IMG/VR virus record: IMGVR_UViG_3300033991_000020 | Span: 1-64,000 of that record | Source of the DNA: a virus | Direction: 5' to 3' (one strand) | DNA: 64,000 nt | Part shown: piece by piece, positions 1 to 64,000 of the stretch | Layout of the letters: every line of letters begins with the position of its first letter | How positions within the stretch are numbered: position 1 is the stretch's first letter | The notes under the pieces: model-generated | Database searches by the model: none | What the model was told of the DNA's origin: nothing | What the model saw: only the letters and a program-made list of their open reading frames with translations | Position numbers and translations under genes: made by a program

Positions 1-4
1 AACA

Positions 5-163
5 ATGAACAAGGATGAAGACAGAATAAACAATATTCTAATAGAACTTACAGACGCAATTGGATTTGATGGTAATAAGAAAGGGCATATGGAAGCATTT
101 TTAAAAGCAAAAGAAGAACTCATAACATTAATAGAAGAAATAGATAATGCAGAAAGGATATAA
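5..163 (+). CDS. small acidic/charged protein, unknown
   Basis: A 52-residue reading frame from the ATG at 5 to the TAA at 161. It is rich in Glu, Asp and Lys and its second half (repeated E-E-L/I spacing) should be helical. The frame is also open to the window edge, so the true start may lie upstream. It ends just before the AAAGGAGG of the next gene, which fits a polycistronic phage operon. I do not recognise a family. Confidence 0.55.
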   Translation: MNKDEDRINNILIELTDAIGFDGNKKGHMEAFLKAKEELITLIEEIDNAERI

Positions 164-174
164 AAGGAGGAATA

Positions 175-408
175 ATGTATAAACCATCTAAAAAATTAAC
201 TAAAAAAGAAAGAGAAGCATTTTTAAAGGGGATAGAAGAAATACTAACAAAGTGTAATGTAGTGCCAGAAATAGAAGTTAATTGGGAAGTTAGAGATTTT
301 GATGAGTCTTTACCATTTAACGAAAGTGCAAGTTTATTAACTAAATGCACAAATCCCAAAAATTTTAATTTTACTATTAATATTTCTGGTTATGGAGAAA
401 GAAAATAA
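175..408 (+). CDS. hypothetical protein (77 aa)
   Basis: The start is supported by AAAGGAGG nine bases upstream. The first third is a basic helix (many K/E), the rest a mixed segment with two cysteines. The stop overlaps the next ATG by one base (TAATG), so the two are translationally coupled. I do not recognise a family. Confidence 0.7.
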   Translation: MYKPSKKLTKKEREAFLKGIEEILTKCNVVPEIEVNWEVRDFDESLPFNESASLLTKCTNPKNFNFTINISGYGERK

Positions 409-698
409 TGGAAGAAAATAACGAACAAAGCATGTTGCCAGAGCTTATTGATATTAAAGAAATGGTTATGCGCTATAGTGCAACCCATCCAGAAGGATGT
501 TTCATCTTAAGATTTGTTGGATATAAAGATAGTGATGATACTTGTCCAGATTGTGGTGAAAAATGTATGTGCGAGTATGATGAAAGAAAATCTGATATAG
601 GTATCTATGGCGATATTGAAACCGTTAGAAATATGTTAAATGAGTTAAGGGACATTGCAGAAGATTATAAGGATGAAGATGGGTTTGTAAATATCTGA
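408..698 (+). CDS. hypothetical acidic protein with Cys cluster (96 aa)
   Basis: Coupled to the preceding gene. A C-x2-C-x4-C-x-C cluster near residues 46-56 (CPDCGEKCMC) suggests a bound metal such as zinc. The C-terminal part is very acidic and probably helical. It ends 10 bp before the palindrome at 709. Family not recognised. Confidence 0.7.
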   Translation: MEENNEQSMLPELIDIKEMVMRYSATHPEGCFILRFVGYKDSDDTCPDCGEKCMCEYDERKSDIGIYGDIETVRNMLNELRDIAEDYKDEDGFVNI

Positions 699-708
699 AA
701 ATAAATTG

Positions 709-724
709 TTCCACGTGGAACATG
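709..724. promoter_or_regulatory. parS: parS-like centromere site 1
   Basis: TGTTCCACGTGGAACA is a perfect 16-bp palindrome that matches the chromosomal parS consensus TGTTNCACGTGNAACA, the ParB/Spo0J binding site, at every fixed position. It sits between the stop at 698 and the ATG at 747. The flanks are shared with the second site at 2603 (TAAAT before, then AT-R-GAAAG after). As RNA it could only form a short hairpin without a U-run, so a terminator is less likely. No ParB gene is visible in this window, so host ParB or a phage ParB encoded elsewhere would be needed. Confidence 0.8.
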
Positions 725-746
725 GAAAGAAGAAGGAGAAGATTGT

Positions 747-1061
747 ATGAAAGCTGATTATGAGGGTTATTGTAAACACATGGAAATTTGGGATAAAAAT
801 AATGTATGCTATTCCTTACATGATTTAACAGAACTTGCACAAAAATATCATTGCCCAATTCCTATAGATATACAAGTAAGGTATGCTGAATTTAAAGTAT
901 TGGAGAGACTTTCCTATTTATGGAGACGTGCAGAGAATTATTATTTGGGAACTGGTTCTGGTTGGCAGAAAGATAGATTACGACGTATACAAGATTCTTT
1001 AAATTTAAATGAGAGACAAACACAATATTTAGAAGATTTATGTTATTCTATGGGAATATAA
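747..1061 (+). CDS. hypothetical protein (104 aa)
   Basis: Start supported by AAGGAG at about 9 bp. The protein is mostly alpha-helical by composition, with many Tyr and Arg residues and no membrane segment. It is the first gene after parS-like site 1 and directly precedes the Mom-like pair. Family not recognised. Confidence 0.7.
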   Translation: MKADYEGYCKHMEIWDKNNVCYSLHDLTELAQKYHCPIPIDIQVRYAEFKVLERLSYLWRRAENYYLGTGSGWQKDRLRRIQDSLNLNERQTQYLEDLCYSMGI

Positions 1062-1062
1062 T

Positions 1063-1680
1063 ATGGATTACAAGTTAAGTGGGTTAGTTAAAACGCCACG
1101 AGTTATTGAATTAGATAAAAAAGTAGCAAATACAATGTTAAATAATTGGCATTATTTAGGAGAGGTTAGAGGTATTTTATTTGCCTATGGTCACGAAGAA
1201 GGGTGTTTAGTATTTACAAATTGTAGGTCTCGTATTTATGAAGAGAATTATAAAAAGAAAAATTTAAAAGTAATTGAACTAGCTCGTATGGTTGGCAAAG
1301 ATGGACATAAATGGAGCATGAGTAGTTTAACGGCAGAAACAATTAAAGAAATTAAAAAGAAGTATAATTATGATATAATTGTTACTTATTCAGACCCTTT
1401 TGCAGGACATGATGGGATGGTGTATAAAGCAAGTGGTTGGATATTTGATGGGATTATTGAGAAAGATGGCCATCCTTTATTTTTTATTGATGGTAAAAGA
1501 ATATCACCAAGAACATTATATGATAGGCATGGAACACAAGCAGTTGGTAAAATGAAAGAAATTTATGGTAATAGATTAGAATTAAAAGAAAAACCACTAA
1601 AGAAAAGATTTATAAAAATATTAAATAAAAAAGCAAGGAAACTTCTAAAGAAGGAGAAAATAAAGGCTGAAAATGTTTGA
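1063..1680 (+). CDS. Mom-like GNAT-fold DNA modification protein, copy 1
   Basis: A 205-residue protein with the layout I associate with Mom-family (phage Mu adenine-modification) relatives of the GNAT acetyltransferase fold. It has an N-terminal NNWHYLG segment, a central VIELARMVG strand/helix, then VTYSDPFAGHDGMVYKASGW, matching the family pattern of Tyr-Ser/Ala-Asp, Gly-His-x-Gly and Tyr-x-Ala-x-x-Trp. Mu Mom adds a methylcarbamoyl group to adenine in DNA; the exact chemistry here is unknown. The C-terminus is very lysine-rich, consistent with DNA binding. The gene overlaps the second Mom-like gene by 8 bp. Family assignment is from remembered motif patterns, not a search. Confidence 0.65.
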   Translation: MDYKLSGLVKTPRVIELDKKVANTMLNNWHYLGEVRGILFAYGHEEGCLVFTNCRSRIYEENYKKKNLKVIELARMVGKDGHKWSMSSLTAETIKEIKKKYNYDIIVTYSDPFAGHDGMVYKASGWIFDGIIEKDGHPLFFIDGKRISPRTLYDRHGTQAVGKMKEIYGNRLELKEKPLKKRFIKILNKKARKLLKKEKIKAENV

Positions 1681-2305
1681 ACTGTCTAAGATAGCAATGA
1701 AAACAATAGACCACAATACAGCAAAATTATATATAGAGAAAAATCATTATAGCCATAAAATTCCACAAGCTGTAAAATATAGGTTTGGTTTCTATTATGA
1801 AGATAAATTAGTGGGTTGTTGCATTTATTCTGTTCCAGCAAATTGTCATTGTATTTCTTGTCTTTTTGATAATGAGCCCCAACAAATTTGTATAGAGTTA
1901 TCTCGTTTTTATGGAGAGGACAGTACTTGTAAAAATTTTGAAAGTTATTGTATTTCAAAAACATTTGAAGGTCTAAAAAATAAGTATGATTTAATTTTAT
2001 CCTATGCTGATAGTTATTTTAAACATGTTGGAACTATTTATCAAGCTTTAAACTTTTTATATTTAGGAAAAACGGCTCCAGAAATTAGATACTTTTATAA
2101 TAATCAACTAATAACAAGAAGAGCACTAGGACGTGGTAAAACAACAGAAAAAGAAGATAAAGAAAAACTATTGAATTTGGGAGCAAAGCAAATTAAAATG
2201 CCAGGAAAACATAAATATATTTATTTTATTTGTAATAGACGAAGAAAAAAAGAATTATTAAAAAAATTAAAGTGTGAAGTTTTACCGTATCCAAAGGAAA
2301 ACTAA
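1673..2305 (+). CDS. Mom-like GNAT-fold DNA modification protein, copy 2
   Basis: A second Mom-type protein (210 aa) in tandem with copy 1 and clearly divergent from it. The corresponding blocks are NHYSHKIPQAVKYRFG with LVGCCIYSVP, then CIELSRFYG, and ILSYADSYFKHVGTIYQALN followed by a Phe-Leu-Tyr-Leu-Gly segment. These are the family's His-Tyr start, Glu-Leu-x-Arg core and Ser-Tyr-Ala-Asp with Tyr-x-Ala end. The start at 1673 follows AAGGAG 17 bp upstream; a start at Met-9 (1697) is possible. The two copies may modify different sites or form a heterodimer (inference). Confidence 0.65.
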   Translation: MFELSKIAMKTIDHNTAKLYIEKNHYSHKIPQAVKYRFGFYYEDKLVGCCIYSVPANCHCISCLFDNEPQQICIELSRFYGEDSTCKNFESYCISKTFEGLKNKYDLILSYADSYFKHVGTIYQALNFLYLGKTAPEIRYFYNNQLITRRALGRGKTTEKEDKEKLLNLGAKQIKMPGKHKYIYFICNRRRKKELLKKLKCEVLPYPKEN

Positions 2306-2592
2306 TGAGTGATAATATAGCGGTTTACGAAAATGTCTTATTGCCCCTTTCTTCAAATAAAAAGGAGCGAAATGATTTAAGTTTAGATGTTCCTGCTCAG
2401 TTGACTTTACATATAAAAGAAATGTTATTTTCAGGTTCCTGGGAAAAGATGATAAAACATATTAATGAAAAAGGAAGCCAAGCACAAAAAGATAGCGATA
2501 TAAAAATTATTAACAACCTAATGAGCATAGAGAAAAAATATAATGTTGACCTATATAAACTTTTAATTAAGTGGGTTCCACAGGACGAATAA
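2305..2592 (+). CDS. hypothetical protein (95 aa)
   Basis: Overlaps the preceding stop (TAATG), so it is probably co-translated with the Mom-like pair. Helical by composition, no Cys, no membrane segment. It lies between Mom-like copy 2 and parS-like site 2. Family not recognised. Confidence 0.65.
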   Translation: MSDNIAVYENVLLPLSSNKKERNDLSLDVPAQLTLHIKEMLFSGSWEKMIKHINEKGSQAQKDSDIKIINNLMSIEKKYNVDLYKLLIKWVPQDE

Positions 2593-2602
2593 AATATTAA
2601 AT

Positions 2603-2618
2603 TGTTCCACGTGAAACA
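2603..2618. promoter_or_regulatory. parS: parS-like centromere site 2
   Basis: TGTTCCACGTGAAACA fits the parS consensus TGTTNCACGTGNAACA exactly; only the two degenerate positions differ between arms. It lies in the 40-bp gap between the stop at 2592 and the primase-helicase start at 2633. About 27 bp around it match site 1 at 709 except for two A/G differences, so the two sites are copies of one intergenic element 1.9 kb apart. Confidence 0.78.
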
Positions 2619-2632
2619 TAGAAAGGTATAGA

Positions 2633-5600
2633 ATGAAAATAAAACATTTGGATTCTTTAATGGATAAGTTACGTCCTTTTTTAACTGAGTATCTACAAGA
2701 AAATGAGACTGAATTTACCAGTACCCATTTTTCGTGTCCTCAAAGAAGTGCCCACCGTAATAATGATTATAAGCCTTCGGCAGCTTATTATCCAAATAAA
2801 GAATCTTGGAAATGTTTTGCTTGTTTTAAAGAGGGCACTCCAATTTTTACTGATAATGGTTTAGTGGATATTAAAGATATAAAAGTTGGAGATAATGTAT
2901 TGTCTATGGATGGTTGTTTTCATAAGGTAATAAATACCTTTAAAAAAGAGTTTAACGGTGAATTTATTGATATTAGAGCAACTTTGCCTTATTACGTTCA
3001 ACCAACCCACTATCATAATATGTATTATGTTAAAAAAGAGTCACATAATTTATATTATAGAGATTATACTATTTATAAAGAACCAGCTAAGAATTTGGTT
3101 GTTGGGGACTATCTCATAACCCCAATTGTCAAATTTCCAAAAAATAATTTAGAAAATACTTATCTTGATTTTGATAATAATATAACAAATGGTAAAAGAA
3201 AACTTAGAATAAAAATTGATAAAGAATTTTGTCAAGTTTTAGGCTTGTTTATTTCAGAGGGTAGTACTAATGGAGAACGAGAATCTGTTTTTTCTTTTCA
3301 TAGAGATGAAAGTAATTTAATGAAGATTATAGAAAAGTTTGCTAAAAGATATGATTTATTGGCTAGAAGATACTACAGTAAGAACTCTAAGGGAGCAAAA
3401 GTAATTATTTGTAATGCTAAGTTAGCAAAATGGTTTAAAGAAAATTGTGGTCATACTGCAAAAAATAAAAAAATACCATCACACTTTTTATCCTTTTCTC
3501 AAGAATTTTTGAAGGAAATAATAACGTATATTTATCTAGGAGATGGTTATAGAATTTCTAAACGGCAATTTTCAATTACAACAATATCAAAAGAACTAGC
3601 ATATCAATTATATTTATTAGGAGTAATGCTTTACTGGTATCCATCTATTTATATAGACTTAGAGCATTGGGGGAAAAAAGATAATATCTTTAGACAAACT
3701 GTTTATACTACACACTTAAGAACATCAGAACTTAAGGGTTCGGGTAGATTTAGTCATAAAAATTATAAAACAGGTGGATTTTATTTAAAAATTAATAACG
3801 AAGAATACTATTGTAAAAGGATTAGAGAAATAAAAAAATCTAAAGAGAAAACAATAGTATATAATATAGAAGTAGAAGATACACATAACTATTTAGTAAA
3901 TGGTGTGGTAGTTGGAAATTGTAATGAGGCGGGGGATATATTTTCCGCTTGTCACTTTATTGAGGGCCGACCTCTTACAGGACAAGGTTTTATAACCGAC
4001 AATGTGTTATATCTTGCAGATAAGTTTGGTATTCCTTATGAATTAGATGAGTATACCCCAGAAGAAAAAAAGAAAGAAGAACTCTACAAAGCTCTCGAAG
4101 ATACCTGTAAAATATGTAACCAGGTAATCAAAATAGATAATGAGAAAACTAAGAAAGTTAGGGAATATGTTTCTCAACGCCAGTGGGAAGATTTGGTTGA
4201 TATTTTTCAGTTTGGTTATTGTAATTATGAGAAGCTTATTGAGCTATTAAAGAAGAAAGGACATGCAGAGGAAGTATTAAAGGAAGTTGGACTTGTGCCC
4301 TCTGCTGAGGCAAAAGGAAATCAAGCAAAGTATTTGTTGGATAATCGTCTTTTATTCCCTATCAAAAATCATTATGGCAGGACTGTTGGATTTGCAAGCC
4401 GTAGTATAGATGAAAATTCCAATGGACAAAAATATCTAAACTCACGAAACACTGTTCTATATAATAAGACAAGTGTTCTATTTAATTTAGATAAGGCGAG
4501 GCTGAATAGTGATATTTATGTTGTTGAGGGTTATGCTGATGTTTTTTCACTGTATAAACATGGAATTAAAAATGTTGTGGCTTTATGTGGGTTGAGCTTT
4601 AATGAGGAACGTTATAAGATATTAGTAAAGCAAGGGATTACTAAAATTATATTTATGCTTGACCGAGATTCTGCGGGGAAACAAGCATTAACACGCATAA
4701 TTGATAAAGATATTAAAGGGCTTCAAGGCATAAATTTATTTGTAAAGGATATTCCAAGTCCTTATAAAGATGTTGATGAGCTTTTAGTCAAGGAAGGGAT
4801 TAAAGGATTTAATGAAATAAAGGAATTGAGTGTTTTTGATTGGAAATTATCTTTACTAAAAGAAGATTTGGAAAACGAGTTCCTTAAAAATGATGTAATT
4901 AAGTTAATTGTTTTAGAAGAGGATTACACAACCAAAGAAAAACTATGCCAAAGATTAGCTAAAGTATTAGATGTTTCAAAAGAGGCTGTAAAAAAAGAAG
5001 TAGAAAAACACGATTTATTGGATAGAGGTAGGAGATTAATTACTTCTGAAGATATACAAGAAGAGGATAAATGTTTTGAACGTGTGCTTGGGGATTGGGA
5101 TAGAAGCGTTTGGAACAGGAAAGGAAACCTACTTGGTTTAAAAGCCGATAAATTTCCATTATTTGTAAAAAAGATGGATGGCATTCAAAATATGTTTTAT
5201 ATCCTTGCGGGTGAAACGAACCTAGGAAAAACCACAATGTTATTGAACTTGGCTATGGATTTATTGCGTTCAAATGAAAATATTTTTATTTTATTTTTTT
5301 CTGTAGACGATAGTTTGGGGCAATTATTACCAAGAATAGTATCATTAAATACGGGAGTGCCTATTAATGCTATTGCTAATCCAAAATACAAAATTAAATT
5401 ACGAGAAGACTTGTCAGAAGAAGAAAAAGAAAAACTATTAAGACTTCGTGGAGGAGAAATAGAAAAGTTAAAAACAATGTCTGATAGATTTGCAATAAAG
5501 GAAGAATCCGAAGCAAAACGAATTGAACAATTATCAAAGTATATTAAAATTTATAAAAAAATTAGTGAAGGTAAACAGTTGGTTGTTTTTATTGACAACC

Positions 5601-6022
5601 TGCATAGGCTTACAAGTTATAAAAAAGCTGATACTAGAGAATTGTTTATGATGATTTCGGACCAATTAAAATATTGGAAAAATCAGTATGATATTCCTGT
5701 AATAACTACAGCAGAGCTTAGAAAAACAAATAACGTCAAACGGCCTATAGGAGACGATATTAAAGAATGCGTTGACCTTCAATTCGATGCGGATTTTATT
5801 GGACTTCTTTATGGTGATTACTACAAAAATCCTAATACAACATTAAAGTTTGTTAGAGACGTTAATTCAGAGGATGCTTTTGGCCCTATTGTAGAGTTAA
5901 ACGTTGTAAAGAATAAGACCAGTAGTTTTAAAAGTAGATTGTATTACAAATTTTATCCAGAATTGTCTAAATTTATAGAATGTACTGAAAATGAAAGACA
6001 AGAATATTTGGTAGGTAGTTAA
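2633..6022 (+). CDS. primase-helicase (T7 gp4/Twinkle type) containing an intein
   Basis: A 1129-residue precursor; about 763 residues after intein removal. Domains in order: CHC2-type zinc finger (Cys-35, His-41, WKCFA interrupted by the intein, CNEAGD), TOPRIM primase core (VVEGYADV near residue 629, then FMLDRDSAGK), and a DnaB-like RecA-fold helicase with Walker A GETNLGKTT near 859 and Walker B VVFIDN near 983. It should make primers and unwind DNA at the phage fork. The start at 2633 follows GAAAGG. The intein removes the fourth zinc ligand from its partner until splicing occurs, so primer synthesis by unspliced protein is doubtful (inference). Confidence 0.92.
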   Translation: MKIKHLDSLMDKLRPFLTEYLQENETEFTSTHFSCPQRSAHRNNDYKPSAAYYPNKESWKCFACFKEGTPIFTDNGLVDIKDIKVGDNVLSMDGCFHKVINTFKKEFNGEFIDIRATLPYYVQPTHYHNMYYVKKESHNLYYRDYTIYKEPAKNLVVGDYLITPIVKFPKNNLENTYLDFDNNITNGKRKLRIKIDKEFCQVLGLFISEGSTNGERESVFSFHRDESNLMKIIEKFAKRYDLLARRYYSKNSKGAKVIICNAKLAKWFKENCGHTAKNKKIPSHFLSFSQEFLKEIITYIYLGDGYRISKRQFSITTISKELAYQLYLLGVMLYWYPSIYIDLEHWGKKDNIFRQTVYTTHLRTSELKGSGRFSHKNYKTGGFYLKINNEEYYCKRIREIKKSKEKTIVYNIEVEDTHNYLVNGVVVGNCNEAGDIFSACHFIEGRPLTGQGFITDNVLYLADKFGIPYELDEYTPEEKKKEELYKALEDTCKICNQVIKIDNEKTKKVREYVSQRQWEDLVDIFQFGYCNYEKLIELLKKKGHAEEVLKEVGLVPSAEAKGNQAKYLLDNRLLFPIKNHYGRTVGFASRSIDENSNGQKYLNSRNTVLYNKTSVLFNLDKARLNSDIYVVEGYADVFSLYKHGIKNVVALCGLSFNEERYKILVKQGITKIIFMLDRDSAGKQALTRIIDKDIKGLQGINLFVKDIPSPYKDVDELLVKEGIKGFNEIKELSVFDWKLSLLKEDLENEFLKNDVIKLIVLEEDYTTKEKLCQRLAKVLDVSKEAVKKEVEKHDLLDRGRRLITSEDIQEEDKCFERVLGDWDRSVWNRKGNLLGLKADKFPLFVKKMDGIQNMFYILAGETNLGKTTMLLNLAMDLLRSNENIFILFFSVDDSLGQLLPRIVSLNTGVPINAIANPKYKIKLREDLSEEEKEKLLRLRGGEIEKLKTMSDRFAIKEESEAKRIEQLSKYIKIYKKISEGKQLVVFIDNLHRLTSYKKADTRELFMMISDQLKYWKNQYDIPVITTAELRKTNNVKRPIGDDIKECVDLQFDADFIGLLYGDYYKNPNTTLKFVRDVNSEDAFGPIVELNVVKNKTSSFKSRLYYKFYPELSKFIECTENERQEYLVGS
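2822..3919 (+). other. intein with LAGLIDADG endonuclease in the primase zinc finger
   Basis: Residues 64-429 (366 aa) of the primase-helicase. The N-terminus is Cys followed by FKEGTPIF, a normal intein block A. The C-terminus is VVVGN followed by extein Cys-430. Joining the exteins restores WKCFACNEAGDIFSAC, a continuous CxxC zinc finger. Two LAGLIDADG-type motifs are visible, LGLFISEGS near residue 203 and YLGDGYRI near 302, so the intein probably still encodes a homing endonuclease. The usual penultimate His is replaced by Gly, as in some known inteins. Confidence 0.9.
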
Positions 6023-6031
6023 GGAGGTTAT

Positions 6032-6073
6032 ATGAACAAAAGTAATGAGTATATTAATTTGGAGGGTCAGTAA
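6032..6073 (+). CDS. possible 13-residue leader peptide
   Basis: A tiny frame with a very strong AAGGAGG six bases before its ATG, ending TAATG so that it couples to the M16 peptidase start at 6073. The GGAGG inside it serves the next gene. It may be only a translational coupling device. Real expression is uncertain. Confidence 0.3.
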   Translation: MNKSNEYINLEGQ

Positions 6074-7233
6074 TGAATAAAATATTAATCCCTAAAGAAG
6101 GTAATTCAACGTTTACAATGCTTTATGTAAAAACTGGTAGTAGACAGGAACCCAATACTATTAAAGGTATATCCCATTTTATTGAACACATGCTTTTCAA
6201 GGGGACTCGTACTCGAACAGCCAAACAAATAGCATATGATATAGAAAAATATGGTGCACAACTAAACGCTTGGACAGATTACGAATTAACCGTTTATTGG
6301 ATTAAGTCAGCAAATAAATATAAAAAAGATGCCGAAGACATATTAATGGATATGTTGCATAATTCTTTCTTTCCACAAAAAGAAATAGATAAAGAACGAG
6401 AAGTTATTTTGCAGGAAATGAAAATGTATGAGGATGACCCACGAAGTATGGTATCAGAAATACATCAAAAAGCATTGTTTGAGGAATCAGATGGTTTATA
6501 TTTACCAATTATCGGAACAAAGCAAAGTTTGGCAAATATTGATAGAAGCACTCTCCTTGATTATTATAGAACTAACTATAAAGATTTGACATTTGTTCAA
6601 ATTGGGGATGTATCAGATTTTCGTGAAGACGTTACAAAAAGTTTAGAAACTTCAACTGTACCAACTATAAAAAATATTGTTGGTAGAAATGATGTTATTG
6701 TTAAGCGACCTGGAATAAGCCAAGCTAATGTTATTATAGGTAACATTATAAAACCCTATAAAAGCAGCAATCTTGATACTATTGTTTTAACGGATTTATT
6801 AGAAGGCATTATGAATAGTATGAGTGGGAGACTTTTCTCCAGGCTAAGAGAGGAAAATAATCTATGTTATAGAGTATATTTTGGTATGGGTATTTATAGC
6901 TGTGGTACTCCTGGTTGGTATGTTTCAATTGGTTTAGATGCCGAAAATATAAATAAAGCCTACGACCTAATCTTAGAAGAATTAACAAGAGAAATAACTC
7001 AAAAAGAAATAAATTATGCAGTAACAAAAAAGATAGGAGAAATGGCAATACAAAATGATAGTTTAAACAGCGTAGCTAATATTATTGCTTATTTAGATTT
7101 GAAAAATGTGGATTATATGGAGTATTTAAATAATTATGAAAATTTAACTAAAGCCCAAGCAGAAAATTTGCAAGAGTTTGTTAATACAATAGATTTTAAA
7201 AATAATGTAGTTACACAGTTAATTCCAGAATAG
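6073..7233 (+). CDS. M16-family zinc metallopeptidase
   Basis: 386 residues; usual M16B peptidases are about 400-430. The inverted zinc motif HFIEH (His-35, Glu-38, His-39) and the distal ligand Glu-115 in REVILQEMKMYEDDP are intact, so the zinc site looks functional. A second half resembles the inactive M16 lobe, including a segment that reads GRLFSRLREENNLCY, a typical substrate-contact region. It should cleave peptides or small proteins. It sits between the primase-helicase and a phosphoesterase, with GGAGGGT before its ATG. M16 genes are not usual phage core genes; its target is unknown. Confidence 0.88.
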   Translation: MNKILIPKEGNSTFTMLYVKTGSRQEPNTIKGISHFIEHMLFKGTRTRTAKQIAYDIEKYGAQLNAWTDYELTVYWIKSANKYKKDAEDILMDMLHNSFFPQKEIDKEREVILQEMKMYEDDPRSMVSEIHQKALFEESDGLYLPIIGTKQSLANIDRSTLLDYYRTNYKDLTFVQIGDVSDFREDVTKSLETSTVPTIKNIVGRNDVIVKRPGISQANVIIGNIIKPYKSSNLDTIVLTDLLEGIMNSMSGRLFSRLREENNLCYRVYFGMGIYSCGTPGWYVSIGLDAENINKAYDLILEELTREITQKEINYAVTKKIGEMAIQNDSLNSVANIIAYLDLKNVDYMEYLNNYENLTKAQAENLQEFVNTIDFKNNVVTQLIPE

Positions 7234-7251
7234 GATAAGAAAGGAGAACTC

Positions 7252-7476
7252 ATGGCAGATAAGCTAAGAAGGGTAGAGGAGAGGTCAACGGTGAAAGAAT
7301 TACAATCTATTATTATGCCAATAATTTGTTCCCAAATCGGAGCAAATGCCGAAACTAATAAGATAGTGGATAATTTAGCCCAAGCTATCTATGACAATTG
7401 GGGAAAGAGAGTAGATTCTTTACAAGAAGAAATAAGAGAATTACAACGTATAATAGAGGAGACTAATGATGATTAA
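7252..7476 (+). CDS. small coiled-coil protein (74 aa)
   Basis: AAGGAG lies 6 bp before the ATG. The C-terminal half (SLQEEIRELQRIIEE) shows heptad spacing typical of a short coiled coil. It overlaps the phosphoesterase gene by 11 bp. Family not recognised. Confidence 0.65.
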   Translation: MADKLRRVEERSTVKELQSIIMPIICSQIGANAETNKIVDNLAQAIYDNWGKRVDSLQEEIRELQRIIEETNDD

Positions 7477-8581
7477 AAAATATTGGGATGAAAATAGAAT
7501 AAAAATTCTTAAAGCTTATTCTGAAAATCCAAACTTGACCCAGGCAGAAATAGCAAATAAAATGAATACAACATATGATGCGATAGACCATGCTCAGAGA
7601 AGATATGGGATTAAGCAAGTTACTGCTCCGAAAGAAGCTCCAGAAAATTTAAAGTATGTTGAAACGTATGCGGGGATGGTTGACTATTTAAAGGAGGAGC
7701 TTTCTAAAACTGCGCCATGCCCTAAAATAGCTACTTCATCTAAGAAAGTAGGGGATACTCTTAATGTTCATATTACCGATTGGCATGTTGGAAGAATTAT
7801 TAAAGATGAACATGGGCAAACAATTTATGATGTTAATACTTTTAAACAAATGATTGATAAATTTTTATTAGAACTATTAAAATTAGTAGATAAATATATT
7901 AGTAAAGGGACTCCCATTACAAATGTAAATATTTTGTCTACTGGAGATATTGCAGATGGTATGGGCATATTTGCTTCCCAAGAAACAGTTTCAGAATTAG
8001 CGCCACCATTTCAAGTTATGTTAGCAACACAAGTAATTCAGAAATTAATTTTATCTTTTTTAGAACGTAATCTAATAGTTACTTTTTATGGCGTAAACGG
8101 AAATCACGGAAGCATTCGTATTAATGGGAAAAGTACAGATTTTAATGCGAATTGGGATTTAATGATTTATTTAATGTTAGACCTATGGACAAAAACAGAT
8201 AAACGAGCACACACAGTAAAAGTTAATTATTCGGAATTAGAGTATTTAAACTTTGTGAATAGGGGTTGGAACTATCATTTAAGACACATTGCTCCAAATC
8301 AATCCGAAACTGCTGCGGGGAAAGCAAAGTTTTTAGGTTGGGCTAAAAGACATGATTTCAGTGTATTAGTTTATGGGCACTACCATCATTGGGGAGCTTG
8401 GGATAGAAGTAAGATTACGGTTATTAGGGGTGGGGCTTTGACTGCAAGTGATGAATTTTCTGAAACCTTAGCAGAGGAAAGTGAACCTGTGCAGTTGGTT
8501 TGGGGATGTAATGAGCATAGACCAGTTACATTCTTATATCCATTGGACTTGGGCCAAAAAGAGAAAAGAAAACCAAATTAA
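7466..8581 (+). CDS. calcineurin-like metallophosphoesterase with N-terminal HTH
   Basis: 371 residues. Residues 5-50 resemble a helix-turn-helix (NPNLTQAEIANKMNTTYDAI). The remainder carries the metal motifs of the calcineurin superfamily in order: D-x-H (ITDWHVGRI), GD (STGDIADG), GNH (VNGNHGS) and GHxH (YGHYHHWG). Related phage proteins are annotated as DNA-associated phosphoesterases, but the substrate here cannot be read from sequence. It is distinct from the SbcD-like protein at 22419. An internal ATG two codons in (7469) is an equally good start. Confidence 0.85.
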   Translation: MMIKKYWDENRIKILKAYSENPNLTQAEIANKMNTTYDAIDHAQRRYGIKQVTAPKEAPENLKYVETYAGMVDYLKEELSKTAPCPKIATSSKKVGDTLNVHITDWHVGRIIKDEHGQTIYDVNTFKQMIDKFLLELLKLVDKYISKGTPITNVNILSTGDIADGMGIFASQETVSELAPPFQVMLATQVIQKLILSFLERNLIVTFYGVNGNHGSIRINGKSTDFNANWDLMIYLMLDLWTKTDKRAHTVKVNYSELEYLNFVNRGWNYHLRHIAPNQSETAAGKAKFLGWAKRHDFSVLVYGHYHHWGAWDRSKITVIRGGALTASDEFSETLAEESEPVQLVWGCNEHRPVTFLYPLDLGQKEKRKPN

Positions 8582-8582
8582 A

Positions 8583-8780
8583 ATGGATATATCAGAATTA
8601 TCTCTTATGAAGAAATGTTTAAATAAATCCGAAGAATGTGAAAAAGTAGGAGATACTGTTGGTACAAATCATTGGCTTGAACTGGCTGTAAAGGTTGAGA
8701 TTTATTATTCTAAACAAGATTATAAAACAGCAGACGAATATTACAAGGATAAAAAATGGAACAACTTAAAGAAATATTAG
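8583..8780 (+). CDS. hypothetical protein (65 aa)
   Basis: The ATG at 8583 follows the phosphoesterase stop by 1 bp; the frame is open further upstream but that part is a shadow of the previous gene. Helical, charged, with several Tyr and Lys. It overlaps the membrane protein gene downstream by 25 bp. Family not recognised. Confidence 0.55.
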   Translation: MDISELSLMKKCLNKSEECEKVGDTVGTNHWLELAVKVEIYYSKQDYKTADEYYKDKKWNNLKKY

Positions 8781-9118
8781 GATTAATTCTAATTGTATCG
8801 GGATTGTGCAATGGGATTAGATACTATTGGAGCGCCTCCTCTATTCGTAAAGCTGGAACAGCAAAAGGTCATTCAAGAAAATCTATGAATACAGGAATAG
8901 CGGATGATTTTATTAGATTTTTATATGGCATTGCTGCTCAAGACTTATTTATTATTATGTCCGCTTTTATATGTTTATTGTTCATGGTATATAAGTGGTA
9001 TATAATTTACTTACTGTATCCCTATAAGAAAAGAGGGCTTGTAAACTTCCATAGGCCAGGTTTATGGAAATATTTTATAAATTCATTAGTTCCAAACCAT
9101 AAAAGGCCCAGATTGTAA
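8756..9118 (+). CDS. small membrane protein (120 aa)
   Basis: Has one hydrophobic N-terminal segment (LKEILGLILIVSGL) and a longer one near residues 62-88 (LFIIMSAFICLLFMVYKWYI), so two membrane passes are likely, with a basic C-terminal tail. The function is unknown. Nothing suggests a holin specifically, and the position among replication genes argues against lysis. Confidence 0.6.
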   Translation: MEQLKEILGLILIVSGLCNGIRYYWSASSIRKAGTAKGHSRKSMNTGIADDFIRFLYGIAAQDLFIIMSAFICLLFMVYKWYIIYLLYPYKKRGLVNFHRPGLWKYFINSLVPNHKRPRL

Positions 9119-9131
9119 AAGGAGACTTTAA

Positions 9132-10838
9132 ATGGAACTTGCAAAATATTTAGACTATACTAATCTATCAAATAAAGCTACAAGACAAGAAATTAATCAA
9201 ATGATTGAAAATTGTATTAAATATGGCTTCTATGGACTTTGCATCTCGCCTTGTTGGACTTTATATGCAAAGAATAGACTAAAAAGACTTAATGCAACTA
9301 CAAAATTGATAAGTGTCCCAAATTGGGTTGCAGGGGGAGGCCTTGAACAATGTGAAGGTATCTTAGACATAGTTTGTGATGTTTGTGATGAAGTAGATTT
9401 TATTTGGAATATTTATAATTATTCTGATTTAAAAGCTTGGGATAGGGTTGAAAAAGAATTAAAAGAAATAAGAGAACTAACTAAAGGTAAAGTTTTAAAA
9501 GTTATTATTGAAGCCTATTATTTAAGAAAAATGGATGAAAATGTATATAAATTAGGATTAAATAATGTTTTTAAAGAAGCTTGTAGACTCGTTAGAGAAA
9601 GTGGTGCAGATTATATTAAATGTTTAGAAGGCTCGACCTCAATGTTAGTTAAAATAGATAACAAAATATTATATACGACAATAAAAGATTTATATGACCA
9701 TCACAAAAAAGATGTTGTTTATTTACCATCTGTAAATAAAAAAGGTCAATTTAAATGGGTAAAAGTATTAAATACAATAAAACAAGTAAATAAAAAAGAA
9801 TGTTTACAATTAAGATTATCAAACGGTTTATTTGTAACTTGTACGCAAGAACATAAACTTCCATATTTTGGTAGAACAATTCGCTATGAAAGACCTTTTA
9901 ACTATACCTTAAAGCAAACATCTGAATTTAAAAAAGGAGATTATATAGGTTTTATAAATAATTTACAGTATAATTCCTATTATAATAATGAAATTTATGA
10001 TTACAATTTGGGTTTTTTTGTTGGAGCATTTTTAGCAGAAGGAACATATTCAAAAACAAATAGAGTAAGGTTTCATTTAGGTCCAAGAGACAAAAAATCA
10101 ATTATTCCAATACTTTTAAAAGTAATTAATAAATATGGGTATAAGTATAATATATCTAAAGATAAAGGAAGTAAAGGATTTACTTTTTTTGTCAATTCCC
10201 CGATGCTTAGAGCGTTACTACAAGATTTAATAATAGGAAAAATATCTAAAACAAAACATTTATCTAATATGATTTACAATCTTCCGTTAGATTTTAGAAC
10301 AGGACTTTTAGATGGTTATTTAGAAGGAAATGCTTCTACAAAAGATAGTAAAATATATCATATTGGAATGACCAATAATAGAACGCTATTAGCAGATTTT
10401 ATCGCTCTATGTAAAACAGTTGGTTATGCTATATCTATAGGACAAAAAGATTATTATCTTATTAAATATAGAAATAAAACTTATAAAAAATTAAATTTCC
10501 AAATATATAAAAATAAAAGAAGGCCAATCGGTTTGCGACAAATTGTGGACATAAAGAGAATGAAAAAAAGATGGGTGTATGATATACAAACAGAAAAAGA
10601 TAATATTTTTTTTACAGGTTATGGTATTTTAGTTCATAACTCAGATTCTGGTTTGTTCAAACGCCCAGAATTTGAAACATTAGCTGAAGATATAAAGATT
10701 ATTAAAAAATACTCCAAAGGATTGCAGATAAAAGCTTCGGGCGGTGTTTCTACAAAAACTCAAGTTGAACAGTTAATTAAAGCAGGTGCTGATAGAATAG
10801 GGACATCTAAAGCTTTGGAGATTATAAAGGGGACTTAG
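9132..10838 (+). CDS. deoC: deoxyribose-phosphate aldolase (DeoC) containing an intein
   Basis: 568-residue precursor; about 228 residues after splicing, the normal DeoC length. DeoC converts 2-deoxyribose-5-phosphate to glyceraldehyde-3-phosphate and acetaldehyde through a lysine Schiff base. Visible family segments: KYLDYTNLS, LCISPCW, ISVPNWVAGG, KVIIEAYYL, and after the intein QIKASGGVSTKTQVEQLIKAGADRIGTS (given in parts: KASGGVST, GADRIGTS). The Schiff-base Lys corresponds to Lys-163 in GADYIK, immediately before the intein. Followed by a nucleoside-deoxyribosyltransferase-like gene, suggesting deoxynucleoside salvage or host-DNA breakdown. AAAGGAG precedes the ATG. Confidence 0.9.
   Translation: MELAKYLDYTNLSNKATRQEINQMIENCIKYGFYGLCISPCWTLYAKNRLKRLNATTKLISVPNWVAGGGLEQCEGILDIVCDVCDEVDFIWNIYNYSDLKAWDRVEKELKEIRELTKGKVLKVIIEAYYLRKMDENVYKLGLNNVFKEACRLVRESGADYIKCLEGSTSMLVKIDNKILYTTIKDLYDHHKKDVVYLPSVNKKGQFKWVKVLNTIKQVNKKECLQLRLSNGLFVTCTQEHKLPYFGRTIRYERPFNYTLKQTSEFKKGDYIGFINNLQYNSYYNNEIYDYNLGFFVGAFLAEGTYSKTNRVRFHLGPRDKKSIIPILLKVINKYGYKYNISKDKGSKGFTFFVNSPMLRALLQDLIIGKISKTKHLSNMIYNLPLDFRTGLLDGYLEGNASTKDSKIYHIGMTNNRTLLADFIALCKTVGYAISIGQKDYYLIKYRNKTYKKLNFQIYKNKRRPIGLRQIVDIKRMKKRWVYDIQTEKDNIFFTGYGILVHNSDSGLFKRPEFETLAEDIKIIKKYSKGLQIKASGGVSTKTQVEQLIKAGADRIGTSKALEIIKGT
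9621..10640 (+). other. intein with LAGLIDADG endonuclease in DeoC active site
   Basis: Residues 164-503 (340 aa) of the DeoC precursor. It starts with Cys-164 (CLEGSTSML) and ends ILVHN, with Ser-504 as +1 residue, so the penultimate His and terminal Asn are canonical. Endonuclease motifs are VGAFLAEGT near residue 297 and GLLDGYLEGN near 395. Ligation restores GADYIKSDSGLF, equivalent to the DeoC motif around the catalytic lysine. Confidence 0.9.
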
Positions 10839-10839
10839 T

Positions 10840-11415
10840 ATGTATAAACATGATATGAGTAGCGATAAAAGAATTAAATGGACTACTTATTTTGCAGGAG
10901 CCATTGAACATGCTAATAAGGCTGATATGACGGATTTTAGGACAGAATTATCTGAAAAATTATCTTGCCCAGATTTATTAATCTATGACCCAGTGGCACA
11001 GGAAGCAACAAAAGTAGGACAAGAAGCAGGAAAACAGGTTGAATATATTAAAAATCTAAAAAGAGCAGGGCATTGGTCAATTTTTTTCGACGAAATGTGG
11101 AGGATATGGTTTGGTTCTATCTCTCAAAATACCGATTTAATCCATTTATTAACGGCTTTACGAATGCGAAAACATATAGAAGGTAATCGTCCTAGAGATA
11201 TACAATTTTGGGGTGATTCAGAAGCAGTAGTTAGGAGTGATTTTATTGTAGTTTATTTACCCAAAGATATAAAAACTATTGGTACTATTTATGAAGTAGT
11301 TTTTGCCTTTTTATTTAGAATACCTATTTATCTAATTTTACCAGACCATCCGAATACGGAGGCGAATTCTTCAGGGGATTGTGTTAAAAGCATAAAAGAA
11401 ACATATAAAATTTGA
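10840..11415 (+). CDS. nucleoside 2-deoxyribosyltransferase-like protein
   Basis: 191 residues. The opening strand WTTYFAGAIEHA and the end block SDFIVVYLPKDIKTIGTIYE with a following hydrophobic strand fit the nucleoside 2-deoxyribosyltransferase/SLOG-like Rossmannoid fold; the Glu of TIYE aligns with the family's catalytic glutamate. Deoxyribosyltransferases swap bases on deoxynucleosides or hydrolyse deoxynucleoside monophosphates. Its position 1 bp after deoC supports a deoxynucleoside role. A second, divergent relative lies at 24884. Substrate is unknown. Confidence 0.65.
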   Translation: MYKHDMSSDKRIKWTTYFAGAIEHANKADMTDFRTELSEKLSCPDLLIYDPVAQEATKVGQEAGKQVEYIKNLKRAGHWSIFFDEMWRIWFGSISQNTDLIHLLTALRMRKHIEGNRPRDIQFWGDSEAVVRSDFIVVYLPKDIKTIGTIYEVVFAFLFRIPIYLILPDHPNTEANSSGDCVKSIKETYKI

Positions 11416-11478
11416 AGGAGAAATATCATTGAAGATTTAAAAATTTTGGATGGGTTACTTCCGTATAAGGAGACTAAT

Positions 11479-11760
11479 ATGACTAAAAGTAAACTTAAAA
11501 AAGTATATTGGGTCTATAACAATCATATAATTAAAAAAATAGCTATTTCAGCCAACTATAAAAATATAGAGGATTATATTAGAACTTGTGCAGGCCCAGT
11601 AAATTTTAGTATTTATGCTAAAACTAAAAAAGATTGCTATTATAAAGTAATTGATAATATTTATGATAAAATTAAACAAGTTGGAATACAAACAACTTGG
11701 AGTCTTGGTAGTTTATTAGAAGAATTAAGGTGTTTAAGAAAAGAGAGTCAAAATGGTTAA
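11479..11760 (+). CDS. hypothetical protein (93 aa)
   Basis: The ATG at 11479 has AAGGAG six bases upstream. The same frame also opens at an ATT (11428) with its own AAGGAG at 7 bases, which would add 17 residues. Lys- and Tyr-rich; no clear motif. It overlaps the next gene by 8 bp. Family not recognised. Confidence 0.6.
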   Translation: MTKSKLKKVYWVYNNHIIKKIAISANYKNIEDYIRTCAGPVNFSIYAKTKKDCYYKVIDNIYDKIKQVGIQTTWSLGSLLEELRCLRKESQNG

Positions 11761-12103
11761 AAAAATTCCTTGTTTTATCTGTAGAGTTTTAACAGAAGTA
11801 AAAGATGAACGAGCAATAGCTATTTTATGTCCAGAACATAAAACTACAGAGAATATAGAAAAAATGAAGAACACCCCAACTCATCAATTGCTTAGGATTT
11901 TGAATGACGGAGTTAAGCAAGAGTTAGAAGTAAATAAACTTGAAACTACAAAACAAATAGAGAGTTTAAAGAATCAGATTGCCCAATTAGAAGCCCAATT
12001 AAAAACACAAGAAACAAAGGTTAAAGAAGTATATGAGGCTCCAAAAGCTATTTTAGAAGCTAAACCAGATGGTACTGTAAATGAGTGGGGGGAGGTAGTT
12101 TGA
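11753..12103 (+). CDS. zinc-ribbon plus coiled-coil protein (116 aa)
   Basis: N-terminal PCFIC (Cys-7, Cys-10) with a later Cys-Pro-Glu-His suggests a zinc-binding knuckle. Residues 60-95 are a coiled coil (IESLKNQIAQLEAQLK). It ends VNEWGEVV. A shorter relative at 43093 shares the PCIIC start, the IxATVC segment and the ending NINEYGEII. Role unknown. Confidence 0.65.
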   Translation: MVKKIPCFICRVLTEVKDERAIAILCPEHKTTENIEKMKNTPTHQLLRILNDGVKQELEVNKLETTKQIESLKNQIAQLEAQLKTQETKVKEVYEAPKAILEAKPDGTVNEWGEVV

Positions 12104-12270
12104 TGAAGACATTAGAGTTGTCTGCACAGGTTACACTTGAAGATTCAATTGGACTTGAAATAGAAGTAGAGACAGTTTGTGGGTCCAGATTAATAACTGT
12201 TAATAAAAAAGGCGATTTTAAACAAGGGGACATTGTTCGAGTTCTAATTGTTCCTTTACATGGAAACTAA
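12103..12270 (+). CDS. hypothetical beta-rich protein (55 aa)
   Basis: I place the start at the ATG at 12103, overlapping the previous TGA, because GGGGGAGG lies 5-6 bases upstream; an in-frame upstream ATG gives a non-credible glycine-rich extension. Alternating polar and hydrophobic residues suggest a small beta barrel. Family not recognised. Confidence 0.6.
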   Translation: MKTLELSAQVTLEDSIGLEIEVETVCGSRLITVNKKGDFKQGDIVRVLIVPLHGN

Positions 12271-12282
12271 GAAAGAATAATT

Positions 12283-12362
12283 ATTATACCCGTTTGGGAT
12301 GAATTATTTAAATTTAACTACTTTTAACTCAAATTTCAGCTAATTTATTATTAATTATACCC
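12283..12362 (+). promoter_or_regulatory. repeated ATTATACCC motif in an intergenic gap
   Basis: The 105-bp gap between 12270 and 12376 is very A+T-rich and holds two copies of ATTATACCC, at 12283-12291 and 12354-12362, each preceded by an A/T tract. TATAC in each could act as a -10 element, but no matching -35 hexamer is evident, so a phage-specific promoter or an operator are both possible. The second copy is 14 bp before the next ATG. Confidence 0.3.
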
Positions 12363-12375
12363 TATAGGAGCTCAA

Positions 12376-12600
12376 ATGAATCAAGAATTTAAAATAGGTA
12401 ATTTAAAATTAGTGCAAGATGATGATGGGTACGCAATTATGCGTCAAATAGAAGAAGGAATTTGGGAAGCAATTGCTACATTCAAATATCCAGAAGATGC
12501 GATAACTTATTTTGCTAATACAATAATGCAAGCCTTGGCTTATCAACAAACTATGGGAGAAAGAAATGCGAGACAAGAAAAGAATTCCCAAAATAATTAA
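12376..12600 (+). CDS. hypothetical protein (74 aa)
   Basis: TAGGAG precedes the ATG. The N-terminal half looks like a small beta meander (FKIGNLKLVQDDDGYAIM), the second half helical. The stop overlaps the next gene, which starts at 12566. Family not recognised. Confidence 0.65.
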   Translation: MNQEFKIGNLKLVQDDDGYAIMRQIEEGIWEAIATFKYPEDAITYFANTIMQALAYQQTMGERNARQEKNSQNN

Positions 12601-12742
12601 ACAATTAGAAAAAATATGGAAAGAGCATCCTGAATTAAGACTTGGACAACTTATTCAAAATTGTTTTGATGATATTTATTATATAGAAGACGATACTCTT
12701 ATTAGTGTTATTGAAAGGTTTTATAAAAATGCCAAAATGTGA
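12566..12742 (+). CDS. small conserved phage protein (58 aa)
   Basis: Starts inside the end of the preceding gene with GGGAGAAAG upstream. The pattern MRDKKRIPKI, then IWKEHPELRLGQLIQN and IYYIEDDTL is one I recall in many short phage and bacterial proteins of unknown function, which supports it being real. It overlaps the polymerase start by 14 bp, implying coupled translation. Confidence 0.75.
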   Translation: MRDKKRIPKIIKQLEKIWKEHPELRLGQLIQNCFDDIYYIEDDTLISVIERFYKNAKM

Positions 12743-15293
12743 AAAATGTGAATTGTATAAAACTAGCCAAGTTAAAAGTAACGGTAAGGTGTGTGAATGT
12801 ATTTGTCTACAAGGAGAAGGTCCAAAAACTGCCAAAATACTCTTTGTAGGGTTGTGCCCAGGAAAAAATGAGATAATTAACAAAAAGCCATTTGTTGGAG
12901 ATTCTGGACAAATGTTAAATGCTTGTTTGCAGGAAGCTGGCATAAAGAGAAGTGAAATCTATTTAACCAATTTAGTCAAGTGCCGTAGTTTGCCAGTTGA
13001 AAAAAAACCAGGGTATTGGGAAGACAGGGAACCCAATACTAAAGAAATTAAAGCTTGTTTACCATATTTAGAAGAAGAAATTAAAGAGATTAAACCAAAT
13101 GTTATAGTTTTATTAGGTAATTTAGTATCAAAAACAATTATAGGCAAAACTAATATTACTCAAATTCACGGTAATCCTTTTTGGAGTGAACAATATCAAA
13201 CAACGTGTATTCCATTATATCATCCATCTTTCTTAGTTAGACGCAAGGATGTAGAAGGATTAAAGAATAGACAAGATTTTATAGAAGATTTAAAGTTTGT
13301 CAAACAGTCTGCTGAAACTTCAGAGTTTAAAGCAAAAACAAAGAAGAAAACACATTATATTGTATGCGATACTTTACCAAAGATTGTAAAAGCTATTAAA
13401 CGATTAAGTAGTTTACAGGAGTTTGCTTTTGATATTGAAACTACGGGTTTAGCCGTTGATGATGATAGAGTGCTTTGCTTATCATTTTCTTGGGCAGAAG
13501 CTACTGGTATAGTTATTCCTATTTGGGATTGGCAAAGAAAGGAACTGTGGAGCCAGGAAGACTTGGCATATATCAAAAATCAATTAAAACCTATAATGGA
13601 GAATCCAAATATAAAGAAAATAGGGCATAATATTAGTTTTGATATTTTCTTTTTAAATAAGAAGTGGGGATGGGACATTCAGGGAGCCTACTTTGACACA
13701 ATGTTTGCTTATTATTTATTAGACCCAGATAGAAAAGGAAGTCAAAGATTGCATGATTTAGCTTGGATATATACGGATATGGGCGGTTATGATGAGAGAG
13801 TGAAAGCCGATAGAGAAAATGGATTTAAAAATACAGCATGGGATGACTTATATGAGTACAGCGTAGGTGATTCTGATTGTACCTATCGAATATATCAAGC
13901 AATAAAGACAGATTTAGAATCTTATATGTTTGTTATGTCAAATATTATGGTCCCCCTTTCTTTAGTAACAACTGAAATGGCTTATAATGGTATACAAATA
14001 GATATAGAGTATTTAGATAAAATGACAAAGGAATATGCACAACGTATTGAAGAAGCAGAGAAAGCAATTTATGAACTAACAGATATAAAAGCCTATACGG
14101 AAAATTATATTAAAAAGCAGCGTAAAGTTATTTTGATTAAGTATGAAAAATCTAAAATACTAAGTAAAAAATATACAAAAGAAGAGTATTTAAAAAAGAA
14201 TTTAAAACCTGTTAATTTAGGGTCAACAACTCAATTACGAGATTTACTGTTTAATCATTTAGGTTTAACTATTGTCAAGAAAACAAAATTAACAAAAAAA
14301 GCCTCAACCGACGAAGCGGCCTTAGAATTATTAAAAGGAGAGCATGAGTTTATTGATAAATTATTAGAGTTGCGTTATTTGAAGAAAATACATAGTACCT
14401 ACTTGGAACCAATAAAAGAGAAACTGGATGAAAATGGAAGACTGCATACAGAGTATATGCTAAATCGTACAGCAACAGGTAGATTGGCATCTAGGAATAT
14501 TAATTTACAAAATATTCCAAAGAAAAAAGATGGTAAACTAATTAGGGATTATTTTATTGCCTCAAAAGGAAATTTTTTAATAAGTTCAGATGAACGTCAA
14601 ATTGAATATCGTGTCTTGGCTCATTTTGTTAATGATAAAAAACAATTAGATGACATTAAAAATGGCCAAGATATTCATAGAGAAGTAGCGGCAAACGCTT
14701 ATAAAATACCGAAAGAACAAGTCACAAGTGAACAAAGAGATGGGGCTAAAGCGGTCACGTTTGGATTGCCCTATGGTCGAAGCGCCGTGTCTTTAGCTGA
14801 GGAATATGATATGTCTCCAGAAGAGGCTGAAGAGTTTATTAGAGCGTTTTTTAATAAGTATCCAAAGGTAAAACTATGGATAGATATGATGATTAAAGTA
14901 GCAAAACAAAAGGGCTATGTTAAAAACTTTTTTGGTAGAAAAAGATACTTGCTAAAAATAAATGACCAAGATAATTTTATACGTGGAGAAGAAGAACGAA
15001 AAGTAGTATCCACTTGTATACAAAGTACCGCCTCAGATATTTTGTCGTTAGCAACTATTAGAATTGCTAAGGAATTAAAAGAATTAAAAAGCAAGGCAAA
15101 ACTAGTTTTAACCATCCATGATGAGGTTGTGTTAGACGTACCAAAAAATGAGAAAGAAGAGATTATATCGTTACTTAAAACAGAGATGCAAAGACCAATA
15201 GATGGAATTAGAGTACCAATTGAAACAGAAATAAAAATTGGGGAACGGTGGGGGTCTTTGGAAAAATATGAGGAGGTTGAAAATGAAAAATAA
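12729..15293 (+). CDS. family 4 uracil-DNA glycosylase fused to family A DNA polymerase
   Basis: 854 residues from the ATG at 12729 (a start at 12705 is less likely because it buries the previous gene). Residues 1-200: Fe-S-type family 4 UDG with Cys pair CEKC, VGLCPGKNE, TNLVKCR and YHPSFL. Residues 210-400: 3'-5' exonuclease with FDIETTGL, GHNISFD and YSVGDSDCTY. Residues 400-854: polymerase with motif A (SDERQIEYR), motif B (RDGAKAVTFGLPYG) and motif C (TIHDEVVLD). It should be the replicative polymerase with proofreading; the UDG could remove or detect template uracil. Motif A has Asp-Glu-Arg-Gln where most family members have Asp-Tyr-Ser-Gln. Confidence 0.93.
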   Translation: MPKCEKCELYKTSQVKSNGKVCECICLQGEGPKTAKILFVGLCPGKNEIINKKPFVGDSGQMLNACLQEAGIKRSEIYLTNLVKCRSLPVEKKPGYWEDREPNTKEIKACLPYLEEEIKEIKPNVIVLLGNLVSKTIIGKTNITQIHGNPFWSEQYQTTCIPLYHPSFLVRRKDVEGLKNRQDFIEDLKFVKQSAETSEFKAKTKKKTHYIVCDTLPKIVKAIKRLSSLQEFAFDIETTGLAVDDDRVLCLSFSWAEATGIVIPIWDWQRKELWSQEDLAYIKNQLKPIMENPNIKKIGHNISFDIFFLNKKWGWDIQGAYFDTMFAYYLLDPDRKGSQRLHDLAWIYTDMGGYDERVKADRENGFKNTAWDDLYEYSVGDSDCTYRIYQAIKTDLESYMFVMSNIMVPLSLVTTEMAYNGIQIDIEYLDKMTKEYAQRIEEAEKAIYELTDIKAYTENYIKKQRKVILIKYEKSKILSKKYTKEEYLKKNLKPVNLGSTTQLRDLLFNHLGLTIVKKTKLTKKASTDEAALELLKGEHEFIDKLLELRYLKKIHSTYLEPIKEKLDENGRLHTEYMLNRTATGRLASRNINLQNIPKKKDGKLIRDYFIASKGNFLISSDERQIEYRVLAHFVNDKKQLDDIKNGQDIHREVAANAYKIPKEQVTSEQRDGAKAVTFGLPYGRSAVSLAEEYDMSPEEAEEFIRAFFNKYPKVKLWIDMMIKVAKQKGYVKNFFGRKRYLLKINDQDNFIRGEEERKVVSTCIQSTASDILSLATIRIAKELKELKSKAKLVLTIHDEVVLDVPKNEKEEIISLLKTEMQRPIDGIRVPIETEIKIGERWGSLEKYEEVENEK

Positions 15294-15471
15294 AGTATCT
15301 GTAGAAAAGAAACAAATAATGAAAAGATGTGGTTGTACACATCAATTACCAGACAAAAGAATAGCTGCAAACCCTAATTGTAAGAGTTGTAATGGAACTG
15401 GTGAGTTAGAAGATAGTATTTATTTTCATACAGCAAATGGAATCTGTATAGAAGGAGATACCATAAAATAA
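15283..15471 (+). CDS. DnaJ-type zinc-knuckle protein (62 aa)
   Basis: The ATG at 15283 has GAGGAGG eight bases upstream, inside the polymerase end. Cysteines at CGCTH and CKSCNGTGE resemble one DnaJ-like zinc motif (CxxCxGxG). Probably binds zinc; role unknown. Confidence 0.65.
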   Translation: MKNKVSVEKKQIMKRCGCTHQLPDKRIAANPNCKSCNGTGELEDSIYFHTANGICIEGDTIK

Positions 15472-15545
15472 AGTAATAAGAGGAATAGAGATATTAAAAA
15501 TTTATTAGTTATAGTATTTTTTATAGGTATTTAGGAGGATATAAA

Positions 15546-15725
15546 ATGGATGTTGTAAAACAAATGAAGGCAATAAAATTAAAAAGAGTTATAAGATGTT
15601 TTGAATTTGGTAAAAGAGAATATCCTAAAATACGTGAAATTAAAAATACTTGTTGTTTTAGGTGGTATGCAAGAGGCTGGATTGAAGCAGATAATCAAAG
15701 GAGGAAAATAAATGAAAGTTATTAA
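15546..15725 (+). CDS. small basic protein (59 aa)
   Basis: TTAGGAGG precedes the ATG at 15546. Very basic, with VKQMKAIKLKRVIRC and a Cys-Cys-Phe-Arg-Trp segment; possibly nucleic-acid binding. Its 3' end overlaps the next gene by 14 bp. Family not recognised. Confidence 0.6.
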   Translation: MDVVKQMKAIKLKRVIRCFEFGKREYPKIREIKNTCCFRWYARGWIEADNQRRKINESY

Positions 15726-15903
15726 GCTTACACATGGACAAGGGGTAGTTCGTAATACTGGAAACTATGAATCAGTAAGGATTTACAATGAGGTAGAAGT
15801 AACTATTAACGAAGGCGATAGTGTTAAGGATGCCCATGTTAAACTTAGAGAAGCAGTAGAAAAGTTAAATAAGCAGGATTTAGATAGAATTTTAGGTGAA
15901 TAG
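15712..15903 (+). CDS. hypothetical protein (63 aa)
   Basis: AAAGGAGG precedes the ATG. A beta-rich first half followed by a helix (VKDAHVKLREAVEKLNKQ). Similar small phage proteins are common, but I cannot name the family. Ends 2 bp before a good promoter. Confidence 0.65.
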   Translation: MKVIKLTHGQGVVRNTGNYESVRIYNEVEVTINEGDSVKDAHVKLREAVEKLNKQDLDRILGE

Positions 15904-15905
15904 CC

Positions 15906-15935
15906 TTGACAAACTGGCTTTAAATATGTTATACT
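15906..15935 (+). promoter_or_regulatory. sigma70-type promoter
   Basis: TTGACA at 15906-15911, a 17-bp spacer and TTATAC at 15929-15934 make a near-consensus vegetative promoter. It stands in the only gap ahead of the 15955 gene and would drive the 146-aa protein, the SSB-like protein and possibly the tRNA-like RNA. It is the best sigma70-like promoter I found. Confidence 0.65.
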
Positions 15936-15954
15936 TATATTAGGAGGTTAGTTT

Positions 15955-16089
15955 ATGTTTAAAGTAATAATTATTAAAGAAAATAAATCTCCAAGGCAAA
16001 GACAATTTGAAACTAAAGATTTAGCTAGTACCTATATAGAAAAGAAAAAGAAACAAGGCCATAAAATAATAGAAATTAAGGAGGAATAA
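15955..16089 (+). CDS. small basic protein (44 aa)
   Basis: Directly downstream of the promoter; AGGAGG lies 7 bp before the ATG. Highly Lys-rich, with an IEKKKKQGHK stretch. The TAA overlaps the next ATG (TAATG), so it is coupled to the 16089 gene. Family not recognised. Confidence 0.6.
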   Translation: MFKVIIIKENKSPRQRQFETKDLASTYIEKKKKQGHKIIEIKEE

Positions 16090-16529
16090 TGAAAGAAACA
16101 ATCAAAATGTTGGGGCTAGAGCAAGGGATTAATGAAATGGTTGCCTTATATAAAAGAATTCCTAAATCGGGAGCTATTTCTCCTGATGAAGCAATGGTAC
16201 TACATGTTTTATTTTGGCAAATGAAAACTAAGTTATCGGATATGGTTACTAAGGCAGAACGTTATGAATTGGATATTAAACAAAAGAGAGATAATTTAGA
16301 TGTTGATATTCAAAGTGAAAGTGAAGAAAAAAGTGAAGCAAGTAAACAAAGAGTTTCAAAAGCTGATAAACGCTGGAGAGAATTACAGGATAAAAGATTA
16401 GAAGCGCAAGTACTTACTAATTATCTTAAAATGAAAAGAGAGGATTTTGACCAGGCTGTTTATGTTATGAGAACCTCTGTAACCTATGGACATAAGGACG
16501 AACAATCAACACCCACTCAAGAAATTTAA
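16089..16529 (+). CDS. coiled-coil protein (146 aa)
   Basis: AAGGAGG precedes the ATG. A central long charged helix (residues 55-120) indicates a coiled coil. Adjacent to the SSB-like gene, so a role in DNA metabolism is plausible but unproven. Family not recognised. Confidence 0.65.
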   Translation: MKETIKMLGLEQGINEMVALYKRIPKSGAISPDEAMVLHVLFWQMKTKLSDMVTKAERYELDIKQKRDNLDVDIQSESEEKSEASKQRVSKADKRWRELQDKRLEAQVLTNYLKMKREDFDQAVYVMRTSVTYGHKDEQSTPTQEI

Positions 16530-16562
16530 CAAAAGTTATTAAAATAAAAAAGGAGACTAAAA

Positions 16563-17201
16563 ATGCCAGAGAACCAAAAACAAAATAATGTAGACTTCTT
16601 AGATGATTTTGTAGTAACAGTAAGAAAGGCAAAGAGTAATGAAGATAGGCCCCTTTTACCAGAGTTGACTTGGCTACCAGCTGTAATTAAACAAATCAAG
16701 AAGAAACAACTACCGAAAAGCCAAAGTGTTCGGGCTCATTTTACATTTATTATCAGCTCTGGAAAATACAAAGACCAATATGCTTGGGGGTCTGTCCCAT
16801 TGCATGAGGAAATAACCGAAAAGGCCGACCTTTACAGATGGTTATGCAATATTCTTGGCAAGACGGAGTTAGATGTAGAAGAAAATGTACGTATTGGTGA
16901 TTTAGTTGGCAAAAGAGTTGAAATTATGGTCAAAAATACAAAGGTTGGAACTAAGACTTATCAAAATGTAACTGAAGTAAAGGCACAAGAGGAAGTTGAA
17001 TCCGATGAGGCTTCTGTGGAAACCGAAAAACCAAAACAGGTTACTAAACCCGTAGCAACAATAAAAGCTCCTGTAAAGACCGTTACAAAGCCAGCCCCTA
17101 AAAAAGAAGTTGTTGAAGAAGAGCCAGAAGGTGCAGACTTAAATGTAGAGGAAGTTGCAGAGCCAACAGACGAAATATCAGAAGACGATTTACCCTTTTA
17201 G
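16563..17201 (+). CDS. SSB-like single-stranded DNA-binding protein
   Basis: 212 residues. The N-terminal 140 residues look like a beta-rich OB-type domain (HFTFIISSGKYKDQYAWGSV, then RIGDLVGKRVEIMVKN). A Lys/Pro/Glu-rich linker follows, and the protein ends EDDLPF, the acidic C-terminal tip typical of bacterial and phage SSBs that recruits partner proteins. Sits between the coiled-coil gene and the RuvC/RecA genes. The fold is inferred from strand pattern; the tip is direct evidence. Confidence 0.75.
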   Translation: MPENQKQNNVDFLDDFVVTVRKAKSNEDRPLLPELTWLPAVIKQIKKKQLPKSQSVRAHFTFIISSGKYKDQYAWGSVPLHEEITEKADLYRWLCNILGKTELDVEENVRIGDLVGKRVEIMVKNTKVGTKTYQNVTEVKAQEEVESDEASVETEKPKQVTKPVATIKAPVKTVTKPAPKKEVVEEEPEGADLNVEEVAEPTDEISEDDLPF

Positions 17202-17260
17202 TTTAAAAAGTGTTAAAAAAGTATAGTCAAACTAGGCAATTTTAACAAAATATAAACCAA

Positions 17261-17384
17261 AGAAGTTTGTATGGCGAAAATAGACGCAAGGTGTCGCCCC
17301 GAAAAGCATAGTTCAGAGAATGTGCGGTATCTGAATCTGTCCTGACATGAGGACGTGTAGGTTCAAATCCTACTACAAACTTCT
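17261..17384 (+). ncRNA. tRNA-like structured RNA with oversized core
   Basis: An 11-bp perfect outer helix (AGAAGTTTGTA at 17261-17271 with TACAAACTTCT at 17374-17384) directly abuts a canonical T-arm, GTAGG-TTCAAAT-CCTAC at 17357-17373. A T at the position of U8 and a possible 4-bp D-like stem (GCGA/TCGC) follow the 5' strand. Between them are GTCCT/AGGAC and TTCAGA/TCTGAA hairpins. Taken as a tRNA it would be about 117 nt with no standard 7-nt anticodon loop and no encoded CCA, so it may be an atypical or decayed tRNA, or a tRNA-mimicking RNA. It lies between the SSB-like and RuvC-like genes. Confidence 0.6.
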
Positions 17385-17403
17385 TTTATAGGTTTGGAGA
17401 CTA

Positions 17404-18036
17404 ATGAAAGTTTTGGCTTTAGACGTATCCACTAGCACAACAGGGTTTGCGGTTATTAATAATAATTTTAAATTATTAGAGTATGGACAGTTTTCTATAA
17501 AAGATAGAACATTATCCGATACCATGTATACTGTAGAAATTACGGATAAGGTCCTGGCTTTAACTGAAAAGTATAAAGTTGATGCTATTATAATTGAGGA
17601 TATTTTTTGTGTAGACCCAAAAGTTTTTAGGAGATGGGCTAGGGTACATGGTGGTATGGCTATTACGTGGTATAAAAAGACTAAGAAAGAACCCGTATTT
17701 ATGATGGCTGTATCGGCTAGACCAAAAACTAATATAAGTGGAAAAGCTTCTAAAATAGAGGTTCAATTAGAAATATCCAAAAGATACAACCTTGTTGATA
17801 AAGTTATTCTTAGCAAATATTTAAAAGCATTCAATACCTTAATAGAAGAAAAAGAAAATAAGATTAAAGCCATAGAAAAAGAAATTAAGGATAAAAAGAA
17901 ACAAGCAGAAGAAAAAAAGAAGATAAGTGGTAAATTTAAGTATGCTGTAAGTAAGCTAAGTGAGGATTTTGAGAAGGTAGGGATTTCGGAGCACCAAGCA
18001 GATGCAATAGTTTTAGGAATAGCTTTTTTTAAATAG
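17404..18036 (+). CDS. RuvC-like Holliday junction resolvase
   Basis: 210 residues with an RNase H/RuvC-type core: first acidic strand LALDVSTSTTGFAV, second IIIEDIF, and the terminal acidic helix EHQADAIVLGIA. A charged helical insertion lies at residues 140-180. It should cut branched recombination or replication intermediates, consistent with the RecA-like and resolvase-like genes downstream. TTGGAG precedes the ATG. Confidence 0.8.
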   Translation: MKVLALDVSTSTTGFAVINNNFKLLEYGQFSIKDRTLSDTMYTVEITDKVLALTEKYKVDAIIIEDIFCVDPKVFRRWARVHGGMAITWYKKTKKEPVFMMAVSARPKTNISGKASKIEVQLEISKRYNLVDKVILSKYLKAFNTLIEEKENKIKAIEKEIKDKKKQAEEKKKISGKFKYAVSKLSEDFEKVGISEHQADAIVLGIAFFK

Positions 18037-18045
18037 GAGTAGTAA

Positions 18046-18141
18046 ATGAGACCGAAACATTTACCCTGTATAAATACGCCAGAAGGAATTAGACGTATTA
18101 ACGAAATACAAGCTGAATATGACAAAGACCCCGAAGATTGA
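18046..18141 (+). CDS. very small protein (31 aa)
   Basis: AGGAGT precedes the ATG. A short Pro/Arg/Glu-containing peptide with INTPEGIRRINEI. The site is good and the space would otherwise be empty; real but unproven. The stretch 18142-18215 shows nothing else. Confidence 0.45.
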   Translation: MRPKHLPCINTPEGIRRINEIQAEYDKDPED

Positions 18142-18215
18142 ACAATTTGATAATTGCTATGGCAGAGATGAAAATGGAAATTGGCAATAATTAACTTAAC
18201 AAGGAGAAATAGCTT

Positions 18216-18563
18216 ATGTCCTTTATTTGTAAAGTATGTGGTCCAGTGGGAAATTGTCAAAAACAAACTAAGATTCCAACTAAGATAAGAGATGTAGAAT
18301 ATAATCTACAAGTAAAGACTATTTATGCAGATGGCGAGACTATTAAAACAGTTAGAAAATCTCAAGGAACAGAGCTTGTAGAAGAAGGTGTTTATTGTAT
18401 TAAGCACATACCAGAAAAATTTAAGCCTATAAAAGAAGAAAAAGTAACAAGAGACCAGCTTATAAAAACAATAGCTGTAAGAAAAAATAATGAGAAAGAT
18501 AACGAGATAGATGAGGAAAATACAAAAAGAAATATCCGTACTAAAGATAAAAAGGAACAATAA
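18216..18563 (+). CDS. hypothetical charged protein (115 aa)
   Basis: AAGGAG precedes the ATG. Begins with a Cys pair (FICKVCGPVGNC), continues as a beta-rich domain and ends with a long Lys/Glu/Asn tail likely to be disordered or helical. It immediately precedes the recA-like gene. Family not recognised. Confidence 0.65.
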   Translation: MSFICKVCGPVGNCQKQTKIPTKIRDVEYNLQVKTIYADGETIKTVRKSQGTELVEEGVYCIKHIPEKFKPIKEEKVTRDQLIKTIAVRKNNEKDNEIDEENTKRNIRTKDKKEQ

Positions 18564-19562
18564 ATGGGAAAATTACAAGAATATATAAATAAGTACAATA
18601 AGGATTTAGCTGGCTCAATCATTAAGTTGAGCGATAGTCCCTATACTGGCATAGAACGAGCCTCTACAGGGTCGTTTTCATGCGATATTAGTGTTGGTGG
18701 GGGTCTTCCATGTTCCAGCATTATAGAGCTGTTTGGAGAAGAAAGCACAGGAAAATCGCTTTTAAGCCTCAAAACCATAGCAACCGTTCAAAAAAAATTT
18801 GATAAAGATTGTGTTTATATAGACTTGGAGGGAGCTCTTACAAAAGAATGGGCCACAAAAGTTGGAGTAAACCCAGACAAACTGTACATTGTTCGACCTA
18901 AAACAGCAGAAAAGGCTTTAGATACTTTGATAGACCTAGTATCAAGTAAAGAGGTGGGAGTTGTTGTTGTAGATTCTGTTTCTGCACTATGCCCAATTGT
19001 TGAAACAGAAGAAAGCTTGGAAAAAAATCAAATGGGAGTAGCTGCCAGATTAATGAGCAAAACTTTACGTATTTTAGCTTCGACGTTACAACCAGAAAGC
19101 TTAACGGATAAAGAAAAATATAATCCCTGTATTGTAATATTCATTAATCAAACAAGGCGTTTAATTGGGATTCTTTATGGAAGCAACCTTACAACATCTG
19201 GAGGAAACGCTTTAAAATTTTATAGTAGTGTTCGTATTCATCTTAAAAAAGGCGATACGTTAAGAAATGAGGCAAAAAGCGCAATAGGTCAAAACATTAA
19301 ATTTACAGTAGTAAAAAATAAAACATATAAGCCATTACAAGTAGGCGAATTTTCTTTTTATTATGATGGACGTATTGACAATGAAGAATCTATTATTAAT
19401 TATGCGATTGCTTTTGAACTGATTAAACAAAAAGGGGCGTGGGTTTATTTGGATGACAAAAAATTCCAGGGAAAAGAAGCAGTTGTTGAATACCTAAAAA
19501 AAGATAGTAAAGCAATACTAAAACTAAAAAAAGATATTATTGATATAGTTAAAAAGGATTAA
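18564..19562 (+). CDS. RecA/UvsX-like recombinase
   Basis: 332 residues. Walker A GEESTGKS at 58-65, Walker B GVVVVDSVSAL near residues 132-142, then the L1/L2 regions (MSKTLRILAS, FINQTRR, TTSGGNALKFYSS), the last being the RecA DNA-binding loop with its Gly-Gly-Asn-Ala-Leu signature. It should form filaments on single-stranded DNA and drive strand exchange. It is close to bacterial RecA in length. No LexA-like partner is seen. AAAGGAA precedes the ATG. Confidence 0.92.
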   Translation: MGKLQEYINKYNKDLAGSIIKLSDSPYTGIERASTGSFSCDISVGGGLPCSSIIELFGEESTGKSLLSLKTIATVQKKFDKDCVYIDLEGALTKEWATKVGVNPDKLYIVRPKTAEKALDTLIDLVSSKEVGVVVVDSVSALCPIVETEESLEKNQMGVAARLMSKTLRILASTLQPESLTDKEKYNPCIVIFINQTRRLIGILYGSNLTTSGGNALKFYSSVRIHLKKGDTLRNEAKSAIGQNIKFTVVKNKTYKPLQVGEFSFYYDGRIDNEESIINYAIAFELIKQKGAWVYLDDKKFQGKEAVVEYLKKDSKAILKLKKDIIDIVKKD

Positions 19563-19563
19563 T

Positions 19564-20016
19564 ATGAGTATTTGTAGAAAAGACTGTAAATATAATAAGA
19601 ATAATTTTTGTAGATATTATAAAAATTCAATATTGTGCTTACAGGGTAATGATACTTATTGCTTAGCATATAAAAAACAAATTGAAAAGCCCGTTAGAAA
19701 CCAAATAAAGAGAAACTCAATTAAACAAGAAAAGAAATTAGCAAAAGACTTGGGTGCTAAAAGGCAACCTCAAAGTGGTGCGAAAGATGCGGCTCCTGCT
19801 GATATGATTAAGGGTAATTATATTATTGAAAGTAAAGCGACGAATAAAGATAGTATAGTTTTACATAAAGAATGGCTAGACCAATTAAAACAATCTCCGA
19901 TTAACTACGGAAAAGTGCCTACATTAATAATAGATTTTACGAAAACAAATGATAGATATGTAGTGTTAGATATGGTAGATTTTCAAAAAATAATTAAAGG
20001 AGAATCCAATGAATAA
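19564..20016 (+). CDS. Holliday-junction-resolvase-like PD-(D/E)XK nuclease with Cys-rich N-terminus
   Basis: 150 residues. Residues 1-40 contain six cysteines (CRKDC, FCRYY, LCLQG, YCLAY), probably a zinc or Fe-S module. The rest has a nuclease core: QEKKLAKDLGAKRQPQSGA, then PADMIKGNYIIESKAT, giving the Asp and Glu-x-Lys of the PD-(D/E)XK fold as in Hjc-type resolvases. It follows recA-like by 1 bp. Whether it cuts junctions or other DNA is unknown. Confidence 0.72.
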   Translation: MSICRKDCKYNKNNFCRYYKNSILCLQGNDTYCLAYKKQIEKPVRNQIKRNSIKQEKKLAKDLGAKRQPQSGAKDAAPADMIKGNYIIESKATNKDSIVLHKEWLDQLKQSPINYGKVPTLIIDFTKTNDRYVVLDMVDFQKIIKGESNE

Positions 20017-20221
20017 TTGTATTACTGTTACTATTAGTACAGAAGATAGAGAGGTTAAATTATCTTTTCCAGAAGATGGTGATATTTATGCCTATTTGGA
20101 AGAGCTTTCTCATCTTTTAGTAGCTTGGGGCTTTCATCCAAGTACTGTCCAAGATGGTATTTGCGCATTAGCTGAAAACTATGAAGAAGAAATAAAAGAA
20201 GACAAACTAGAAGGAGAATAA
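20009..20221 (+). CDS. hypothetical acidic protein (70 aa)
   Basis: AAAGGAG precedes the ATG inside the end of the nuclease gene. Acidic, with a SHLLVAWGFHPSTVQDGI segment that recurs in small phage proteins I have seen, without known function. Confidence 0.65.
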   Translation: MNNCITVTISTEDREVKLSFPEDGDIYAYLEELSHLLVAWGFHPSTVQDGICALAENYEEEIKEDKLEGE

Positions 20222-20222
20222 T

Positions 20223-20444
20223 ATGGAATTTGTAAAAGTACAAAGAGATGAATTGATTCAACAGTTTAAAGAGTACATTGAATTATTAAAAAGCTGCCCA
20301 AAAACTATGGAATTTCATACCTTAGTGGAATTTTGTGGTATTGATGTAGGTTTTCTTAAATTAGCCAAACAATATAACGATATTAAACTTGGAGAGCAAG
20401 CAAAAGTACAGCAGCAGAAAAAAGAAGAGCAAGGAAATATTTAA
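20223..20444 (+). CDS. hypothetical helical protein (73 aa)
   Basis: AAGGAG lies before the ATG. Mostly helical, ending in a Gln/Lys/Glu-rich tail. Stop and next ATG overlap by one base (TAATG). Family not recognised. Confidence 0.6.
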   Translation: MEFVKVQRDELIQQFKEYIELLKSCPKTMEFHTLVEFCGIDVGFLKLAKQYNDIKLGEQAKVQQQKKEEQGNI

Positions 20445-20800
20445 TGAAAATAGCTGTTATAGGCTCAAGAGAATTTAAAGATTTTAAATTTGTAAAAGAT
20501 ACTGTTATTACAGCCTTTTATTTAAATGCGCCTTTATGTGGTAATGAATTTGTTAGTGGAGGAGCAAGAGGGGTTGATACTTGGGCTGAAGAATGTATGA
20601 CACACCTCACTCCAAAGCATATTTTTAAACCTGAGTGGGATAAATATGGTAAACGAGCAGGATTCATAAGAAATCAATTAATAATAAATGAAGCAGATAA
20701 AGTTATAGCCTTTTGGGATGGTTCAAGTTGTGGCACTAAGAATTCAATTGATTTAGCTATTAAAGCTGGCAAACCTATTGATATTTATGTGAGATATTAA
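20444..20800 (+). CDS. SLOG/DUF2493-family nucleotide-binding protein
   Basis: 118 residues with the complete family pattern: VIGSREFKDF near the N-terminus, SGGARGVDTWAEE in the middle and RNQLIINEADKVIAFWDG. DUF2493/YAcAr proteins belong to the SLOG superfamily, which senses or processes nucleotide-derived ligands; several members act in antiviral or conflict systems. In phages the role is not established. Coupled to genes on both sides. Confidence 0.82.
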   Translation: MKIAVIGSREFKDFKFVKDTVITAFYLNAPLCGNEFVSGGARGVDTWAEECMTHLTPKHIFKPEWDKYGKRAGFIRNQLIINEADKVIAFWDGSSCGTKNSIDLAIKAGKPIDIYVRY

Positions 20801-21267
20801 TGAAAGAACTGATTTTAATCGTAGCCAACGTAGGAGAAGGAAAAACAACCTTAGCTAAAAAATATCAAAAGAAGGGTTATGTTGTAATTAGCAAGGATAG
20901 TCTTCGTTATTGTATCGGGGCTGGAAACTATATTTATAATTATAAATATGAACCTATTATTTGGAAAATTGAAGAACGTATGTTAGAAGCTTTTATGGAA
21001 TTAGGTGTTAATATTGTAGTAGATTCTATTTGCGTTTCTAAAAGAATTAGGAAACGCTATATTAATATAGCTAAATATAATAATTATAAAGTAAAATGTT
21101 ATATTTTACCTAAATTATCTATGAAAGAAGCAGTAGACAGGAGAATGCAAAATCCGCATGGCCAATATAATAGAAGCATTTGGAGAAGGGTTTGGAAACG
21201 TTTTGATAAAGTATATGAGGAACCCAAATTATCTGAGGGTATAAATAAAATTATTAAGGGGGTATAA
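20800..21267 (+). CDS. P-loop kinase, polynucleotide-kinase-like
   Basis: 155 residues. Walker A ANVGEGKTTLAKKY at the N-terminus, SKDSLRY (the Asp used by PNK-type kinases), VVDSICVSKRIRKRYI, and a lid motif with Arg pair (DRRMQNPHG). This matches the kinase domain of T4 Pnk-type enzymes. No phosphatase domain is attached, so it could phosphorylate 5' ends but not remove 3' phosphates. A nucleoside or small-molecule kinase is an alternative. Confidence 0.7.
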   Translation: MKELILIVANVGEGKTTLAKKYQKKGYVVISKDSLRYCIGAGNYIYNYKYEPIIWKIEERMLEAFMELGVNIVVDSICVSKRIRKRYINIAKYNNYKVKCYILPKLSMKEAVDRRMQNPHGQYNRSIWRRVWKRFDKVYEEPKLSEGINKIIKGV

Positions 21268-21300
21268 AGAGTAAGTATGAAATTTTGGAGATATAATTAA

Positions 21301-21579
21301 ATGAAAAATAACCCAACTACTAAAATGTTTGCTGGTTTTAGAATGATAAGAAAAAAGATTGATGGTAAAGTTGTATCTATTCCGAAAGCCCCTCAATTTA
21401 CTTTGACTAAGAATTTATTTAAATTTTTAGAAAAATGCAAAACACTTACAGAATTACAACATAGTATAGTTCAAGAACAATTAAACAAGTGTACAGAAAA
21501 GGTAAGTCCAGAATATATTGCAAGGTTATGTGCAATTTTGGAAAAACCTGTAACTGGAAAACTAGAGGATAACAAATGA
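21301..21579 (+). CDS. hypothetical protein (92 aa)
   Basis: TTGGAG precedes the ATG. Basic first half, helical second half (LTKNLFKFLEKCKTLTEL). Overlaps the next gene by 4 bp. Family not recognised. Confidence 0.6.
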   Translation: MKNNPTTKMFAGFRMIRKKIDGKVVSIPKAPQFTLTKNLFKFLEKCKTLTELQHSIVQEQLNKCTEKVSPEYIARLCAILEKPVTGKLEDNK

Positions 21580-21854
21580 GTTGGGAGGGTTACTATCAAC
21601 AACTTTGTAAGAAGGGGCACTATACTTCTAAATCAGCTGAATATCAAGAGGAAGATGAACAATGTAGAATTTGCGGCGAAAAGATTGTTTGGGTTAATAC
21701 AGTAGATACTACAAATGGTTCTTTTGATGATGAAGGAAATCAAATTGATGGTTATATTGAATTAGAAGAAAAGGAAAGAAAAGTTTGTGAACATTGTAAA
21801 TCAATTTTAGAAATCCTTTATAAAATCCCTAAAGGAAAAGGTTACAAAAGATGA
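21576..21854 (+). CDS. zinc-binding hypothetical protein (92 aa)
   Basis: Has two Cys pairs, CRIC in the middle and CEHC near the end, plus CKKGHY near the start, consistent with one or two zinc sites. Part of a run of four coupled small genes with 4-bp overlaps. Function unknown. Confidence 0.65.
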   Translation: MSWEGYYQQLCKKGHYTSKSAEYQEEDEQCRICGEKIVWVNTVDTTNGSFDDEGNQIDGYIELEEKERKVCEHCKSILEILYKIPKGKGYKR

Positions 21855-22117
21855 AAAAACGAAATCCTATTTTGGAAAATAAAAAACTTGGCTATGCAAC
21901 TCCTCGTTGTTGGTGGTCAAAATCAAAAAAGAAAATATCTGCTAAAGTGTTAATTAAATGTGGAGATTGCGATAATAAACTTGAAATTTATTATGATAAA
22001 AGAAAAGTAAAGAATCCAATTGACCAAGCCATAAACGACCAAATAGAAATTAATGGTGTATTTGCAGATAAAAAATGGTGGAAAGAACTATTTAAAGAAA
22101 TAGGAATAATACAATGA
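21851..22117 (+). CDS. hypothetical protein with Cys motif (88 aa)
   Basis: Basic protein with Trp pair (CWWSKS) and CGDC in the middle. Coupled by 4-bp overlap to neighbours. Family not recognised. Confidence 0.6.
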   Translation: MKKRNPILENKKLGYATPRCWWSKSKKKISAKVLIKCGDCDNKLEIYYDKRKVKNPIDQAINDQIEINGVFADKKWWKELFKEIGIIQ

Positions 22118-22422
22118 AAAGATTTAAATTATACTGGTTTTTTAGAAAGTTATATGATAATTATTTAAGGAAAAAGGACGAGTCTCTTATTCCAAAAGGA
22201 ATATATTGTCATGGTCAAACAGTTCAAGACCCAAACAATCCTATGGTTAGATTATGCCCTAATTGTTGTCCATATTGGGATAAGAATCCTTTTGCGTTAG
22301 ACCAAGAGGATGGTTATTGTTCTCTTTTGGCTATGGGAGATTGGGAACCAGACGGAACTTTTTTATTATGGGACCAGTGCAAAGAGTGCGGTATAAACTA
22401 CGATGATGAGGACGAAAAATGA
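22114..22422 (+). CDS. Cys-rich hypothetical protein (102 aa)
   Basis: Cysteines in CPNCCPYW, GYCSLL and QCKECG could bind zinc or an Fe-S cluster. The first 35 residues are basic and aromatic. It overlaps the SbcD-like gene by 4 bp. Function unknown. Confidence 0.62.
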   Translation: MKRFKLYWFFRKLYDNYLRKKDESLIPKGIYCHGQTVQDPNNPMVRLCPNCCPYWDKNPFALDQEDGYCSLLAMGDWEPDGTFLLWDQCKECGINYDDEDEK

Positions 22423-23393
22423 AAACGGCGGTTATAACTGCTGACCTGCACATAGACAAAAATAATAGACCAGAAGATACTTTGGCTATTTTACGTCAAA
22501 TTATGCAATATGCTGTTGGAAATAAAGTGGATTTTGTCTATGTTCTTGGAGATGTATATGAGCGTAAAAGGCCATATAGCTGTGAAAAAACTATATTTGA
22601 AAAGTTTATAAAATATTTATCTGATAAAGGTGTTGAAGTAATAATTATACCTGGAAATCACGATGCTGAACCAGACGGTAATTCTGCTGTAGATGAATTT
22701 GGGATTTTAGAGTTACCTAACGTCTCATTAAAAACCAATCCTTGTATGGTAACTTTGGGCAAGTATAATATTTGGTTAGGTCACATGCTGGTTCAAGGAG
22801 CCAAACTTGGACCAGTAGATTACCAAGCCCACAGTCCAGTTTCTTTACAGAGTATTTTTGATGAGTATTCAGCAGACATTTTTTTACTAGGAGACGTGCA
22901 TAAGGCACAAAAATTAAACGATAATCCACCTGTATTATATGTTGGTTCTCCTGAGCGAATAGATTTTGGTGAACGTAATGAGAAAAAAGGTTTTACACTA
23001 CTAACTACTACAGATGAGAAATTGGAGTACAAGTTTGTTCCTTTAGATATTAGACCCATGCTTCAATTTGATTTGGCGTATTCTAAGTTAGACGATTGGT
23101 TAAATGATAATTTAGGCCCACAGCCAGGTACAACAGAGGCCTTAGTAAAAGTAAAAATTACATGCGATAGAGATGAATACAGCAAAATAGATGAAAAAGC
23201 AATAAAGGAACATTTAAAAGATGCAAGAAGCGTAACTATAGAATATGATATTGTAAAGACGACAAGGGTAAGGAGTAAAAAAATTAAGGAATCTTCTTCA
23301 CCAGTAAAAGCATTTGAAACCTATGCACAACTAAATGAGTTTGACAAAGAAACTATTGACTTGGGTTTACAAATAATGGAGGAAACAAAATGA
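22419..23393 (+). CDS. SbcD/Mre11-like nuclease (T4 gp47 type)
   Basis: 324 residues with all Mre11-family metal motifs in order: ADLHIDKNN, LGDVYERKRP, IPGNHDAEPD, LGHMLVQG and LLGDVHKAQ. With its SbcC partner (25600) it should form an ATP-dependent nuclease that processes DNA ends and hairpins to load the recombinase. Three genes, two of them exonucleases, separate it from sbcC-like. Length is normal for phage gp47. Confidence 0.9.
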   Translation: MKTAVITADLHIDKNNRPEDTLAILRQIMQYAVGNKVDFVYVLGDVYERKRPYSCEKTIFEKFIKYLSDKGVEVIIIPGNHDAEPDGNSAVDEFGILELPNVSLKTNPCMVTLGKYNIWLGHMLVQGAKLGPVDYQAHSPVSLQSIFDEYSADIFLLGDVHKAQKLNDNPPVLYVGSPERIDFGERNEKKGFTLLTTTDEKLEYKFVPLDIRPMLQFDLAYSKLDDWLNDNLGPQPGTTEALVKVKITCDRDEYSKIDEKAIKEHLKDARSVTIEYDIVKTTRVRSKKIKESSSPVKAFETYAQLNEFDKETIDLGLQIMEETK

Positions 23394-23821
23394 AAATAAC
23401 TATATCAAAAGATTGGGAAACGATAGACTTATTGACTGAGCAAGACCCAAATAAATTTGGAGAAGCTCTGCGTAACTATTGTTTTATTGGTAATTGTGAA
23501 CAAACTGGTTGTTATTCTACATTTGATTTAATTCCACAATTAAAAAAGGTTAAATCTGGCAAAATTTATGAAGAAGCTAAAAAAGTAATCCATCCAGAAA
23601 ATTATTTACATGTTTATTATTGGAAAATTATTGAAAAAAACTGTTGGATAGCTTATGGCGACCCTGAAGGTAAACCACAACGAATGAAATTTTGTGAACC
23701 CCACGAACTAGTTTGTGCTTGGGAATGGGAAGGGGATGGGACACTATATTTTAGATTTAATAATAAAAAAGTTATTAATACCGACTGTAAAAAAGATTAT
23801 GTTTGGAAATGGATAAAATAA
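23390..23821 (+). CDS. hypothetical protein (143 aa)
   Basis: Overlaps sbcD-like by 4 bp, with GGAGG upstream. Rich in Trp, Tyr and Cys; no recognisable motif. It lies among DNA-processing genes. Family not recognised. Confidence 0.65.
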   Translation: MKITISKDWETIDLLTEQDPNKFGEALRNYCFIGNCEQTGCYSTFDLIPQLKKVKSGKIYEEAKKVIHPENYLHVYYWKIIEKNCWIAYGDPEGKPQRMKFCEPHELVCAWEWEGDGTLYFRFNNKKVINTDCKKDYVWKWIK

Positions 23822-24364
23822 ATGAAAGACATAAATCTCCTTAGTCTTGATTTAGAGTTGAATAAGCCTTCTGGGAGTATTATCCAAATTGGGTCTGTAG
23901 TTGGCAATTTAGCTTCTGGAAAAATTTTGGAAGAATACTCTGCTTATATTAATTGTGGAGAAATTCTTGACCCTTTTATTATAAATTTAACAGGGATTAA
24001 ACAAGAGAATGTAGATAATGGGATTGGTTTATATACTGCTTATGGCCAGTTAAAAGATTTACATAAGAAATATGAATGCTTCCGAAATTGTGCATGCTGG
24101 GGAGGGGGAGATACTTTAGAATTAAAGAAGCAACTCCATATAACAGATGATGAATTATTTTTATTTGGCAGAAGATGGATAGATGTAAAAACCATCTTTA
24201 TCGCCTATAGGTGGGCAAATGGAGAAGGCCATCAAGCTGGGCTTGCAAAAGCTTTATTGAAGTTGGGTATGCAATTTGAAGGAACTAAACATTCGGCTAA
24301 AGATGACGCTCGAAACACTTGGTATATATTTTGCGAATTATTAAGGAGATTTAAAAATGAATGA
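23822..24364 (+). CDS. DnaQ-fold 3'-5' exonuclease A
   Basis: 180 residues. Exo I LLSLDLELNKPSGSIIQIGS, then TGIKQENV, and the terminal KHSAKDDARNT helix matching ExoIII (His then Asp). This is a DEDD-type exonuclease; substrate may be DNA or RNA. First acidic pair is Asp-Leu-Glu as in DnaQ. It is followed immediately by a second DEDD enzyme. Confidence 0.82.
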   Translation: MKDINLLSLDLELNKPSGSIIQIGSVVGNLASGKILEEYSAYINCGEILDPFIINLTGIKQENVDNGIGLYTAYGQLKDLHKKYECFRNCACWGGGDTLELKKQLHITDDELFLFGRRWIDVKTIFIAYRWANGEGHQAGLAKALLKLGMQFEGTKHSAKDDARNTWYIFCELLRRFKNE

Positions 24365-24887
24365 CCTTATGTTGGATTTAGAAACTTTTGGAGTATCGCC
24401 TAATAGTATAATTGTACAGTTGGGGGCTTGTTATTTTAATCGAGAAACTGGAGAAATTGGTAAAACTTTCTGTGAAAATATTGATACACCTTCAGCACAA
24501 GGGTATGGATTAACAATAGATGCTTCTACTATTAATTGGTGGCTAAGTCAATCTAAAAATGCTCAAGAGTCTATCCTAAAAGAACCCAGAACCAATATAA
24601 AAATTGTACTAGAACAATTCCAAGAATTTGCTATAGATGCAACACAAGTTTGGTCTCATGCTACTTTTGATTTTGTGATATTATTAAATGCCTATAATAA
24701 AGTTGGCTTAAAGTTTCCATTTCATTATAGAGCACCCAGAGATATTAGAACCCTGACTGACTTAGCTAACATTGACCCTAAAAGTTATAAAATGCAAGGC
24801 CTTGAGCACAATGCTTTAGAGGATTGTAAGCATCAAGTTAAGTATTGTTGTGATTGTTTTAAAAAATTGAAAGGAATAAATAAATGA
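24357..24887 (+). CDS. DexA-like 3'-5' exonuclease B
   Basis: 176 residues. Exo I DLMLDLETFG, a STINWWLSQSKNAQ block and the ExoII WSHATFDFVIL and ExoIII EHNALEDCKHQ blocks fit the T4 DexA/RNase T-like DEDD group, in which the Trp-Trp segment is characteristic. Likely degrades single-stranded DNA 3' ends or RNA. Overlaps exonuclease A by 8 bp with AAGGAG upstream. Confidence 0.82.
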   Translation: MNDLMLDLETFGVSPNSIIVQLGACYFNRETGEIGKTFCENIDTPSAQGYGLTIDASTINWWLSQSKNAQESILKEPRTNIKIVLEQFQEFAIDATQVWSHATFDFVILLNAYNKVGLKFPFHYRAPRDIRTLTDLANIDPKSYKMQGLEHNALEDCKHQVKYCCDCFKKLKGINK

Positions 24888-25600
24888 ACCTACCAAATCC
24901 TGATATTAAATTTGTCAAGAGTAAAGGCATTGATTTACCAATAATGAAAATTTATTTAGTTGGAAAAATTTCTGGTAATTGTATGGATAAATGTTTAGAA
25001 TGGCGAAAACAAATTATTGAACATTATCGAAATTATAGACCAATTTATGATTTGCCAATGTATAAAAATGGTGAAAAGCCAAAAGATAAAATTATTATTG
25101 GTTATGAATCATATCCAATTTCTTTTATTTGTCCATTAAATTCTGGCGAATCAAAAACAGCAGATTCTCTTGGATTAACATCACACATTCCAAAAAATCT
25201 CATATATGATAAAGACATTTTAAGTTTAACCCAAGCTGATGCTATTGTTGCTAATTTAGATGACTTTATGGAGGTTGGGATTGAAAAGCAATTAAATATG
25301 ACTTATAATGATATGAGAGATAAATCTCAGCATGATATTTGGCAAAATTATAATAATTTAGTTAATGCAATCAAAAATCGCAGAGCAAATTTAGGTAGTC
25401 TTTTTGAAGTATCGGTTGCATTATATTTGCGTAAACCTGTAATTTTAATTGCTGGAACAAAAAATAATAAATACATTCTTGAAAACCACCCCTTTTTCAG
25501 TAGGACTTCAGTTATTGTTTTAAATACAGAACAATTACTTAAAGAAAAATGGCTTCAAGTTTTATATAAGGCCTTAGCAGGTAGTACTGGGGAATATTAA
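24884..25600 (+). CDS. nucleoside 2-deoxyribosyltransferase-like protein 2
   Basis: 238 residues. MKIYLVGKISGN near residue 22 and QADAIVANLDD followed by GSLFEVSVALYLRKPVILI match the deoxyribosyltransferase/SLOG-like layout, with Glu in SLFE as the likely nucleophile. It has a long insertion (residues 150-185). Overlaps genes on both sides. A starter Met at residue 23 would also give a family-like N-terminus; the coupled ATG at 24884 is preferred. Confidence 0.62.
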   Translation: MNLPNPDIKFVKSKGIDLPIMKIYLVGKISGNCMDKCLEWRKQIIEHYRNYRPIYDLPMYKNGEKPKDKIIIGYESYPISFICPLNSGESKTADSLGLTSHIPKNLIYDKDILSLTQADAIVANLDDFMEVGIEKQLNMTYNDMRDKSQHDIWQNYNNLVNAIKNRRANLGSLFEVSVALYLRKPVILIAGTKNNKYILENHPFFSRTSVIVLNTEQLLKEKWLQVLYKALAGSTGEY

Positions 25601-27306
25601 TGATAGCCAAATATCTGCACCTACATAATTTCTACAGCCATACTGATACAGAACTTGCCTTTGATAAGGAGATTTACTCTATTATTGGTAAAATCGAAGG
25701 GAGTAATAAGAGCAACGGGAGTGGCAAGACTTCTTTAGTAAGGGGTATTAATTTTGCACTGTGGGGCGACGCAACTGAATCTGAAAAAAGCGGGCGTAAT
25801 TTACAAGTAAAAGGTGATGCTTTAATCTATAATGATGCTGATGAAATGGAAGTTACTTTTGGCTTTGCAATGAATGAAAATGAGTATGAGATTAAACGTA
25901 CTTTAAAGAGGGGTTCTACTGCCTCAGTTTATATTTCTAAAAATGGAGAAAAACCCTTAAAGTATGGAGTTAAAGATGGCCAAGAAGTCATAGAAAAAAT
26001 ATTAGGCACTAACTATGAAATATTTAAGAATACAAGTTATTTTCAGCAGGGAGATTTAAATTCTTTTTCTAAACTAACACCTAAAGCAGCTAAAGATGTT
26101 GTAATGAGTATTCTTCAATTGGATGTTTATAGCAACTACGAGCAAGCTGTAAAGGACCAGGTTTCTACAGTAAAAGACAAGATACAAGGATTAGATAGCA
26201 GACAAGCCACATTAGAGGAAATGATTAAGAAACAAAAAGAAACACAACAAGAATCCAAATATTCACAAAAAGATTTAAAACAAGTTGAAGATGAAATAAA
26301 TGAAATGTCTTTTAGTAGGCAATTAGAAAATTTTTGGGAAGCCTCTAAAACTAAAAGTTTGGACTTAATTGATAAGCAAAGAACTGAACAACAGCAAAAT
26401 TTAAGTAAGGTTGAAGCTGAAATTAATTTAATAGACCAACGGGTTAGAAAATTAGAAAAACTTTCTGGCGTAAAGAAATGTCCAACCTGTGAACAGGAAT
26501 TAAAAGAAGAGGACATTAAAGCCATTATCCAAGTTCTTAAAACTGACCTAAACAATAGAATCCCAAAAAGAAACCAATTAAAAAAAGCATTACTAACCAT
26601 AGATAAAGCTAAAGCAGAAATAAGAAGTTACTCTTTATCATTATATGATGAATCCTTAGCTCTGGAAAAGAATAGAAAGCTGTCTGAAATCAAAACAGAG
26701 CTTAAAAGAGCTACGCAAGATAAATCAAAGTTAGCAGATTTAATTAAGGAAAATAATAAGGTTATTGAAAACGTAAAACAAGAGAAAGAATTACTTAGTA
26801 AATACAAAAAACTACAGGAGGCGTTTGGACGTAATGGTATTCCTGCTCATATTATAGAGCATGTTATACTAGAAATAGAAGAAACTGCAAATGATATTTT
26901 AACAGGCCTAGATACTAATATTCGTATTTCTATTGAGAGCCAAAAAGATTTAAAAAGTGGGGGCAAAGCAGAAACATTGGACATAAATGTAATTACGCAA
27001 TATGGAGAAAGGCCTTATGCCAATTATTCTGGTGGAGAAAAAACCTTTATAGATTTTGCCATTAGGATGGCTTTATCTATCATTTTGTCGAGGCGTTCAA
27101 ATTGTCAAATACAAACATTAATATTAGACGAAATTTGGGAAAATTTGGATGCGGTTAATAGGAGTTTGGTAACTAGAGCTATTAGTTGGATTAAAAACAA
27201 ATTTGATTTCAAAAGAATATTAATAATATCACACCAAGAAGAGCTAAGAGACGCCTTTGAAAATACTATTAAAGTATATTTTGATGGGAGGAAAAGTTAT
27301 GTTTAA
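25600..27306 (+). CDS. SbcC/Rad50-like ATPase (T4 gp46 type)
   Basis: 568 residues. Walker A NKSNGSGKTS near residues 36-45, a coiled coil, the zinc hook CPTC at 294-297, ABC signature YSGGEKT near 476 and Walker B TLILDEIWENLD. The coiled-coil arms are short, as in phage gp46. It should pair with the SbcD-like protein as a DNA-end processing complex. Overlaps the previous stop by one base. Confidence 0.92.
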   Translation: MIAKYLHLHNFYSHTDTELAFDKEIYSIIGKIEGSNKSNGSGKTSLVRGINFALWGDATESEKSGRNLQVKGDALIYNDADEMEVTFGFAMNENEYEIKRTLKRGSTASVYISKNGEKPLKYGVKDGQEVIEKILGTNYEIFKNTSYFQQGDLNSFSKLTPKAAKDVVMSILQLDVYSNYEQAVKDQVSTVKDKIQGLDSRQATLEEMIKKQKETQQESKYSQKDLKQVEDEINEMSFSRQLENFWEASKTKSLDLIDKQRTEQQQNLSKVEAEINLIDQRVRKLEKLSGVKKCPTCEQELKEEDIKAIIQVLKTDLNNRIPKRNQLKKALLTIDKAKAEIRSYSLSLYDESLALEKNRKLSEIKTELKRATQDKSKLADLIKENNKVIENVKQEKELLSKYKKLQEAFGRNGIPAHIIEHVILEIEETANDILTGLDTNIRISIESQKDLKSGGKAETLDINVITQYGERPYANYSGGEKTFIDFAIRMALSIILSRRSNCQIQTLILDEIWENLDAVNRSLVTRAISWIKNKFDFKRILIISHQEELRDAFENTIKVYFDGRKSYV

Positions 27307-27505
27307 CAACATTAAAGTTATAATAAAAAATATTTGGAAAAGACTTACTTGGATACATATTATTAGTATACATCCAAATATAGATTTAATGAAAGATAAA
27401 ACATGGTATTTTGTAAATTTTTATGTAAAAAGAACTGGGAAAAACATAGAAATAGCTGACATAAAAATTGGAGAAGATAAGGATAAACTAAATGTTAAAT
27501 CGTAA
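27299..27505 (+). CDS. hypothetical protein (68 aa)
   Basis: The ATG at 27299 has GGGAGG eight bases upstream; the frame's upstream extension is shadow of sbcC-like. Basic N-terminus (FNNIKVIIKNIWKRL) then a beta-rich segment. It overlaps the E1-like gene by 14 bp. Family not recognised. Confidence 0.55.
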   Translation: MFNNIKVIIKNIWKRLTWIHIISIHPNIDLMKDKTWYFVNFYVKRTGKNIEIADIKIGEDKDKLNVKS

Positions 27506-28196
27506 AAGTAAAATAAATACAGAACGCTACGATAGGCAAATTGCCCTGGTTGGTAAAGAAGGCCAAGAAAAGCTAAAAAAAGCCTGTGTAATGATTGTTG
27601 GCTGTGGTGGTCTTGGTAATATTGCAGCTAAGTTTTTGGCAGGTTCTGGAATAGGTAAATTGATTTTAATTGACCATGATATTGTTGAGGAATCAAATCT
27701 CAATAGGCAATTTTTATTTAACAAAAAGTCAATAAAAAGACCAAAGGCTACTGCTCTGAAAGAAACACTATACAAAATTAATCCAGAAGTTAAGATTGAA
27801 GCTGTAGTTAAAAAGTTAGACTTTAACACAGAAATAAAAATAATGGAAATAGCTATTACTAATAATGTTTCTGTTATTCTTGATTGTACTGACAACATGG
27901 ACGCAGCCTATTTAGTAGAAGCTATTGCTCTTAATTTACAGGTTCCTTTGGTATTTGGAAAAACTAGTAAATATTCTGGAGTTGTAACTGTTATTAAAGA
28001 TTCTTTTCTAAAAGCAAACTATCCCACTGAACAATTAAATCCAGAAGGAGCTGTTTTTCCAAGTATTAGTGGTATTATAGGGTCTATCCAAGCAAGTTTA
28101 GCTTTAAAGCTTATCTTGGATTTAAAAATAGATGATGATGTATTGTATTATGATGCTTTAAATAACGAAATGGTAAAATATAAAAAAGGAGAATAA
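27492..28196 (+). CDS. E1-like adenylating enzyme (MoeB/ThiF/HesA family)
   Basis: 234 residues. RYDRQIALVG start, nucleotide loop IVGCGGLGN at 35-43, acidic strand LIDHDIVEESNLNRQFLF at 59-76, and a late GIIGSIQASLALKLIL helix, all in family order. These enzymes adenylate the C-terminal glycine of a ubiquitin-like protein. The two zinc CxxC pairs of MoeB/ThiF and the ThiF persulfide Cys are absent (the region reads FLKANYPTEQLNPEG), so it is probably an adenylation-only, zinc-free form. A Gly-Gly-ending MoaD/ThiS-like protein is two genes downstream. Confidence 0.88.
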   Translation: MLNRKSKINTERYDRQIALVGKEGQEKLKKACVMIVGCGGLGNIAAKFLAGSGIGKLILIDHDIVEESNLNRQFLFNKKSIKRPKATALKETLYKINPEVKIEAVVKKLDFNTEIKIMEIAITNNVSVILDCTDNMDAAYLVEAIALNLQVPLVFGKTSKYSGVVTVIKDSFLKANYPTEQLNPEGAVFPSISGIIGSIQASLALKLILDLKIDDDVLYYDALNNEMVKYKKGE

Positions 28197-28197
28197 A

Positions 28198-28527
28198 ATG
28201 ACACAAGAACAAAAAACAATTGCTTTAACAGTTAAGGAGAGATTACTTGTTTCACAAATCTATCCTGAAAAATCAAGCCTAACAGAACAAACTATAGTTA
28301 GGGATGTTTCAAGAAAATTGGAAATAACTCAGGATGAGCAAAAAGAAATCGAGTTCAAAACAATGCCACAAGGTTTCACGTGGAACCAAGAAAAAGAACA
28401 AGTAAAAGCTGTAGAGTTTACAGATGCAGAACTTAATCTTTTAAAAGATAGGGTAAACGCTTTAGACAAAGAACAAAAGATTACACAGCAGATTTTAGAA
28501 CTTTGTTTAAAAATTAAAAATGCTTAA
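28198..28527 (+). CDS. hypothetical protein between E1 and Ubl (109 aa)
   Basis: AAAGGAG precedes the ATG, 1 bp after the E1-like stop. Two helical parts flank a short GFTWNQ segment. I recall similar proteins of unknown function in many phages (beginning with an LTVKERLL-type helix). Contains no Cys, so it is not a thioester-forming E2. The degenerate parS-like palindrome at 28372 lies in its coding sequence. Confidence 0.7.
   Translation: MTQEQKTIALTVKERLLVSQIYPEKSSLTEQTIVRDVSRKLEITQDEQKEIEFKTMPQGFTWNQEKEQVKAVEFTDAELNLLKDRVNALDKEQKITQQILELCLKIKNA
28372..28387. promoter_or_regulatory. degenerate parS-like palindrome inside a gene
   Basis: GGTTTCACGTGGAACC differs from the parS consensus TGTTNCACGTGNAACA only at the outermost base of each arm. 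It is within the 109-aa gene, so it may be coincidence of the codons for GFTWN. Weak ParB binding is possible. Confidence 0.3.
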
Positions 28528-28545
28528 TTAAACAAGGAGGATTAG

Positions 28546-28776
28546 ATGAAGTTACGTATCTTAAATGAAAGTGGTGATTTAGTTCTTACAGATGCCCCAA
28601 CAACCGTAGGCATTGAAAACGTAAAAAAGATGACAACAGCAGAGATTGAAATTGAGTTTAATAGCTTAGTTAAAGAAGGATATACGCCAATCAACGACAA
28701 AACTAAGAAGATTATGAAGGGTTTTAGTACTAAGGTTGATGAAGTTACAATGTTATACCCGATAATAGGCGGTTGA
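28546..28776 (+). CDS. MoaD/ThiS-type ubiquitin-like protein ending in Gly-Gly
   Basis: 76 residues, the size of a minimal beta-grasp protein. It opens with a beta strand (MKLRILNESGD) and ends VDEVTMLYPIIGG, closely matching the DEVA-x-x-PP-V-x-GG end of MoaD and ThiS. The Gly-Gly is at the exact C-terminus, directly before TGA-TAA, so no processing peptidase is needed. It should be adenylated by the E1-like enzyme and then either carry sulfur as thiocarboxylate or become attached to a target. AAGGAGG precedes the ATG. No rhodanese, MoaE, ThiG, E2 or JAB protein is seen in the window. Confidence 0.78.
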   Translation: MKLRILNESGDLVLTDAPTTVGIENVKKMTTAEIEIEFNSLVKEGYTPINDKTKKIMKGFSTKVDEVTMLYPIIGG

Positions 28777-28839
28777 TAAACTATTGGTATTAAATAAGTT
28801 ATGAAAAATAAGCAACTAAACTAACTATGGAATAAATAA

Positions 28840-29853
28840 ATGGACCAACCAGGAACATCCTATAGAATCTGCGTATTTCGTAGTCCTGAAAGATATGATA
28901 GGGAATACGTAGAGATTTCTCATCCTAATTCTCGTAATCATATGAGGACATTAGATTCTTATATTGAAAGCTTTAGAACAGCTCCTAATGAGCTTGTATT
29001 AAGAACAATCCGTTTACAAAGATATAGAGCTTCTTTACATATTTCTTATGAAATGTTAAAAAGTTTAAGAATTAGCTCTTTTGGAACAGATGCTTTTGTT
29101 TTAAATCTTCAAGAAAACCAAGCTCAACAAGCATTATTGCTTACAGTTCTTCGTAGAGTTTCAGAATTAACCGATAGAAGAATAAGAGAAGAAGAAAGAG
29201 GAATTCCAGAACATACCATAATTTTAGACAAAGTAGAATTAATTGAACAAGTTGGAGCAGATAGAATACTGATTGATTTAGTTATTTATGCTTGTCAACA
29301 TAGGGATATTGAATTATGCCAAAGATATTTTGAAGAATATTTTTATAGGCTTTGTGATTCTATTAGCTTACAAAATACAGATATTTACGACACAGAAACA
29401 GGGGCAATCAGAAGAATTGGTAATGCGGCTAATATAACTCAAGAAGATATTAATAGAAGTTATGAGTGGTTAGTTAATTTAAGATATACACAAGAATCAT
29501 CTACGTATGGTCCAGGACCTTGTGGTTGCCCTGCCCCCAATCCAAAAGCAGAAGAAAGAGCATTAAAACTACTGGAATCCATGCTATCAAAAGGAGACTT
29601 TGAAATATACAAAAAAGATGGTTATATAATGGTCGAAGGAAAAAGCCATAAAATATATAAAGTAAGAAGAGGGGCCATGATAGCAGTTTCTGAAAAACAA
29701 AAAGATGGATTATATAAAGACTACAGACTATGTATTGAACCAAAAAATTATGGAACAATTTGTCCTACTGACGAAGTGACAGCCAAAATTAAGCTTATTC
29801 AAGCAGACGAAAATAAATTACATGAAATCGCAAAAAGATTTGAGGGAAAATGA
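28840..29853 (+). CDS. large hypothetical protein, two domains (337 aa)
   Basis: Residues 1-215 are helical and Arg-rich. A GPGPCGCPAPNP hinge (two Cys) follows, then a C-terminal domain reading YKKDGYIMVEG, YKVRRGAMIAV and YRLCIEPKNYG, ending ADENKLHEIAKRF. I recall this C-terminal type in other phage and bacterial proteins of unknown function. It is the last large gene after the E1/Ubl pair and could be a partner or target. No SD is obvious for the ATG at 28840 (the gap 28777-28839 is A+T-rich), so the start is less certain. Confidence 0.7.
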   Translation: MDQPGTSYRICVFRSPERYDREYVEISHPNSRNHMRTLDSYIESFRTAPNELVLRTIRLQRYRASLHISYEMLKSLRISSFGTDAFVLNLQENQAQQALLLTVLRRVSELTDRRIREEERGIPEHTIILDKVELIEQVGADRILIDLVIYACQHRDIELCQRYFEEYFYRLCDSISLQNTDIYDTETGAIRRIGNAANITQEDINRSYEWLVNLRYTQESSTYGPGPCGCPAPNPKAEERALKLLESMLSKGDFEIYKKDGYIMVEGKSHKIYKVRRGAMIAVSEKQKDGLYKDYRLCIEPKNYGTICPTDEVTAKIKLIQADENKLHEIAKRFEGK

Positions 29854-30014
29854 AAGAATTCCTACTCTCAAGAGTCAATAAAAATTTATGCTCAATCTGC
29901 AATAAGCAAATTGACCAAAATGCTATTTTGGTAGATTATAATGAATCTAAATTGAAGGTATGTAAAACTCATATAAAATATGGAGGAAAAGATGCAGAGA
30001 AAAACAATAGTTAG
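29850..30014 (+). CDS. small zinc-ribbon protein (54 aa)
   Basis: Overlaps the preceding TGA by 4 bp (ATGA); GAGGG precedes it. LCSICNKQ and a later VCKTH give a C-x2-C...C-x2-H zinc motif. Function unknown. Confidence 0.6.
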   Translation: MKEFLLSRVNKNLCSICNKQIDQNAILVDYNESKLKVCKTHIKYGGKDAEKNNS

Positions 30015-30059
30015 TTCAAACATTAGAAGTTTGGGGTACAATATTGAAAAGCAAATATA
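29991..30059 (+). pseudogene. truncated KTSC-domain remnant
   Basis: GGAGG lies before this ATG, and the 22 residues begin MQRKTIVSSNIRSLGYN, the characteristic first strand of KTSC-domain proteins (xVSSSNIxSIGYD). The frame then stops after IEKQI, where about 40 more residues would be expected. It is therefore either a decayed gene or a micro-protein. No continuation is seen downstream. Confidence 0.5.
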
Positions 30060-30080
30060 AATGCGTAAAGGGTGAGTATA

Positions 30081-30563
30081 ATGTCTAAAAAAGAACTACT
30101 TTCCAATGTAAAGGACAGTAATCCCAAGGATGCTGTTGGAATTAAAAAAGTTCCGTATCATCTGGTTCCCTCTAATGTTATAGGAGAATTATCTTTAGCG
30201 TTTTTAGAAGGAGCCAGAAAATATAAAGCATATAATTGGCGTGTTGCAGGAGTTAGGGCAAGCGTATACTTGGATGCCTTAGAAAGACATTTAAAGGCCT
30301 GGGAAAACGGAGAAGACCTTGACCCAGATTCTGGGCTAAGTCATATTACAAAAGCATTAGCTTGTTTAGTTGTATTACGAGATGCTATGCTTCTTGATAA
30401 ATGGGTAGACGATAGACCACCAAAAGTTAAGCAGGGGTGGGTCCAAGAATTAAATAAAAAAGCAAAAGAAATTATTGAACGTTACCCCGAAGAACTAGAA
30501 CCTTATACGGAGATAGGACAAAATAAAAACAATGGAAAAACTACAAGCACTAAGAACAGCTAA
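30081..30563 (+). CDS. dATP/dGTP diphosphohydrolase-like protein (DUF5664 type)
   Basis: 160 residues from the ATG at 30081 with AAAGGG upstream (a GTG at 30072 is possible). The pattern SNPKDAVG, PYHLVPSNVIGELSLAFLEG, ARKYKAYNWR and LDALERHLKAWENGED with SGLSHITKALACLVVLRD fits the phage family named dATP/dGTP diphosphohydrolase N-terminal domain (formerly DUF5664). It probably adjusts the deoxynucleotide pool. Catalytic assignment rests on family memory. Confidence 0.75.
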   Translation: MSKKELLSNVKDSNPKDAVGIKKVPYHLVPSNVIGELSLAFLEGARKYKAYNWRVAGVRASVYLDALERHLKAWENGEDLDPDSGLSHITKALACLVVLRDAMLLDKWVDDRPPKVKQGWVQELNKKAKEIIERYPEELEPYTEIGQNKNNGKTTSTKNS

Positions 30564-31272
30564 TGGAATAACGTCGGCAATATTAGAAGATTTAAAGGCT
30601 TTTATCTTACGAGAAAAAGTCTTATCAACAGAGGAAGTAGCAAATAGAGCAGAAAGAATAATGAATATGATGGGAGTTACTTCTGCTTTTAAAGGTTATA
30701 AAGGTTTTCCAGGAATTATGTGTATTAGTCTAAATGATGAAATTATTCATGGGATTCCTAGTAAAGAACGATTAATAAAGAAGGGAGATTTGGTTTCTTT
30801 AGACTTAGGTGTGCGGTATCAAGGCTATTGCTCAGACATGGCTATTTCATTTGTAAACAGCTCCTTTAGTTTTGGCAAAAAACAAAAACTTGTTGAGGAT
30901 ACTAAACAAGCCTTAGAGCATGCTATAAATGAATTAAAAAAAGAGACAGTATATCATATTAGTACAATAACTGGAGTTATTGCCCAGTATTCTAAAAAAT
31001 ATGGTATTGTATTTGAGTATGGAGGCCACCAAATAGGTAAAGAAGTTCACGAAGGTTCTTTATTTATTCCAAACACATGGGAAAGTTTAGCAAAAGACCA
31101 AATATTACCAGTAGGTACAGTTTTTACAACAGAACCAATGTTTACTTTAGGTCGTGGAGAGGTTGTAATTTCTAAAGATAGCTTTACTATTAAAACCAAA
31201 GATAGTTCTTTGGCTTCCCATTTTGAATATTCAATAGCAATAACTGAAAATGGTATTGAGGTTTTAAAATGA
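30532..31272 (+). CDS. map: methionine aminopeptidase, type I
   Basis: 246 residues, normal for MetAP-I. Metal ligands are visible: the two Asp in SLDLGVRYQGYCSDMA, His in GGHQIGKEVHE, Glu in TTEPMF and Glu in SHFEYSIAIT. ISLNDEIIHGIPS matches the substrate-binding segment. It removes initiator methionine after deformylation; a peptide deformylase is encoded at 44197, so the phage carries both steps. The start overlaps the previous gene by 32 bp. Confidence 0.93.
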   Translation: MEKLQALRTANGITSAILEDLKAFILREKVLSTEEVANRAERIMNMMGVTSAFKGYKGFPGIMCISLNDEIIHGIPSKERLIKKGDLVSLDLGVRYQGYCSDMAISFVNSSFSFGKKQKLVEDTKQALEHAINELKKETVYHISTITGVIAQYSKKYGIVFEYGGHQIGKEVHEGSLFIPNTWESLAKDQILPVGTVFTTEPMFTLGRGEVVISKDSFTIKTKDSSLASHFEYSIAITENGIEVLK

Positions 31273-31553
31273 GAAGAGTTAATAAAAAAAGAGAAAAAAT
31301 ATTTGCAGTAAACTATAAAATTGCCCCAGAATTACTTCATAGTTTAGAGCAGATGGAACTATTAACAAAAACAATCGTAGAACCATTAAAAAATAGTGTT
31401 ATAGATACGGGATACAAGCCCATTAGTAAAGCTAAAATTAGACCTTACTCAGATATTGTAGAAAATGCAGAAGAGGGACTATATCAAGTATCTATTAAAG
31501 CTATATTTATAGGAAAGAAAAAAGCAAAGGAGGAAACTAACAATGACACTTAA
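31269..31553 (+). CDS. hypothetical protein (94 aa)
   Basis: Overlaps map by 4 bp. Basic ends around a helical core; no Cys, no membrane segment. Family not recognised. Confidence 0.6.
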   Translation: MRRVNKKREKIFAVNYKIAPELLHSLEQMELLTKTIVEPLKNSVIDTGYKPISKAKIRPYSDIVENAEEGLYQVSIKAIFIGKKKAKEETNNDT

Positions 31554-31794
31554 AGATTTATATAAGAAAGCAAAGGAAAGTAATAATAATAGAATCGGGG
31601 AGTTCTATAACAATTTGCTTGTTTCACTAATTGCATTAATAATTCTAGGAGTATGGATTTTAGTGCTAAATATAATATGGAACAGTCTTAGTCATTCCTT
31701 AAATTTACCTATTTTAAATTATTCACAAACAATTCGTATACTGTTCTTAGGATTAATAATTAAAAATTTATATAAGCAAATAACAATAAAATGA
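31543..31794 (+). CDS. small two-pass membrane protein (83 aa)
   Basis: AAAGGAGG precedes the ATG. Two hydrophobic stretches: residues 27-50 (LLVSLIALIILGVWILVL) and 64-80. The N-terminus is basic and cytoplasmic. It overlaps the sigma-like gene by 4 bp. Function unknown. Confidence 0.6.
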   Translation: MTLKDLYKKAKESNNNRIGEFYNNLLVSLIALIILGVWILVLNIIWNSLSHSLNLPILNYSQTIRILFLGLIIKNLYKQITIK

Positions 31795-32381
31795 AAACTA
31801 TAAATATGAATAGTAATATAAAATCTTATGAGCCTATGATGCACAAGCTTATAAGAAAGTTCAAAATCAAAAGAGATTATGAAGATATACTTCAACTCTT
31901 AAGAATTAAAACATGGGAAGTCTTACGAGACAAAAAATACAAAAAAGCCTATAAAAATGAAAAAGGACAAATTGTCGAAGCTAAACTATCTACCCTATTA
32001 TATAGAGCTCTAACAAACAAGCTAATTGACATACTAAAAACAGACTACAGTTTAAAAATAAAGGATGATGGAACAACTTGGAAAGACTTAAATATAGATA
32101 AAAAAATCATATATTTCTTAAAAAACCCGACATTGTGTGGACTTCCTTTCTTACAAATAGAAAATTACGATATGGAAGATAGTTTAAAAAGCCAATTAGA
32201 TTTTGAACAGTTTTATAAATTACTATCAAAAGAAGACAAACTACTACTAGACGCTATGAAAAATAATGAAGGAAATAAAAAAGAAGTTGCTAAATTCTTA
32301 GATTGTAATATTCGTAGTGTTAACAGGCGTCTATTAAAACTTAAAAAAGAATATAAAAAATACTTGATGGGAGACATTTAA
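31791..32381 (+). CDS. sigma-70-family-like transcription factor
   Basis: 196 residues. YEPMMHKLIRKFKIKRDYEDILQLLRIKTWE resembles sigma region 2 (given in parts: MMHKLIRKF, DYEDILQLLRIKTWE), TLLYRALTNKLIDIL continues region 2.4, and the end (LSKEDKLLLDAMKNNEG, then KKEVAKFLDCNIRSVNRRL) is a region 4 helix-turn-helix. It could direct late transcription in the phage. The spacing between regions is larger than in ECF factors. Confidence 0.7.
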   Translation: MKTINMNSNIKSYEPMMHKLIRKFKIKRDYEDILQLLRIKTWEVLRDKKYKKAYKNEKGQIVEAKLSTLLYRALTNKLIDILKTDYSLKIKDDGTTWKDLNIDKKIIYFLKNPTLCGLPFLQIENYDMEDSLKSQLDFEQFYKLLSKEDKLLLDAMKNNEGNKKEVAKFLDCNIRSVNRRLLKLKKEYKKYLMGDI

Positions 32382-33080
32382 ATGGCTAAAGGTGGAAGAC
32401 GAATAGGTGCTGGAAGGCCTAAAGGAAGAAAAGATTCTGGAGTTAGGCATATAAAGAAAAATTTACCAGTATCAAAAAATGAACCTAATCCAAATTTACC
32501 ATCAAAAGCAACTTATATGCAAATGGAGAAATACCTCAGCGCAGAAAATAGGAAATTATATAGGTCATTAGCCACTAAATTTGAATCGCCAGCAGATTGT
32601 CTTAAGGCGATTAGAGATGATTTAGTCGCCAGATATAATTTAGGACGTATCGGTGAAATGGAAGAAAATTCCTATGCAAAAAAAGCCGCAAAAGATAGTA
32701 TAAAGGAAATAGAAGAAACAGGAAAATTAAATGGGAAAGAATTAACAGATATAGAAAAGATAAATGAATTAAATAGATTACAAAAACAAGCAAAAGTTTA
32801 CCCGCAGTTAAGTTCTAAACTTACTTCTTTAGCTGGAGAAATTAGACAAATTAATGAACTTATTGATAGAATAGAGTCTGGAAGACCTGATAAGGTTATT
32901 AATCTTTTTAATATATTGGATGGTCGAGCCGATAAAAATAAAACAGAAAGATTGCGAGATGAAATTTTTACGTTACCAGAAGAAAACGAAGAAAGTAAAG
33001 AATCTAAAAAACCAATTAACGTAGAAGATGCAGAAATAATAGAACCAAAAGAAGAAAAGAATCCCGATGAAACCAATTAA
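32382..33080 (+). CDS. possible terminase small subunit
   Basis: 232 residues. Begins AKGGRRIGAGRPKGRKDSG, an AT-hook-like basic start seen in many small terminase and DNA-packaging proteins, followed by long helices. The large terminase is 8 kb further on, separated by the glycan island, so the link is indirect. The acidic Glu/Lys C-terminus is likely disordered. A general DNA-binding protein is the alternative. Confidence 0.5.
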   Translation: MAKGGRRIGAGRPKGRKDSGVRHIKKNLPVSKNEPNPNLPSKATYMQMEKYLSAENRKLYRSLATKFESPADCLKAIRDDLVARYNLGRIGEMEENSYAKKAAKDSIKEIEETGKLNGKELTDIEKINELNRLQKQAKVYPQLSSKLTSLAGEIRQINELIDRIESGRPDKVINLFNILDGRADKNKTERLRDEIFTLPEENEESKESKKPINVEDAEIIEPKEEKNPDETN

Positions 33081-33231
33081 ATGCCCACACTGCAAAAAGA
33101 TATTTTTTGACATTGGTTCTGATTCTTGCCCTTTTTGTGGCAAAAATCTTAAAATTTTCTATTTAGACGAAGATAATCCCTTAAAAGATATTTTTGATAT
33201 TTTTGGAGACCCTACAAATGAAAAAAATTAG
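33067..33231 (+). CDS. zinc-ribbon protein (54 aa)
   Basis: Overlaps both neighbours by 14 bp. KCPHCKKIF and SCPFCGKN form a classic four-Cys zinc ribbon. Acidic C-terminus. Function unknown. Confidence 0.65.
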   Translation: MKPIKCPHCKKIFFDIGSDSCPFCGKNLKIFYLDEDNPLKDIFDIFGDPTNEKN

Positions 33232-34237
33232 TATTGCTCAGTGCGGATACGGTTATTGGGGCAAGAATATATTAAGAAATTTACTTGATATGGATAATGT
33301 TGATGTTATTGGTATTTGTGATGCTAATAAATCTAATCTTGAAAAAGCTACAAAACTAATAACAAAAAATAGTGAATACAACCCAAAGTTAATTTCTACA
33401 ACAGATTATAACCATATTATAAAAAATCCAGAAATTGATGCTATTCTTATTGTTACACCACCAAATACACACTATGAACTAGCCTATCAAGCAATTAAAG
33501 CTGGCAAACATGTTTTCATTGAAAAACCGATGACAACAAATTATCAAGAAGCTATAGATATAGCTGGAAGAGCAATAGAAGATGGTTTAATATTAATGGT
33601 AGGCCATACCTTCCTTTATCATCCTGTTATAAATGATTTAAAGAAATTAATAGATTCGGGAGAACTTGGTGATATTTACTCAATTAATCTGGAGTTTGTA
33701 AATTTAGGAAAATTCCAGAAACTCGGAGTATTGTGGGATTTACTTCCACACGGTGTATCCATTATTTTGTATTTATTAAATAATCCAGAAATTGAAAGAA
33801 TAGAAACCAATGGAATAGCGGCTATACACGCAGATTTAATAGACAATGCATACTTAACGCTCTATTTCAAAAAAGGCAGTTTCTCGACTATACACGTAAG
33901 TTGGTTAAATCCTTGTAAAGAGAGAAAACTTACAGTTGTAGGCTCGAAACAAATGGCTGTGTTTGATGATATAAACCCACTAGAATCCTTAAGAATATAC
34001 AACAAGGGGGTTAGTAAAGATAAGTCTTTTTCATCTTGGGGAGATTCTATTGTGGGTTATAGGCACGGTAACATCATAAGTCCAGTAACATCTACTGGAG
34101 AACCTTTAAAAATTGAATTACAGCACTTCGTTGATTGCATTATAAATAATAAAAGACCATTAACAGATGGCTCAAACGGGACCAAAGTTGTAAAAATTAT
34201 AGAAGAAGCTATGGAGAAACTAAATGCCAATAAATAA
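33218..34237 (+). CDS. Gfo/Idh/MocA oxidoreductase, WbpB-like
   Basis: 339 residues from the ATG at 33218, where GGAG stands upstream; the upstream frame is shadow. IAQCGYGYWGKNILRNL is the NAD-binding Rossmann loop and HVFIEKPMTTN the EKP motif of the Gfo/Idh/MocA family. The neighbouring WbpD-like remnant and WbpE-like aminotransferase suggest the UDP-2-acetamido-2-deoxyglucuronate dehydrogenase step (WbpB/WlbA), oxidising the C3 hydroxyl before transamination. Substrate is inferred from context. Confidence 0.82.
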   Translation: MKKISIAQCGYGYWGKNILRNLLDMDNVDVIGICDANKSNLEKATKLITKNSEYNPKLISTTDYNHIIKNPEIDAILIVTPPNTHYELAYQAIKAGKHVFIEKPMTTNYQEAIDIAGRAIEDGLILMVGHTFLYHPVINDLKKLIDSGELGDIYSINLEFVNLGKFQKLGVLWDLLPHGVSIILYLLNNPEIERIETNGIAAIHADLIDNAYLTLYFKKGSFSTIHVSWLNPCKERKLTVVGSKQMAVFDDINPLESLRIYNKGVSKDKSFSSWGDSIVGYRHGNIISPVTSTGEPLKIELQHFVDCIINNKRPLTDGSNGTKVVKIIEEAMEKLNANK

Positions 34238-34396
34238 CTGCAAATTTGGGAAAAATGTAAAAATACCATACCCAGACTTGGTTAATATGTATCAGTGTAA
34301 GGTTGGTTCAAATTCTTTTATTGGACCTTTTGTTGAGCTACTAATGCTATTGTAGTTGGTAATCCTGGGCGTATATTAAAATATAAGGAGAAATAA
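34224..34396 (+). pseudogene. decayed WbpD-like hexapeptide acetyltransferase
   Basis: The first ~37 codons (MPINNCKFGKNVKIPYPDL, then YQCKVGSNSFIGPFVE) are the opening of a left-handed beta-helix N-acetyltransferase of the WbpD type. The frame then hits TAG at 34350. In another frame the sequence reads TNAIVVGNPGRILKYKEK to the TAA at 34396, the normal C-terminus of the same family. More than 100 residues between are missing, so this is an internal deletion with frameshift, not just a stop codon. Confidence 0.78.
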
Positions 34397-34549
34397 GTGA
34401 GTAATTTTAATCCTTTTCTTATTATAAGTATTATTTTAAATTTAAGTGCTTCTCTTTGGTACTTTTTTAAGAATGGGCCAGTTTTGGGATGGCTATTTTT
34501 AGGATATGCTTTTTGTTCATTAATTAGTTTATTTATAAAGGTGCAATAA
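34397..34549 (+). CDS. small membrane protein (50 aa)
   Basis: GTG start with AAGGAG nine bases upstream. Two hydrophobic stretches (FLIISIILNLSASLWYFF and WLFLGYAFCSLISLFI) joined by a short loop, so two membrane passes. The TAA overlaps the methyltransferase ATG. Function unknown; position in the glycan island is suggestive of nothing specific. Confidence 0.55.
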   Translation: MSNFNPFLIISIILNLSASLWYFFKNGPVLGWLFLGYAFCSLISLFIKVQ

Positions 34550-35310
34550 TGAAAATTGAAGAAATGATAAATAAAATATTTTTAGAAACTTCTGGAAATT
34601 TTGAGTATTTAAAACAAATGCCTGATAATTCAATAGATTTAATTATTATAGACCCGCCATATTTAACTACAAAAGAAAACTGGGATAAAAAAGAAGTTGT
34701 AACAGAATGGTTATCTAAAGAATTATTTAGAATAGCAAAAGATTCTTGTTCTTTATATGTATGGTGCGGAATTGGAGAAAAAAGTCAATCTTTAATTCGA
34801 TGGTTTCCAATTTTTAATAAAGATTGGTATTTTAAAGATTTAATTACATGGAAAAAAGATAGAGGTATTGGTATGCGTAAGGGTTGGCTTTACACTAGAG
34901 AAGAAATTATGTGGTTTGTTAAAGATAATAAAAAATTTATTTGGAATAAAGAAGAACAATATTTAGTAGGAAAACAAAGAATAAGAGATAAAAATGGAAT
35001 TAAACCTAATCAACAAGGACAAATGCCAATTTCAATTTATCCTAGAATTTCTAATGTTTGGGATGATATTTCCGAATCTACTTTTAATTTAACAGATATA
35101 AGTTCGTTACATTACACACCAAAACCGATAGCAGCAATTGAAAGAATTATTAGGGTATCAACGAAAGAAAATGATATTGTTTTAGATTGTTTTATTGGTT
35201 CGGGTTCTACTGCTTTAGCTTGTAAAAATTTAAATAGAAATTTTATTGGCATGGAGATTTATCAAGAATACATAGACATAACATATAAAAGATTAAGGGG
35301 AGAATTATAA
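34549..35310 (+). CDS. DNA N6-adenine or N4-cytosine methyltransferase
   Basis: 253 residues. Catalytic motif IIIDPPYLTT near residue 34-40 precedes the SAM-binding motif DCFIGSGSTALA near the end, a beta-class order. WCGIGEKSQSL and HYTPKPIAAIERII (typical DNA-methylase helix) support DNA as substrate. No restriction partner is adjacent, so it is an orphan enzyme. It sits where the acetyltransferase decayed, between WbpB- and WbpE-like genes, suggesting insertion there. Confidence 0.9.
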   Translation: MKIEEMINKIFLETSGNFEYLKQMPDNSIDLIIIDPPYLTTKENWDKKEVVTEWLSKELFRIAKDSCSLYVWCGIGEKSQSLIRWFPIFNKDWYFKDLITWKKDRGIGMRKGWLYTREEIMWFVKDNKKFIWNKEEQYLVGKQRIRDKNGIKPNQQGQMPISIYPRISNVWDDISESTFNLTDISSLHYTPKPIAAIERIIRVSTKENDIVLDCFIGSGSTALACKNLNRNFIGMEIYQEYIDITYKRLRGEL

Positions 35311-36413
35311 TGGAAATTAAACAACTCGACTTAGTAAGACAGTATCAACAACTAAAGCCAGAAATAGATAAAGCAATTTTAGAAGTATGTGCCTCTGGCA
35401 TGTTTTGTTTAGGCGAACAAGTAGCCAAGTTTGAAGCCGAGGTTGCCCAGTATATTGGCGTAAACCACGCCATAGGGGTCAATAGTGGCTCTGCGGCCCT
35501 CAATTTGGCTCTACAAGCCCTAAATCTAGGGCCTAGGGACGAAGTAATCGTCCCTGCCAATACTTACATAGCCACTGTATTTGCTGTTAGTCATTGTGGT
35601 GCTACTCCTGTTTTTATTGACCATGACGATTATTATAATATTGACCCTGATTTAGTAGAGAAAGCAATTACTCCTAAAACTAAAGCAATAATGCCTGTCC
35701 ACCTATATGGGCAGCCTTGTAATATGAATCGTATTTTAGATATAGCTAAGTTACATAACATATATATTGTAGAGGATTGTGCCCAAGCTTTTGGAGCAGA
35801 ATATTATGGAAAGAAGGTTGGAACTTTTTCGGATGTGGCTTGTGTAAGTTTCTACCCTGGGAAGAACTTGGGAGCATATGGTGATGGTGGTATCGTTTTG
35901 ACAAATAACAAAGAATTAGATGCCAAACTAAGAATGCTAAGAAATGATGGGCAAGTAGAAAAATATAGACATGAGATAGTGGGCCAAAATGAACGACTAG
36001 ACTCTATACAGGCGGCTATTTTAAGTGTAAAATTAAAATACATTGATGAGTGGAATCAAAAAAGAGCTAGTATTGCAGAACAGTATAATCTATTAATTAA
36101 AGAAAGAAATTTAGATGTAGTTGCTCCTTCGCTTATGCCAAATACTAAGCATGTATTCCACCAGTACGTTATATTGATAAAAAATAGAGATGAAGTAAAG
36201 AAAAAATTATGGGAACAATATAAAATAGGTACTGGGGTGCACTATCCGATTCCTGTGCATAAACAGCAAGCTTATAAAGATTATAATAACATTAGATGCC
36301 ATAATACAGAAAATAATGCCTCCAAACTTCTTTCTATTCCCATGTATCCAGAGCTTACTCAAGAAGAAGTTAAATATGTGGTTTCTTGCCTAGAAAAGGA
36401 AATTAAAAAATGA
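35310..36413 (+). CDS. DegT/DnrJ/EryC1 aminotransferase, WbpE-like
   Basis: 367 residues, full family length. Start MEIKQLDLVRQYQQLKPEI, GVNSGSAALNLALQAL, VEDCAQAFGAEY and PLP lysine in VSFYPGKNLGAYGDGG; all match sugar aminotransferases acting on 3-keto UDP-sugars. Together with the WbpB-like enzyme it would make a 3-amino uronic acid. Around 35450-35580 the G+C rises to about half by eye, unlike neighbours, which points to recent acquisition. Confidence 0.9.
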   Translation: MEIKQLDLVRQYQQLKPEIDKAILEVCASGMFCLGEQVAKFEAEVAQYIGVNHAIGVNSGSAALNLALQALNLGPRDEVIVPANTYIATVFAVSHCGATPVFIDHDDYYNIDPDLVEKAITPKTKAIMPVHLYGQPCNMNRILDIAKLHNIYIVEDCAQAFGAEYYGKKVGTFSDVACVSFYPGKNLGAYGDGGIVLTNNKELDAKLRMLRNDGQVEKYRHEIVGQNERLDSIQAAILSVKLKYIDEWNQKRASIAEQYNLLIKERNLDVVAPSLMPNTKHVFHQYVILIKNRDEVKKKLWEQYKIGTGVHYPIPVHKQQAYKDYNNIRCHNTENNASKLLSIPMYPELTQEEVKYVVSCLEKEIKK

Positions 36414-36577
36414 AGCTATACGTTTTATATGAGATTACTCCAGATGTAAATTATACATGGGATAAGCGTGTTCTTTTAGTAAGAGAACGGAAAGAAGACT
36501 TAGAAGAAATTTTAGCCGTTATTCAAAAAAGCAATGTGGACTTTGAGGCCTACGTAATAGAAGAGGTAGAGCAATGA
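36410..36577 (+). CDS. small hypothetical protein (55 aa)
   Basis: Coupled by 4-bp overlaps at both ends. Alternating beta and helical pattern (LYVLYEIT, RVLLVRERKEDLEEIL). Family not recognised. Confidence 0.6.
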   Translation: MKLYVLYEITPDVNYTWDKRVLLVRERKEDLEEILAVIQKSNVDFEAYVIEEVEQ

Positions 36578-37170
36578 AAATTTTTTACCTTGGTGATTTA
36601 CAATCTGTCATAACTAATCTACAAAAATTAAATGTTGATGTGGGCTTTTCTCTTTCTTCTGACTGTGATGGAATTATTGCTACAGATATTATCCCAGATG
36701 CAGAATTAGGATACTTGAAAAGTAAATGTGAGGATTATAATATACCAATAATTATAAAAGGAAATAAATTAAACCATTATGTTGGAGTCAACGTATTGAT
36801 TTTAGATGAAACAGAAAAAGAACTCTTCTATAAAGAACATAATATTAATAATTTGCAAGAATGTAAAGATACACTAAGAGATTTAAAAATACATTATCTT
36901 GTAATAGCCTTAACAAAAGAAGAGATTAAACAGCAAGTTCAGTATAATTTACCAAAAATAGGAATAGCACAATTAAACATAACCGACAAACAAGTAGCCG
37001 AAGCGAGGGATATTTTGACAGCTTTAGTAGGGTATATTTATATAAAAGAAGGAACACTATCAGTAGCGGCTTTACAAAGAGCAAATACTGGAGCAGCCTT
37101 ATCAGTTGTTGGATTTACTGGAGATGATTTAAGAGATTTTTATTTGGATATTAATTTCAATGACAAATAA
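36574..37170 (+). CDS. degenerate HldE/RfaE-type PfkB kinase-like protein
   Basis: 198 residues; PfkB kinases have about 300. IPIIIKGNKLNHYVGVNVLI resembles the HldE segment PVxVDPKGxDFSKYxGAxLLTPN, and YIYIKEGTLSVAALQRANTGAALSVV resembles the family's last helices. The anion-hole motif GAGD appears replaced (AEARD), and the first third is missing. It therefore probably no longer phosphorylates a sugar. This assignment is by eye and tentative; it fits the sugar-nucleotide neighbours. Confidence 0.45.
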   Translation: MKIFYLGDLQSVITNLQKLNVDVGFSLSSDCDGIIATDIIPDAELGYLKSKCEDYNIPIIIKGNKLNHYVGVNVLILDETEKELFYKEHNINNLQECKDTLRDLKIHYLVIALTKEEIKQQVQYNLPKIGIAQLNITDKQVAEARDILTALVGYIYIKEGTLSVAALQRANTGAALSVVGFTGDDLRDFYLDINFNDK

Positions 37171-38137
37171 GCAAATAAAAATAAAATTTATAGAGGACTG
37201 TCCAGAAGTAGAACTAACTCTTTGGGCTTTAAAAGAGGAATTATCTAAGGATAATACTTTTATTTTTGTTAATACTATAGAAGAGGCTGATTTAGTAGTT
37301 GCCTCAAGGCACTATTTTATACAAGACGAATTAGATAAAATTCGAGGAAGAAAATTAGTTTGGATAAATTATGGAACAACCTTAAAATCAATAACTAATT
37401 TGCCCTTAAAGAAAACACTAGATAACCATTCGTATGATGCTTCTGATAAAATATGGTTATTGGTTAGTCCAAGTCCTAATTATAAAACCGTTCTTGACAG
37501 TTTTGAGTTAGATACAAGCAGAGTTAAATTTTTAGGGTATCCAAAAATGGATTTAATTAATTATAAATACGGTGAAACATTAGAAGCTCTGGACCTTAAT
37601 CCTAATCAAAAAACAGTTCTATATACACCAACATTAGGCTGGAAAACTTGTACTTGTCAAACATCTTTCTTTGATTATATAAATAAAATAGTGTTTTGGT
37701 CACTTGAGTATAATTTCAATTTAATTATTAGACCGCATCCTTATTTAATAAAACAATTTCCAGAGATAAAAATAAAATTAGATAATATAGATAAACTGAA
37801 TAATGTCTATGTTGATGATGTTTATAATTATTATGCAATGTTCAAACTTGCAAATTTTATAGTTAGCGATATATCCAGTTTAGCCTATGAATTTTTATCA
37901 ACAACTAAACCAGTAATATTAACTAAAACCTCATCAAAAGAAGATAAATTATTTCAAGATTATATAGATTATAATGTAATGTATGAGGTTAAAAACGAAA
38001 AAGAACTCGAAAATAGGATACGGTTGCTATTAAATAATAGTGATGAATTTAAAAATAGGCGAGAAACTTTTGTAAATAATTTACCAAGAAATTCAAGTAA
38101 ATTAATAAAAGAATATATAAAGGAAAATTATAAGTGA
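37160..38137 (+). CDS. CDP-glycerol glycerophosphotransferase family (TagB/TagF-like)
   Basis: 325 residues. C-terminal features match the family: VLYTPTLGWK, LIIRPHPYLI, VYVDDVYNYYAMFKLANFIVSD (in parts: YVDDVYNYY, ANFIVSDISS), and SSLAYEFLSTTKPVIL. These enzymes transfer glycerol phosphate from CDP-glycerol onto teichoic acid or other polyol-phosphate acceptors. A TagD-like gene downstream can supply CDP-glycerol. The N-terminal membrane anchor of TagF-type polymerases is absent. Confidence 0.83.
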   Translation: MTNKQIKIKFIEDCPEVELTLWALKEELSKDNTFIFVNTIEEADLVVASRHYFIQDELDKIRGRKLVWINYGTTLKSITNLPLKKTLDNHSYDASDKIWLLVSPSPNYKTVLDSFELDTSRVKFLGYPKMDLINYKYGETLEALDLNPNQKTVLYTPTLGWKTCTCQTSFFDYINKIVFWSLEYNFNLIIRPHPYLIKQFPEIKIKLDNIDKLNNVYVDDVYNYYAMFKLANFIVSDISSLAYEFLSTTKPVILTKTSSKEDKLFQDYIDYNVMYEVKNEKELENRIRLLLNNSDEFKNRRETFVNNLPRNSSKLIKEYIKENYK

Positions 38138-38766
38138 AACCAGTAGTAGTAATAACAGGGGCAAAAAGAGGTTTGGGCGGAGCCTTAGCAGAGGATTTAA
38201 GCAAGGATTACCGTTTAATCCTCTGCGATAAGGACTATAAATATAGTTTAGTATCACAATCAAGAATTATTAAGCCCTGTGATGTATCAAAGATTTCTGA
38301 TGTTAAAGAAGTAGTCAAGTTAGGATTAAAAAAATTCGGTAGAATTGATGTATTAATTAACAATGCGGGCCTAATGTTATTTGACAAGTTTGAAAATATT
38401 AAAGAAGCTGACATAGATGCTATGTATAGTGTAAATATTAAGGGAACTTTATTATTTTCCCAAGCGATTTTACCAATAATGCGTAAACAAAAAGTTGGTT
38501 ATATCATTAATATTTCGTCAACTAGGGGTATTACAGGAGCACCAAATAAAGGAGCCTACGCCGTTACTAAATTTGGGGTTAAGGCATTAGCTGAAACACT
38601 TTTTCAAGAAAATAAAAAATACGGAATAAAAGCAACAACTATATGCCCTGGAAAACTTGGAAAAAACTTAGTAACGTATGATGATGTAATAAAAACTGTT
38701 AAATACTTATTATCGCTGGGAAAACAAGCACATATTAGAGAACTTATTATTGGTGGACAATTATGA
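38134..38766 (+). CDS. short-chain dehydrogenase/reductase
   Basis: 210 residues. VVITGAKRGLGGALAEDL (TGxxxGxG), INNAGLM, INISSTRG (Ser) and YAVTKFG (Tyr-x3-Lys) form the full SDR set. NAD(P)-dependent oxidation or reduction of a sugar or polyol is likely in this context, but the substrate is unknown. Overlaps genes at both ends by 4 bp. Confidence 0.88.
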   Translation: MKPVVVITGAKRGLGGALAEDLSKDYRLILCDKDYKYSLVSQSRIIKPCDVSKISDVKEVVKLGLKKFGRIDVLINNAGLMLFDKFENIKEADIDAMYSVNIKGTLLFSQAILPIMRKQKVGYIINISSTRGITGAPNKGAYAVTKFGVKALAETLFQENKKYGIKATTICPGKLGKNLVTYDDVIKTVKYLLSLGKQAHIRELIIGGQL

Positions 38767-39245
38767 AAGAAATAAAAATAAATCCAAAAAAAATAGTATT
38801 CAACGAAAAGACCAGATTAGCTTGCTTGTCCTGCAAAAACTTTGGAACAAAAGCAACATGCCCACCTTATATTGCCACCACAGAATATTTTAAAAAAGTT
38901 ATAAGAACCTATAAACATGGAGTAGTTTACTATGAGCTATTTAAAGCAGATAAAGAAAACTGGGAAACTCTTAGAAAAGAGTCTAGTCTAAAAATACATA
39001 AGCATATTTTAGCAGAAAGAAATAGACTAATTAATAATGGTCATTATTTTTATTTGGCTCTGGGAGCTGGGTCTTGTAAGCTCTGCCAAACTTGTTTCTT
39101 TCCATGCAAAAAACCAAGTGAATCCTTAATACCAATTGAGGGTACTGGAATAGATTTAGTGGCAACAATGAAAAAATATGGAATAAACATTGAGTTTCCT
39201 ATTAAAAATAGCTATTACAGATTTGGGGGACTTCTATATGACTAA
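38763..39245 (+). CDS. DUF2284 metal-binding protein
   Basis: 160 residues. ACLSCKNFGTKATCPPYIATTEYF and AGSCKLCQTCFFPCKKPSESL (given as parts CLSCKNFG, CPPY, CKLCQTC, PCKKPSES) are the two Cys clusters of DUF2284, probably an Fe-S or metal carrier. Such proteins are most common in anaerobes. Its segment AERNRLINNGHYFY is duplicated at the start of the next gene. Confidence 0.82.
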   Translation: MKEIKINPKKIVFNEKTRLACLSCKNFGTKATCPPYIATTEYFKKVIRTYKHGVVYYELFKADKENWETLRKESSLKIHKHILAERNRLINNGHYFYLALGAGSCKLCQTCFFPCKKPSESLIPIEGTGIDLVATMKKYGINIEFPIKNSYYRFGGLLYD

Positions 39246-39294
39246 AAAGAAAGCAGAAAGAAATAAATTAATTAATGAAGGGCATTATTTTTAT
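39012..39294 (+). repeat. 42-bp direct duplication, 241 bp apart
   Basis: 39012-39053 (starting GCAGAAAGAAATAGAC) and 39253-39294 (starting GCAGAAAGAAATAAAT) match at 37 of 42 bases. The first encodes AERNRLINNGHYFY inside DUF2284, the second AERNKLINEGHYFY as the N-terminus of the cytidylyltransferase. Confidence 0.8.
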
Positions 39295-39705
39295 ATAGTC
39301 CTAACCAACGGCTCGTTTGATTTGCTGCACATTGGGCATATTAACCTGTTAAAACGAGCAAAACAATTAGGCGATTACCTAATCGTAGGGTTGTCAATAG
39401 ACTCTTTAATCAAGGCCCATAAAGGATACCTACCCGTATTAACTTACAAACAAAGAAAACTTGCATTAAAAGCAATTAGATATGTGGATAAGGTAGTACC
39501 GCAAACCAAGCTAATTGATATAAAACAATTTAAAAAGTTAGGTGCAGATTTATTTGTAATTGGTGACGACTGGAAAAATAGGACAGATGTAGAAGGATTA
39601 AATTGGCTCAAGCAAAATAAAAAAGTAAAGTTCATACCATACACAAAAGAATTAAGCACCACAAAGATAAAGAACAAGATTTTAAAGGAGTGGAAATTAG
39701 CATAA
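39238..39705 (+). CDS. TagD-like glycerol-3-phosphate cytidylyltransferase
   Basis: 155 residues from the ATG at 39238 (GGGGGA upstream; an earlier frame start is shadow). LTNGSFDLLHIGHINLLKRA holds the HxGH motif, then LIVGLSIDSL, RYVDKVVPQ, VIGDDWKNR and the terminal STTKIKNKIL signature, all matching TagD/TarD. It makes CDP-glycerol from CTP and glycerol-3-phosphate. The usual N-terminus begins right before LTNGSFD; the first ~18 residues here come from a duplication of the upstream gene. Confidence 0.87.
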   Translation: MTKKKAERNKLINEGHYFYIVLTNGSFDLLHIGHINLLKRAKQLGDYLIVGLSIDSLIKAHKGYLPVLTYKQRKLALKAIRYVDKVVPQTKLIDIKQFKKLGADLFVIGDDWKNRTDVEGLNWLKQNKKVKFIPYTKELSTTKIKNKILKEWKLA

Positions 39706-39738
39706 AACCCATTAAGTTTAAGGAAAATAGAGAATAAT

Positions 39739-40863
39739 ATGAAAAATAAAGATATAAAACTTAGCTTCTCAACTATAATTAAGAATGAGGCCCATGTTGT
39801 TGGTAGGAGTATTGATTCTATTAAAGATATTGTGGATGAGTGGTGTTATGTGGACACGGGTAGCACCGATGACTCTGTTAAAATTATAGAAGAAAAAACA
39901 GGTGTACCTTGCCTACATACAAAATGGGAGGGGGATTATGCCAAAGCTCGCAATGAAGGAATTAAAAGATGTACTGGTGACTGGATTTTAATTATGGATG
40001 GGGATGAACACATGACTCCAGAATCGGCTAAAAATCTTAAAACTATACTTAAAAACCTACCAGAAGACACTTGGGAAGTGCTTTGTCGAGTTGAGGACTA
40101 CACAGACCCTTCTCTAGTCCCAACCTACATCGTCTATGGACACCGCTTATTTCGGAACCACAAAGGCATCCTCTGGGGCGGCAAAGGGCATGAAGCCCTC
40201 ACAACGCCCCTAAATCACAGAACCCAAGACTCCAGGATTGTTATCAAACATGACAAAACTCCAAATGCGGTATCTCCTATACCGCCAAAGCCAAACGAAT
40301 CTGCCCAAGTATTTATTGAGAATTTTTTGGAAGCAATTAAAAATAATCCTAAAGATGCCCGTTCTATGTTTTATTTGGCAAATACTTATATGGGTAGACA
40401 TATGTTTAAGGAAGCTATTGAGTGGTATTTAAAATATTTTGAAACCTCTGGTTGGAAAGATGAAAGATACCAAGCTAGATATTTTTGTGCCAGATGTTAC
40501 ATGCTTTTAGGTGAGTTTACTTTGGCAAGGGAAATGATGTTAGATGCTTATGAGGAACGAGACGATAGAAATGAGGGCGAACTTATTTTAGGAGAATTAG
40601 CTTTTAAACAAAAGAAATATAGACAAGCATTAATGTGGTTTAATCTTGCCAAAGACAAAATGGAATACTGTAAAGAACATGGTTTACCTGATACCCTATT
40701 ATTCTTAGAAGGCAAAGCTTATACATATGAACCCTATGATTGGTTAGCTTTTACATATTGGAAGCTAGATAACAAAGAAAAAGCGAAAGAATACACATTA
40801 AAAGCCTTAGAAATATTGCCCAATAATGAAAGATTAAAAAACAATTTGGAGTATTACAAATAA
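39739..40863 (+). CDS. glycosyltransferase family 2 with TPR repeats
   Basis: 374 residues. SFSTIIKNEAHVVGRSI, VDTGSTDDSVKI, ARNEGIKRCTGDWILIMDGDE (parts ARNEGI, GDWILIMDGDEHM) are GT-A motifs with the DxD-like DGDE. Residues 210-370 form about four TPR helices (YLANTYMGRHMF, FNLAKDKM, AKEYTLKALEILPNN). Similar enzymes glycosylate surface polymers or proteins. A patch at about 40100-40250 is markedly G+C-richer than the rest of the gene. Confidence 0.85.
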   Translation: MKNKDIKLSFSTIIKNEAHVVGRSIDSIKDIVDEWCYVDTGSTDDSVKIIEEKTGVPCLHTKWEGDYAKARNEGIKRCTGDWILIMDGDEHMTPESAKNLKTILKNLPEDTWEVLCRVEDYTDPSLVPTYIVYGHRLFRNHKGILWGGKGHEALTTPLNHRTQDSRIVIKHDKTPNAVSPIPPKPNESAQVFIENFLEAIKNNPKDARSMFYLANTYMGRHMFKEAIEWYLKYFETSGWKDERYQARYFCARCYMLLGEFTLAREMMLDAYEERDDRNEGELILGELAFKQKKYRQALMWFNLAKDKMEYCKEHGLPDTLLFLEGKAYTYEPYDWLAFTYWKLDNKEKAKEYTLKALEILPNNERLKNNLEYYK

Positions 40864-41211
40864 ATGACTATTCCAGTCCTAAATAAACTATTTCACAAAA
40901 AATATCAAAATATTCATTGGGATATAGTAACAAGCAGAAAAGACTTACTTATTAATTTACCTTTTACCTCAAGAACTAGACTTTGGACGCAAGTTTGTTA
41001 CTTCTTATATAAGAAGGAAGAACCACTATTTTATCAACAAATTTGTAGATATTACAAGGATGAATATGAAAAAATTAACCCTGTAAATCAAATAATATTC
41101 TTACCTTTCTGTAATATTCATATTAGCCTTGATTATTATCAAGATAGGTTTAGAATTTATTTTGATGAATATCCTGAGCAAATCAAGTTAAGAAAAGAAT
41201 ATAAAAAATGA
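40864..41211 (+). CDS. hypothetical protein (115 aa)
   Basis: Starts directly after the glycosyltransferase stop and overlaps terL by 4 bp. Tyr- and Phe-rich, no clear motif. Because it couples to terL it could belong to packaging. Family not recognised. Confidence 0.6.
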   Translation: MTIPVLNKLFHKKYQNIHWDIVTSRKDLLINLPFTSRTRLWTQVCYFLYKKEEPLFYQQICRYYKDEYEKINPVNQIIFLPFCNIHISLDYYQDRFRIYFDEYPEQIKLRKEYKK

Positions 41212-42632
41212 CAATACCAACAAATTTATCAGAAAAAGCTATTTGGTTCAGTAAACTACTGGACCCTACAGATAATTGCAAAAATTTGCGGGCTTTTTGC
41301 TTGAATATATTTGACTGCAAATTAGAGAAGAATCAATACTGGGCATTGCGAGATATGCTAGACCCAAAGATTAGATTTATATATTTTTCTAACGCAAGAC
41401 AAGGAGGCAAAACCCATGTTATTGCTTTATTTCAAGCAATTGCATCATTATTTCCAGAATTTGTAATTCCTGATTATGCTAATAAAGGCAATGCTTATGT
41501 ATTTGCTCCTAAAAAAGAACAAGCTGAAATTAGTTTTGAAAGATTTTCAAATTTTGTTCATTTTAATAAATACAATATATACTCTGACTCTATAATAGTT
41601 GACAAATTTGATAAAATGATTTTTAGAAATGGTTTTGAAGTTAGGGCTATTACCGCTTCTCGTAACGCAGAAATTGAGGGACTTACGGTTTTTTGTATTA
41701 TACTAGATGAGTCGCAAGCCATTAGCCCATATAAGGTTAGAGAAAGTATTTTGCCTATGGGAGGAGGTATTGCTCAAGGAGCAAAAATCATCCAATGTGG
41801 TGTTCCAGGAATCTTAGGCTCACATTTCCATAAGGCTTATAAAAACAAGTTTGACCCACAAACTAATCTATCAGGCTATGTTCATCATGTTTATCCCTGG
41901 CAAGATTGTCCTAGATTAGATTTAAGCTACATTATGAATATTAAAAGTGAGGACCCAGACTCCTTTGAACGCAACTATGAACTTAAATGGGAACGTAGTA
42001 ATTATGGTTATTTTACTACTTATGAGGAGTATGAGGCTTGCGAGGAAGAGTATGATGTTCACGAAATGTATAAAAAAGCAATTGAAAATAATTGGCCAAT
42101 GTATTGGGGAATTGATTTTGCTAAACTAAGAGATTCAACCGTTTTATTTACAATGGCTCAAAATCCAGAAAGCGGTCATTACTATGTAGTGGGTGATATT
42201 ATAGAATTTCAAGGGACAGAGTATATTGACCAGATTGGTTATATCAAAAATATATATGTTCCTGGTCATATTAAACACACCTGTGCAGATAAATCTGGTG
42301 TTGGTGAAATGCCTATTGAGGTTTTAAATGATGGTGGAATCCTTACTACAGGAATAAACTTTAGTTTGCAATCAAAAGATAAAATATATAAGCATTTAAG
42401 ATACCAAATTCAAAATAAATTAATACACTGGCCTAAAAAATTACCTAATAAGGAATATAGAAAATTTAAACAACAGTTCTTGGAATTGGAAATTGAACAT
42501 AAAACTACTGGTTTAATTTCGGTGCACCACAACCTAGACGACAATTTGGCGAGAGATGATTATGCCGATGCTTTGTGCCTTGCGATATGGAGTGCTGCTG
42601 AATATGTTGAACCCAATATAAGTTTTATTTAA
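41208..42632 (+). CDS. terL: terminase large subunit
   Basis: 474 residues. Walker A SNARQGGKTHV at 61-71, Walker B VFCIILDES near 168, and an RNase H-like nuclease domain with GIDFAKLRDST and CADKSGVGEMP plus a late Asp-rich helix (LARDDYADALCLA). It powers and cuts DNA during packaging. The portal and capsid genes expected next to it are not here; the tail genes lie on the other strand. Confidence 0.93.
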   Translation: MTIPTNLSEKAIWFSKLLDPTDNCKNLRAFCLNIFDCKLEKNQYWALRDMLDPKIRFIYFSNARQGGKTHVIALFQAIASLFPEFVIPDYANKGNAYVFAPKKEQAEISFERFSNFVHFNKYNIYSDSIIVDKFDKMIFRNGFEVRAITASRNAEIEGLTVFCIILDESQAISPYKVRESILPMGGGIAQGAKIIQCGVPGILGSHFHKAYKNKFDPQTNLSGYVHHVYPWQDCPRLDLSYIMNIKSEDPDSFERNYELKWERSNYGYFTTYEEYEACEEEYDVHEMYKKAIENNWPMYWGIDFAKLRDSTVLFTMAQNPESGHYYVVGDIIEFQGTEYIDQIGYIKNIYVPGHIKHTCADKSGVGEMPIEVLNDGGILTTGINFSLQSKDKIYKHLRYQIQNKLIHWPKKLPNKEYRKFKQQFLELEIEHKTTGLISVHHNLDDNLARDDYADALCLAIWSAAEYVEPNISFI

Positions 42633-42645
42633 AGGAGATATTAAA

Positions 42646-42906
42646 ATGGAAATGCTAACTAAAAAAGATTGGAATGAGTTTAGAAATAGTGGATTACTTT
42701 GGTTTACTAATAGAATTTTACATTTATTTGGCTGGGCTATTGTAGTTGATTATGAAGATATTGAAAAGGGAATCATAAAAGAAGTTTACCCTGCAAGATG
42801 TAAATTTCGAGGATTTGAAACAAAGAACGAATCGGAAGGGTTTGTTAAAGTAACAGAATATTTAAAAAATAATATTGATGAACTATTAAAAGAAACAAAG
42901 GAATAA
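42646..42906 (+). CDS. conserved phage protein (86 aa)
   Basis: AAAGGAG precedes the ATG. WNEFRNSGLLWFTNRILHLF followed by GWAIVVDYED and VYPARCKFRGF is a pattern I know from many phages and prophages, with no assigned function. Ends helical. Confidence 0.78.
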   Translation: MEMLTKKDWNEFRNSGLLWFTNRILHLFGWAIVVDYEDIEKGIIKEVYPARCKFRGFETKNESEGFVKVTEYLKNNIDELLKETKE

Positions 42907-42910
42907 TAAA

Positions 42911-43096
42911 ATGAACTGGCAAAAATGTCCTATATGTAAAGGTCATGGAATTGTTCCATCTGGATTTTATTTATATCCAGAAGGTCAATCCTTTTATAGT
43001 ACATCTTGTTCACCAGAACAATGTAGAACTTGTTTAGGTACTGGTAAAATATTAGAAGCTCCAGATTGGACTCCTGACAAAAAGGAAGAACAATGA
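42911..43096 (+). CDS. DnaJ-type zinc-finger protein (61 aa)
   Basis: CPICKGHGIV and CRTCLGTGKI form two CxxCxGxG motifs as in the DnaJ Cys-rich domain. Such small phage proteins are common; the role is unknown. It overlaps the next gene by 4 bp. Confidence 0.72.
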   Translation: MNWQKCPICKGHGIVPSGFYLYPEGQSFYSTSCSPEQCRTCLGTGKILEAPDWTPDKKEEQ

Positions 43097-43290
43097 AGGT
43101 TCCTTGCATTATTTGTTTAAATAAAGTAGAAGTTAATGATTCCAAAATTATTGCAACTGTTTGCAAAAATTGCTTAACAGATAAGAATATTGAAGATGTT
43201 GGTAAAAACTTTACTTTAACAAAATTAAAGGAAATTCTTAAAAAATTCAAAGAACGTCCAAATATAAATGAGTATGGAGAAATTATTTGA
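43093..43290 (+). CDS. zinc-knuckle protein, relative of 11753 gene (65 aa)
   Basis: KVPCIICLNKVEV, TVCKNCLTDKNIED and the ending NEYGEII parallel the 11753 protein (PCFIC, CPEHKTTENIE, NEWGEVV), which adds a coiled coil. Four Cys suggest a zinc ribbon. Function unknown. Confidence 0.68.
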   Translation: MKVPCIICLNKVEVNDSKIIATVCKNCLTDKNIEDVGKNFTLTKLKEILKKFKERPNINEYGEII

Positions 43291-43302
43291 AAGGGGGCTT
43301 AT

Positions 43303-43524
43303 ATGCTCAAATTATCAGAACTTGGGGTAAAACTAGACATATCCCAATTTGAAAAAGCTGCCAAAATATTAAGTGATATGTATAGAAAAATACAAGATTA
43401 CAATAAGGAGGTAGCTAAATCTAATAAATTACTTAGAGACCAAGAAGAACTAAGAAAACGATTAAATGTGTCCGTAAAAGACGGGAAAGTTATTGGACTT
43501 ATAAAAGAAGAAAAAAATGGATAA
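43303..43524 (+). CDS. coiled-coil hypothetical protein (73 aa)
   Basis: GGGGG precedes the ATG. Helical throughout, with charged heptads (YNKEVAKSNKLLRDQEELRK). Overlaps the next gene by 8 bp. Family not recognised. Confidence 0.6.
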   Translation: MLKLSELGVKLDISQFEKAAKILSDMYRKIQDYNKEVAKSNKLLRDQEELRKRLNVSVKDGKVIGLIKEEKNG

Positions 43525-43882
43525 TACAATAGAAGCAGAACTAGTCAGAAAATTTCTAAGTGATTTTAAAAAAATGATAGAAGACAGAACTGGTATTCCT
43601 TTTAATCCTCGTCATTTAGCTATAATTACCCAGCCAGATATGAAAGATGAAAATTTGCTTGAGTGGATTGCTTATCATAAATGGTTTGATGAGATTCAAT
43701 ATGGTATAAGTACAGCTAAATGTAATAATCTTATTCAGGTTTTTCTGGAAATGCCAATACATGTGCTTATTGAAGCGGAAGAAATTGGAAAACCACTATT
43801 ATCAGTACAAGACCAAAAAAAGTTAGCCAAAGCACTTAAATTAATTAGTGAAATACGGATGCAAAAACATTATGCAGAATAA
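43517..43882 (+). CDS. hypothetical protein (121 aa)
   Basis: Helical, with a central NPRHLAIITQPDMKDENLLE segment. Overlaps both neighbours. Family not recognised. Confidence 0.6.
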   Translation: MDNTIEAELVRKFLSDFKKMIEDRTGIPFNPRHLAIITQPDMKDENLLEWIAYHKWFDEIQYGISTAKCNNLIQVFLEMPIHVLIEAEEIGKPLLSVQDQKKLAKALKLISEIRMQKHYAE

Positions 43883-44048
43883 GAATAATAAATATATAGT
43901 TATATGCTATGATGACGGTTCTTTATATTCTTGGAATAATAATATTATTTATCAAGGAGAATCGGCATTAAAAATACCAACTATACTAGAATTAAAGAAA
44001 AAATATCCTACTGCCAAAGTATATAAATTAACGGAGATAAATATATGA
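43872..44048 (+). CDS. hypothetical protein (58 aa)
   Basis: I place the start at 43872; the upstream part of the frame is shadow of the previous gene. YIVICYDDGSLYSWNNNI is a beta-hairpin-like start. Overlaps the next gene by 4 bp. Family not recognised. Confidence 0.55.
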   Translation: MQNKNNKYIVICYDDGSLYSWNNNIIYQGESALKIPTILELKKKYPTAKVYKLTEINI

Positions 44049-44200
44049 AAAAAATAACTTTTAAAAATACCTATGAATGTACACATTGTAAACGAAAAAT
44101 AACAGGGTCTGTAGATAAATGTCCCGTTTGCAAAAATAAAATAATTAAAATAGAAGAACAACAACCATTGCTAACTATACTTAAAAGGGTTAAAAAATGA
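44045..44200 (+). CDS. zinc-ribbon protein (51 aa)
   Basis: ECTHCKRKI and KCPVCKNKI make a four-Cys zinc ribbon. ACGGAG-like SD precedes the ATG, and it overlaps the deformylase start by 4 bp, so both are co-translated. Role unknown. Confidence 0.65.
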   Translation: MKKITFKNTYECTHCKRKITGSVDKCPVCKNKIIKIEEQQPLLTILKRVKK

Positions 44201-44616
44201 TTTGTACTGATTTAAAAATATTAAGACAAGTAAGTAAGCCTTTTAAGCGTTCCCAAAAAGAGTTAAAAGAATTAATTGCCATACTAGAAAAAGAATTAGC
44301 AGAATCCAAAATACCTGGAGTAGGTCTTAGTGCAATACAAATAGGAATACCTTTACAAATAGCTATTATAAGAACAAGGGATTTAAAACTTGATTTATAC
44401 AATACTGATATAATTAAAATGAATGAACATTTTATATTTAATAATGAAGGTTGTTTATCTACTCCAAATATATTTAAAGATACCCTACGTTTTAGAACAA
44501 TTCAAATAAAAAATGGAGACGGTTCTATTATAACTTTGGAAGGCTATAATAGTGTAGTTGTACAACATGAAACTGACCATTGGAATGGTGTATTATTTAT
44601 TGATAGAATCATCTAA
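44197..44616 (+). CDS. def: peptide deformylase
   Basis: 139 residues. All three motifs are intact: GVGLSAIQIG, EGCLSTP and QHETDHWNG. It removes the formyl group from nascent proteins, using a metal held by the Cys and two His. It lacks the long C-terminal helix of cellular deformylases, as phage forms do. With methionine aminopeptidase (30532) it completes N-terminal methionine excision. Confidence 0.93.
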   Translation: MICTDLKILRQVSKPFKRSQKELKELIAILEKELAESKIPGVGLSAIQIGIPLQIAIIRTRDLKLDLYNTDIIKMNEHFIFNNEGCLSTPNIFKDTLRFRTIQIKNGDGSIITLEGYNSVVVQHETDHWNGVLFIDRII

Positions 44617-44631
44617 TATAAAGGAGGAAAC

Positions 44632-44775
44632 ATGGAAGACAGAAAAATATCACAAGAAGAATTTGAAAAACAAAGAGAAGAAGCAATAAAGCAGATAGTT
44701 GAACTATTAAATAAGTATAATTTAACTATAGGAGTAACACACACAATAGCAATAGTTCCGAAGTCAAAGGATTAA
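44632..44775 (+). CDS. small helical protein (47 aa)
   Basis: AAAGGAGG lies 5 bp before the ATG. Highly charged helix (SQEEFEKQREEAIKQIVELL) with a hydrophobic end. Family not recognised. Confidence 0.6.
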   Translation: MEDRKISQEEFEKQREEAIKQIVELLNKYNLTIGVTHTIAIVPKSKD

Positions 44776-44779
44776 TAAA

Positions 44780-45388
44780 ATGACTAAAAAACCAAATAAT
44801 TCTTTTCTTGACCATGCAATTCATTTTCACGAAACTAATCTACATATGTCTACTAGAACTATATATTTTGGTAGTGTTGGAGTAGACAGTAACACTGATA
44901 GTGATGAAGTAAATTGTAGAACAGTTGGTCAATTAATCAAAAATTTACATATATTAGAAACTAAAGAAATCGGTCCTATTTCCCTTCTACTTAATACTCC
45001 TGGAGGTTCGTGGGAAGATGGAATTGCTGTCTATGATTTACTTAAAAGTTTAAAATCAGAAGTAACAATTATAGGAATGGGCAAAATATGGTCAATGGGA
45101 AGTATTATTTTTCAAGCTGGAAAAAAAAGAGTCCTATTGCCAAATACAACAATTCTTATACATGATGGAACAGATGGTTATATTGGTGATGCAAAGTCCT
45201 TTGAAAACTGGGCTGAAGATTCAAAAAGAGTAAGAAATATTATGTATAACATATATTATGATGGAATGAAGAAAAAGAATCCAAAAATTACCTTAAAAGA
45301 TATTGAAAATATGTGTGCACATGATAAAATTCTTAATGCAGAAGAAGCAATAAAAATAGGTTTAGCAGACGAAATAATAACAAAATAA
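44780..45388 (+). CDS. ClpP-like serine protease
   Basis: 202 residues. LLLNTPGGSWEDGIAVYDLL, the nucleophile region IWSMGSIIFQAGKKR (Ser-105), His-128 in TILIHDG, and the acid region ILNAEEAIKIGLADEI match ClpP. GGSWEDG replaces the ClpP GGSV-x-x-G. ClpP-like enzymes in phages are often prohead proteases, but no capsid gene is next to it; a host-ClpP-like role with a cellular ATPase is the alternative. Confidence 0.85.
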   Translation: MTKKPNNSFLDHAIHFHETNLHMSTRTIYFGSVGVDSNTDSDEVNCRTVGQLIKNLHILETKEIGPISLLLNTPGGSWEDGIAVYDLLKSLKSEVTIIGMGKIWSMGSIIFQAGKKRVLLPNTTILIHDGTDGYIGDAKSFENWAEDSKRVRNIMYNIYYDGMKKKNPKITLKDIENMCAHDKILNAEEAIKIGLADEIITK

Positions 45389-45404
45389 AAGGAGAATAAA
45401 GCAA

Positions 45405-45566
45405 ATGAACAAAGGAACAATTATTAAATATGCTGGTATTATCGCTGGTGGTCTTATTGCTATTTCTTTAGTATCCAAAAGTCCTGTTCCAGTAATATTA
45501 TTAGGTATTTGTGCTGGAATCTATTTTATAGGGGTCGCTATTGAAAAGGGGAATATTAACCTATAG
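45405..45566 (+). CDS. small two-pass membrane protein (53 aa)
   Basis: AAGGAG precedes the ATG at 11 bases. Two hydrophobic segments (YAGIIAGGLIAISLV and VILLGICAGIYFIGVAI) with a short polar turn. A holin is conceivable by size, but no lysin is adjacent. Its stop lies in the start of the hairpin at 45563. Confidence 0.55.
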   Translation: MNKGTIIKYAGIIAGGLIAISLVSKSPVPVILLGICAGIYFIGVAIEKGNINL

Positions 45567-45604
45567 GGAGACGTTTTGAACGATTACGTTCAAAATAGCC
45601 CTAT
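45563..45604 (+). other. two-part RNA hairpin
   Basis: TTTTGAACG-ATTA-CGTTCAAAA (45574-45595) is a perfect 9-bp stem with a 4-nt loop, set inside an outer ATAGGG/CCCTAT pairing (45563-45568 with 45599-45604). No U-run follows, so it is not a typical intrinsic terminator. It sits in the 83-bp gap ahead of the endonuclease VII-like gene. Confidence 0.55.
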
Positions 45605-45649
45605 CTACGCCCCAAATAGAGGCAATTTTAAGGGGAGTGTGGTATTTAA

Positions 45650-46189
45650 GTGAAAACTAAAATTTGTACTAAATGTGGAAAAAGAAAAGCAATAAGCCAA
45701 TTTTATAAACACACCACTACTAAAGATAAGTTACGACCAGATTGTAAAGAATGCAGTGATAAATTCGGAAAAATTCATCGTGACAAAAATAAAGAACACT
45801 ATCATAAATTGGAACAAATAAGATATAGCAAAAATAAAAAAAGAATCTATCAACTTAAAAAAGAACTATTAAAAAAGCATCCAATTAAGCATAAAATATA
45901 TCAAAAAGAAGCTAGTTTAAAATATAAATTTAATATAACATTGGCTGACTATAATAAATTATTAAAAAATCAAAATAATACTTGTGCTATTTGTAATAAA
46001 AAAGAAACTAGAAAAGATTATAGAACAAACATAACCAGGTCGCTATCTATTGACCATAATCACAAGACTGGAAAAATTCGTGGGTTATTGTGTTCAAAAT
46101 GTAATAATGCCATAGGCCTATTTAATGATAATGTAACCATTTTAAATAAGGCTATAAACTACTTAAAGAAAGGAGAACAACATGATTAA
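45650..46189 (+). CDS. recombination endonuclease VII/HNH-type nuclease
   Basis: 179 residues from a GTG start. N-terminal zinc clusters CTKCGKRK and CKECSDKF are followed by a basic helical linker and the nuclease: CAICNKKE, SIDHNHKTGKIRGLLCSKCN (parts: SIDHNHKTG, RGLLCSKCNNAIGLF). This is the T4 gp49-type domain also used by homing endonucleases. It could resolve branched DNA for packaging, or be a freestanding homing gene; the isolated GTG start and the hairpin upstream favour insertion. Confidence 0.82.
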   Translation: MKTKICTKCGKRKAISQFYKHTTTKDKLRPDCKECSDKFGKIHRDKNKEHYHKLEQIRYSKNKKRIYQLKKELLKKHPIKHKIYQKEASLKYKFNITLADYNKLLKNQNNTCAICNKKETRKDYRTNITRSLSIDHNHKTGKIRGLLCSKCNNAIGLFNDNVTILNKAINYLKKGEQHD

Positions 46190-46694
46190 ACAATTTATTA
46201 TAATTTTATTTTTAATATTTGGACTTGGGGGATGCACACTACTTCCAAGAATTACATTCGATAAATCTGGAGTAACCCCAACCGCCACAGTCAAATCACA
46301 AAAAAAAGAAAGTTGTTCTGGAACCTATACAGTTGATAAAAACGGTAACATAATTTCATGCAGTAAAAATTATAATAATTATGAAAATAACTACTCTAAA
46401 AAAGAAAGAGTACTAACATTACAAGAAAAAATATCTAACTTTTTTAGAGGACTAGCGGGTTGGGGTTTCTGGGGGTTGGTTATTATCATAATCCTATGCC
46501 CATCCTTGCTTGGTTTAATTGTTGGTAGGGTTTTTAATGCTACTAATATAGCCTTCTCTCAGACTGTAGCAGCAATTAAAGCGTTTAGACAAAAAGTTAG
46601 TGTAGAAGAAAAGGAAAGATTAGACGCATTCTTAAGAGATAAACAAGATGCTAAAACAAAACAATTGGTTGCGGCAGAAAGAACAAAAGTCTAA
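46182..46694 (+). CDS. lipoprotein with C-terminal membrane segment
   Basis: 170 residues. Signal peptide IKQFIIILFLIFGLGGC with lipobox Leu-Gly-Gly-Cys near residue 18, a polar middle, then a hydrophobic segment (FWGLVIIIILCPSLLGLIVG) near 105-125 and a charged helix. A lipoprotein anchored on the outside and crossing the membrane again is unusual. Possible roles are superinfection exclusion or lysis; neither is shown. AAAGGAG precedes the ATG. Confidence 0.72.
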   Translation: MIKQFIIILFLIFGLGGCTLLPRITFDKSGVTPTATVKSQKKESCSGTYTVDKNGNIISCSKNYNNYENNYSKKERVLTLQEKISNFFRGLAGWGFWGLVIIIILCPSLLGLIVGRVFNATNIAFSQTVAAIKAFRQKVSVEEKERLDAFLRDKQDAKTKQLVAAERTKV

Positions 46695-46852
46695 TGATTA
46701 TATTATGCCCATGCGAACAATACTTAACTGGAACTAATGCAATAATTTATAAAACAGCAATTTATAATGACAACGGAGAGATTATTTTCGCAATTTGTCA
46801 ACACGGTCATATAGTAATAAATTATATAAAGAAGAAGAGGAGGACAGCATAG
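46694..46852 (+). CDS. hypothetical protein (52 aa)
   Basis: Overlaps the previous stop. LCPCEQYLTG and ICQHGH could be a metal site. Ends basic (IKKKRRTA). Family not recognised. Confidence 0.5.
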   Translation: MIILCPCEQYLTGTNAIIYKTAIYNDNGEIIFAICQHGHIVINYIKKKRRTA

Positions 46853-47023
46853 ATGGAAAAGATAAGAAAAGTAATTCTTAATAGACTTTCATATCATTTA
46901 TTAGAATCAAAAGACAAACCAATTAATACCCAATCAAGTAAATATGCGTTAGGAATAAATGCGCTTGCGGATAGTTTAACCCAGGCTATTATAGAGGAAG
47001 GATTAAAACAATGGAAAAGATAA
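46853..47023 (+). CDS. hypothetical helical protein (56 aa)
   Basis: GAGGAGG lies upstream at 46837. Helical, ending WKR. Overlaps the next gene by 13 bp. Family not recognised. Confidence 0.5.
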   Translation: MEKIRKVILNRLSYHLLESKDKPINTQSSKYALGINALADSLTQAIIEEGLKQWKR

Positions 47024-47328
47024 TAACCAATGACCCAAAAAAAGGCAAGCCTGTTCTTGCTGGTCATATTGAAGGAGATACTTTTATTAAACAAGTAACG
47101 CCAAGACATTTCTTTTATAAGTTACAAGCTTATGGTATTCAAGAAGATGTTATACAAACTATTATTGAAAAGGGAGTAAAAAAGATACGCATAATTAGCC
47201 ATACTCTAACTTATGAAAGTAATATAAAAGACTGGATAAATGGCCATGCCTTGCTTAGAGATTATGGAAACGGTCTTCAAAGGTTTCTTCCTGTTCATTA
47301 TATGAAAAAAATTAAAAGGAGCATATAA
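47011..47328 (+). CDS. hypothetical protein (105 aa)
   Basis: Start overlaps the preceding gene; GAAGGA is upstream. Mixed alpha/beta by composition, no Cys. Overlaps the protease start by one base (TAATG). I recall similar unannotated proteins in phages but no function. Confidence 0.62.
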   Translation: MEKIITNDPKKGKPVLAGHIEGDTFIKQVTPRHFFYKLQAYGIQEDVIQTIIEKGVKKIRIISHTLTYESNIKDWINGHALLRDYGNGLQRFLPVHYMKKIKRSI

Positions 47329-47933
47329 TGAAAAAACTATTTATAGCTTTAATTTTACTGTTTCTCATAACAACTACCAGCTTTGCTGCTAAAGACGATT
47401 CAGCGGTAAAAATTTTTAGTATAAGCGCAGAGGACTTTGGTGGGTGCTCAGGCGTTATCGTAAAAAATGATAAAGATGTGTGCATTATTTTAACAGCCAA
47501 GCATTGTCTGAATACGCATGAAGAAATATATGTTGAAGATAAACCAGTACAATTAATTATTGCGTCAAAAGATGATGACCTAACAATACTGATTGTAGAA
47601 GGCAATATCCCAGATAAAAAAGCAGTAACAATTGCCGAATATAACCAAACTATTGGAGACCAAGCCTATCATGTAGGCTACTCAAATAATACATTGTATG
47701 AACCAACTGGAACTTTAACAAGATTTACTAAGGACTGGGTATTTTATGACATGTATGCAAAACCAGGATGTTCTGGTGGTGGAATCTTTAATGATAAAAA
47801 TGAACTTGTTGGCATACTATGGGGTGGTCTTACATTTCAAGATGTTACAATAGCTGAACCGCTTAAAGATATTAAACGATTTTTAAAAGAAATACAAACG
47901 TATACACCGTACCTAATAGAATCGAAACAGTGA
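47328..47933 (+). CDS. secreted trypsin-like serine protease
   Basis: 201 residues. Signal peptide KKLFIALILLFLITTTSFA-A (cleavage expected after residue 20 or 21). The mature part has the S1 triad: His-59 in LTAKHC, Asp-83/84 in SKDDDLTILIVEG, Ser-149 in KPGCSGGGIF. The chymotrypsin-fold layout and the GxSGG motif are complete. It is therefore likely exported and active outside the membrane, which is unusual for a phage protein. AAAAGGAG lies before the ATG. Targets could be surface proteins or periplasmic/envelope substrates (inference). Confidence 0.85.
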   Translation: MKKLFIALILLFLITTTSFAAKDDSAVKIFSISAEDFGGCSGVIVKNDKDVCIILTAKHCLNTHEEIYVEDKPVQLIIASKDDDLTILIVEGNIPDKKAVTIAEYNQTIGDQAYHVGYSNNTLYEPTGTLTRFTKDWVFYDMYAKPGCSGGGIFNDKNELVGILWGGLTFQDVTIAEPLKDIKRFLKEIQTYTPYLIESKQ

Positions 47934-47938
47934 TAACT

Positions 47939-48715
47939 ATGTCTTTAATAGAACAAATAAAACAAGAATTATTAAATAAAAAATATGATAGACAAGAATG
48001 GATTTTTTGGCCTTCTGAATCTAGTTGTTTAAAAGAAGATGGAATTCTTATTGGAAAATGTTTACGCCAATTATTCTATGAATGGAATCATATTCCAGAA
48101 TCTAATCCTATACCAGATAGAGTTAAGTTGCTTGGAAAAATAGGAAACTTTGTTGAATATAAAACACGTAAAGAACTTGTAGCCAAAAAAATATATCCAA
48201 AAGAAATAAACAAAAAGGACAATAGAAAATTTAAAGTTAATATTGTAGATGATATTATTTTATCTGGAGAAATAGATATAATAGCTGCTAATGAACAAGA
48301 ACATTGCGGTATAGAAGTAAAAAATTATAGTAACAGTACCTATCAAATACTTAATAAACCAAAGGATGCTCATCTTCTACAAACTTTTTTATATGTTGTT
48401 TATTATAAACCACAACAACCTTTCTTTTTAATAAAATATTGCCCTTCAATGGTATCAAAATACGCAACTAAAGATGTTTATCATAGGATAGACTGGATAG
48501 AAATAGACAAAGAAATTTATCCAGTTATAAATGGTGGGGTTTATAAAGATATTAAAATTAGTAGTATAATAAGAAGATATAAAGAAGCAAAATATTATAT
48601 AAAAAATAAAGAACTTCCTATAAGAGATTATACAAGAAGTTCAACTCAATGCAAACAATGCCAATTCAGAGATTATTGTAAAAAAGACAAAGAAGGCAAA
48701 TCAATATCTAACTAA
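47939..48715 (+). CDS. Cas4/RecB-like PD-(D/E)XK exonuclease
   Basis: 258 residues from ATG at 47939 (a GTG at 47930 is possible; no SD). A first Cys in KCLRQLFYEW, nuclease motifs ILSGEIDIIA and CGIEVKNYS, QTFLYVVYY (the Gln-x3-Tyr motif) and a C-terminal CKQCQFRDYC give the four-Cys Fe-S cluster of Cas4 and AddB-like nucleases. It should chew DNA ends. No cas genes are present. Its stop codon overlaps the convergent minus-strand gene. Confidence 0.83.
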   Translation: MSLIEQIKQELLNKKYDRQEWIFWPSESSCLKEDGILIGKCLRQLFYEWNHIPESNPIPDRVKLLGKIGNFVEYKTRKELVAKKIYPKEINKKDNRKFKVNIVDDIILSGEIDIIAANEQEHCGIEVKNYSNSTYQILNKPKDAHLLQTFLYVVYYKPQQPFFLIKYCPSMVSKYATKDVYHRIDWIEIDKEIYPVINGGVYKDIKISSIIRRYKEAKYYIKNKELPIRDYTRSSTQCKQCQFRDYCKKDKEGKSISN

Positions 48716-50088
48716 GTTGGTATTGCAATCAAACGCTCATCATTGCTAGCTATACAATTTCTATGTCCTGCACTAATAACTTCAGAACCAGAACCGTCCT
48801 TATAATCTAAACTATTAAAAGAATTTATAAAGTTTCCAGATTTACCTCTTACAACTAACTTTCCTAATATTGGTAAATGTTGCTCTCCCATAGTATACAA
48901 ATAATCCCCTTGTATAGCTGTACCTGCTAATAAAGGGTACGTATAAAACCCTTGTATTGTATCATCATGTTCAATTAATAAACTTGGAGATAATGTATTT
49001 AAACTTATTTTAATAATTGCTGATTTAAGTAAAGTAATTACAGTTGGGGCTGGTAAAATCTTATATTGTAACTGCTCTTGATAAAAACAATATATATAGG
49101 ATGAATCAATAGTTAAAGCTGATATGTTAGCTTGCTTACCTTCTACAGTACCCCCTATAGGCAATGTTATTAAATCTAAGTAAAAAGAATTTTGGGCAGC
49201 TAAACTCATTGTAACTCCCTTAGCTAACTTTGTAATAACTGCATTCCAATAACTAGGAATCCCCGCCCAATTTTGACCACCAACAAAAACAAAATTCTCA
49301 TTATTTGTTATAGAAGAACTAGTATAGTTTGCACCTAAATCAAAAATATCAGTTGCAACTAAATCCGATGTTGTTATATTTTTATATCGTATTACCTTAT
49401 TATTTCCTCCAATTAGGGGTGTCCCTATAACATACTGATAATTTAAATCAGTTCCTTGTTGTCCAGCACAAATATCCTTACCTCTCTTGTGCCTAATAAC
49501 ATCACCAACATCCCAACTAAGCCAAAAAACTCCTGTATCTTTATTTATGCGTGTAATAAAGATAGACCCATCGTCATGGTGTAACTCACTAAAAACCACT
49601 TTGTCACTCCAAAATACAGACGTTGGATAACCCACACCAAAATGAACAACATTATTAATTTTCATACTTGAATCTTTATATTCACTAACAATAGCCCAAC
49701 CTGTAGTCACAGGTAATATTAAATTAAACTTTAATTGAATCTCAAGTAAATTTAAAACCAATCTTAAATCATTCAATATAGGATAATGGCAAACATATTT
49801 CCCATACTTTTTTGTTATAGTTACATAAGGCCTACCTAATAGTAAAGGGTCTTGAACACCTGTCGGATAACCAAATAAAATTGCTAAATCATTTGTAACA
49901 GTCTTCAACTCTTCTATAGCATCCAATCTAAACTTTTTTCCTATACTCTGGTCAATGAAAGTTATTGGGACTAGTCCAATTTCTGCTCTTCTTACATTAG
50001 CAGCAGCTTGCAGTTCAGTAATGTAAATACTTCTTGTTTTAGCTGTACTATTTAAAGGGTCTGGTGCTGTCCAAGTAAATGTTGGCAT
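48712..50088 (-). CDS. putative tail fibre or receptor-binding protein
   Basis: 458 residues, last gene of the tail operon, where fibre or tip proteins usually lie. N-terminal SIYITELQAAANVRRAEIGL is a short helical attachment-like segment, and the rest is beta-rich with many Gly, Asn and Tyr and beta-propeller-like repeats of about 50 residues (visually, not confirmed). No enzymatic motif is seen. The function is inferred from position. Confidence 0.55.
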   Translation of the reverse strand: MPTFTWTAPDPLNSTAKTRSIYITELQAAANVRRAEIGLVPITFIDQSIGKKFRLDAIEELKTVTNDLAILFGYPTGVQDPLLLGRPYVTITKKYGKYVCHYPILNDLRLVLNLLEIQLKFNLILPVTTGWAIVSEYKDSSMKINNVVHFGVGYPTSVFWSDKVVFSELHHDDGSIFITRINKDTGVFWLSWDVGDVIRHKRGKDICAGQQGTDLNYQYVIGTPLIGGNNKVIRYKNITTSDLVATDIFDLGANYTSSSITNNENFVFVGGQNWAGIPSYWNAVITKLAKGVTMSLAAQNSFYLDLITLPIGGTVEGKQANISALTIDSSYIYCFYQEQLQYKILPAPTVITLLKSAIIKISLNTLSPSLLIEHDDTIQGFYTYPLLAGTAIQGDYLYTMGEQHLPILGKLVVRGKSGNFINSFNSLDYKDGSGSEVISAGHRNCIASNDERLIAIPT

Positions 50089-50123
50089 TATTAAATTATC
50101 CTTAAATATTTAAAAATTTAATA

Positions 50124-50426
50124 TTAAGCTTCACCATCTATCAAATTAGCTCCGAGTTTAGCAAAGCAGTCGCCGCCTTGTTGGTCATTTTTATGATTAT
50201 GTTTACATATAGAGCCTTGTGTTGATATAAGCCTAACTATAAACGGCCTTAAAAAATTTAACCATTCTTCATCTGTCCAATCTGCCATATTTGTAGCTTC
50301 AAATTTTAATACTATTTCTTTCAAATTTTCTACTATTCCAGAAAGGCTCTTCAAGGTATCTTCTAAAGCCCTAACTTTTTTTATTAGGGTTTCTATTGTT
50401 TGTCTTTCTTCTCTTGTTAGTGCCAT
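50124..50426 (-). CDS. coiled-coil tail-associated protein (100 aa)
   Basis: AAGGAG precedes the ATG at about 8 bp. N-terminal heptads (EERQTIETLIKKVRALEDTL) form a coiled coil of about 45 residues; the rest has two Cys and a Gly-Gly-Asp. Lies between the giant tail protein and the fibre gene, so probably tail-associated. Confidence 0.6.
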   Translation of the reverse strand: MALTREERQTIETLIKKVRALEDTLKSLSGIVENLKEIVLKFEATNMADWTDEEWLNFLRPFIVRLISTQGSICKHNHKNDQQGGDCFAKLGANLIDGEA

Positions 50427-50437
50427 TTATAAACTCC

Positions 50438-53400
50438 TTATTTTAAATATTCAGAAGTTATTTCCAAAGTAGTAGTATTCATATCAAAGTCATATTTTAT
50501 ACCAATAACTTTAGCATTTAAAGAACTCCAACTACCTTGGTCTGTGTTAATAAGATTTACAGTTTTATCTAAATCCCAAGTTAAATCTATAGTATCTAAT
50601 GTGATTGAACCATTAACTTTTATATCTTTATATTTTTCCAATAAATCTTCAGCATATTCCGTCATTCTAACAGTATCATCAGCCAAATCATCGGGGTCTT
50701 CACTATATATAAAACTAGTATTAATTATTCTTAATGTTTTGCTGATTGAACTTGCAGTTCCAGAAACAGTAACTTCAACTTTTAATGGTATAGTTTCTAT
50801 TATAACATCGGCCTTAACAGATGCACATTTTTTGTTTAAAAATTCTTTATATGCCCAAGCCGCTCTACTAATTGACATCATTTCATCCCAGGGCGTTCCA
50901 GGAGAAAAACTTTGTCCAACAACTACAGAATTTGGCCAATAATTATATATTTCATTTGAAAATCTTATTGTATTTAGTGGTGATAAGGAACCCTGAGCCT
51001 GCTCGCCACGAAATACCTCAACTACTCCGCCACCTCCAGTAGGATAATACATATGTTGATTCCAACCAGCTAATGCTACTGTATCTGGTCTTTCTGTAGT
51101 ATAAATCATATTATCTTTACAAATTGTCATAGCGCCGATAATAGTAAGCATTGTGGTAGAAACTTGACCAGGAGTATAATCTACGTTAGGAATAGTAATT
51201 ATACCAAGCGCTTTTTTGTAATTTACAAATGTTTTAATTAATTTTACAACTTCCCATTTCGTATCAATCTTGTAAATTTTAAAAGCATCATCACTACTAG
51301 GCCAATTCTGTTGTCCAGTATAAAATGGTCCAGCAGTACAGGTAGCAAATAATATTGCTCTCTCTTTCTTTCTAGCTCCCTCAATTATACACTTATTGTA
51401 CCTATTTGTTATATCAAACTGCAAATTAGCAGCCATAACATTATATTGTGGTGATATTGGATGTACGGTAGTTCCATAAATTCCAAATTTGGCTTCTCCA
51501 GAATTTATAGTAGTTAAATCAACAGATACCAAACTACCATTTGGTCTCATATACCAACCGTATTTTGTTTTTGCATAAATACTATCCAGAACACTAGAAA
51601 CAATTTGACCTATATACTCATCTGATATAGTTGCCCCAGATGGATAACTTTCTACTTTTTTTACAATTGTAGGAAATTTAGAAATTATAGTATCTATGGC
51701 CGTTCCTAATGGAACATCGTCAAAAGTTATTTGAGTTGTTTCTCCATAATCATCGTGAACAATATAAGCATATTCCTCAGCCAAATCTTGTCTAGGTCCA
51801 GAACAATGATACATTACTCCCTCTTGTCCTATATCAATTGTTCTTTCTATCTGCATTATTCTACCTCTGAATAAAGTTGTATTACCAGAACCATAAATAA
51901 CGCTAATGGTGTTTCCCTCAGAAAAAGGTAAAGTAGTATCAAAAGCTACTGGTTGAAAAAATCTACAAATTCTTGCACTGTTAAAATCCCAAGAAATTTC
52001 TTTAACATGTACTTCTTTTAAACTTTGTCTAAGTATAGTATTTCCACAGATAACTGCCGTATCATCAGTAAAGGTTTGAGTTCCATATATAAATATAAAA
52101 GACTTAGTTTCTCCCCAATATCCTGTAGTAACATCATAGGGCTTTATTTTTAAAATAGTAATTCCTTCTGAATATGCTCCAGGGATATAGTTATTAGTAG
52201 TTAAAAAAGAATCTGATATATCAGGTTCTGTTCCATCTTCAGTATAATAGTACCTAATAGGTCCTGGCTCTGCTGGTGCAACTGTCCATTCAAAATAAGG
52301 AGTATTATCTGAAATTTGATATAAGCCATTAGCCAATTCAACAAGTTTTGTAATATCAGTATAACATTTAATTTCTCCCATAATAGGACTATCATTAGCA
52401 ATCCAAATATTAAACGTAGCAATATCACTAATTAGTCCATTAACGCATATTCCTTTTACTTTAAAAGTATGTTGACCTAGTGATAGAGCTTCATAAAGAT
52501 ACGTACGAAGTTCTATATATTGCTGCCTTATATCTATTAAAGTTACATCAACTATATTTACAGTCCCTGCTGGAACATAAGCTTCTGCAAGTTCAATAGC
52601 TCCAACTATAGTATCAGGTCTTATGGGAGAATCATTTTCCTCGCCTTTGATTACACTCAAAACACCAAAAACAGAATCAATATAAATTATATCTATTCTA
52701 TCTTTTAAACCGCCATTATCTAATGTCAAATCCTGACTACTTGTTTCTCTTAAATCCAGGTCAGAATAATAAAAGCCAGTAGCCATAGTTACTGTCATTT
52801 CTGGTAACGGAACTGCTTTGGTTATTTCCATGCCATTTCTTATTAAAGTTGGTATTCGCACATCTATAATGTCATCAGGAACATCATCTAAAGCTACGCT
52901 AAATCCTATATAAGGTATATTAAATTCTGGAACCTTCCATCTAAAAAATGGTTTTTTATAAGTCTGATATGTGGAATCTGGAATTGCTACAGTAGCGGTA
53001 TCATCAGTATAGGCCTCAATAATAACGGAATATGGTGTTATTGTATTTAAAATAGCCTCAATAAGGTCTGTACCATCAGATAAGTTTCCTTCCATATCAG
53101 TAAATCTAGCATATATTTTCTTATCACCATCTCCTACAGATACACTCCAATTCTTTGTATTAGCATAAGGTTCTAAAGTAGACCATGCCCCACCCCCATT
53201 CTTAAACTGCATTTTAACAGCTCCAAAAACTTCCATATTAATAACAACATCCTTTACAGATAAAAAATAACCCTCTTCAAGATATAAGCTAGAAATAGTT
53301 ATATTATTAGCAGATATTCTATGAGATATTCTAATATCAGTATTAATGTCAGAAAAACTTCTAGCTACAACTCTAATATCCGTATCTATATCTTTTATTA

Positions 53401-55150
53401 CTGACTTAGCTGCCCTAATATCTGTAATTATATCCTTTATAACATCCTCAGCAACTCTAATATCTATATTTATATTTTCTAAAGTTTGAGCAACTGCCCT
53501 AATATCTAAATCTATATCCTTAAAGTGTTCTTCTAATTTTACACGAATATCTGTATTTATGTCTTCTATTAACTGACTGCCCACTCTAAGGTCAATATCC
53601 AGGTCTTTAAAATGCTCTTCTAATTTAACACGAATATCTATATTAATGTCTTCAATTATTTGTTCTGAAATCCTTATATCTGTATCTAAATCTACAAAAT
53701 TAGGAAGAAGTTCCTCTTCACCAAAATTTAATAATGATAAATCATCACTAGCGATTCTAGTAGTTCTCCAAGCAGCATCCCTATCAATTCCAATAGAAAA
53801 TCTAACCTCATCCATGTAGCCATTAATAAAATAACCAGTATCAAAAACATTTCCAATTTGCCAACCTTGTGCCCTATCAACTAAAGCATCGGGGTCTACT
53901 TGTGTACTACCCACTTGTATTCCATCTTTAAAAACCTTAAAATTGCTCCCGTTTCGGGTAATTTCTAAATCGTACCAAGTAGCTAATGAAAAGGCTGGAT
54001 TAACAGACCAATCAATTGCACCACCAGAGCCGTAATCTCGAAATCTTAAAGCCGTACCAACTCCACTATCAGCACCTACATAAAAATAACTAGCACCTTC
54101 TGCCCGACCAAGTAGACCCCAGTTACCCCCAAATGCTATAAACAGTACTTTCATACTAATTGTAAAGTTTTGGCTACCTAGTTCCAAAATTGGCGCGTCT
54201 GGAATATTTATTTTTTTATTAGAAGCGAACTGCTGGCATTTATAAATTTTTCCATCAACACATGTTGGAGCAGATACTCCTTGACCATGATTAGCATTTA
54301 CTGTAGAGTCTTTATACTCTCCCACTATCCCACTACCACTTTCCTTTAAATGCCAAACTCCTTTATGATAAGAATCCCAAACATTTGTTGAGTCTGCTCC
54401 ATCGGCAGCGTCTGATTTTCCATAATAAATATAAAAATCAGTATCAACTATATCATCAATTATTGGTAATTTAACCCAATAATAGGCTTCATTATAGGGT
54501 TCTATATATTCCATTATTTCCAATTCTTTAATCTGAACATAAGTTCCTCCAAATGAATTAGTTATATACAAACGATAATAACGATAGGCCGTAGAATTAG
54601 AAAAAGTATACTCTTTAGGAGTATCATCTGCCCATGATTGATTAGTTTGACTATCTAAATCAGTCCATATACTATCATCATTAGAACCTTGTAATTTAAA
54701 ATCCTTTGGCACACCATTAGAGTCTCCTGAACGACGTGGTGTAATACGATATTTTCGGCCAATTTTTGTAATACCAGCACTTAAATCATATTTTAACCAG
54801 TGGGGCATAGCAATAAGAGCACTTGTCCAAAAAGTTGCTGTATTATTATCAAACGCATTAGCAGCAATCTCACCACCATTTACTGAATCGGCACTAGCCG
54901 TTCCCCCAATACAAAACGTTGTTCCATAACTTCCCGCAATTTCTCCATGAAATTCACGTTCATATTTTAATAATGTTTCTCCATCATCATAAGTAAAGCG
55001 AATATCATAACCATCACTTCTTGCATGAGAAAAATTAAAATTAGTTTCATCTAATTTAACTAAAACTGGAAAATCAGTCAAATCAGCATCAACTTTAGTT
55101 GCATCTACTGTAAGTTTTTTTCTATATAACCATCCGCTTAACCAACTCAT
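50438..55150 (-). CDS. giant modular tail protein with DUF2341, discoidin-like and lectin-like domains
   Basis: 1570 residues. In order: DUF2341-like start (WLYRKKLTVDATKVDADLTD), a discoidin/F5-8C-like insert near residues 85-210 (KYRITPRRSGDSNG, FKLQGSNDDSIW), the DUF2341 remainder (YIYYGKSDAADGADSTNVWD), a concanavalin-A-like lectin domain near 265-470, nine DIR repeats (about 486-615), then a large beta-rich hub-like region with LPGA-like linkers and a tail-hub C-terminus. Two glycan-type domains suggest receptor or polysaccharide contact. The N-terminal domains are separated by the repeat stalk from the hub part. Confidence 0.7.
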   Translation of the reverse strand: MSWLSGWLYRKKLTVDATKVDADLTDFPVLVKLDETNFNFSHARSDGYDIRFTYDDGETLLKYEREFHGEIAGSYGTTFCIGGTASADSVNGGEIAANAFDNNTATFWTSALIAMPHWLKYDLSAGITKIGRKYRITPRRSGDSNGVPKDFKLQGSNDDSIWTDLDSQTNQSWADDTPKEYTFSNSTAYRYYRLYITNSFGGTYVQIKELEIMEYIEPYNEAYYWVKLPIIDDIVDTDFYIYYGKSDAADGADSTNVWDSYHKGVWHLKESGSGIVGEYKDSTVNANHGQGVSAPTCVDGKIYKCQQFASNKKINIPDAPILELGSQNFTISMKVLFIAFGGNWGLLGRAEGASYFYVGADSGVGTALRFRDYGSGGAIDWSVNPAFSLATWYDLEITRNGSNFKVFKDGIQVGSTQVDPDALVDRAQGWQIGNVFDTGYFINGYMDEVRFSIGIDRDAAWRTTRIASDDLSLLNFGEEELLPNFVDLDTDIRISEQIIEDINIDIRVKLEEHFKDLDIDLRVGSQLIEDINTDIRVKLEEHFKDIDLDIRAVAQTLENINIDIRVAEDVIKDIITDIRAAKSVIKDIDTDIRVVARSFSDINTDIRISHRISANNITISSLYLEEGYFLSVKDVVINMEVFGAVKMQFKNGGGAWSTLEPYANTKNWSVSVGDGDKKIYARFTDMEGNLSDGTDLIEAILNTITPYSVIIEAYTDDTATVAIPDSTYQTYKKPFFRWKVPEFNIPYIGFSVALDDVPDDIIDVRIPTLIRNGMEITKAVPLPEMTVTMATGFYYSDLDLRETSSQDLTLDNGGLKDRIDIIYIDSVFGVLSVIKGEENDSPIRPDTIVGAIELAEAYVPAGTVNIVDVTLIDIRQQYIELRTYLYEALSLGQHTFKVKGICVNGLISDIATFNIWIANDSPIMGEIKCYTDITKLVELANGLYQISDNTPYFEWTVAPAEPGPIRYYYTEDGTEPDISDSFLTTNNYIPGAYSEGITILKIKPYDVTTGYWGETKSFIFIYGTQTFTDDTAVICGNTILRQSLKEVHVKEISWDFNSARICRFFQPVAFDTTLPFSEGNTISVIYGSGNTTLFRGRIMQIERTIDIGQEGVMYHCSGPRQDLAEEYAYIVHDDYGETTQITFDDVPLGTAIDTIISKFPTIVKKVESYPSGATISDEYIGQIVSSVLDSIYAKTKYGWYMRPNGSLVSVDLTTINSGEAKFGIYGTTVHPISPQYNVMAANLQFDITNRYNKCIIEGARKKERAILFATCTAGPFYTGQQNWPSSDDAFKIYKIDTKWEVVKLIKTFVNYKKALGIITIPNVDYTPGQVSTTMLTIIGAMTICKDNMIYTTERPDTVALAGWNQHMYYPTGGGGVVEVFRGEQAQGSLSPLNTIRFSNEIYNYWPNSVVVGQSFSPGTPWDEMMSISRAAWAYKEFLNKKCASVKADVIIETIPLKVEVTVSGTASSISKTLRIINTSFIYSEDPDDLADDTVRMTEYAEDLLEKYKDIKVNGSITLDTIDLTWDLDKTVNLINTDQGSWSSLNAKVIGIKYDFDMNTTTLEITSEYLK
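53305..53694 (-). repeat. nine 14-15-residue DIR repeats in the tail protein
   Basis: In the protein: DIRISEQIIEDINI, DIRVKLEEHFKDLDI, DLRVGSQLIEDINT, DIRVKLEEHFKDIDL, DIRAVAQTLENINI, DIRVAEDVIKDIIT, DIRAAKSVIKDIDT, DIRVVARSFSDINT and a final DIRISHRIS. Spacing of 42-45 bases is regular. Each unit begins Asp-Ile-Arg and ends in an acidic/Asn pair, so the array likely makes a short fibrous stalk. Confidence 0.9.
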
Positions 55151-55701
55151 TATTTAATCCCCATTTTCCATAATTTTAAATCGGAAGGTCTGCCCCTATA
55201 TTCTTGCCCCAATGGTAAAACTCTCTTAGTAATATCCCCAATCCTATACTTATCCTCGCCATCTTTACCAGCTAAAGAAATACGATAAGAAGTCACCATT
55301 CCATTCTTTAATCCCATAATATAAATATATTTATCCATACCACCACTAACTAAATGTTTTAAATCTTTTATATTTCCAATCCAATCACATTTTGTACATC
55401 TTGCAATAAGTTCCTGTTTAGTTTCGTTATTTGTATATTGTGTTATTCTTTTAGATATTTTTCCTTTACTGTTACATTTAGGACAATTACCTACTGGTCC
55501 AGCAACAGTTCCTACGGCCTCAACAAAGCAAAGATAAGATTCAAAACCTTCCAAAATAAGTCCTTCTCCAGACACAAAAAAATATTCCAAGCGTGAAATA
55601 GCCTTTTCAGGAATTTCTAACCACTTGGAATTTTTTATAGATTCGCCCCCCCAAAAAATGGACGAATCCCAAAAAACCACTCGAAAAATATGATTAGGCA
55701 T
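55150..55701 (-). CDS. zinc-ribbon-containing tail protein (183 aa)
   Basis: AGGTGA precedes the ATG. GNCPKCNSKGKI and ARCTKCDWIG form a rubredoxin-like zinc site near residues 72-110. The rest is beta-rich and aromatic. It directly precedes the giant tail gene (overlap of one base), suggesting a tail-tip partner. Specific function unknown. Confidence 0.62.
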   Translation of the reverse strand: MPNHIFRVVFWDSSIFWGGESIKNSKWLEIPEKAISRLEYFFVSGEGLILEGFESYLCFVEAVGTVAGPVGNCPKCNSKGKISKRITQYTNNETKQELIARCTKCDWIGNIKDLKHLVSGGMDKYIYIMGLKNGMVTSYRISLAGKDGEDKYRIGDITKRVLPLGQEYRGRPSDLKLWKMGIK

Positions 55702-55740
55702 GATATATTATCACCTTTTTATTTTTATTAAAATGACTTA

Positions 55741-56409
55741 TTATTTATTACTTAGCAAAATAATAAAGTATAATTGCCAATAAATCCTTTCTTCTCGTCT
55801 ATTAGTCAGCGCATGGCAAACTGGACAAAGCGTAACTAAGTTATCCATACTATGGTTATCTTTTGAGTAATCTATATGATGTATAGGAAACTGCATTCCA
55901 GTTCTTTTAACATACTCTTCTTGATTCTTAAAACATATTTGGCATTCTTTATTATCTCTTTTTCTAACTTTATTTTTATATCTCTTTGTAAAACCAGAAG
56001 CATACGGTTTTGTAGAATTTCCATCGACATAGCATGGACAAAGCTTACCCTTACGACCGAACATTCCGTTCTTTTCTCCTCTAAGGTCTGGTCTTGGAAT
56101 ACCTCTTCTAGCTTTACTAAGTTTTTCACGTGTTTCTTTATATAAGTGCTTACCTTTAAAGAATGCCCACTTTCCTTTATTAGCTTTACTAATTTTATTT
56201 CTTGTTTCTTCTGGCATTGGAACATTTTTATTCCAAGAAGTTTGTCCTTTTTTAAAACGTCCAGAATTAGGATGTGCTTTTTGAAACTCTGACATTTTCT
56301 TTTTAGTTTCTTCAGTATGCGGAATATTCAAACGATGTTTATTTCCTTTCATACGTTCAGCGCATTGTTTTCTATAATCTTCGCTTCTTGGATAAATACC
56401 AGTTGGCAT
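55741..56409 (-). CDS. NUMOD3-HNH homing endonuclease
   Basis: 222 residues. N-terminal NUMOD3-type DNA-binding repeats (HTEETKKKMSEF, PEETRNKISKANKGK, YKETREKLSKARRG), then an HNH domain: CQICFKNQ, PIHHIDYSKDNHSMDNL, TLCPVCHAL. AGGAG precedes the ATG. A freestanding mobile endonuclease inserted between two tail genes; it is not needed for the virion. Confidence 0.9.
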   Translation of the reverse strand: MPTGIYPRSEDYRKQCAERMKGNKHRLNIPHTEETKKKMSEFQKAHPNSGRFKKGQTSWNKNVPMPEETRNKISKANKGKWAFFKGKHLYKETREKLSKARRGIPRPDLRGEKNGMFGRKGKLCPCYVDGNSTKPYASGFTKRYKNKVRKRDNKECQICFKNQEEYVKRTGMQFPIHHIDYSKDNHSMDNLVTLCPVCHALTNRREERIYWQLYFIILLSNK

Positions 56410-56419
56410 AAACTATCTC

Positions 56420-57055
56420 CTAAACGTATGTGTACCTTATACTTATAACTGGAGCCTCGATGAATGGCGTGAGGAAGCTACCAGGAACATCCCAATGTAT
56501 ATTTACATATACGTCTGTAGCCCCAGGTAATGCCCCGCCCGAATTGTTGAGCATCAAAACATTCGGCGCAACTCCACCAGCTATTGGTGTCCCTACCCAA
56601 CCAGCACCAGGAGAACCTGGGGTAGTTAAAACAGCTTTCAACATGCTATCTGCTGGTGTTCCTAAACCTAAGCAATTCAAATTAGCTGTCACATGAGTAT
56701 CATCATCCCAAGCTTCCAATGTGGGCTCTGTAGCAGTTGCCCCATCAAAAGCCAAGCAAATAACATATCTATGGTCTCCACTATTTGCCATAAACATTTC
56801 TTTTAATTCTGCTCCAACATCAGATACATCCAATAAAAATGTATGCGCAATTTCTACTGGAACAGCTTGGATAATAGTTGCAGCCTCATTAAGTTCTGCG
56901 GAACTCGGCGTAGGCTGCCCATCAGCAACAGCAGCAGAACCAGCAGAAAAAATTAGCTTGTCATTTGCTAGGTCCATCTGAATAAAATTAGCTGGTTGTG
57001 CAATCCTAGTAGCATCCGTATTAGTGTGATTAACATGTACAATTACATTTGTCAT
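56420..57055 (-). CDS. putative virion structural protein (211 aa)
   Basis: GGAGG precedes the ATG. Beta-rich with many Ala, Thr, Asn and Pro; no Cys pairs. Its G+C content is clearly above neighbouring HNH genes. No homologous family is recognised; its place inside the tail operon suggests a tail or decoration protein. Confidence 0.6.
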   Translation of the reverse strand: MTNVIVHVNHTNTDATRIAQPANFIQMDLANDKLIFSAGSAAVADGQPTPSSAELNEAATIIQAVPVEIAHTFLLDVSDVGAELKEMFMANSGDHRYVICLAFDGATATEPTLEAWDDDTHVTANLNCLGLGTPADSMLKAVLTTPGSPGAGWVGTPIAGGVAPNVLMLNNSGGALPGATDVYVNIHWDVPGSFLTPFIEAPVISIRYTYV

Positions 57056-57076
57056 TAAAATTTTCCTCCTTTATAT

Positions 57077-57736
57077 TTATTTTCTATACTTATCAATACG
57101 TTTATGGCAAACTACACAAAGAGTTTGCCCATTATTTATATCAAAACGTAATTCTGGATAATCTCTCCAAGGTTTAATATGATGAACTTCCAAATTACCT
57201 CCACGCTTATTACAAAGCTGACACGTATAATCGTCTCGCTCAAATACGCTTTTTCTAAACTCTTTATAAGCCGCAGTAGCCATAATATATTCTCGTTCAC
57301 CAGAAATACCGCCTTGCCAATTCCAAGGGTTTTCACCTTTACCTATATTGTTTTCCATTTTAGTCTTATTACCCTTTTGTATAGATTCCAAACTTCTAGT
57401 CTTACCATAAAAAGCAGATTTTTCTGGATGCCTAGTTAAATAATGTTCTTTATACTCTATTCCATTCTCTTTCAAAATTCTACGTATTAAAAATAACGAT
57501 ATATTAAGTATTTCAGAAATTTTAACATTAGACAAACCTTGATTAACACTTAAATCTATAACTTTTGGAGCAAGCTTTTTACGATTTTGTTTTCCTCTAT
57601 AAATATGAAAACATTTTAAACTACATAAATTATAGCCATTTTCCCATCTAACTTTAGAAATAGAATAAGATGGACTAAACTCTTTTCCGCAGTTCAAACA
57701 TATTTTAGTTTCCCTAATAACCACATTAGTCCCCAC
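57077..57736 (-). CDS. HNH homing endonuclease with zinc and HTH modules
   Basis: 219 residues from a GTG start. An N-terminal zinc finger (KICLNCGKEF, LCSLKC), a helix-turn-helix-like block (SNVKISEILNISLFLIRRIL) and a C-terminal HNH core (CQLCNKRGGNLEVHHIKPW, then LCVVCHKRID). Overlaps the 57726 gene by 11 bp. It is the second inserted endonuclease in this operon. Confidence 0.88.
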   Translation of the reverse strand: MGTNVVIRETKICLNCGKEFSPSYSISKVRWENGYNLCSLKCFHIYRGKQNRKKLAPKVIDLSVNQGLSNVKISEILNISLFLIRRILKENGIEYKEHYLTRHPEKSAFYGKTRSLESIQKGNKTKMENNIGKGENPWNWQGGISGEREYIMATAAYKEFRKSVFERDDYTCQLCNKRGGNLEVHHIKPWRDYPELRFDINNGQTLCVVCHKRIDKYRK

Positions 57737-58076
57737 TTCGATAAAATACTATATTAAACCTGGACCACTTATAATAATCTGACCCAGGTGAAATAGACTT
57801 TAAAATACAATTTGAATATGTGTTATGATTTACTACTAAATCTGCTAGACCAGAACCAAAAGCAGCGGCAAGCCCGTTAGTATAAGTTTCCAATTCTTGT
57901 CTACTCAATTTTTTAACCCAACCCGCCACATTAATAGTTTTAAGACCTCCACCACGCCTACGCAAAATTGACCCATCTGCACGTGGAATTTTATGGATTT
58001 CAACTTCCTGCTCTGTTGAAATTTCCACCCAGCAGTAGTCACCCAAATTTATACCGTTAAACGAGCCGTTTGACAT
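57726..58076 (-). CDS. putative tail protein (116 aa)
   Basis: I start at the ATG at 58076 (MSNGSFNGINLG); the frame continues upstream but that part overlaps the HNH gene. LGDYCWVEIS and HKIPRADGSILRRRGGGLKT look like a distal-tail or adaptor fold but are not diagnostic. The position just downstream of the tape measure is where a distal tail protein is expected. Confidence 0.6.
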   Translation of the reverse strand: MSNGSFNGINLGDYCWVEISTEQEVEIHKIPRADGSILRRRGGGLKTINVAGWVKKLSRQELETYTNGLAAAFGSGLADLVVNHNTYSNCILKSISPGSDYYKWSRFNIVFYRSGD

Positions 58077-58914
58077 GACATATCCCCTGTTTAAAAAGTA
58101 GTCTCCAATAATCTCTCTTATAATTAGTTTTAATGTGGCAATGCCTACATAAAGCAACTAAATTACCAACAACATTATTTTTCTTATCGTAGTCAATATG
58201 ATGTACATCTAATAATCTTCCATTTTCTAATTGAGAACATCCGCATAACTTACATTTATAATTACCGATAAATCTTATCTTCTCTTTTAATGTGCTATCA
58301 AAAACTGCTCCATACTCTGTATTTTCATAAGGAATACCAGTACCACCATGTGATAAACTTAGCCGCTTCCTTGTTTCTTTTGAAGCCTTTTTACCTTTAT
58401 TACCTGGAACATGCCCAAGTTTAGCTATCCTAAGCTTATTTTTTGTTTCTAAACTATGGTGTTTACCAAACATCGGTGCTAACTTACCAGTTCTTCCTAA
58501 TTTAGCTAAACGCATTTTCTTAAGCGTCTTATTCCCATACACATTAATTTTATACTTGTTCCAGGGTTCTAACTCCCCATTCTTATACTTTTCTTTTAAC
58601 AATTCGGCGTGTTTTAAAATCTGCTCTTTGGTTCTAGTTGGTTTTTTAATTTTATGCGTTTTACGATATTTCTTAAAGAAAATACCATGTTTCTTTGCTT
58701 GTAATCTCCCAGCCTCTGTTTTAAAATAATTTAAAACAGTTTCTCTAATTTTTTCTCTATTAGCAATACTATTATGTCCAAGAATGTACTTTGGTATACC
58801 CAATCTAAAATGTGTTCTATTTACTTCAATAAATTTTCCACAACCACAAGCACATAAATGTTTATTTGTATTTTTATTTACAAAAATAGTTATATTTTTA
58901 TTTATTAATCCCAC
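58057..58914 (-). CDS. NUMOD3-HNH homing endonuclease with N-terminal Cys module
   Basis: 285 residues from a GTG. It begins CACGCGKFIEV, followed by NUMOD3 repeats (SLETKNKLRIAKLGH, ASKETRKRLSLSHGG) and an HNH core (CKLCGCSQ, DVHHIDYDKKNNVV, LCRHCHIK). It sits exactly between the tape measure stop and the next tail gene, sharing 20 bp with the latter's start. Third HNH of the operon. Confidence 0.9.
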   Translation of the reverse strand: MGLINKNITIFVNKNTNKHLCACGCGKFIEVNRTHFRLGIPKYILGHNSIANREKIRETVLNYFKTEAGRLQAKKHGIFFKKYRKTHKIKKPTRTKEQILKHAELLKEKYKNGELEPWNKYKINVYGNKTLKKMRLAKLGRTGKLAPMFGKHHSLETKNKLRIAKLGHVPGNKGKKASKETRKRLSLSHGGTGIPYENTEYGAVFDSTLKEKIRFIGNYKCKLCGCSQLENGRLLDVHHIDYDKKNNVVGNLVALCRHCHIKTNYKRDYWRLLFKQGICHVKRLV

Positions 58915-61158
58915 TTATTCTAACCCCGCCCCTATTCTTGCTTTGTTTTTTCTATCTGCTTCTGGTTTTATTGTTTGCCTGTTTAAAGCCGATATATCTC
59001 CCTCTTGGTCCATTACTATCTTTTCTAATTCGTCTAAACGACCTTGTAATCCTACTAACAAAGAAGTTCGTATAGACGGTCCTAATGCGCCACCAATTCT
59101 TTCTGATTGACTAATCATTTTTTTAATAGCTTCTACTTCTTTATTAGCTTCAATAGTTTCTAAATCTATACGCTTACCTCCTACTTCTAAATAACCAGTT
59201 CCTTTAGGGCTAACAACTTCTTTACCTGTTTCACCTTCTGGTTTATTCTTTCCTAACCAATCTATCTCTTTAAGTGCTCCTATTTTTATTTTAATGTCTT
59301 CTACAGTAGCTGACATTTCATCTTTAAAGTCCTTATTTAACAATCTCCAAGGCTGTGAAAAAGCCAATAAACCCATTGCAGCTAGTTTTAAAGTAGGACC
59401 AATAGCACCAAATAGAATAAGAACAGCTGTAGCAATTTGTCTAAATCTTAAAAACTCACCCAAAAGTTTATCTATTGTAAGCCCTACTAGTATACCAGCT
59501 ATTGCTGCCAAAGTAATTTGTATTCCAGCTATTGCAACCCAACCATATTTAAATAATAAAATAAGTTTACCAGCACCTGCTATAATTGGAATAAATACAG
59601 CCTTAATAGCTATAACAAATATAAGAATATTCATAAATCCACCAAGTAAATGCAAAATTAAAGTTGACCATACTGCCATTGGTCTAACAATATTTTTTAA
59701 TCCTTCTGGCATGGCTAAATAAGCTTTAGAAATTTCTGAAATAGTCCCAATAATAGCCTTTCCCATAGTAAGCACTGTCTTATAAACTTCTTCAAATATT
59801 TTTTTAAGTTCCCCTTCTCTTAAAGACTTAACAACAGTAGCAACTCTAGTAGCAATGTTATCAAAAAATGTTGTAACTTTTTGTGGTGTTAATTCAGATA
59901 ACCATTTTTTAAAGCCAATAGACCATTCCTTTATCCATTGAATAACTGGAGCCATAACCTTTTGGACACCATTAACAGCTGCTTTAAATAAACCCATCCT
60001 ATTTGCAATATCTGTAATATCTACAATAAAATTACGAACTGCATATATAGCCTTAGCTAAGGGTTCATTAAATTGTTGAGAAAAACCTAAACCAAGATTT
60101 TTTAAGGATGCAAATAAATCCCTTACTCTTCCAATTACAGTAGTCCTAAAAGCTTGTGACATTCTGTCAGCAGCTCCTTGAGAATTTTCTAACTGTGTTT
60201 GTAATTCCATCAATGCGGGTGCACCCCTAATAATCAAAGCCTCAACTCCAGAAGCTGCCCTGTCTCCAAAAGCTTCAAAAACTTGACCAGCTGTTAAATT
60301 AGCTTTTTGTAGGTCTCTAACAATAGATGTCAAATGTTTAAGTCGTCCAGAGCTATCAGTAAAAGTAAGATTTGCATCTTTAAATATATCTTTTGCTTTT
60401 CCAGTAGGTGCTAATAATTCAGATAAAATTCTCCTCAATGAAGTTCCAGCCATACTCCCTTTAATTCCTGAATCTGACAAAAGACCTATTGCAGCTGTAA
60501 CTTCTTCTATTGAAAGACCAGATGCCATTGCTACAGGTGCTACATATGAAAAAGCTTCTCCTAACTCACCCAAACTAGTAGATGCTGCATTAGCCCCCAT
60601 AGTCATAACATCTGCAACTTTTTTTGAATCCTCGGCATTTAAATTAAATCCTCTTATTGCTGATACAAGTATCTCGGAGGACTCGGCAAGTTCCAATTCT
60701 CCATTTATAGCCATATCCAAAACTGGTCCTATAGAGTCTAGCACTTCTCTTGTATTAAAACCAGCTCTTGCTAAAATTTGCATACCTTCAGCAGCATCTG
60801 TAGCTGAAAATAATGTATCTCTTCCAAGTTCCAATGCTTTTTCTGTAAGCTGAGATAAAGCCCCAGCTGCCGCATTTCCACCTTCTTTCATAATAACAAA
60901 AGCCCTAACTATCTCATCTTGAAATTCTGCACCAGCTTTAGCAGTAACCATAAATGTTCCAGCTAATCCTGCCAAACTAATTTGCAATCCTCTTATAGCA
61001 ACTGTACTAACAATTCTAAAAGCATTACTAACACCAGCAGTAAGCCCTTGAGATAGCAACGACCAGTCTCTAATTAATGAAGAAGCTTGTGCAAGATTAG
61101 CACGAAGTTTTGAAGTAGTTGCCGAAATTTCTACAGTTATCTCGCCTATTTTTACAAT
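58915..61158 (-). CDS. tail tape measure protein (TP901 type) with ATT start
   Basis: 747 residues. Residues 75-240 carry the TP901 core (ILARAGFNTREV, LLSDSGIKGSMAGTS). Hydrophobic membrane-like segments lie around residues 490-570. At about 0.15 nm per residue, it predicts a tail near 110 nm. The only good SD (GGAGGT at 61167-61172) lies 8 bases before an ATT at 61156-61158, which opens the frame (VKIGEITVEISATTS); the internal TTG at 61057 lacks a clear SD. An AUU start is therefore likely. Confidence 0.85.
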   Translation of the reverse strand: MVKIGEITVEISATTSKLRANLAQASSLIRDWSLLSQGLTAGVSNAFRIVSTVAIRGLQISLAGLAGTFMVTAKAGAEFQDEIVRAFVIMKEGGNAAAGALSQLTEKALELGRDTLFSATDAAEGMQILARAGFNTREVLDSIGPVLDMAINGELELAESSEILVSAIRGFNLNAEDSKKVADVMTMGANAASTSLGELGEAFSYVAPVAMASGLSIEEVTAAIGLLSDSGIKGSMAGTSLRRILSELLAPTGKAKDIFKDANLTFTDSSGRLKHLTSIVRDLQKANLTAGQVFEAFGDRAASGVEALIIRGAPALMELQTQLENSQGAADRMSQAFRTTVIGRVRDLFASLKNLGLGFSQQFNEPLAKAIYAVRNFIVDITDIANRMGLFKAAVNGVQKVMAPVIQWIKEWSIGFKKWLSELTPQKVTTFFDNIATRVATVVKSLREGELKKIFEEVYKTVLTMGKAIIGTISEISKAYLAMPEGLKNIVRPMAVWSTLILHLLGGFMNILIFVIAIKAVFIPIIAGAGKLILLFKYGWVAIAGIQITLAAIAGILVGLTIDKLLGEFLRFRQIATAVLILFGAIGPTLKLAAMGLLAFSQPWRLLNKDFKDEMSATVEDIKIKIGALKEIDWLGKNKPEGETGKEVVSPKGTGYLEVGGKRIDLETIEANKEVEAIKKMISQSERIGGALGPSIRTSLLVGLQGRLDELEKIVMDQEGDISALNRQTIKPEADRKNKARIGAGLE

Positions 61159-61179
61159 TTTAAGTTACCTCCAACTAAA

Positions 61180-61428
61180 CTATATTACAATTTCTTTTCT
61201 TCCATCTTCTCTTGTTTTTTCTTTACCACCCATAGCTTTTAAATCTGATATAGATAATTCTTCTTCGGTATTTCCTCCATTATTATTTTGTTTATCATAT
61301 CTAGCCTTGATAACTTTTAACAATAAAGTTATTTGGCCTAAATCTAAGGACTTAATATACTCTATAGTCCATCCATATTCTTTGGCCAAAATATCAATAA
61401 GCTCTGCCCAATCTATATCATAACCCAT
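61180..61428 (-). CDS. tail assembly chaperone-like small protein (82 aa)
   Basis: The second of two small genes before the tape measure, where tail assembly chaperones lie. LIDILAKEYGWTIEYIKSLDL and QITLLLKVIKARYD are helical. It is +1 relative to the upstream gene but has its own ATG; no slippery site was found. Function by position. Confidence 0.6.
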   Translation of the reverse strand: MGYDIDWAELIDILAKEYGWTIEYIKSLDLGQITLLLKVIKARYDKQNNNGGNTEEELSISDLKAMGGKEKTREDGRKEIVI

Positions 61429-61432
61429 AATA

Positions 61433-61738
61433 TTATGCTTCTATTTTAGCTTTTTGACCGACAATAACTTTAATAATTTCTTGAAGGTCTGCTAAATCTA
61501 CTATTTTACCAACTTCAGATTCTTCTATTTTATTTGACCCTTTTAAAGCCACAAAAACAAGATGTTTAATGTCATTTAATAATTCAATGTCAATATCTTT
61601 TTCTTTATTTTCTAATTTTACAACTAGGGGCCAAATATCAATCAAGTCATCTATAGGTAATGGTAAAACAGTATACTCATTACCATCTCTTAAAGTAATA
61701 GACAGACCCTTCCTTTTGATAACATTTTCATTAGCCAT
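61433..61738 (-). CDS. tail assembly chaperone-like protein (101 aa)
   Basis: AAGGAG precedes the ATG. Acidic helical protein with LPLPIDDLIDIWPLVV. First of two genes between major tail candidates and the tape measure, matching the gpG-like position. No slippery heptamer at its end. Confidence 0.62.
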   Translation of the reverse strand: MANENVIKRKGLSITLRDGNEYTVLPLPIDDLIDIWPLVVKLENKEKDIDIELLNDIKHLVFVALKGSNKIEESEVGKIVDLADLQEIIKVIVGQKAKIEA

Positions 61739-61782
61739 TTTATATCTCCTTTTAATTTCTATTATTAATCTATATTATGTTA

Positions 61783-62148
61783 TTAAACTTCTGTATCTTT
61801 CTTTCTCCACTCTAAGCGAGTTGCAACAAAAGCATTCTGAGCTGATGTAATTTCGGCTGAAACTAAAACCATGTTGGTTAAAGTAACAACTATACCACCA
61901 GTATTTGCCCCAGCTTCTAACTCTAATGTTTCTGCAACACCAAAAGTAGGCTCTGTAGCGTCGTAGTCAGCAGACTCTGCTGTAACTACTAAGGATTGGT
62001 CTCCAGGAACAATGTCTAAAGGATAACGATAATCCCCACCACGAAACTCTTGCGGATTGCCGTCGTATCTAACTGTAATACCTGTACATACTCCTATATA
62101 GACGCTTGCCCGCTTAATCCTTCCAACTGAAAATTTACGAGTTCCCAT
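61783..62148 (-). CDS. putative major tail protein or tail tube subunit (121 aa)
   Basis: AGGAGG precedes the ATG. Beta-rich (VYIGVCTGITVRYDGNPQEF, ETLELEAGANTGG) with an acidic middle and basic end. In siphophage operons the tube protein lies just upstream of the chaperones. It is shorter than most known tube proteins, so this is tentative; the 62179 gene is an alternative. Confidence 0.5.
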   Translation of the reverse strand: MGTRKFSVGRIKRASVYIGVCTGITVRYDGNPQEFRGGDYRYPLDIVPGDQSLVVTAESADYDATEPTFGVAETLELEAGANTGGIVVTLTNMVLVSAEITSAQNAFVATRLEWRKKDTEV

Positions 62149-62178
62149 TTTGAATTTCCTCCTTTTTATTTATTTAAA

Positions 62179-62442
62179 TTAAACCCCTACAACTAAAACT
62201 ATTACGTGTTTACTTACACAAAGAACATCTGTAATAGTAATAACATTGGTTGCTACTGTGTTAGTATACTCTGTTCCATCTGATAAATCAATAACTTGAG
62301 CTTTATTCACGGTAGTTAAAGCATTTACTGTAATCGTATCATCTTTACTAATTGAAGTAACCTCTAAAGTCAAATATTTCTTTAAATTAGCAATTGTCTG
62401 TGCCTGCCCTTGTGATTTTACTGAATATGTTTTATCTGACAT
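62179..62442 (-). CDS. small structural protein (87 aa)
   Basis: AGGAGG precedes the ATG. Beta-rich with Thr/Val; ends hydrophobic. No family recognised. Could be a small tail or decoration protein. Confidence 0.55.
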   Translation of the reverse strand: MSDKTYSVKSQGQAQTIANLKKYLTLEVTSISKDDTITVNALTTVNKAQVIDLSDGTEYTNTVATNVITITDVLCVSKHVIVLVVGV

Positions 62443-62468
62443 TTTTTATTTTCCTCCTTGTTTAAAAT

Positions 62469-62882
62469 TTAACAATCCCCACCATAACCTTCCATAACTA
62501 CATCAAAAGTAAGAACCAAATGAAAAACTTTTGTATCATCTTCCCAAATCGGAACACTATTTGATTTCCATAATTGATAAACTTTTGGGTCATTTGTTAA
62601 GTACGATTTTTTGTCTATATTTAAAAGAATTTGCTTGGCGATTAAACCAGCAGTAGTTCTTTGCCCAGAGCCTTTTGCCCAAACATTTATTCGTAAATCA
62701 GAAAAATAATCGTTTGTTAAAGAATCCGTAGGCCCATCTAAGGCTTCTATGGTAATTTGTGGATAATCGTTTTCAGTATTTACAACTGGTTTTCCTTCCA
62801 TATAAATTCTACTACCAACATAAGCAGTAATAGTAGAATCTGCAAGTAATTGGTCTCTAATTAATTTAATTAAGTCTAACAT
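62469..62882 (-). CDS. tail completion protein (DUF3168-like)
   Basis: 137 residues. LLADSTITAYVGSRIYMEGK near the N-terminus, YPQITIEAL, RINVWAKG and FDVVMEGY follow the tail-completion/DUF3168 layout. It should cap the tail at the connector. Overlap and order with the HK97-gp10-like gene support this. Confidence 0.75.
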   Translation of the reverse strand: MLDLIKLIRDQLLADSTITAYVGSRIYMEGKPVVNTENDYPQITIEALDGPTDSLTNDYFSDLRINVWAKGSGQRTTAGLIAKQILLNIDKKSYLTNDPKVYQLWKSNSVPIWEDDTKVFHLVLTFDVVMEGYGGDC

Positions 62883-62883
62883 A

Positions 62884-63321
62884 TTATTCTGCCAAAGTAT
62901 GTGTTAATATTCCTTCTTTTCCACCACCATAATATTTTCCAACGGCCATTTTTTCTATGGCTATATCCATAGCACTCTTAAATTTATCAAACATTAATAC
63001 TTTATTTTTATTTATTGCTGGAACCAAATAAGGATGCCCCTCTGGTTGGCCTGACCAGCCGAGTTCCTGAAAAATACTATAACGGGCACTAGACCTAACT
63101 CGCCCAATAATTACAACACCCCTCATTTTACTAATAACCCTACCTGTAATATGTTCTCTTAAAAAACCAGTATCAACTGGGGCAAAATATTTAGCATCTG
63201 TCATAACAGAATCAAGAACCTCAACCATCTTCTGGCCTAATTCACTATAAGCTATATCATTGAATTTCTGTATTTTATTTATTACTTCTTCTGCTCCAGT
63301 TACTTTTACATTAGCATCCAT
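62884..63321 (-). CDS. HK97 gp10-like minor tail/head-tail protein
   Basis: 145 residues. VMTDAKYFAPVDTGFLREHI matches the gp10-family APVDTGxLR segment, followed by RVRSSARYSIFQELGW and GHPYLVPAI, typical of that family. It joins tail to connector. GGAAT precedes the ATG. Confidence 0.82.
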   Translation of the reverse strand: MDANVKVTGAEEVINKIQKFNDIAYSELGQKMVEVLDSVMTDAKYFAPVDTGFLREHITGRVISKMRGVVIIGRVRSSARYSIFQELGWSGQPEGHPYLVPAINKNKVLMFDKFKSAMDIAIEKMAVGKYYGGGKEGILTHTLAE

Positions 63322-63332
63322 AATTTAATTCC

Positions 63333-63776
63333 TTACAAAAGGTCAAGTCTTGAAAGACGCAATTCCAAATGATGAAGTTTTTCCCTCTCAAATAATTCAT
63401 CAACTACTAATACCTTATAATGCCTTACACCTATAAAAAGTTCATCGTTTTCACAAACATCCGAACCAGCACATACAAATCCTCTATAATCTGCCGTAAC
63501 AACTCCCCCTTGCGTCTCTACTCGTAAACCTTCCGCTGTCCTATTTCGCTCTCTATCTACTCTTATTTTTAAAGAACTATTAATTATGGGAGCAGTTGGA
63601 TAAGAAAGTAAAACTTCACCATAATCGTTTACTACACGAACACCTTCATTACTGTCATAGGGCCTTTTTTGCACCGCTACTTGGTTCAACAAGGCTTCAA
63701 AATTAGCATCACAAGGGTCTCTTACAATTGCTTGTATATTAAATTGTGTATATAATTTTTTTGTTGTATCTACCAT
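63333..63776 (-). CDS. head-tail adaptor (head closure-like)
   Basis: 147 residues. A beta-rich protein with CENDELFIGVRHYKVLVVDEL and a C-terminal LHHLELRLSRLDLL strand, like head-closure proteins. It lies just upstream of gp10-like and overlaps the preceding gene by one base. Assignment is by position and strand pattern. Confidence 0.6.
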   Translation of the reverse strand: MVDTTKKLYTQFNIQAIVRDPCDANFEALLNQVAVQKRPYDSNEGVRVVNDYGEVLLSYPTAPIINSSLKIRVDRERNRTAEGLRVETQGGVVTADYRGFVCAGSDVCENDELFIGVRHYKVLVVDELFEREKLHHLELRLSRLDLL

Positions 63777-64000
63777 TATACTACCTTAATTTTCTTATTT
63801 ATTACATTTATTGTAATACTCTCGTCAGTATTTAAAACCAATTCCAACCAATTATCATTACCTAGACTCTTAAAAATCTTCCTGGCAATCATTTTTGATT
63901 GTCCATTATTTGGGTCTAAAATAAAATCATCTGTCTGCCAAAATAGAGCCTTAGAGTTCTTTCTAGCAGATAAAGTAAAGAGTTTTTTATCCTCTTCTCT
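63776..64000 (-). CDS. partial gene, head-tail region (C-terminal 74 aa)
   Basis: Enters from beyond the window's right edge and ends TAA at 63776-63778. Visible part includes LFWQTDDFILDPNNGQ and GNDNWLELVLNTDESIT. Probably a connector or neck protein by position. N-terminus is outside the window, so no family call is made. Confidence 0.6.
   Translation of the reverse strand, partial: REEDKKLFTLSARKNSKALFWQTDDFILDPNNGQSKMIARKIFKSLGNDNWLELVLNTDESITINVINKKIKVV

Follow-up and report, generated by a model that had tools for sequence, protein, structure and literature searches.

The 64,000-nt window of viral DNA analyzed here, which is part of a 64,775-base virus record, contains, at positions 17259-17386, an element with the anatomy of a leucine tRNA (tRNA-Leu) from which the anticodon arm is missing. 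The same architecture is found in more than 100 phage sequences, and compensatory changes are seen in relatives of the element. We lean, if only slightly, to the view that this phage RNA derives from tRNA-Leu, does not decode, and acts as a natural "tRNA scaffold" with a structured insert as its working part. If such RNAs are made, phages have independently invented the tRNA scaffold of the laboratory, a nuclease-proof shell with another RNA at the position of the anticodon.

The case is of wider interest than a single element of the window. Standard annotation misses or miscalls these elements: ARAGORN reports nothing in the window, neither a tRNA at the element nor a tmRNA, assigns the label "tRNA-Glu" to an element in another phage (L041), and the annotation of Bacteroides phage BS-TP2 is without the feature. 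Hence, the elements are hidden in many sequenced phages, one culturable isolate included. They also offer a testable handle on the purpose of tRNA-like phage RNAs such as T4 RNAC.

Anatomy of the window element

The order of parts in the element is that of tRNA-Leu, namely, acceptor-like helix, D-arm, oversized core, variable hairpin, U48, and T-arm. These features and the two flanking genes are as follows.

16563-17201, + strand: upstream gene, 212 aa, with an acidic tail ending in DDLPF, ssb-like by look only (ORF translation)
17259-17271, + strand: acceptor-like helix, 5' strand (13/13 pairs with 17374-17386)
17272-17287, + strand: U8 and the bacterial tRNA-Leu D-arm signature TGGCGAAAATAGACGC (sequence, pattern match, comparison with host tRNA-Leu)
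17288-17337, + strand: core of 50 nt in place of the ~18-nt anticodon arm (anticodon-arm test)
17306-17335, + strand: possible H-type pseudoknot in the core (pairing of two crossing helices)
17338-17355, + strand: class-II (Leu-like) variable hairpin TGTCCT-GACATG-AGGACG (minimum-energy fold, pairing 6/6)
17356, + strand: U48, which pairs with A15 in tRNA-Leu (sequence)
17357-17373, + strand: T-arm GTAGG-TTCAAAT-CCTAC (Rfam tRNA alignment)
17374-17386, + strand: acceptor-like helix, 3' strand TACAAAC-TTCTTT (pairing, sequence)
17404-18036, + strand: downstream gene, RuvC-like Holliday-junction resolvase (PHROG 159, Pfam RuvC)

The outer helix, described in the original prediction as 11 bp long, is real and perfect but comprises 13 bp, with AAAGAAGTTTGTA (17259-17271) and TACAAACTTCTTT (17374-17386) pairing at 13 of 13 positions. 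In the tRNA frame, positions 1-7 of the acceptor helix correspond to GTTTGTA (17265-17271), and six more paired bases, AAAGAA, are found 5' of them. Perfect 13-bp inverted repeats with arms 40-200 nt apart occur only twice in the 64-kb window and, unlike the acceptor-like helix, the second of these repeats is made of A and T only. The discriminator is T (17381), that is, U73 and not the A73 of LeuRS identity, and CCA is not encoded at the 3' end of the element. The Leu signature TGGCGAAA..TAGACGC (17272-17287) stands at the tRNA-correct spacing from the acceptor; the D-stem has 3 bp (GCG/CGC), the D-loop is shortened, and G18G19 are absent from the element. An alternative D-stem, with GGCGA (17273-17277) and TCGCC (17294-17298) pairing 5/5, is possible. 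The T-arm deserves the description "textbook" that it had been given: all five pairs are formed, the T-loop is consensus, and the arm abuts the acceptor as in tRNA. The Leu D-arm signature and the Leu-like variable hairpin had previously gone unnoticed.

From acceptor to acceptor, the element measures 116 nt versus ~85 nt for a class-II tRNA; hence, the center is oversized, as originally stated, but the excess is ~31 nt rather than ~40 nt. All of this excess sits between the D-arm and the variable arm, where 50 nt (17288-17337) are found versus the usual ~18-20 nt. The claim that this region offers no clear 7-nt anticodon loop is borne out, in that no canonical anticodon arm (5-bp stem, 7-nt loop, U33, R37) was found in it. 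As for a tRNA with an insertion, every single contiguous deletion of 17288-17337 leaving 18-20 nt was enumerated, with any anticodon allowed, and none yields a 5-bp/7-nt anticodon arm with U33 and R37, so that a normal tRNA model with a short intron does not fit; no Rfam match to a group I intron was found in the window. Since no single deletion restores the anticodon arm and the cores of the relatives are hypervariable and structured and do not represent a common intron, a spliceable insertion is unsupported.

Two crossing helices in the core form a candidate pseudoknot: h1 consists of GCATA (17306-17310) and TGTGC (17321-17325), with 5/5 pairs, and h2 of TTCAGA (17312-17317) and TCTGAA (17330-17335), with 6/6 pairs. 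The nested minimum-energy fold contains h2 without h1, and the pseudoknot of the window element is not significant on its own, as 13 of 40 shuffles score as well. Next to the T-stem, the window element has the closed variable hairpin, and the candidate pseudoknot is separate from it.

Statistically, the element as a whole stands out by its folding (z = -3.1; one of 200 shuffles is as stable) and by the combination of the Leu D-arm and T-arm pattern, which is matched in none of 100 shuffles of the window. The covariance-model search that had been proposed along with the original prediction succeeds, if only barely: the Rfam tRNA model (RF00005) scores 29.5 bits against a cut-off of 29, with 61 nt unmodelled and an E value of 0.045 when 64 kb are searched or 1.5e-4 when the 216-nt region is searched. 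In terms of a functional, decoding tRNA-Leu, the acceptor, D-arm, variable arm, U48, and T-arm are present, and the anticodon arm, A73, and G18G19 are missing. In terms of the non-decoding phage group considered below, the element has a Leu D-arm and T-arm in register, a 7-bp acceptor, an oversized core, U48, and no anticodon arm.

Recurrence in phages and compensatory changes

The group was collected with a pattern consisting only of the Leu D-arm, an oversized gap, and the T-arm, acceptor pairing not being required. At least 119 elements in viral contigs match this pattern; among the 119 listed, the acceptor pairs at the exact register 7/7 in 96 and 6/7 in 7. Among the matches listed, 103 viral elements thus have a paired acceptor; A73 is present in 81 of these, and a canonical anticodon arm in none. 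The same anticodon-arm test is positive in 23 of 26 host-genome tRNA-Leu genes found by a looser pattern. U48, which is not imposed by the pattern, is found in 79 of 83 dissimilar viral elements. The search pattern has no bearing on acceptor pairing, A73, U48, the core helices, or the lack of an anticodon arm; the likeness of the window element to the group otherwise rests on the Leu-type scaffold that the pattern requires. Because the group was found via the Leu-type D-arm, relatives with other D-arms are undercounted; some elements with AGTCAGG acceptors (see below) and other D-arms were observed.

A similar pattern, applied to 84,980 bacterial and archaeal genomes, yielded 109 stretches; many of these are normal tRNAs that have a long variable arm, or tandem duplicates, and were therefore left out of the phage class. 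Taken together, the viral and the bacterial/archaeal scans assign the group to phages and to certain prophage-like regions, with many cases from Bacteroidota. One stretch of a bacterial assembly (L306, ~2158-2265) resembles tRNA-Leu(CAA) with a 26-nt hairpin inserted between the anticodon stem and the loop. In several phages, the element is the sole match to the tRNA family, and several elements sit inside tRNA arrays. A common downstream gene was sought and rejected: thymidylate synthase, terminase, methyltransferase, and other genes follow the elements, with at most 2 of 71 alike. The cultured isolate BS-TP2, a phage of Bacteroides salyersiae BG8, carries one element, unannotated, at ~19550-19657 of its sequence (PQ571275.1) and 21 nt from the gene for NinG, so that in both BS-TP2 and the window the element precedes the gene of a Holliday-junction nuclease (NinG and RuvC-like, respectively). 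No described precedent for such non-decoding phage tRNA-Leu-like RNAs was found in the open-licence literature, and this phage class of tRNA-shaped RNAs is apparently undescribed so far.

The dominant scaffold, AGTCAGG-T-...-CCTGACTA, is found in 35 of the 44 phage records checked, with up to 6 elements per record by exact pattern and none in the reversed-pattern control. In one phage (L159), up to seven AGTCAGG varieties form a single cluster that adjoins real tRNAs in a tRNA array. The cores of the AGTCAGG elements differ widely in length and sequence, and some elements bear further structured inserts in the D-loop; the elements at 4212-4391 of L159 and at 90396-90513 of another phage (G066) combine such a second insert with an oversized core. 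The AGTCAGG acceptor is not among the tRNA-Leu genes of the seven host genomes inspected, where acceptors such as GCCCAGG and GCTCGAA are found, and a single one of 22 genomes contains the scaffold.

BS-TP2 and two relatives have cores with a common pair of crossing helices, in which h1 (GAGTA/TACTC) is invariant and h2 is formed by unrelated strands, AGCTTT/AAAGCT, TTGTAA/TTACAG, and TAATCAC/GTGATTA, that nevertheless pair 6/6, 6/6, and 7/7, respectively. In another set of relatives (group B: L121, L136, L151, L191, and L354), 27 of 27 pairs are kept in all 5 sequences, with double changes at 6 pairs (4 in the acceptor, 1 in the T-stem, and 1 in the pseudoknot helix h2), versus 30-47% of pairs kept and 0-1 pairs with double changes in slid controls. 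To judge from these alignments, two subfamilies have compensated pseudoknots that replace the anticodon arm, and the relatives are under structural constraint as RNA genes without a decoding arm. A helix ending beside the T-stem is found in 62% of 82 dissimilar cores compared to 27% of shuffles and 30% of chimeras. Global pseudoknot scoring over all cores is weak (mean z -0.65), and we therefore do not claim a pseudoknot in every core; the cores are so different that functions may differ between the elements.

The compensatory changes that the original prediction had suggested looking for in related phages are thus found in relatives but not for the window copy, which is without covariation because the collections searched contain nothing closely homologous to it. 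Single-query searches with the RuvC-like, polymerase, and UvsX proteins failed to bring up useful relatives of the window phage. An alignment of the polymerase led to 80 distant phages (at best 33-35%), and of these L041 alone has an element resembling that of the window; at 5842-5937 of L041, the tRNA-Leu-like gene that ARAGORN labels "tRNA-Glu" has an anticodon loop of ~15 nt. A 16-base core pattern from the window gave unrelated coding matches only, and blastn of the window region against known phages gave short chance or T-arm matches only. D-loops without G18G19 were found at three further loci, two of them with paired acceptors, and the cores at these loci are not similar to that of the window. 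With no G18G19, with U73 and a 13-bp acceptor, and with no close homologue, the window copy is, by sequence comparison, a divergent relative or outlier of the phage group.

Proposed function and alternative explanations

As a non-decoding scaffold RNA, the element would keep the tRNA parts that are read by the processing and stabilizing machinery of the cell, namely, the acceptor, U8, D-arm, variable arm, U48, and T-arm, and the anticodon arm would have been exchanged for a larger structured insert. The tRNA shell would then yield a small, well-defined RNA that resists nucleases; the insert, which is a pseudoknot in the testable relatives, would be the working part displayed at the anticodon's place. 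It is by inference that we take the RNA to be produced and stable and its insert to be the functional part, with a putative binding partner. In the engineered "tRNA scaffold", which is based on tRNA-Lys3, a structured RNA is likewise inserted for the anticodon arm and the product is stable in vivo in E. coli (PMC3753655); that scaffold is man-made, whereas the phage design is apparently natural. With an insertion unsupported and decay unlikely as a general explanation, "mimic" is the nearest of the three readings originally offered, the engagement of tRNA enzymes or ribosomes being the conjectural part of it. More speculatively, and with distinctly less confidence, phages could carry a large unrecognized class of RNAs in which a constant tRNA-Leu shell is combined with fast-evolving pseudoknotted inserts, several per phage, that act in trans, e.g. 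as mimics of Leu-tRNA that are charged but do not decode, or as inhibitory RNAs directed at host factors; the window element would be a divergent member of this class.

Decay, which was one of the original suggestions, would mean that a phage tRNA-Leu gene is drifting after the loss of its anticodon arm and of the guanines in its D-loop. The absence of G18G19, A73, and CCA, the score of only 29.5 bits to the tRNA model, and the occurrence of a single window copy without close relatives are all compatible with decay, which may apply to this single copy. However, drift should erode the helices evenly, yet the acceptor retains 13/13 pairs, the T-arm 5/5, and the variable arm 6/6, with a fold z of -3.1, and 103 phage elements have likewise lost the anticodon arm while retaining acceptor pairing, U48, and, for the most part, A73, so we consider this account of the window element unlikely. 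As a general explanation, simple decay is improbable, given that over 100 phage sequences share the architecture, some phages having several copies, and that compensatory changes accompany it.

Somewhat less probable still is a cis-acting role, with the element forming a tRNA-like structure in an mRNA between the ssb-like and ruvC-like genes and serving as an RNase P/RNase Z site or a translational operator. The genomic setting speaks for such a role: the element fills part of a 202-nt gap between two co-directional genes, the second of which starts 17 nt 3' of the acceptor-like helix; this helix reaches across the usual cleavage sites; a consensus scan found no forward promoter-like site; and the BS-TP2 element is similarly placed just upstream of the NinG gene. 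Analogues are known, namely, the thrS operator and RNase P/Z processing at tRNAs within polycistronic transcripts. Among the genes concerned, the RuvC-like one matches PHROG 159 (E = 2.3e-8) and Pfam RuvC (E = 4e-4, just short of the Pfam cut-off); the upstream gene has no PHROG or Pfam match, so that its ssb-like (single-stranded-DNA-binding) name is tentative. Against a cis element, the downstream genes of the relatives are mixed, the family as a whole thus not tracking a gene, and several relatives are inside tRNA arrays. Still, the window copy itself may remain embedded in the ssb-like/ruvC-like transcript; its lack of G18G19 and A73 and the uncommon length of its acceptor helix would fit a copy in decay as well as a cis element.

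A leucyl-tRNA mimic that is charged by the host LeuRS and titrates or diverts leucine, EF-Tu, or a tRNA-directed defense appears quite improbable, even though the Leu-type D-arm, the long variable arm, and the A73 of most relatives would suit it. Recognition by bacterial LeuRS relies on A73, the elbow, and the variable arm, the anticodon being neither read nor needed, so that leucylation is plausible for those relatives that have A73 and G18G19. For the window copy, with U73, no G18G19, and a 13-bp helix, leucylation is unlikely; furthermore, the AGTCAGG scaffold starts with A1-U72, unlike the listed host tRNA-Leu genes, all but one of which have G1-C72. Phage tRNAs can counter tRNA-cutting defenses, and a change of the anticodon abolished the rescue from retron-Eco7 by a phage tRNA (PMC11555353). 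As this rescue depends on the anticodon, the very target that these RNAs have lost, a decoy for anticodon nucleases is a weakened model.

The weakest reading, already disfavored and hardly credible, is that of an attachment-site remnant, a piece of tRNA-Leu that would direct integration into the tRNA-Leu gene of a host. Integration at tRNA genes is common, but the window record, which may be incomplete, has no match to tyrosine integrase (PF00589), and the element has both halves of the acceptor, complementary to each other, where an attP would have only one end of a tRNA.

Known tRNA-like RNAs and other features of the window

With phage and bacterial tRNA-Leu (class II, RF00005), the window element shares the acceptor, U8, the Leu D-arm, the long variable arm, U48, and the T-arm; it differs in having no anticodon arm or G18G19, in U73 and the 13-bp acceptor, in being 31 nt longer, and in receiving no ARAGORN call. 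In principle, tmRNA and YrlA are the nearest known systems. Like the window element, tmRNA (RF00023) has a tRNA-like end domain with a T-arm and an acceptor, the anticodon arm being replaced, and its pseudoknots have counterparts in the relatives of the element. Unlike tmRNA, the window element is Leu-like rather than Ala-like, possesses a real D-stem, has no message or tag, and is far shorter, and no RF00023 match was found in the window at the gathering threshold or at E<=5. One phage (L102) has a separate tmRNA, at 5468-5866, near its tRNA-like element.

The YrlA Y RNA (RF02553; partner Ro60/Rsr) is a noncoding mimic of the D- and T-arms of tRNA and is described as being modified by tRNA enzymes (PMC8394870). 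Its 5' and 3' ends, however, form a stem that binds Ro60, whereas those of the window element form the acceptor, and RF02553 has no match in the window record, nor does any match in 11 other records exceed the cut-off. One phage (G069) has, at 25843-25952, a sub-threshold YrlA-like match (35.3 bits versus a cut-off of 69) that lies apart from the numerous tRNA-like elements of this phage; G069 also has a TROVE gene. The window contains no Ro60/TROVE gene. Of 79 phage records with an element, 5 have a TROVE gene, versus 0 of 38 comparison records, but we claim no link between TROVE and the elements, as the numbers are too small and the two record sets differ too much in size and in tRNA content. 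In L146 (2319-3041, 689-2230, - strand), a TROVE gene lies just downstream of two AGTCAGG elements at the end of a tRNA array.

RNAC and RNAD of phage T4 (species 1 and 2 RNAs) are also small, stable phage RNAs; they have been validated by Northern blotting (PMC9697503), and the function of RNAC is still given as unknown (PMC9697503, PMC3014915). The T-arm of RNAC is genuine and is kept by compensating changes in two of its three relatives, but RNAC is without a Leu D-arm, and its acceptor pairing is not conserved among these relatives; no sequence similarity or acceptor homology between RNAC and the window element was found, the T-arm alone being common to both. Plant-virus tRNA-like structures, which are located at the 3' ends of RNA genomes and have pseudoknotted acceptors, are again viral RNAs that mimic tRNA and include pseudoknots, whereas the elements considered here belong to DNA phages and have an ordinary acceptor duplex.

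Elsewhere in the window, two adjacent genes (1063-2305) match the Mom DNA-modification family (Pfam PF25680), which suggests that the phage DNA is modified. Judging from the translations, the primase/helicase-like (2633-6022) and DeoC-like (9132-10838) genes both apparently contain inteins, and M16 peptidase-, peptide deformylase-, and ClpP-like protease genes are located at 6073-7233, 44197-44616, and 44780-45388, respectively. A gene for a Zeta-toxin/AAA_33-like kinase is found at 20800-21267.
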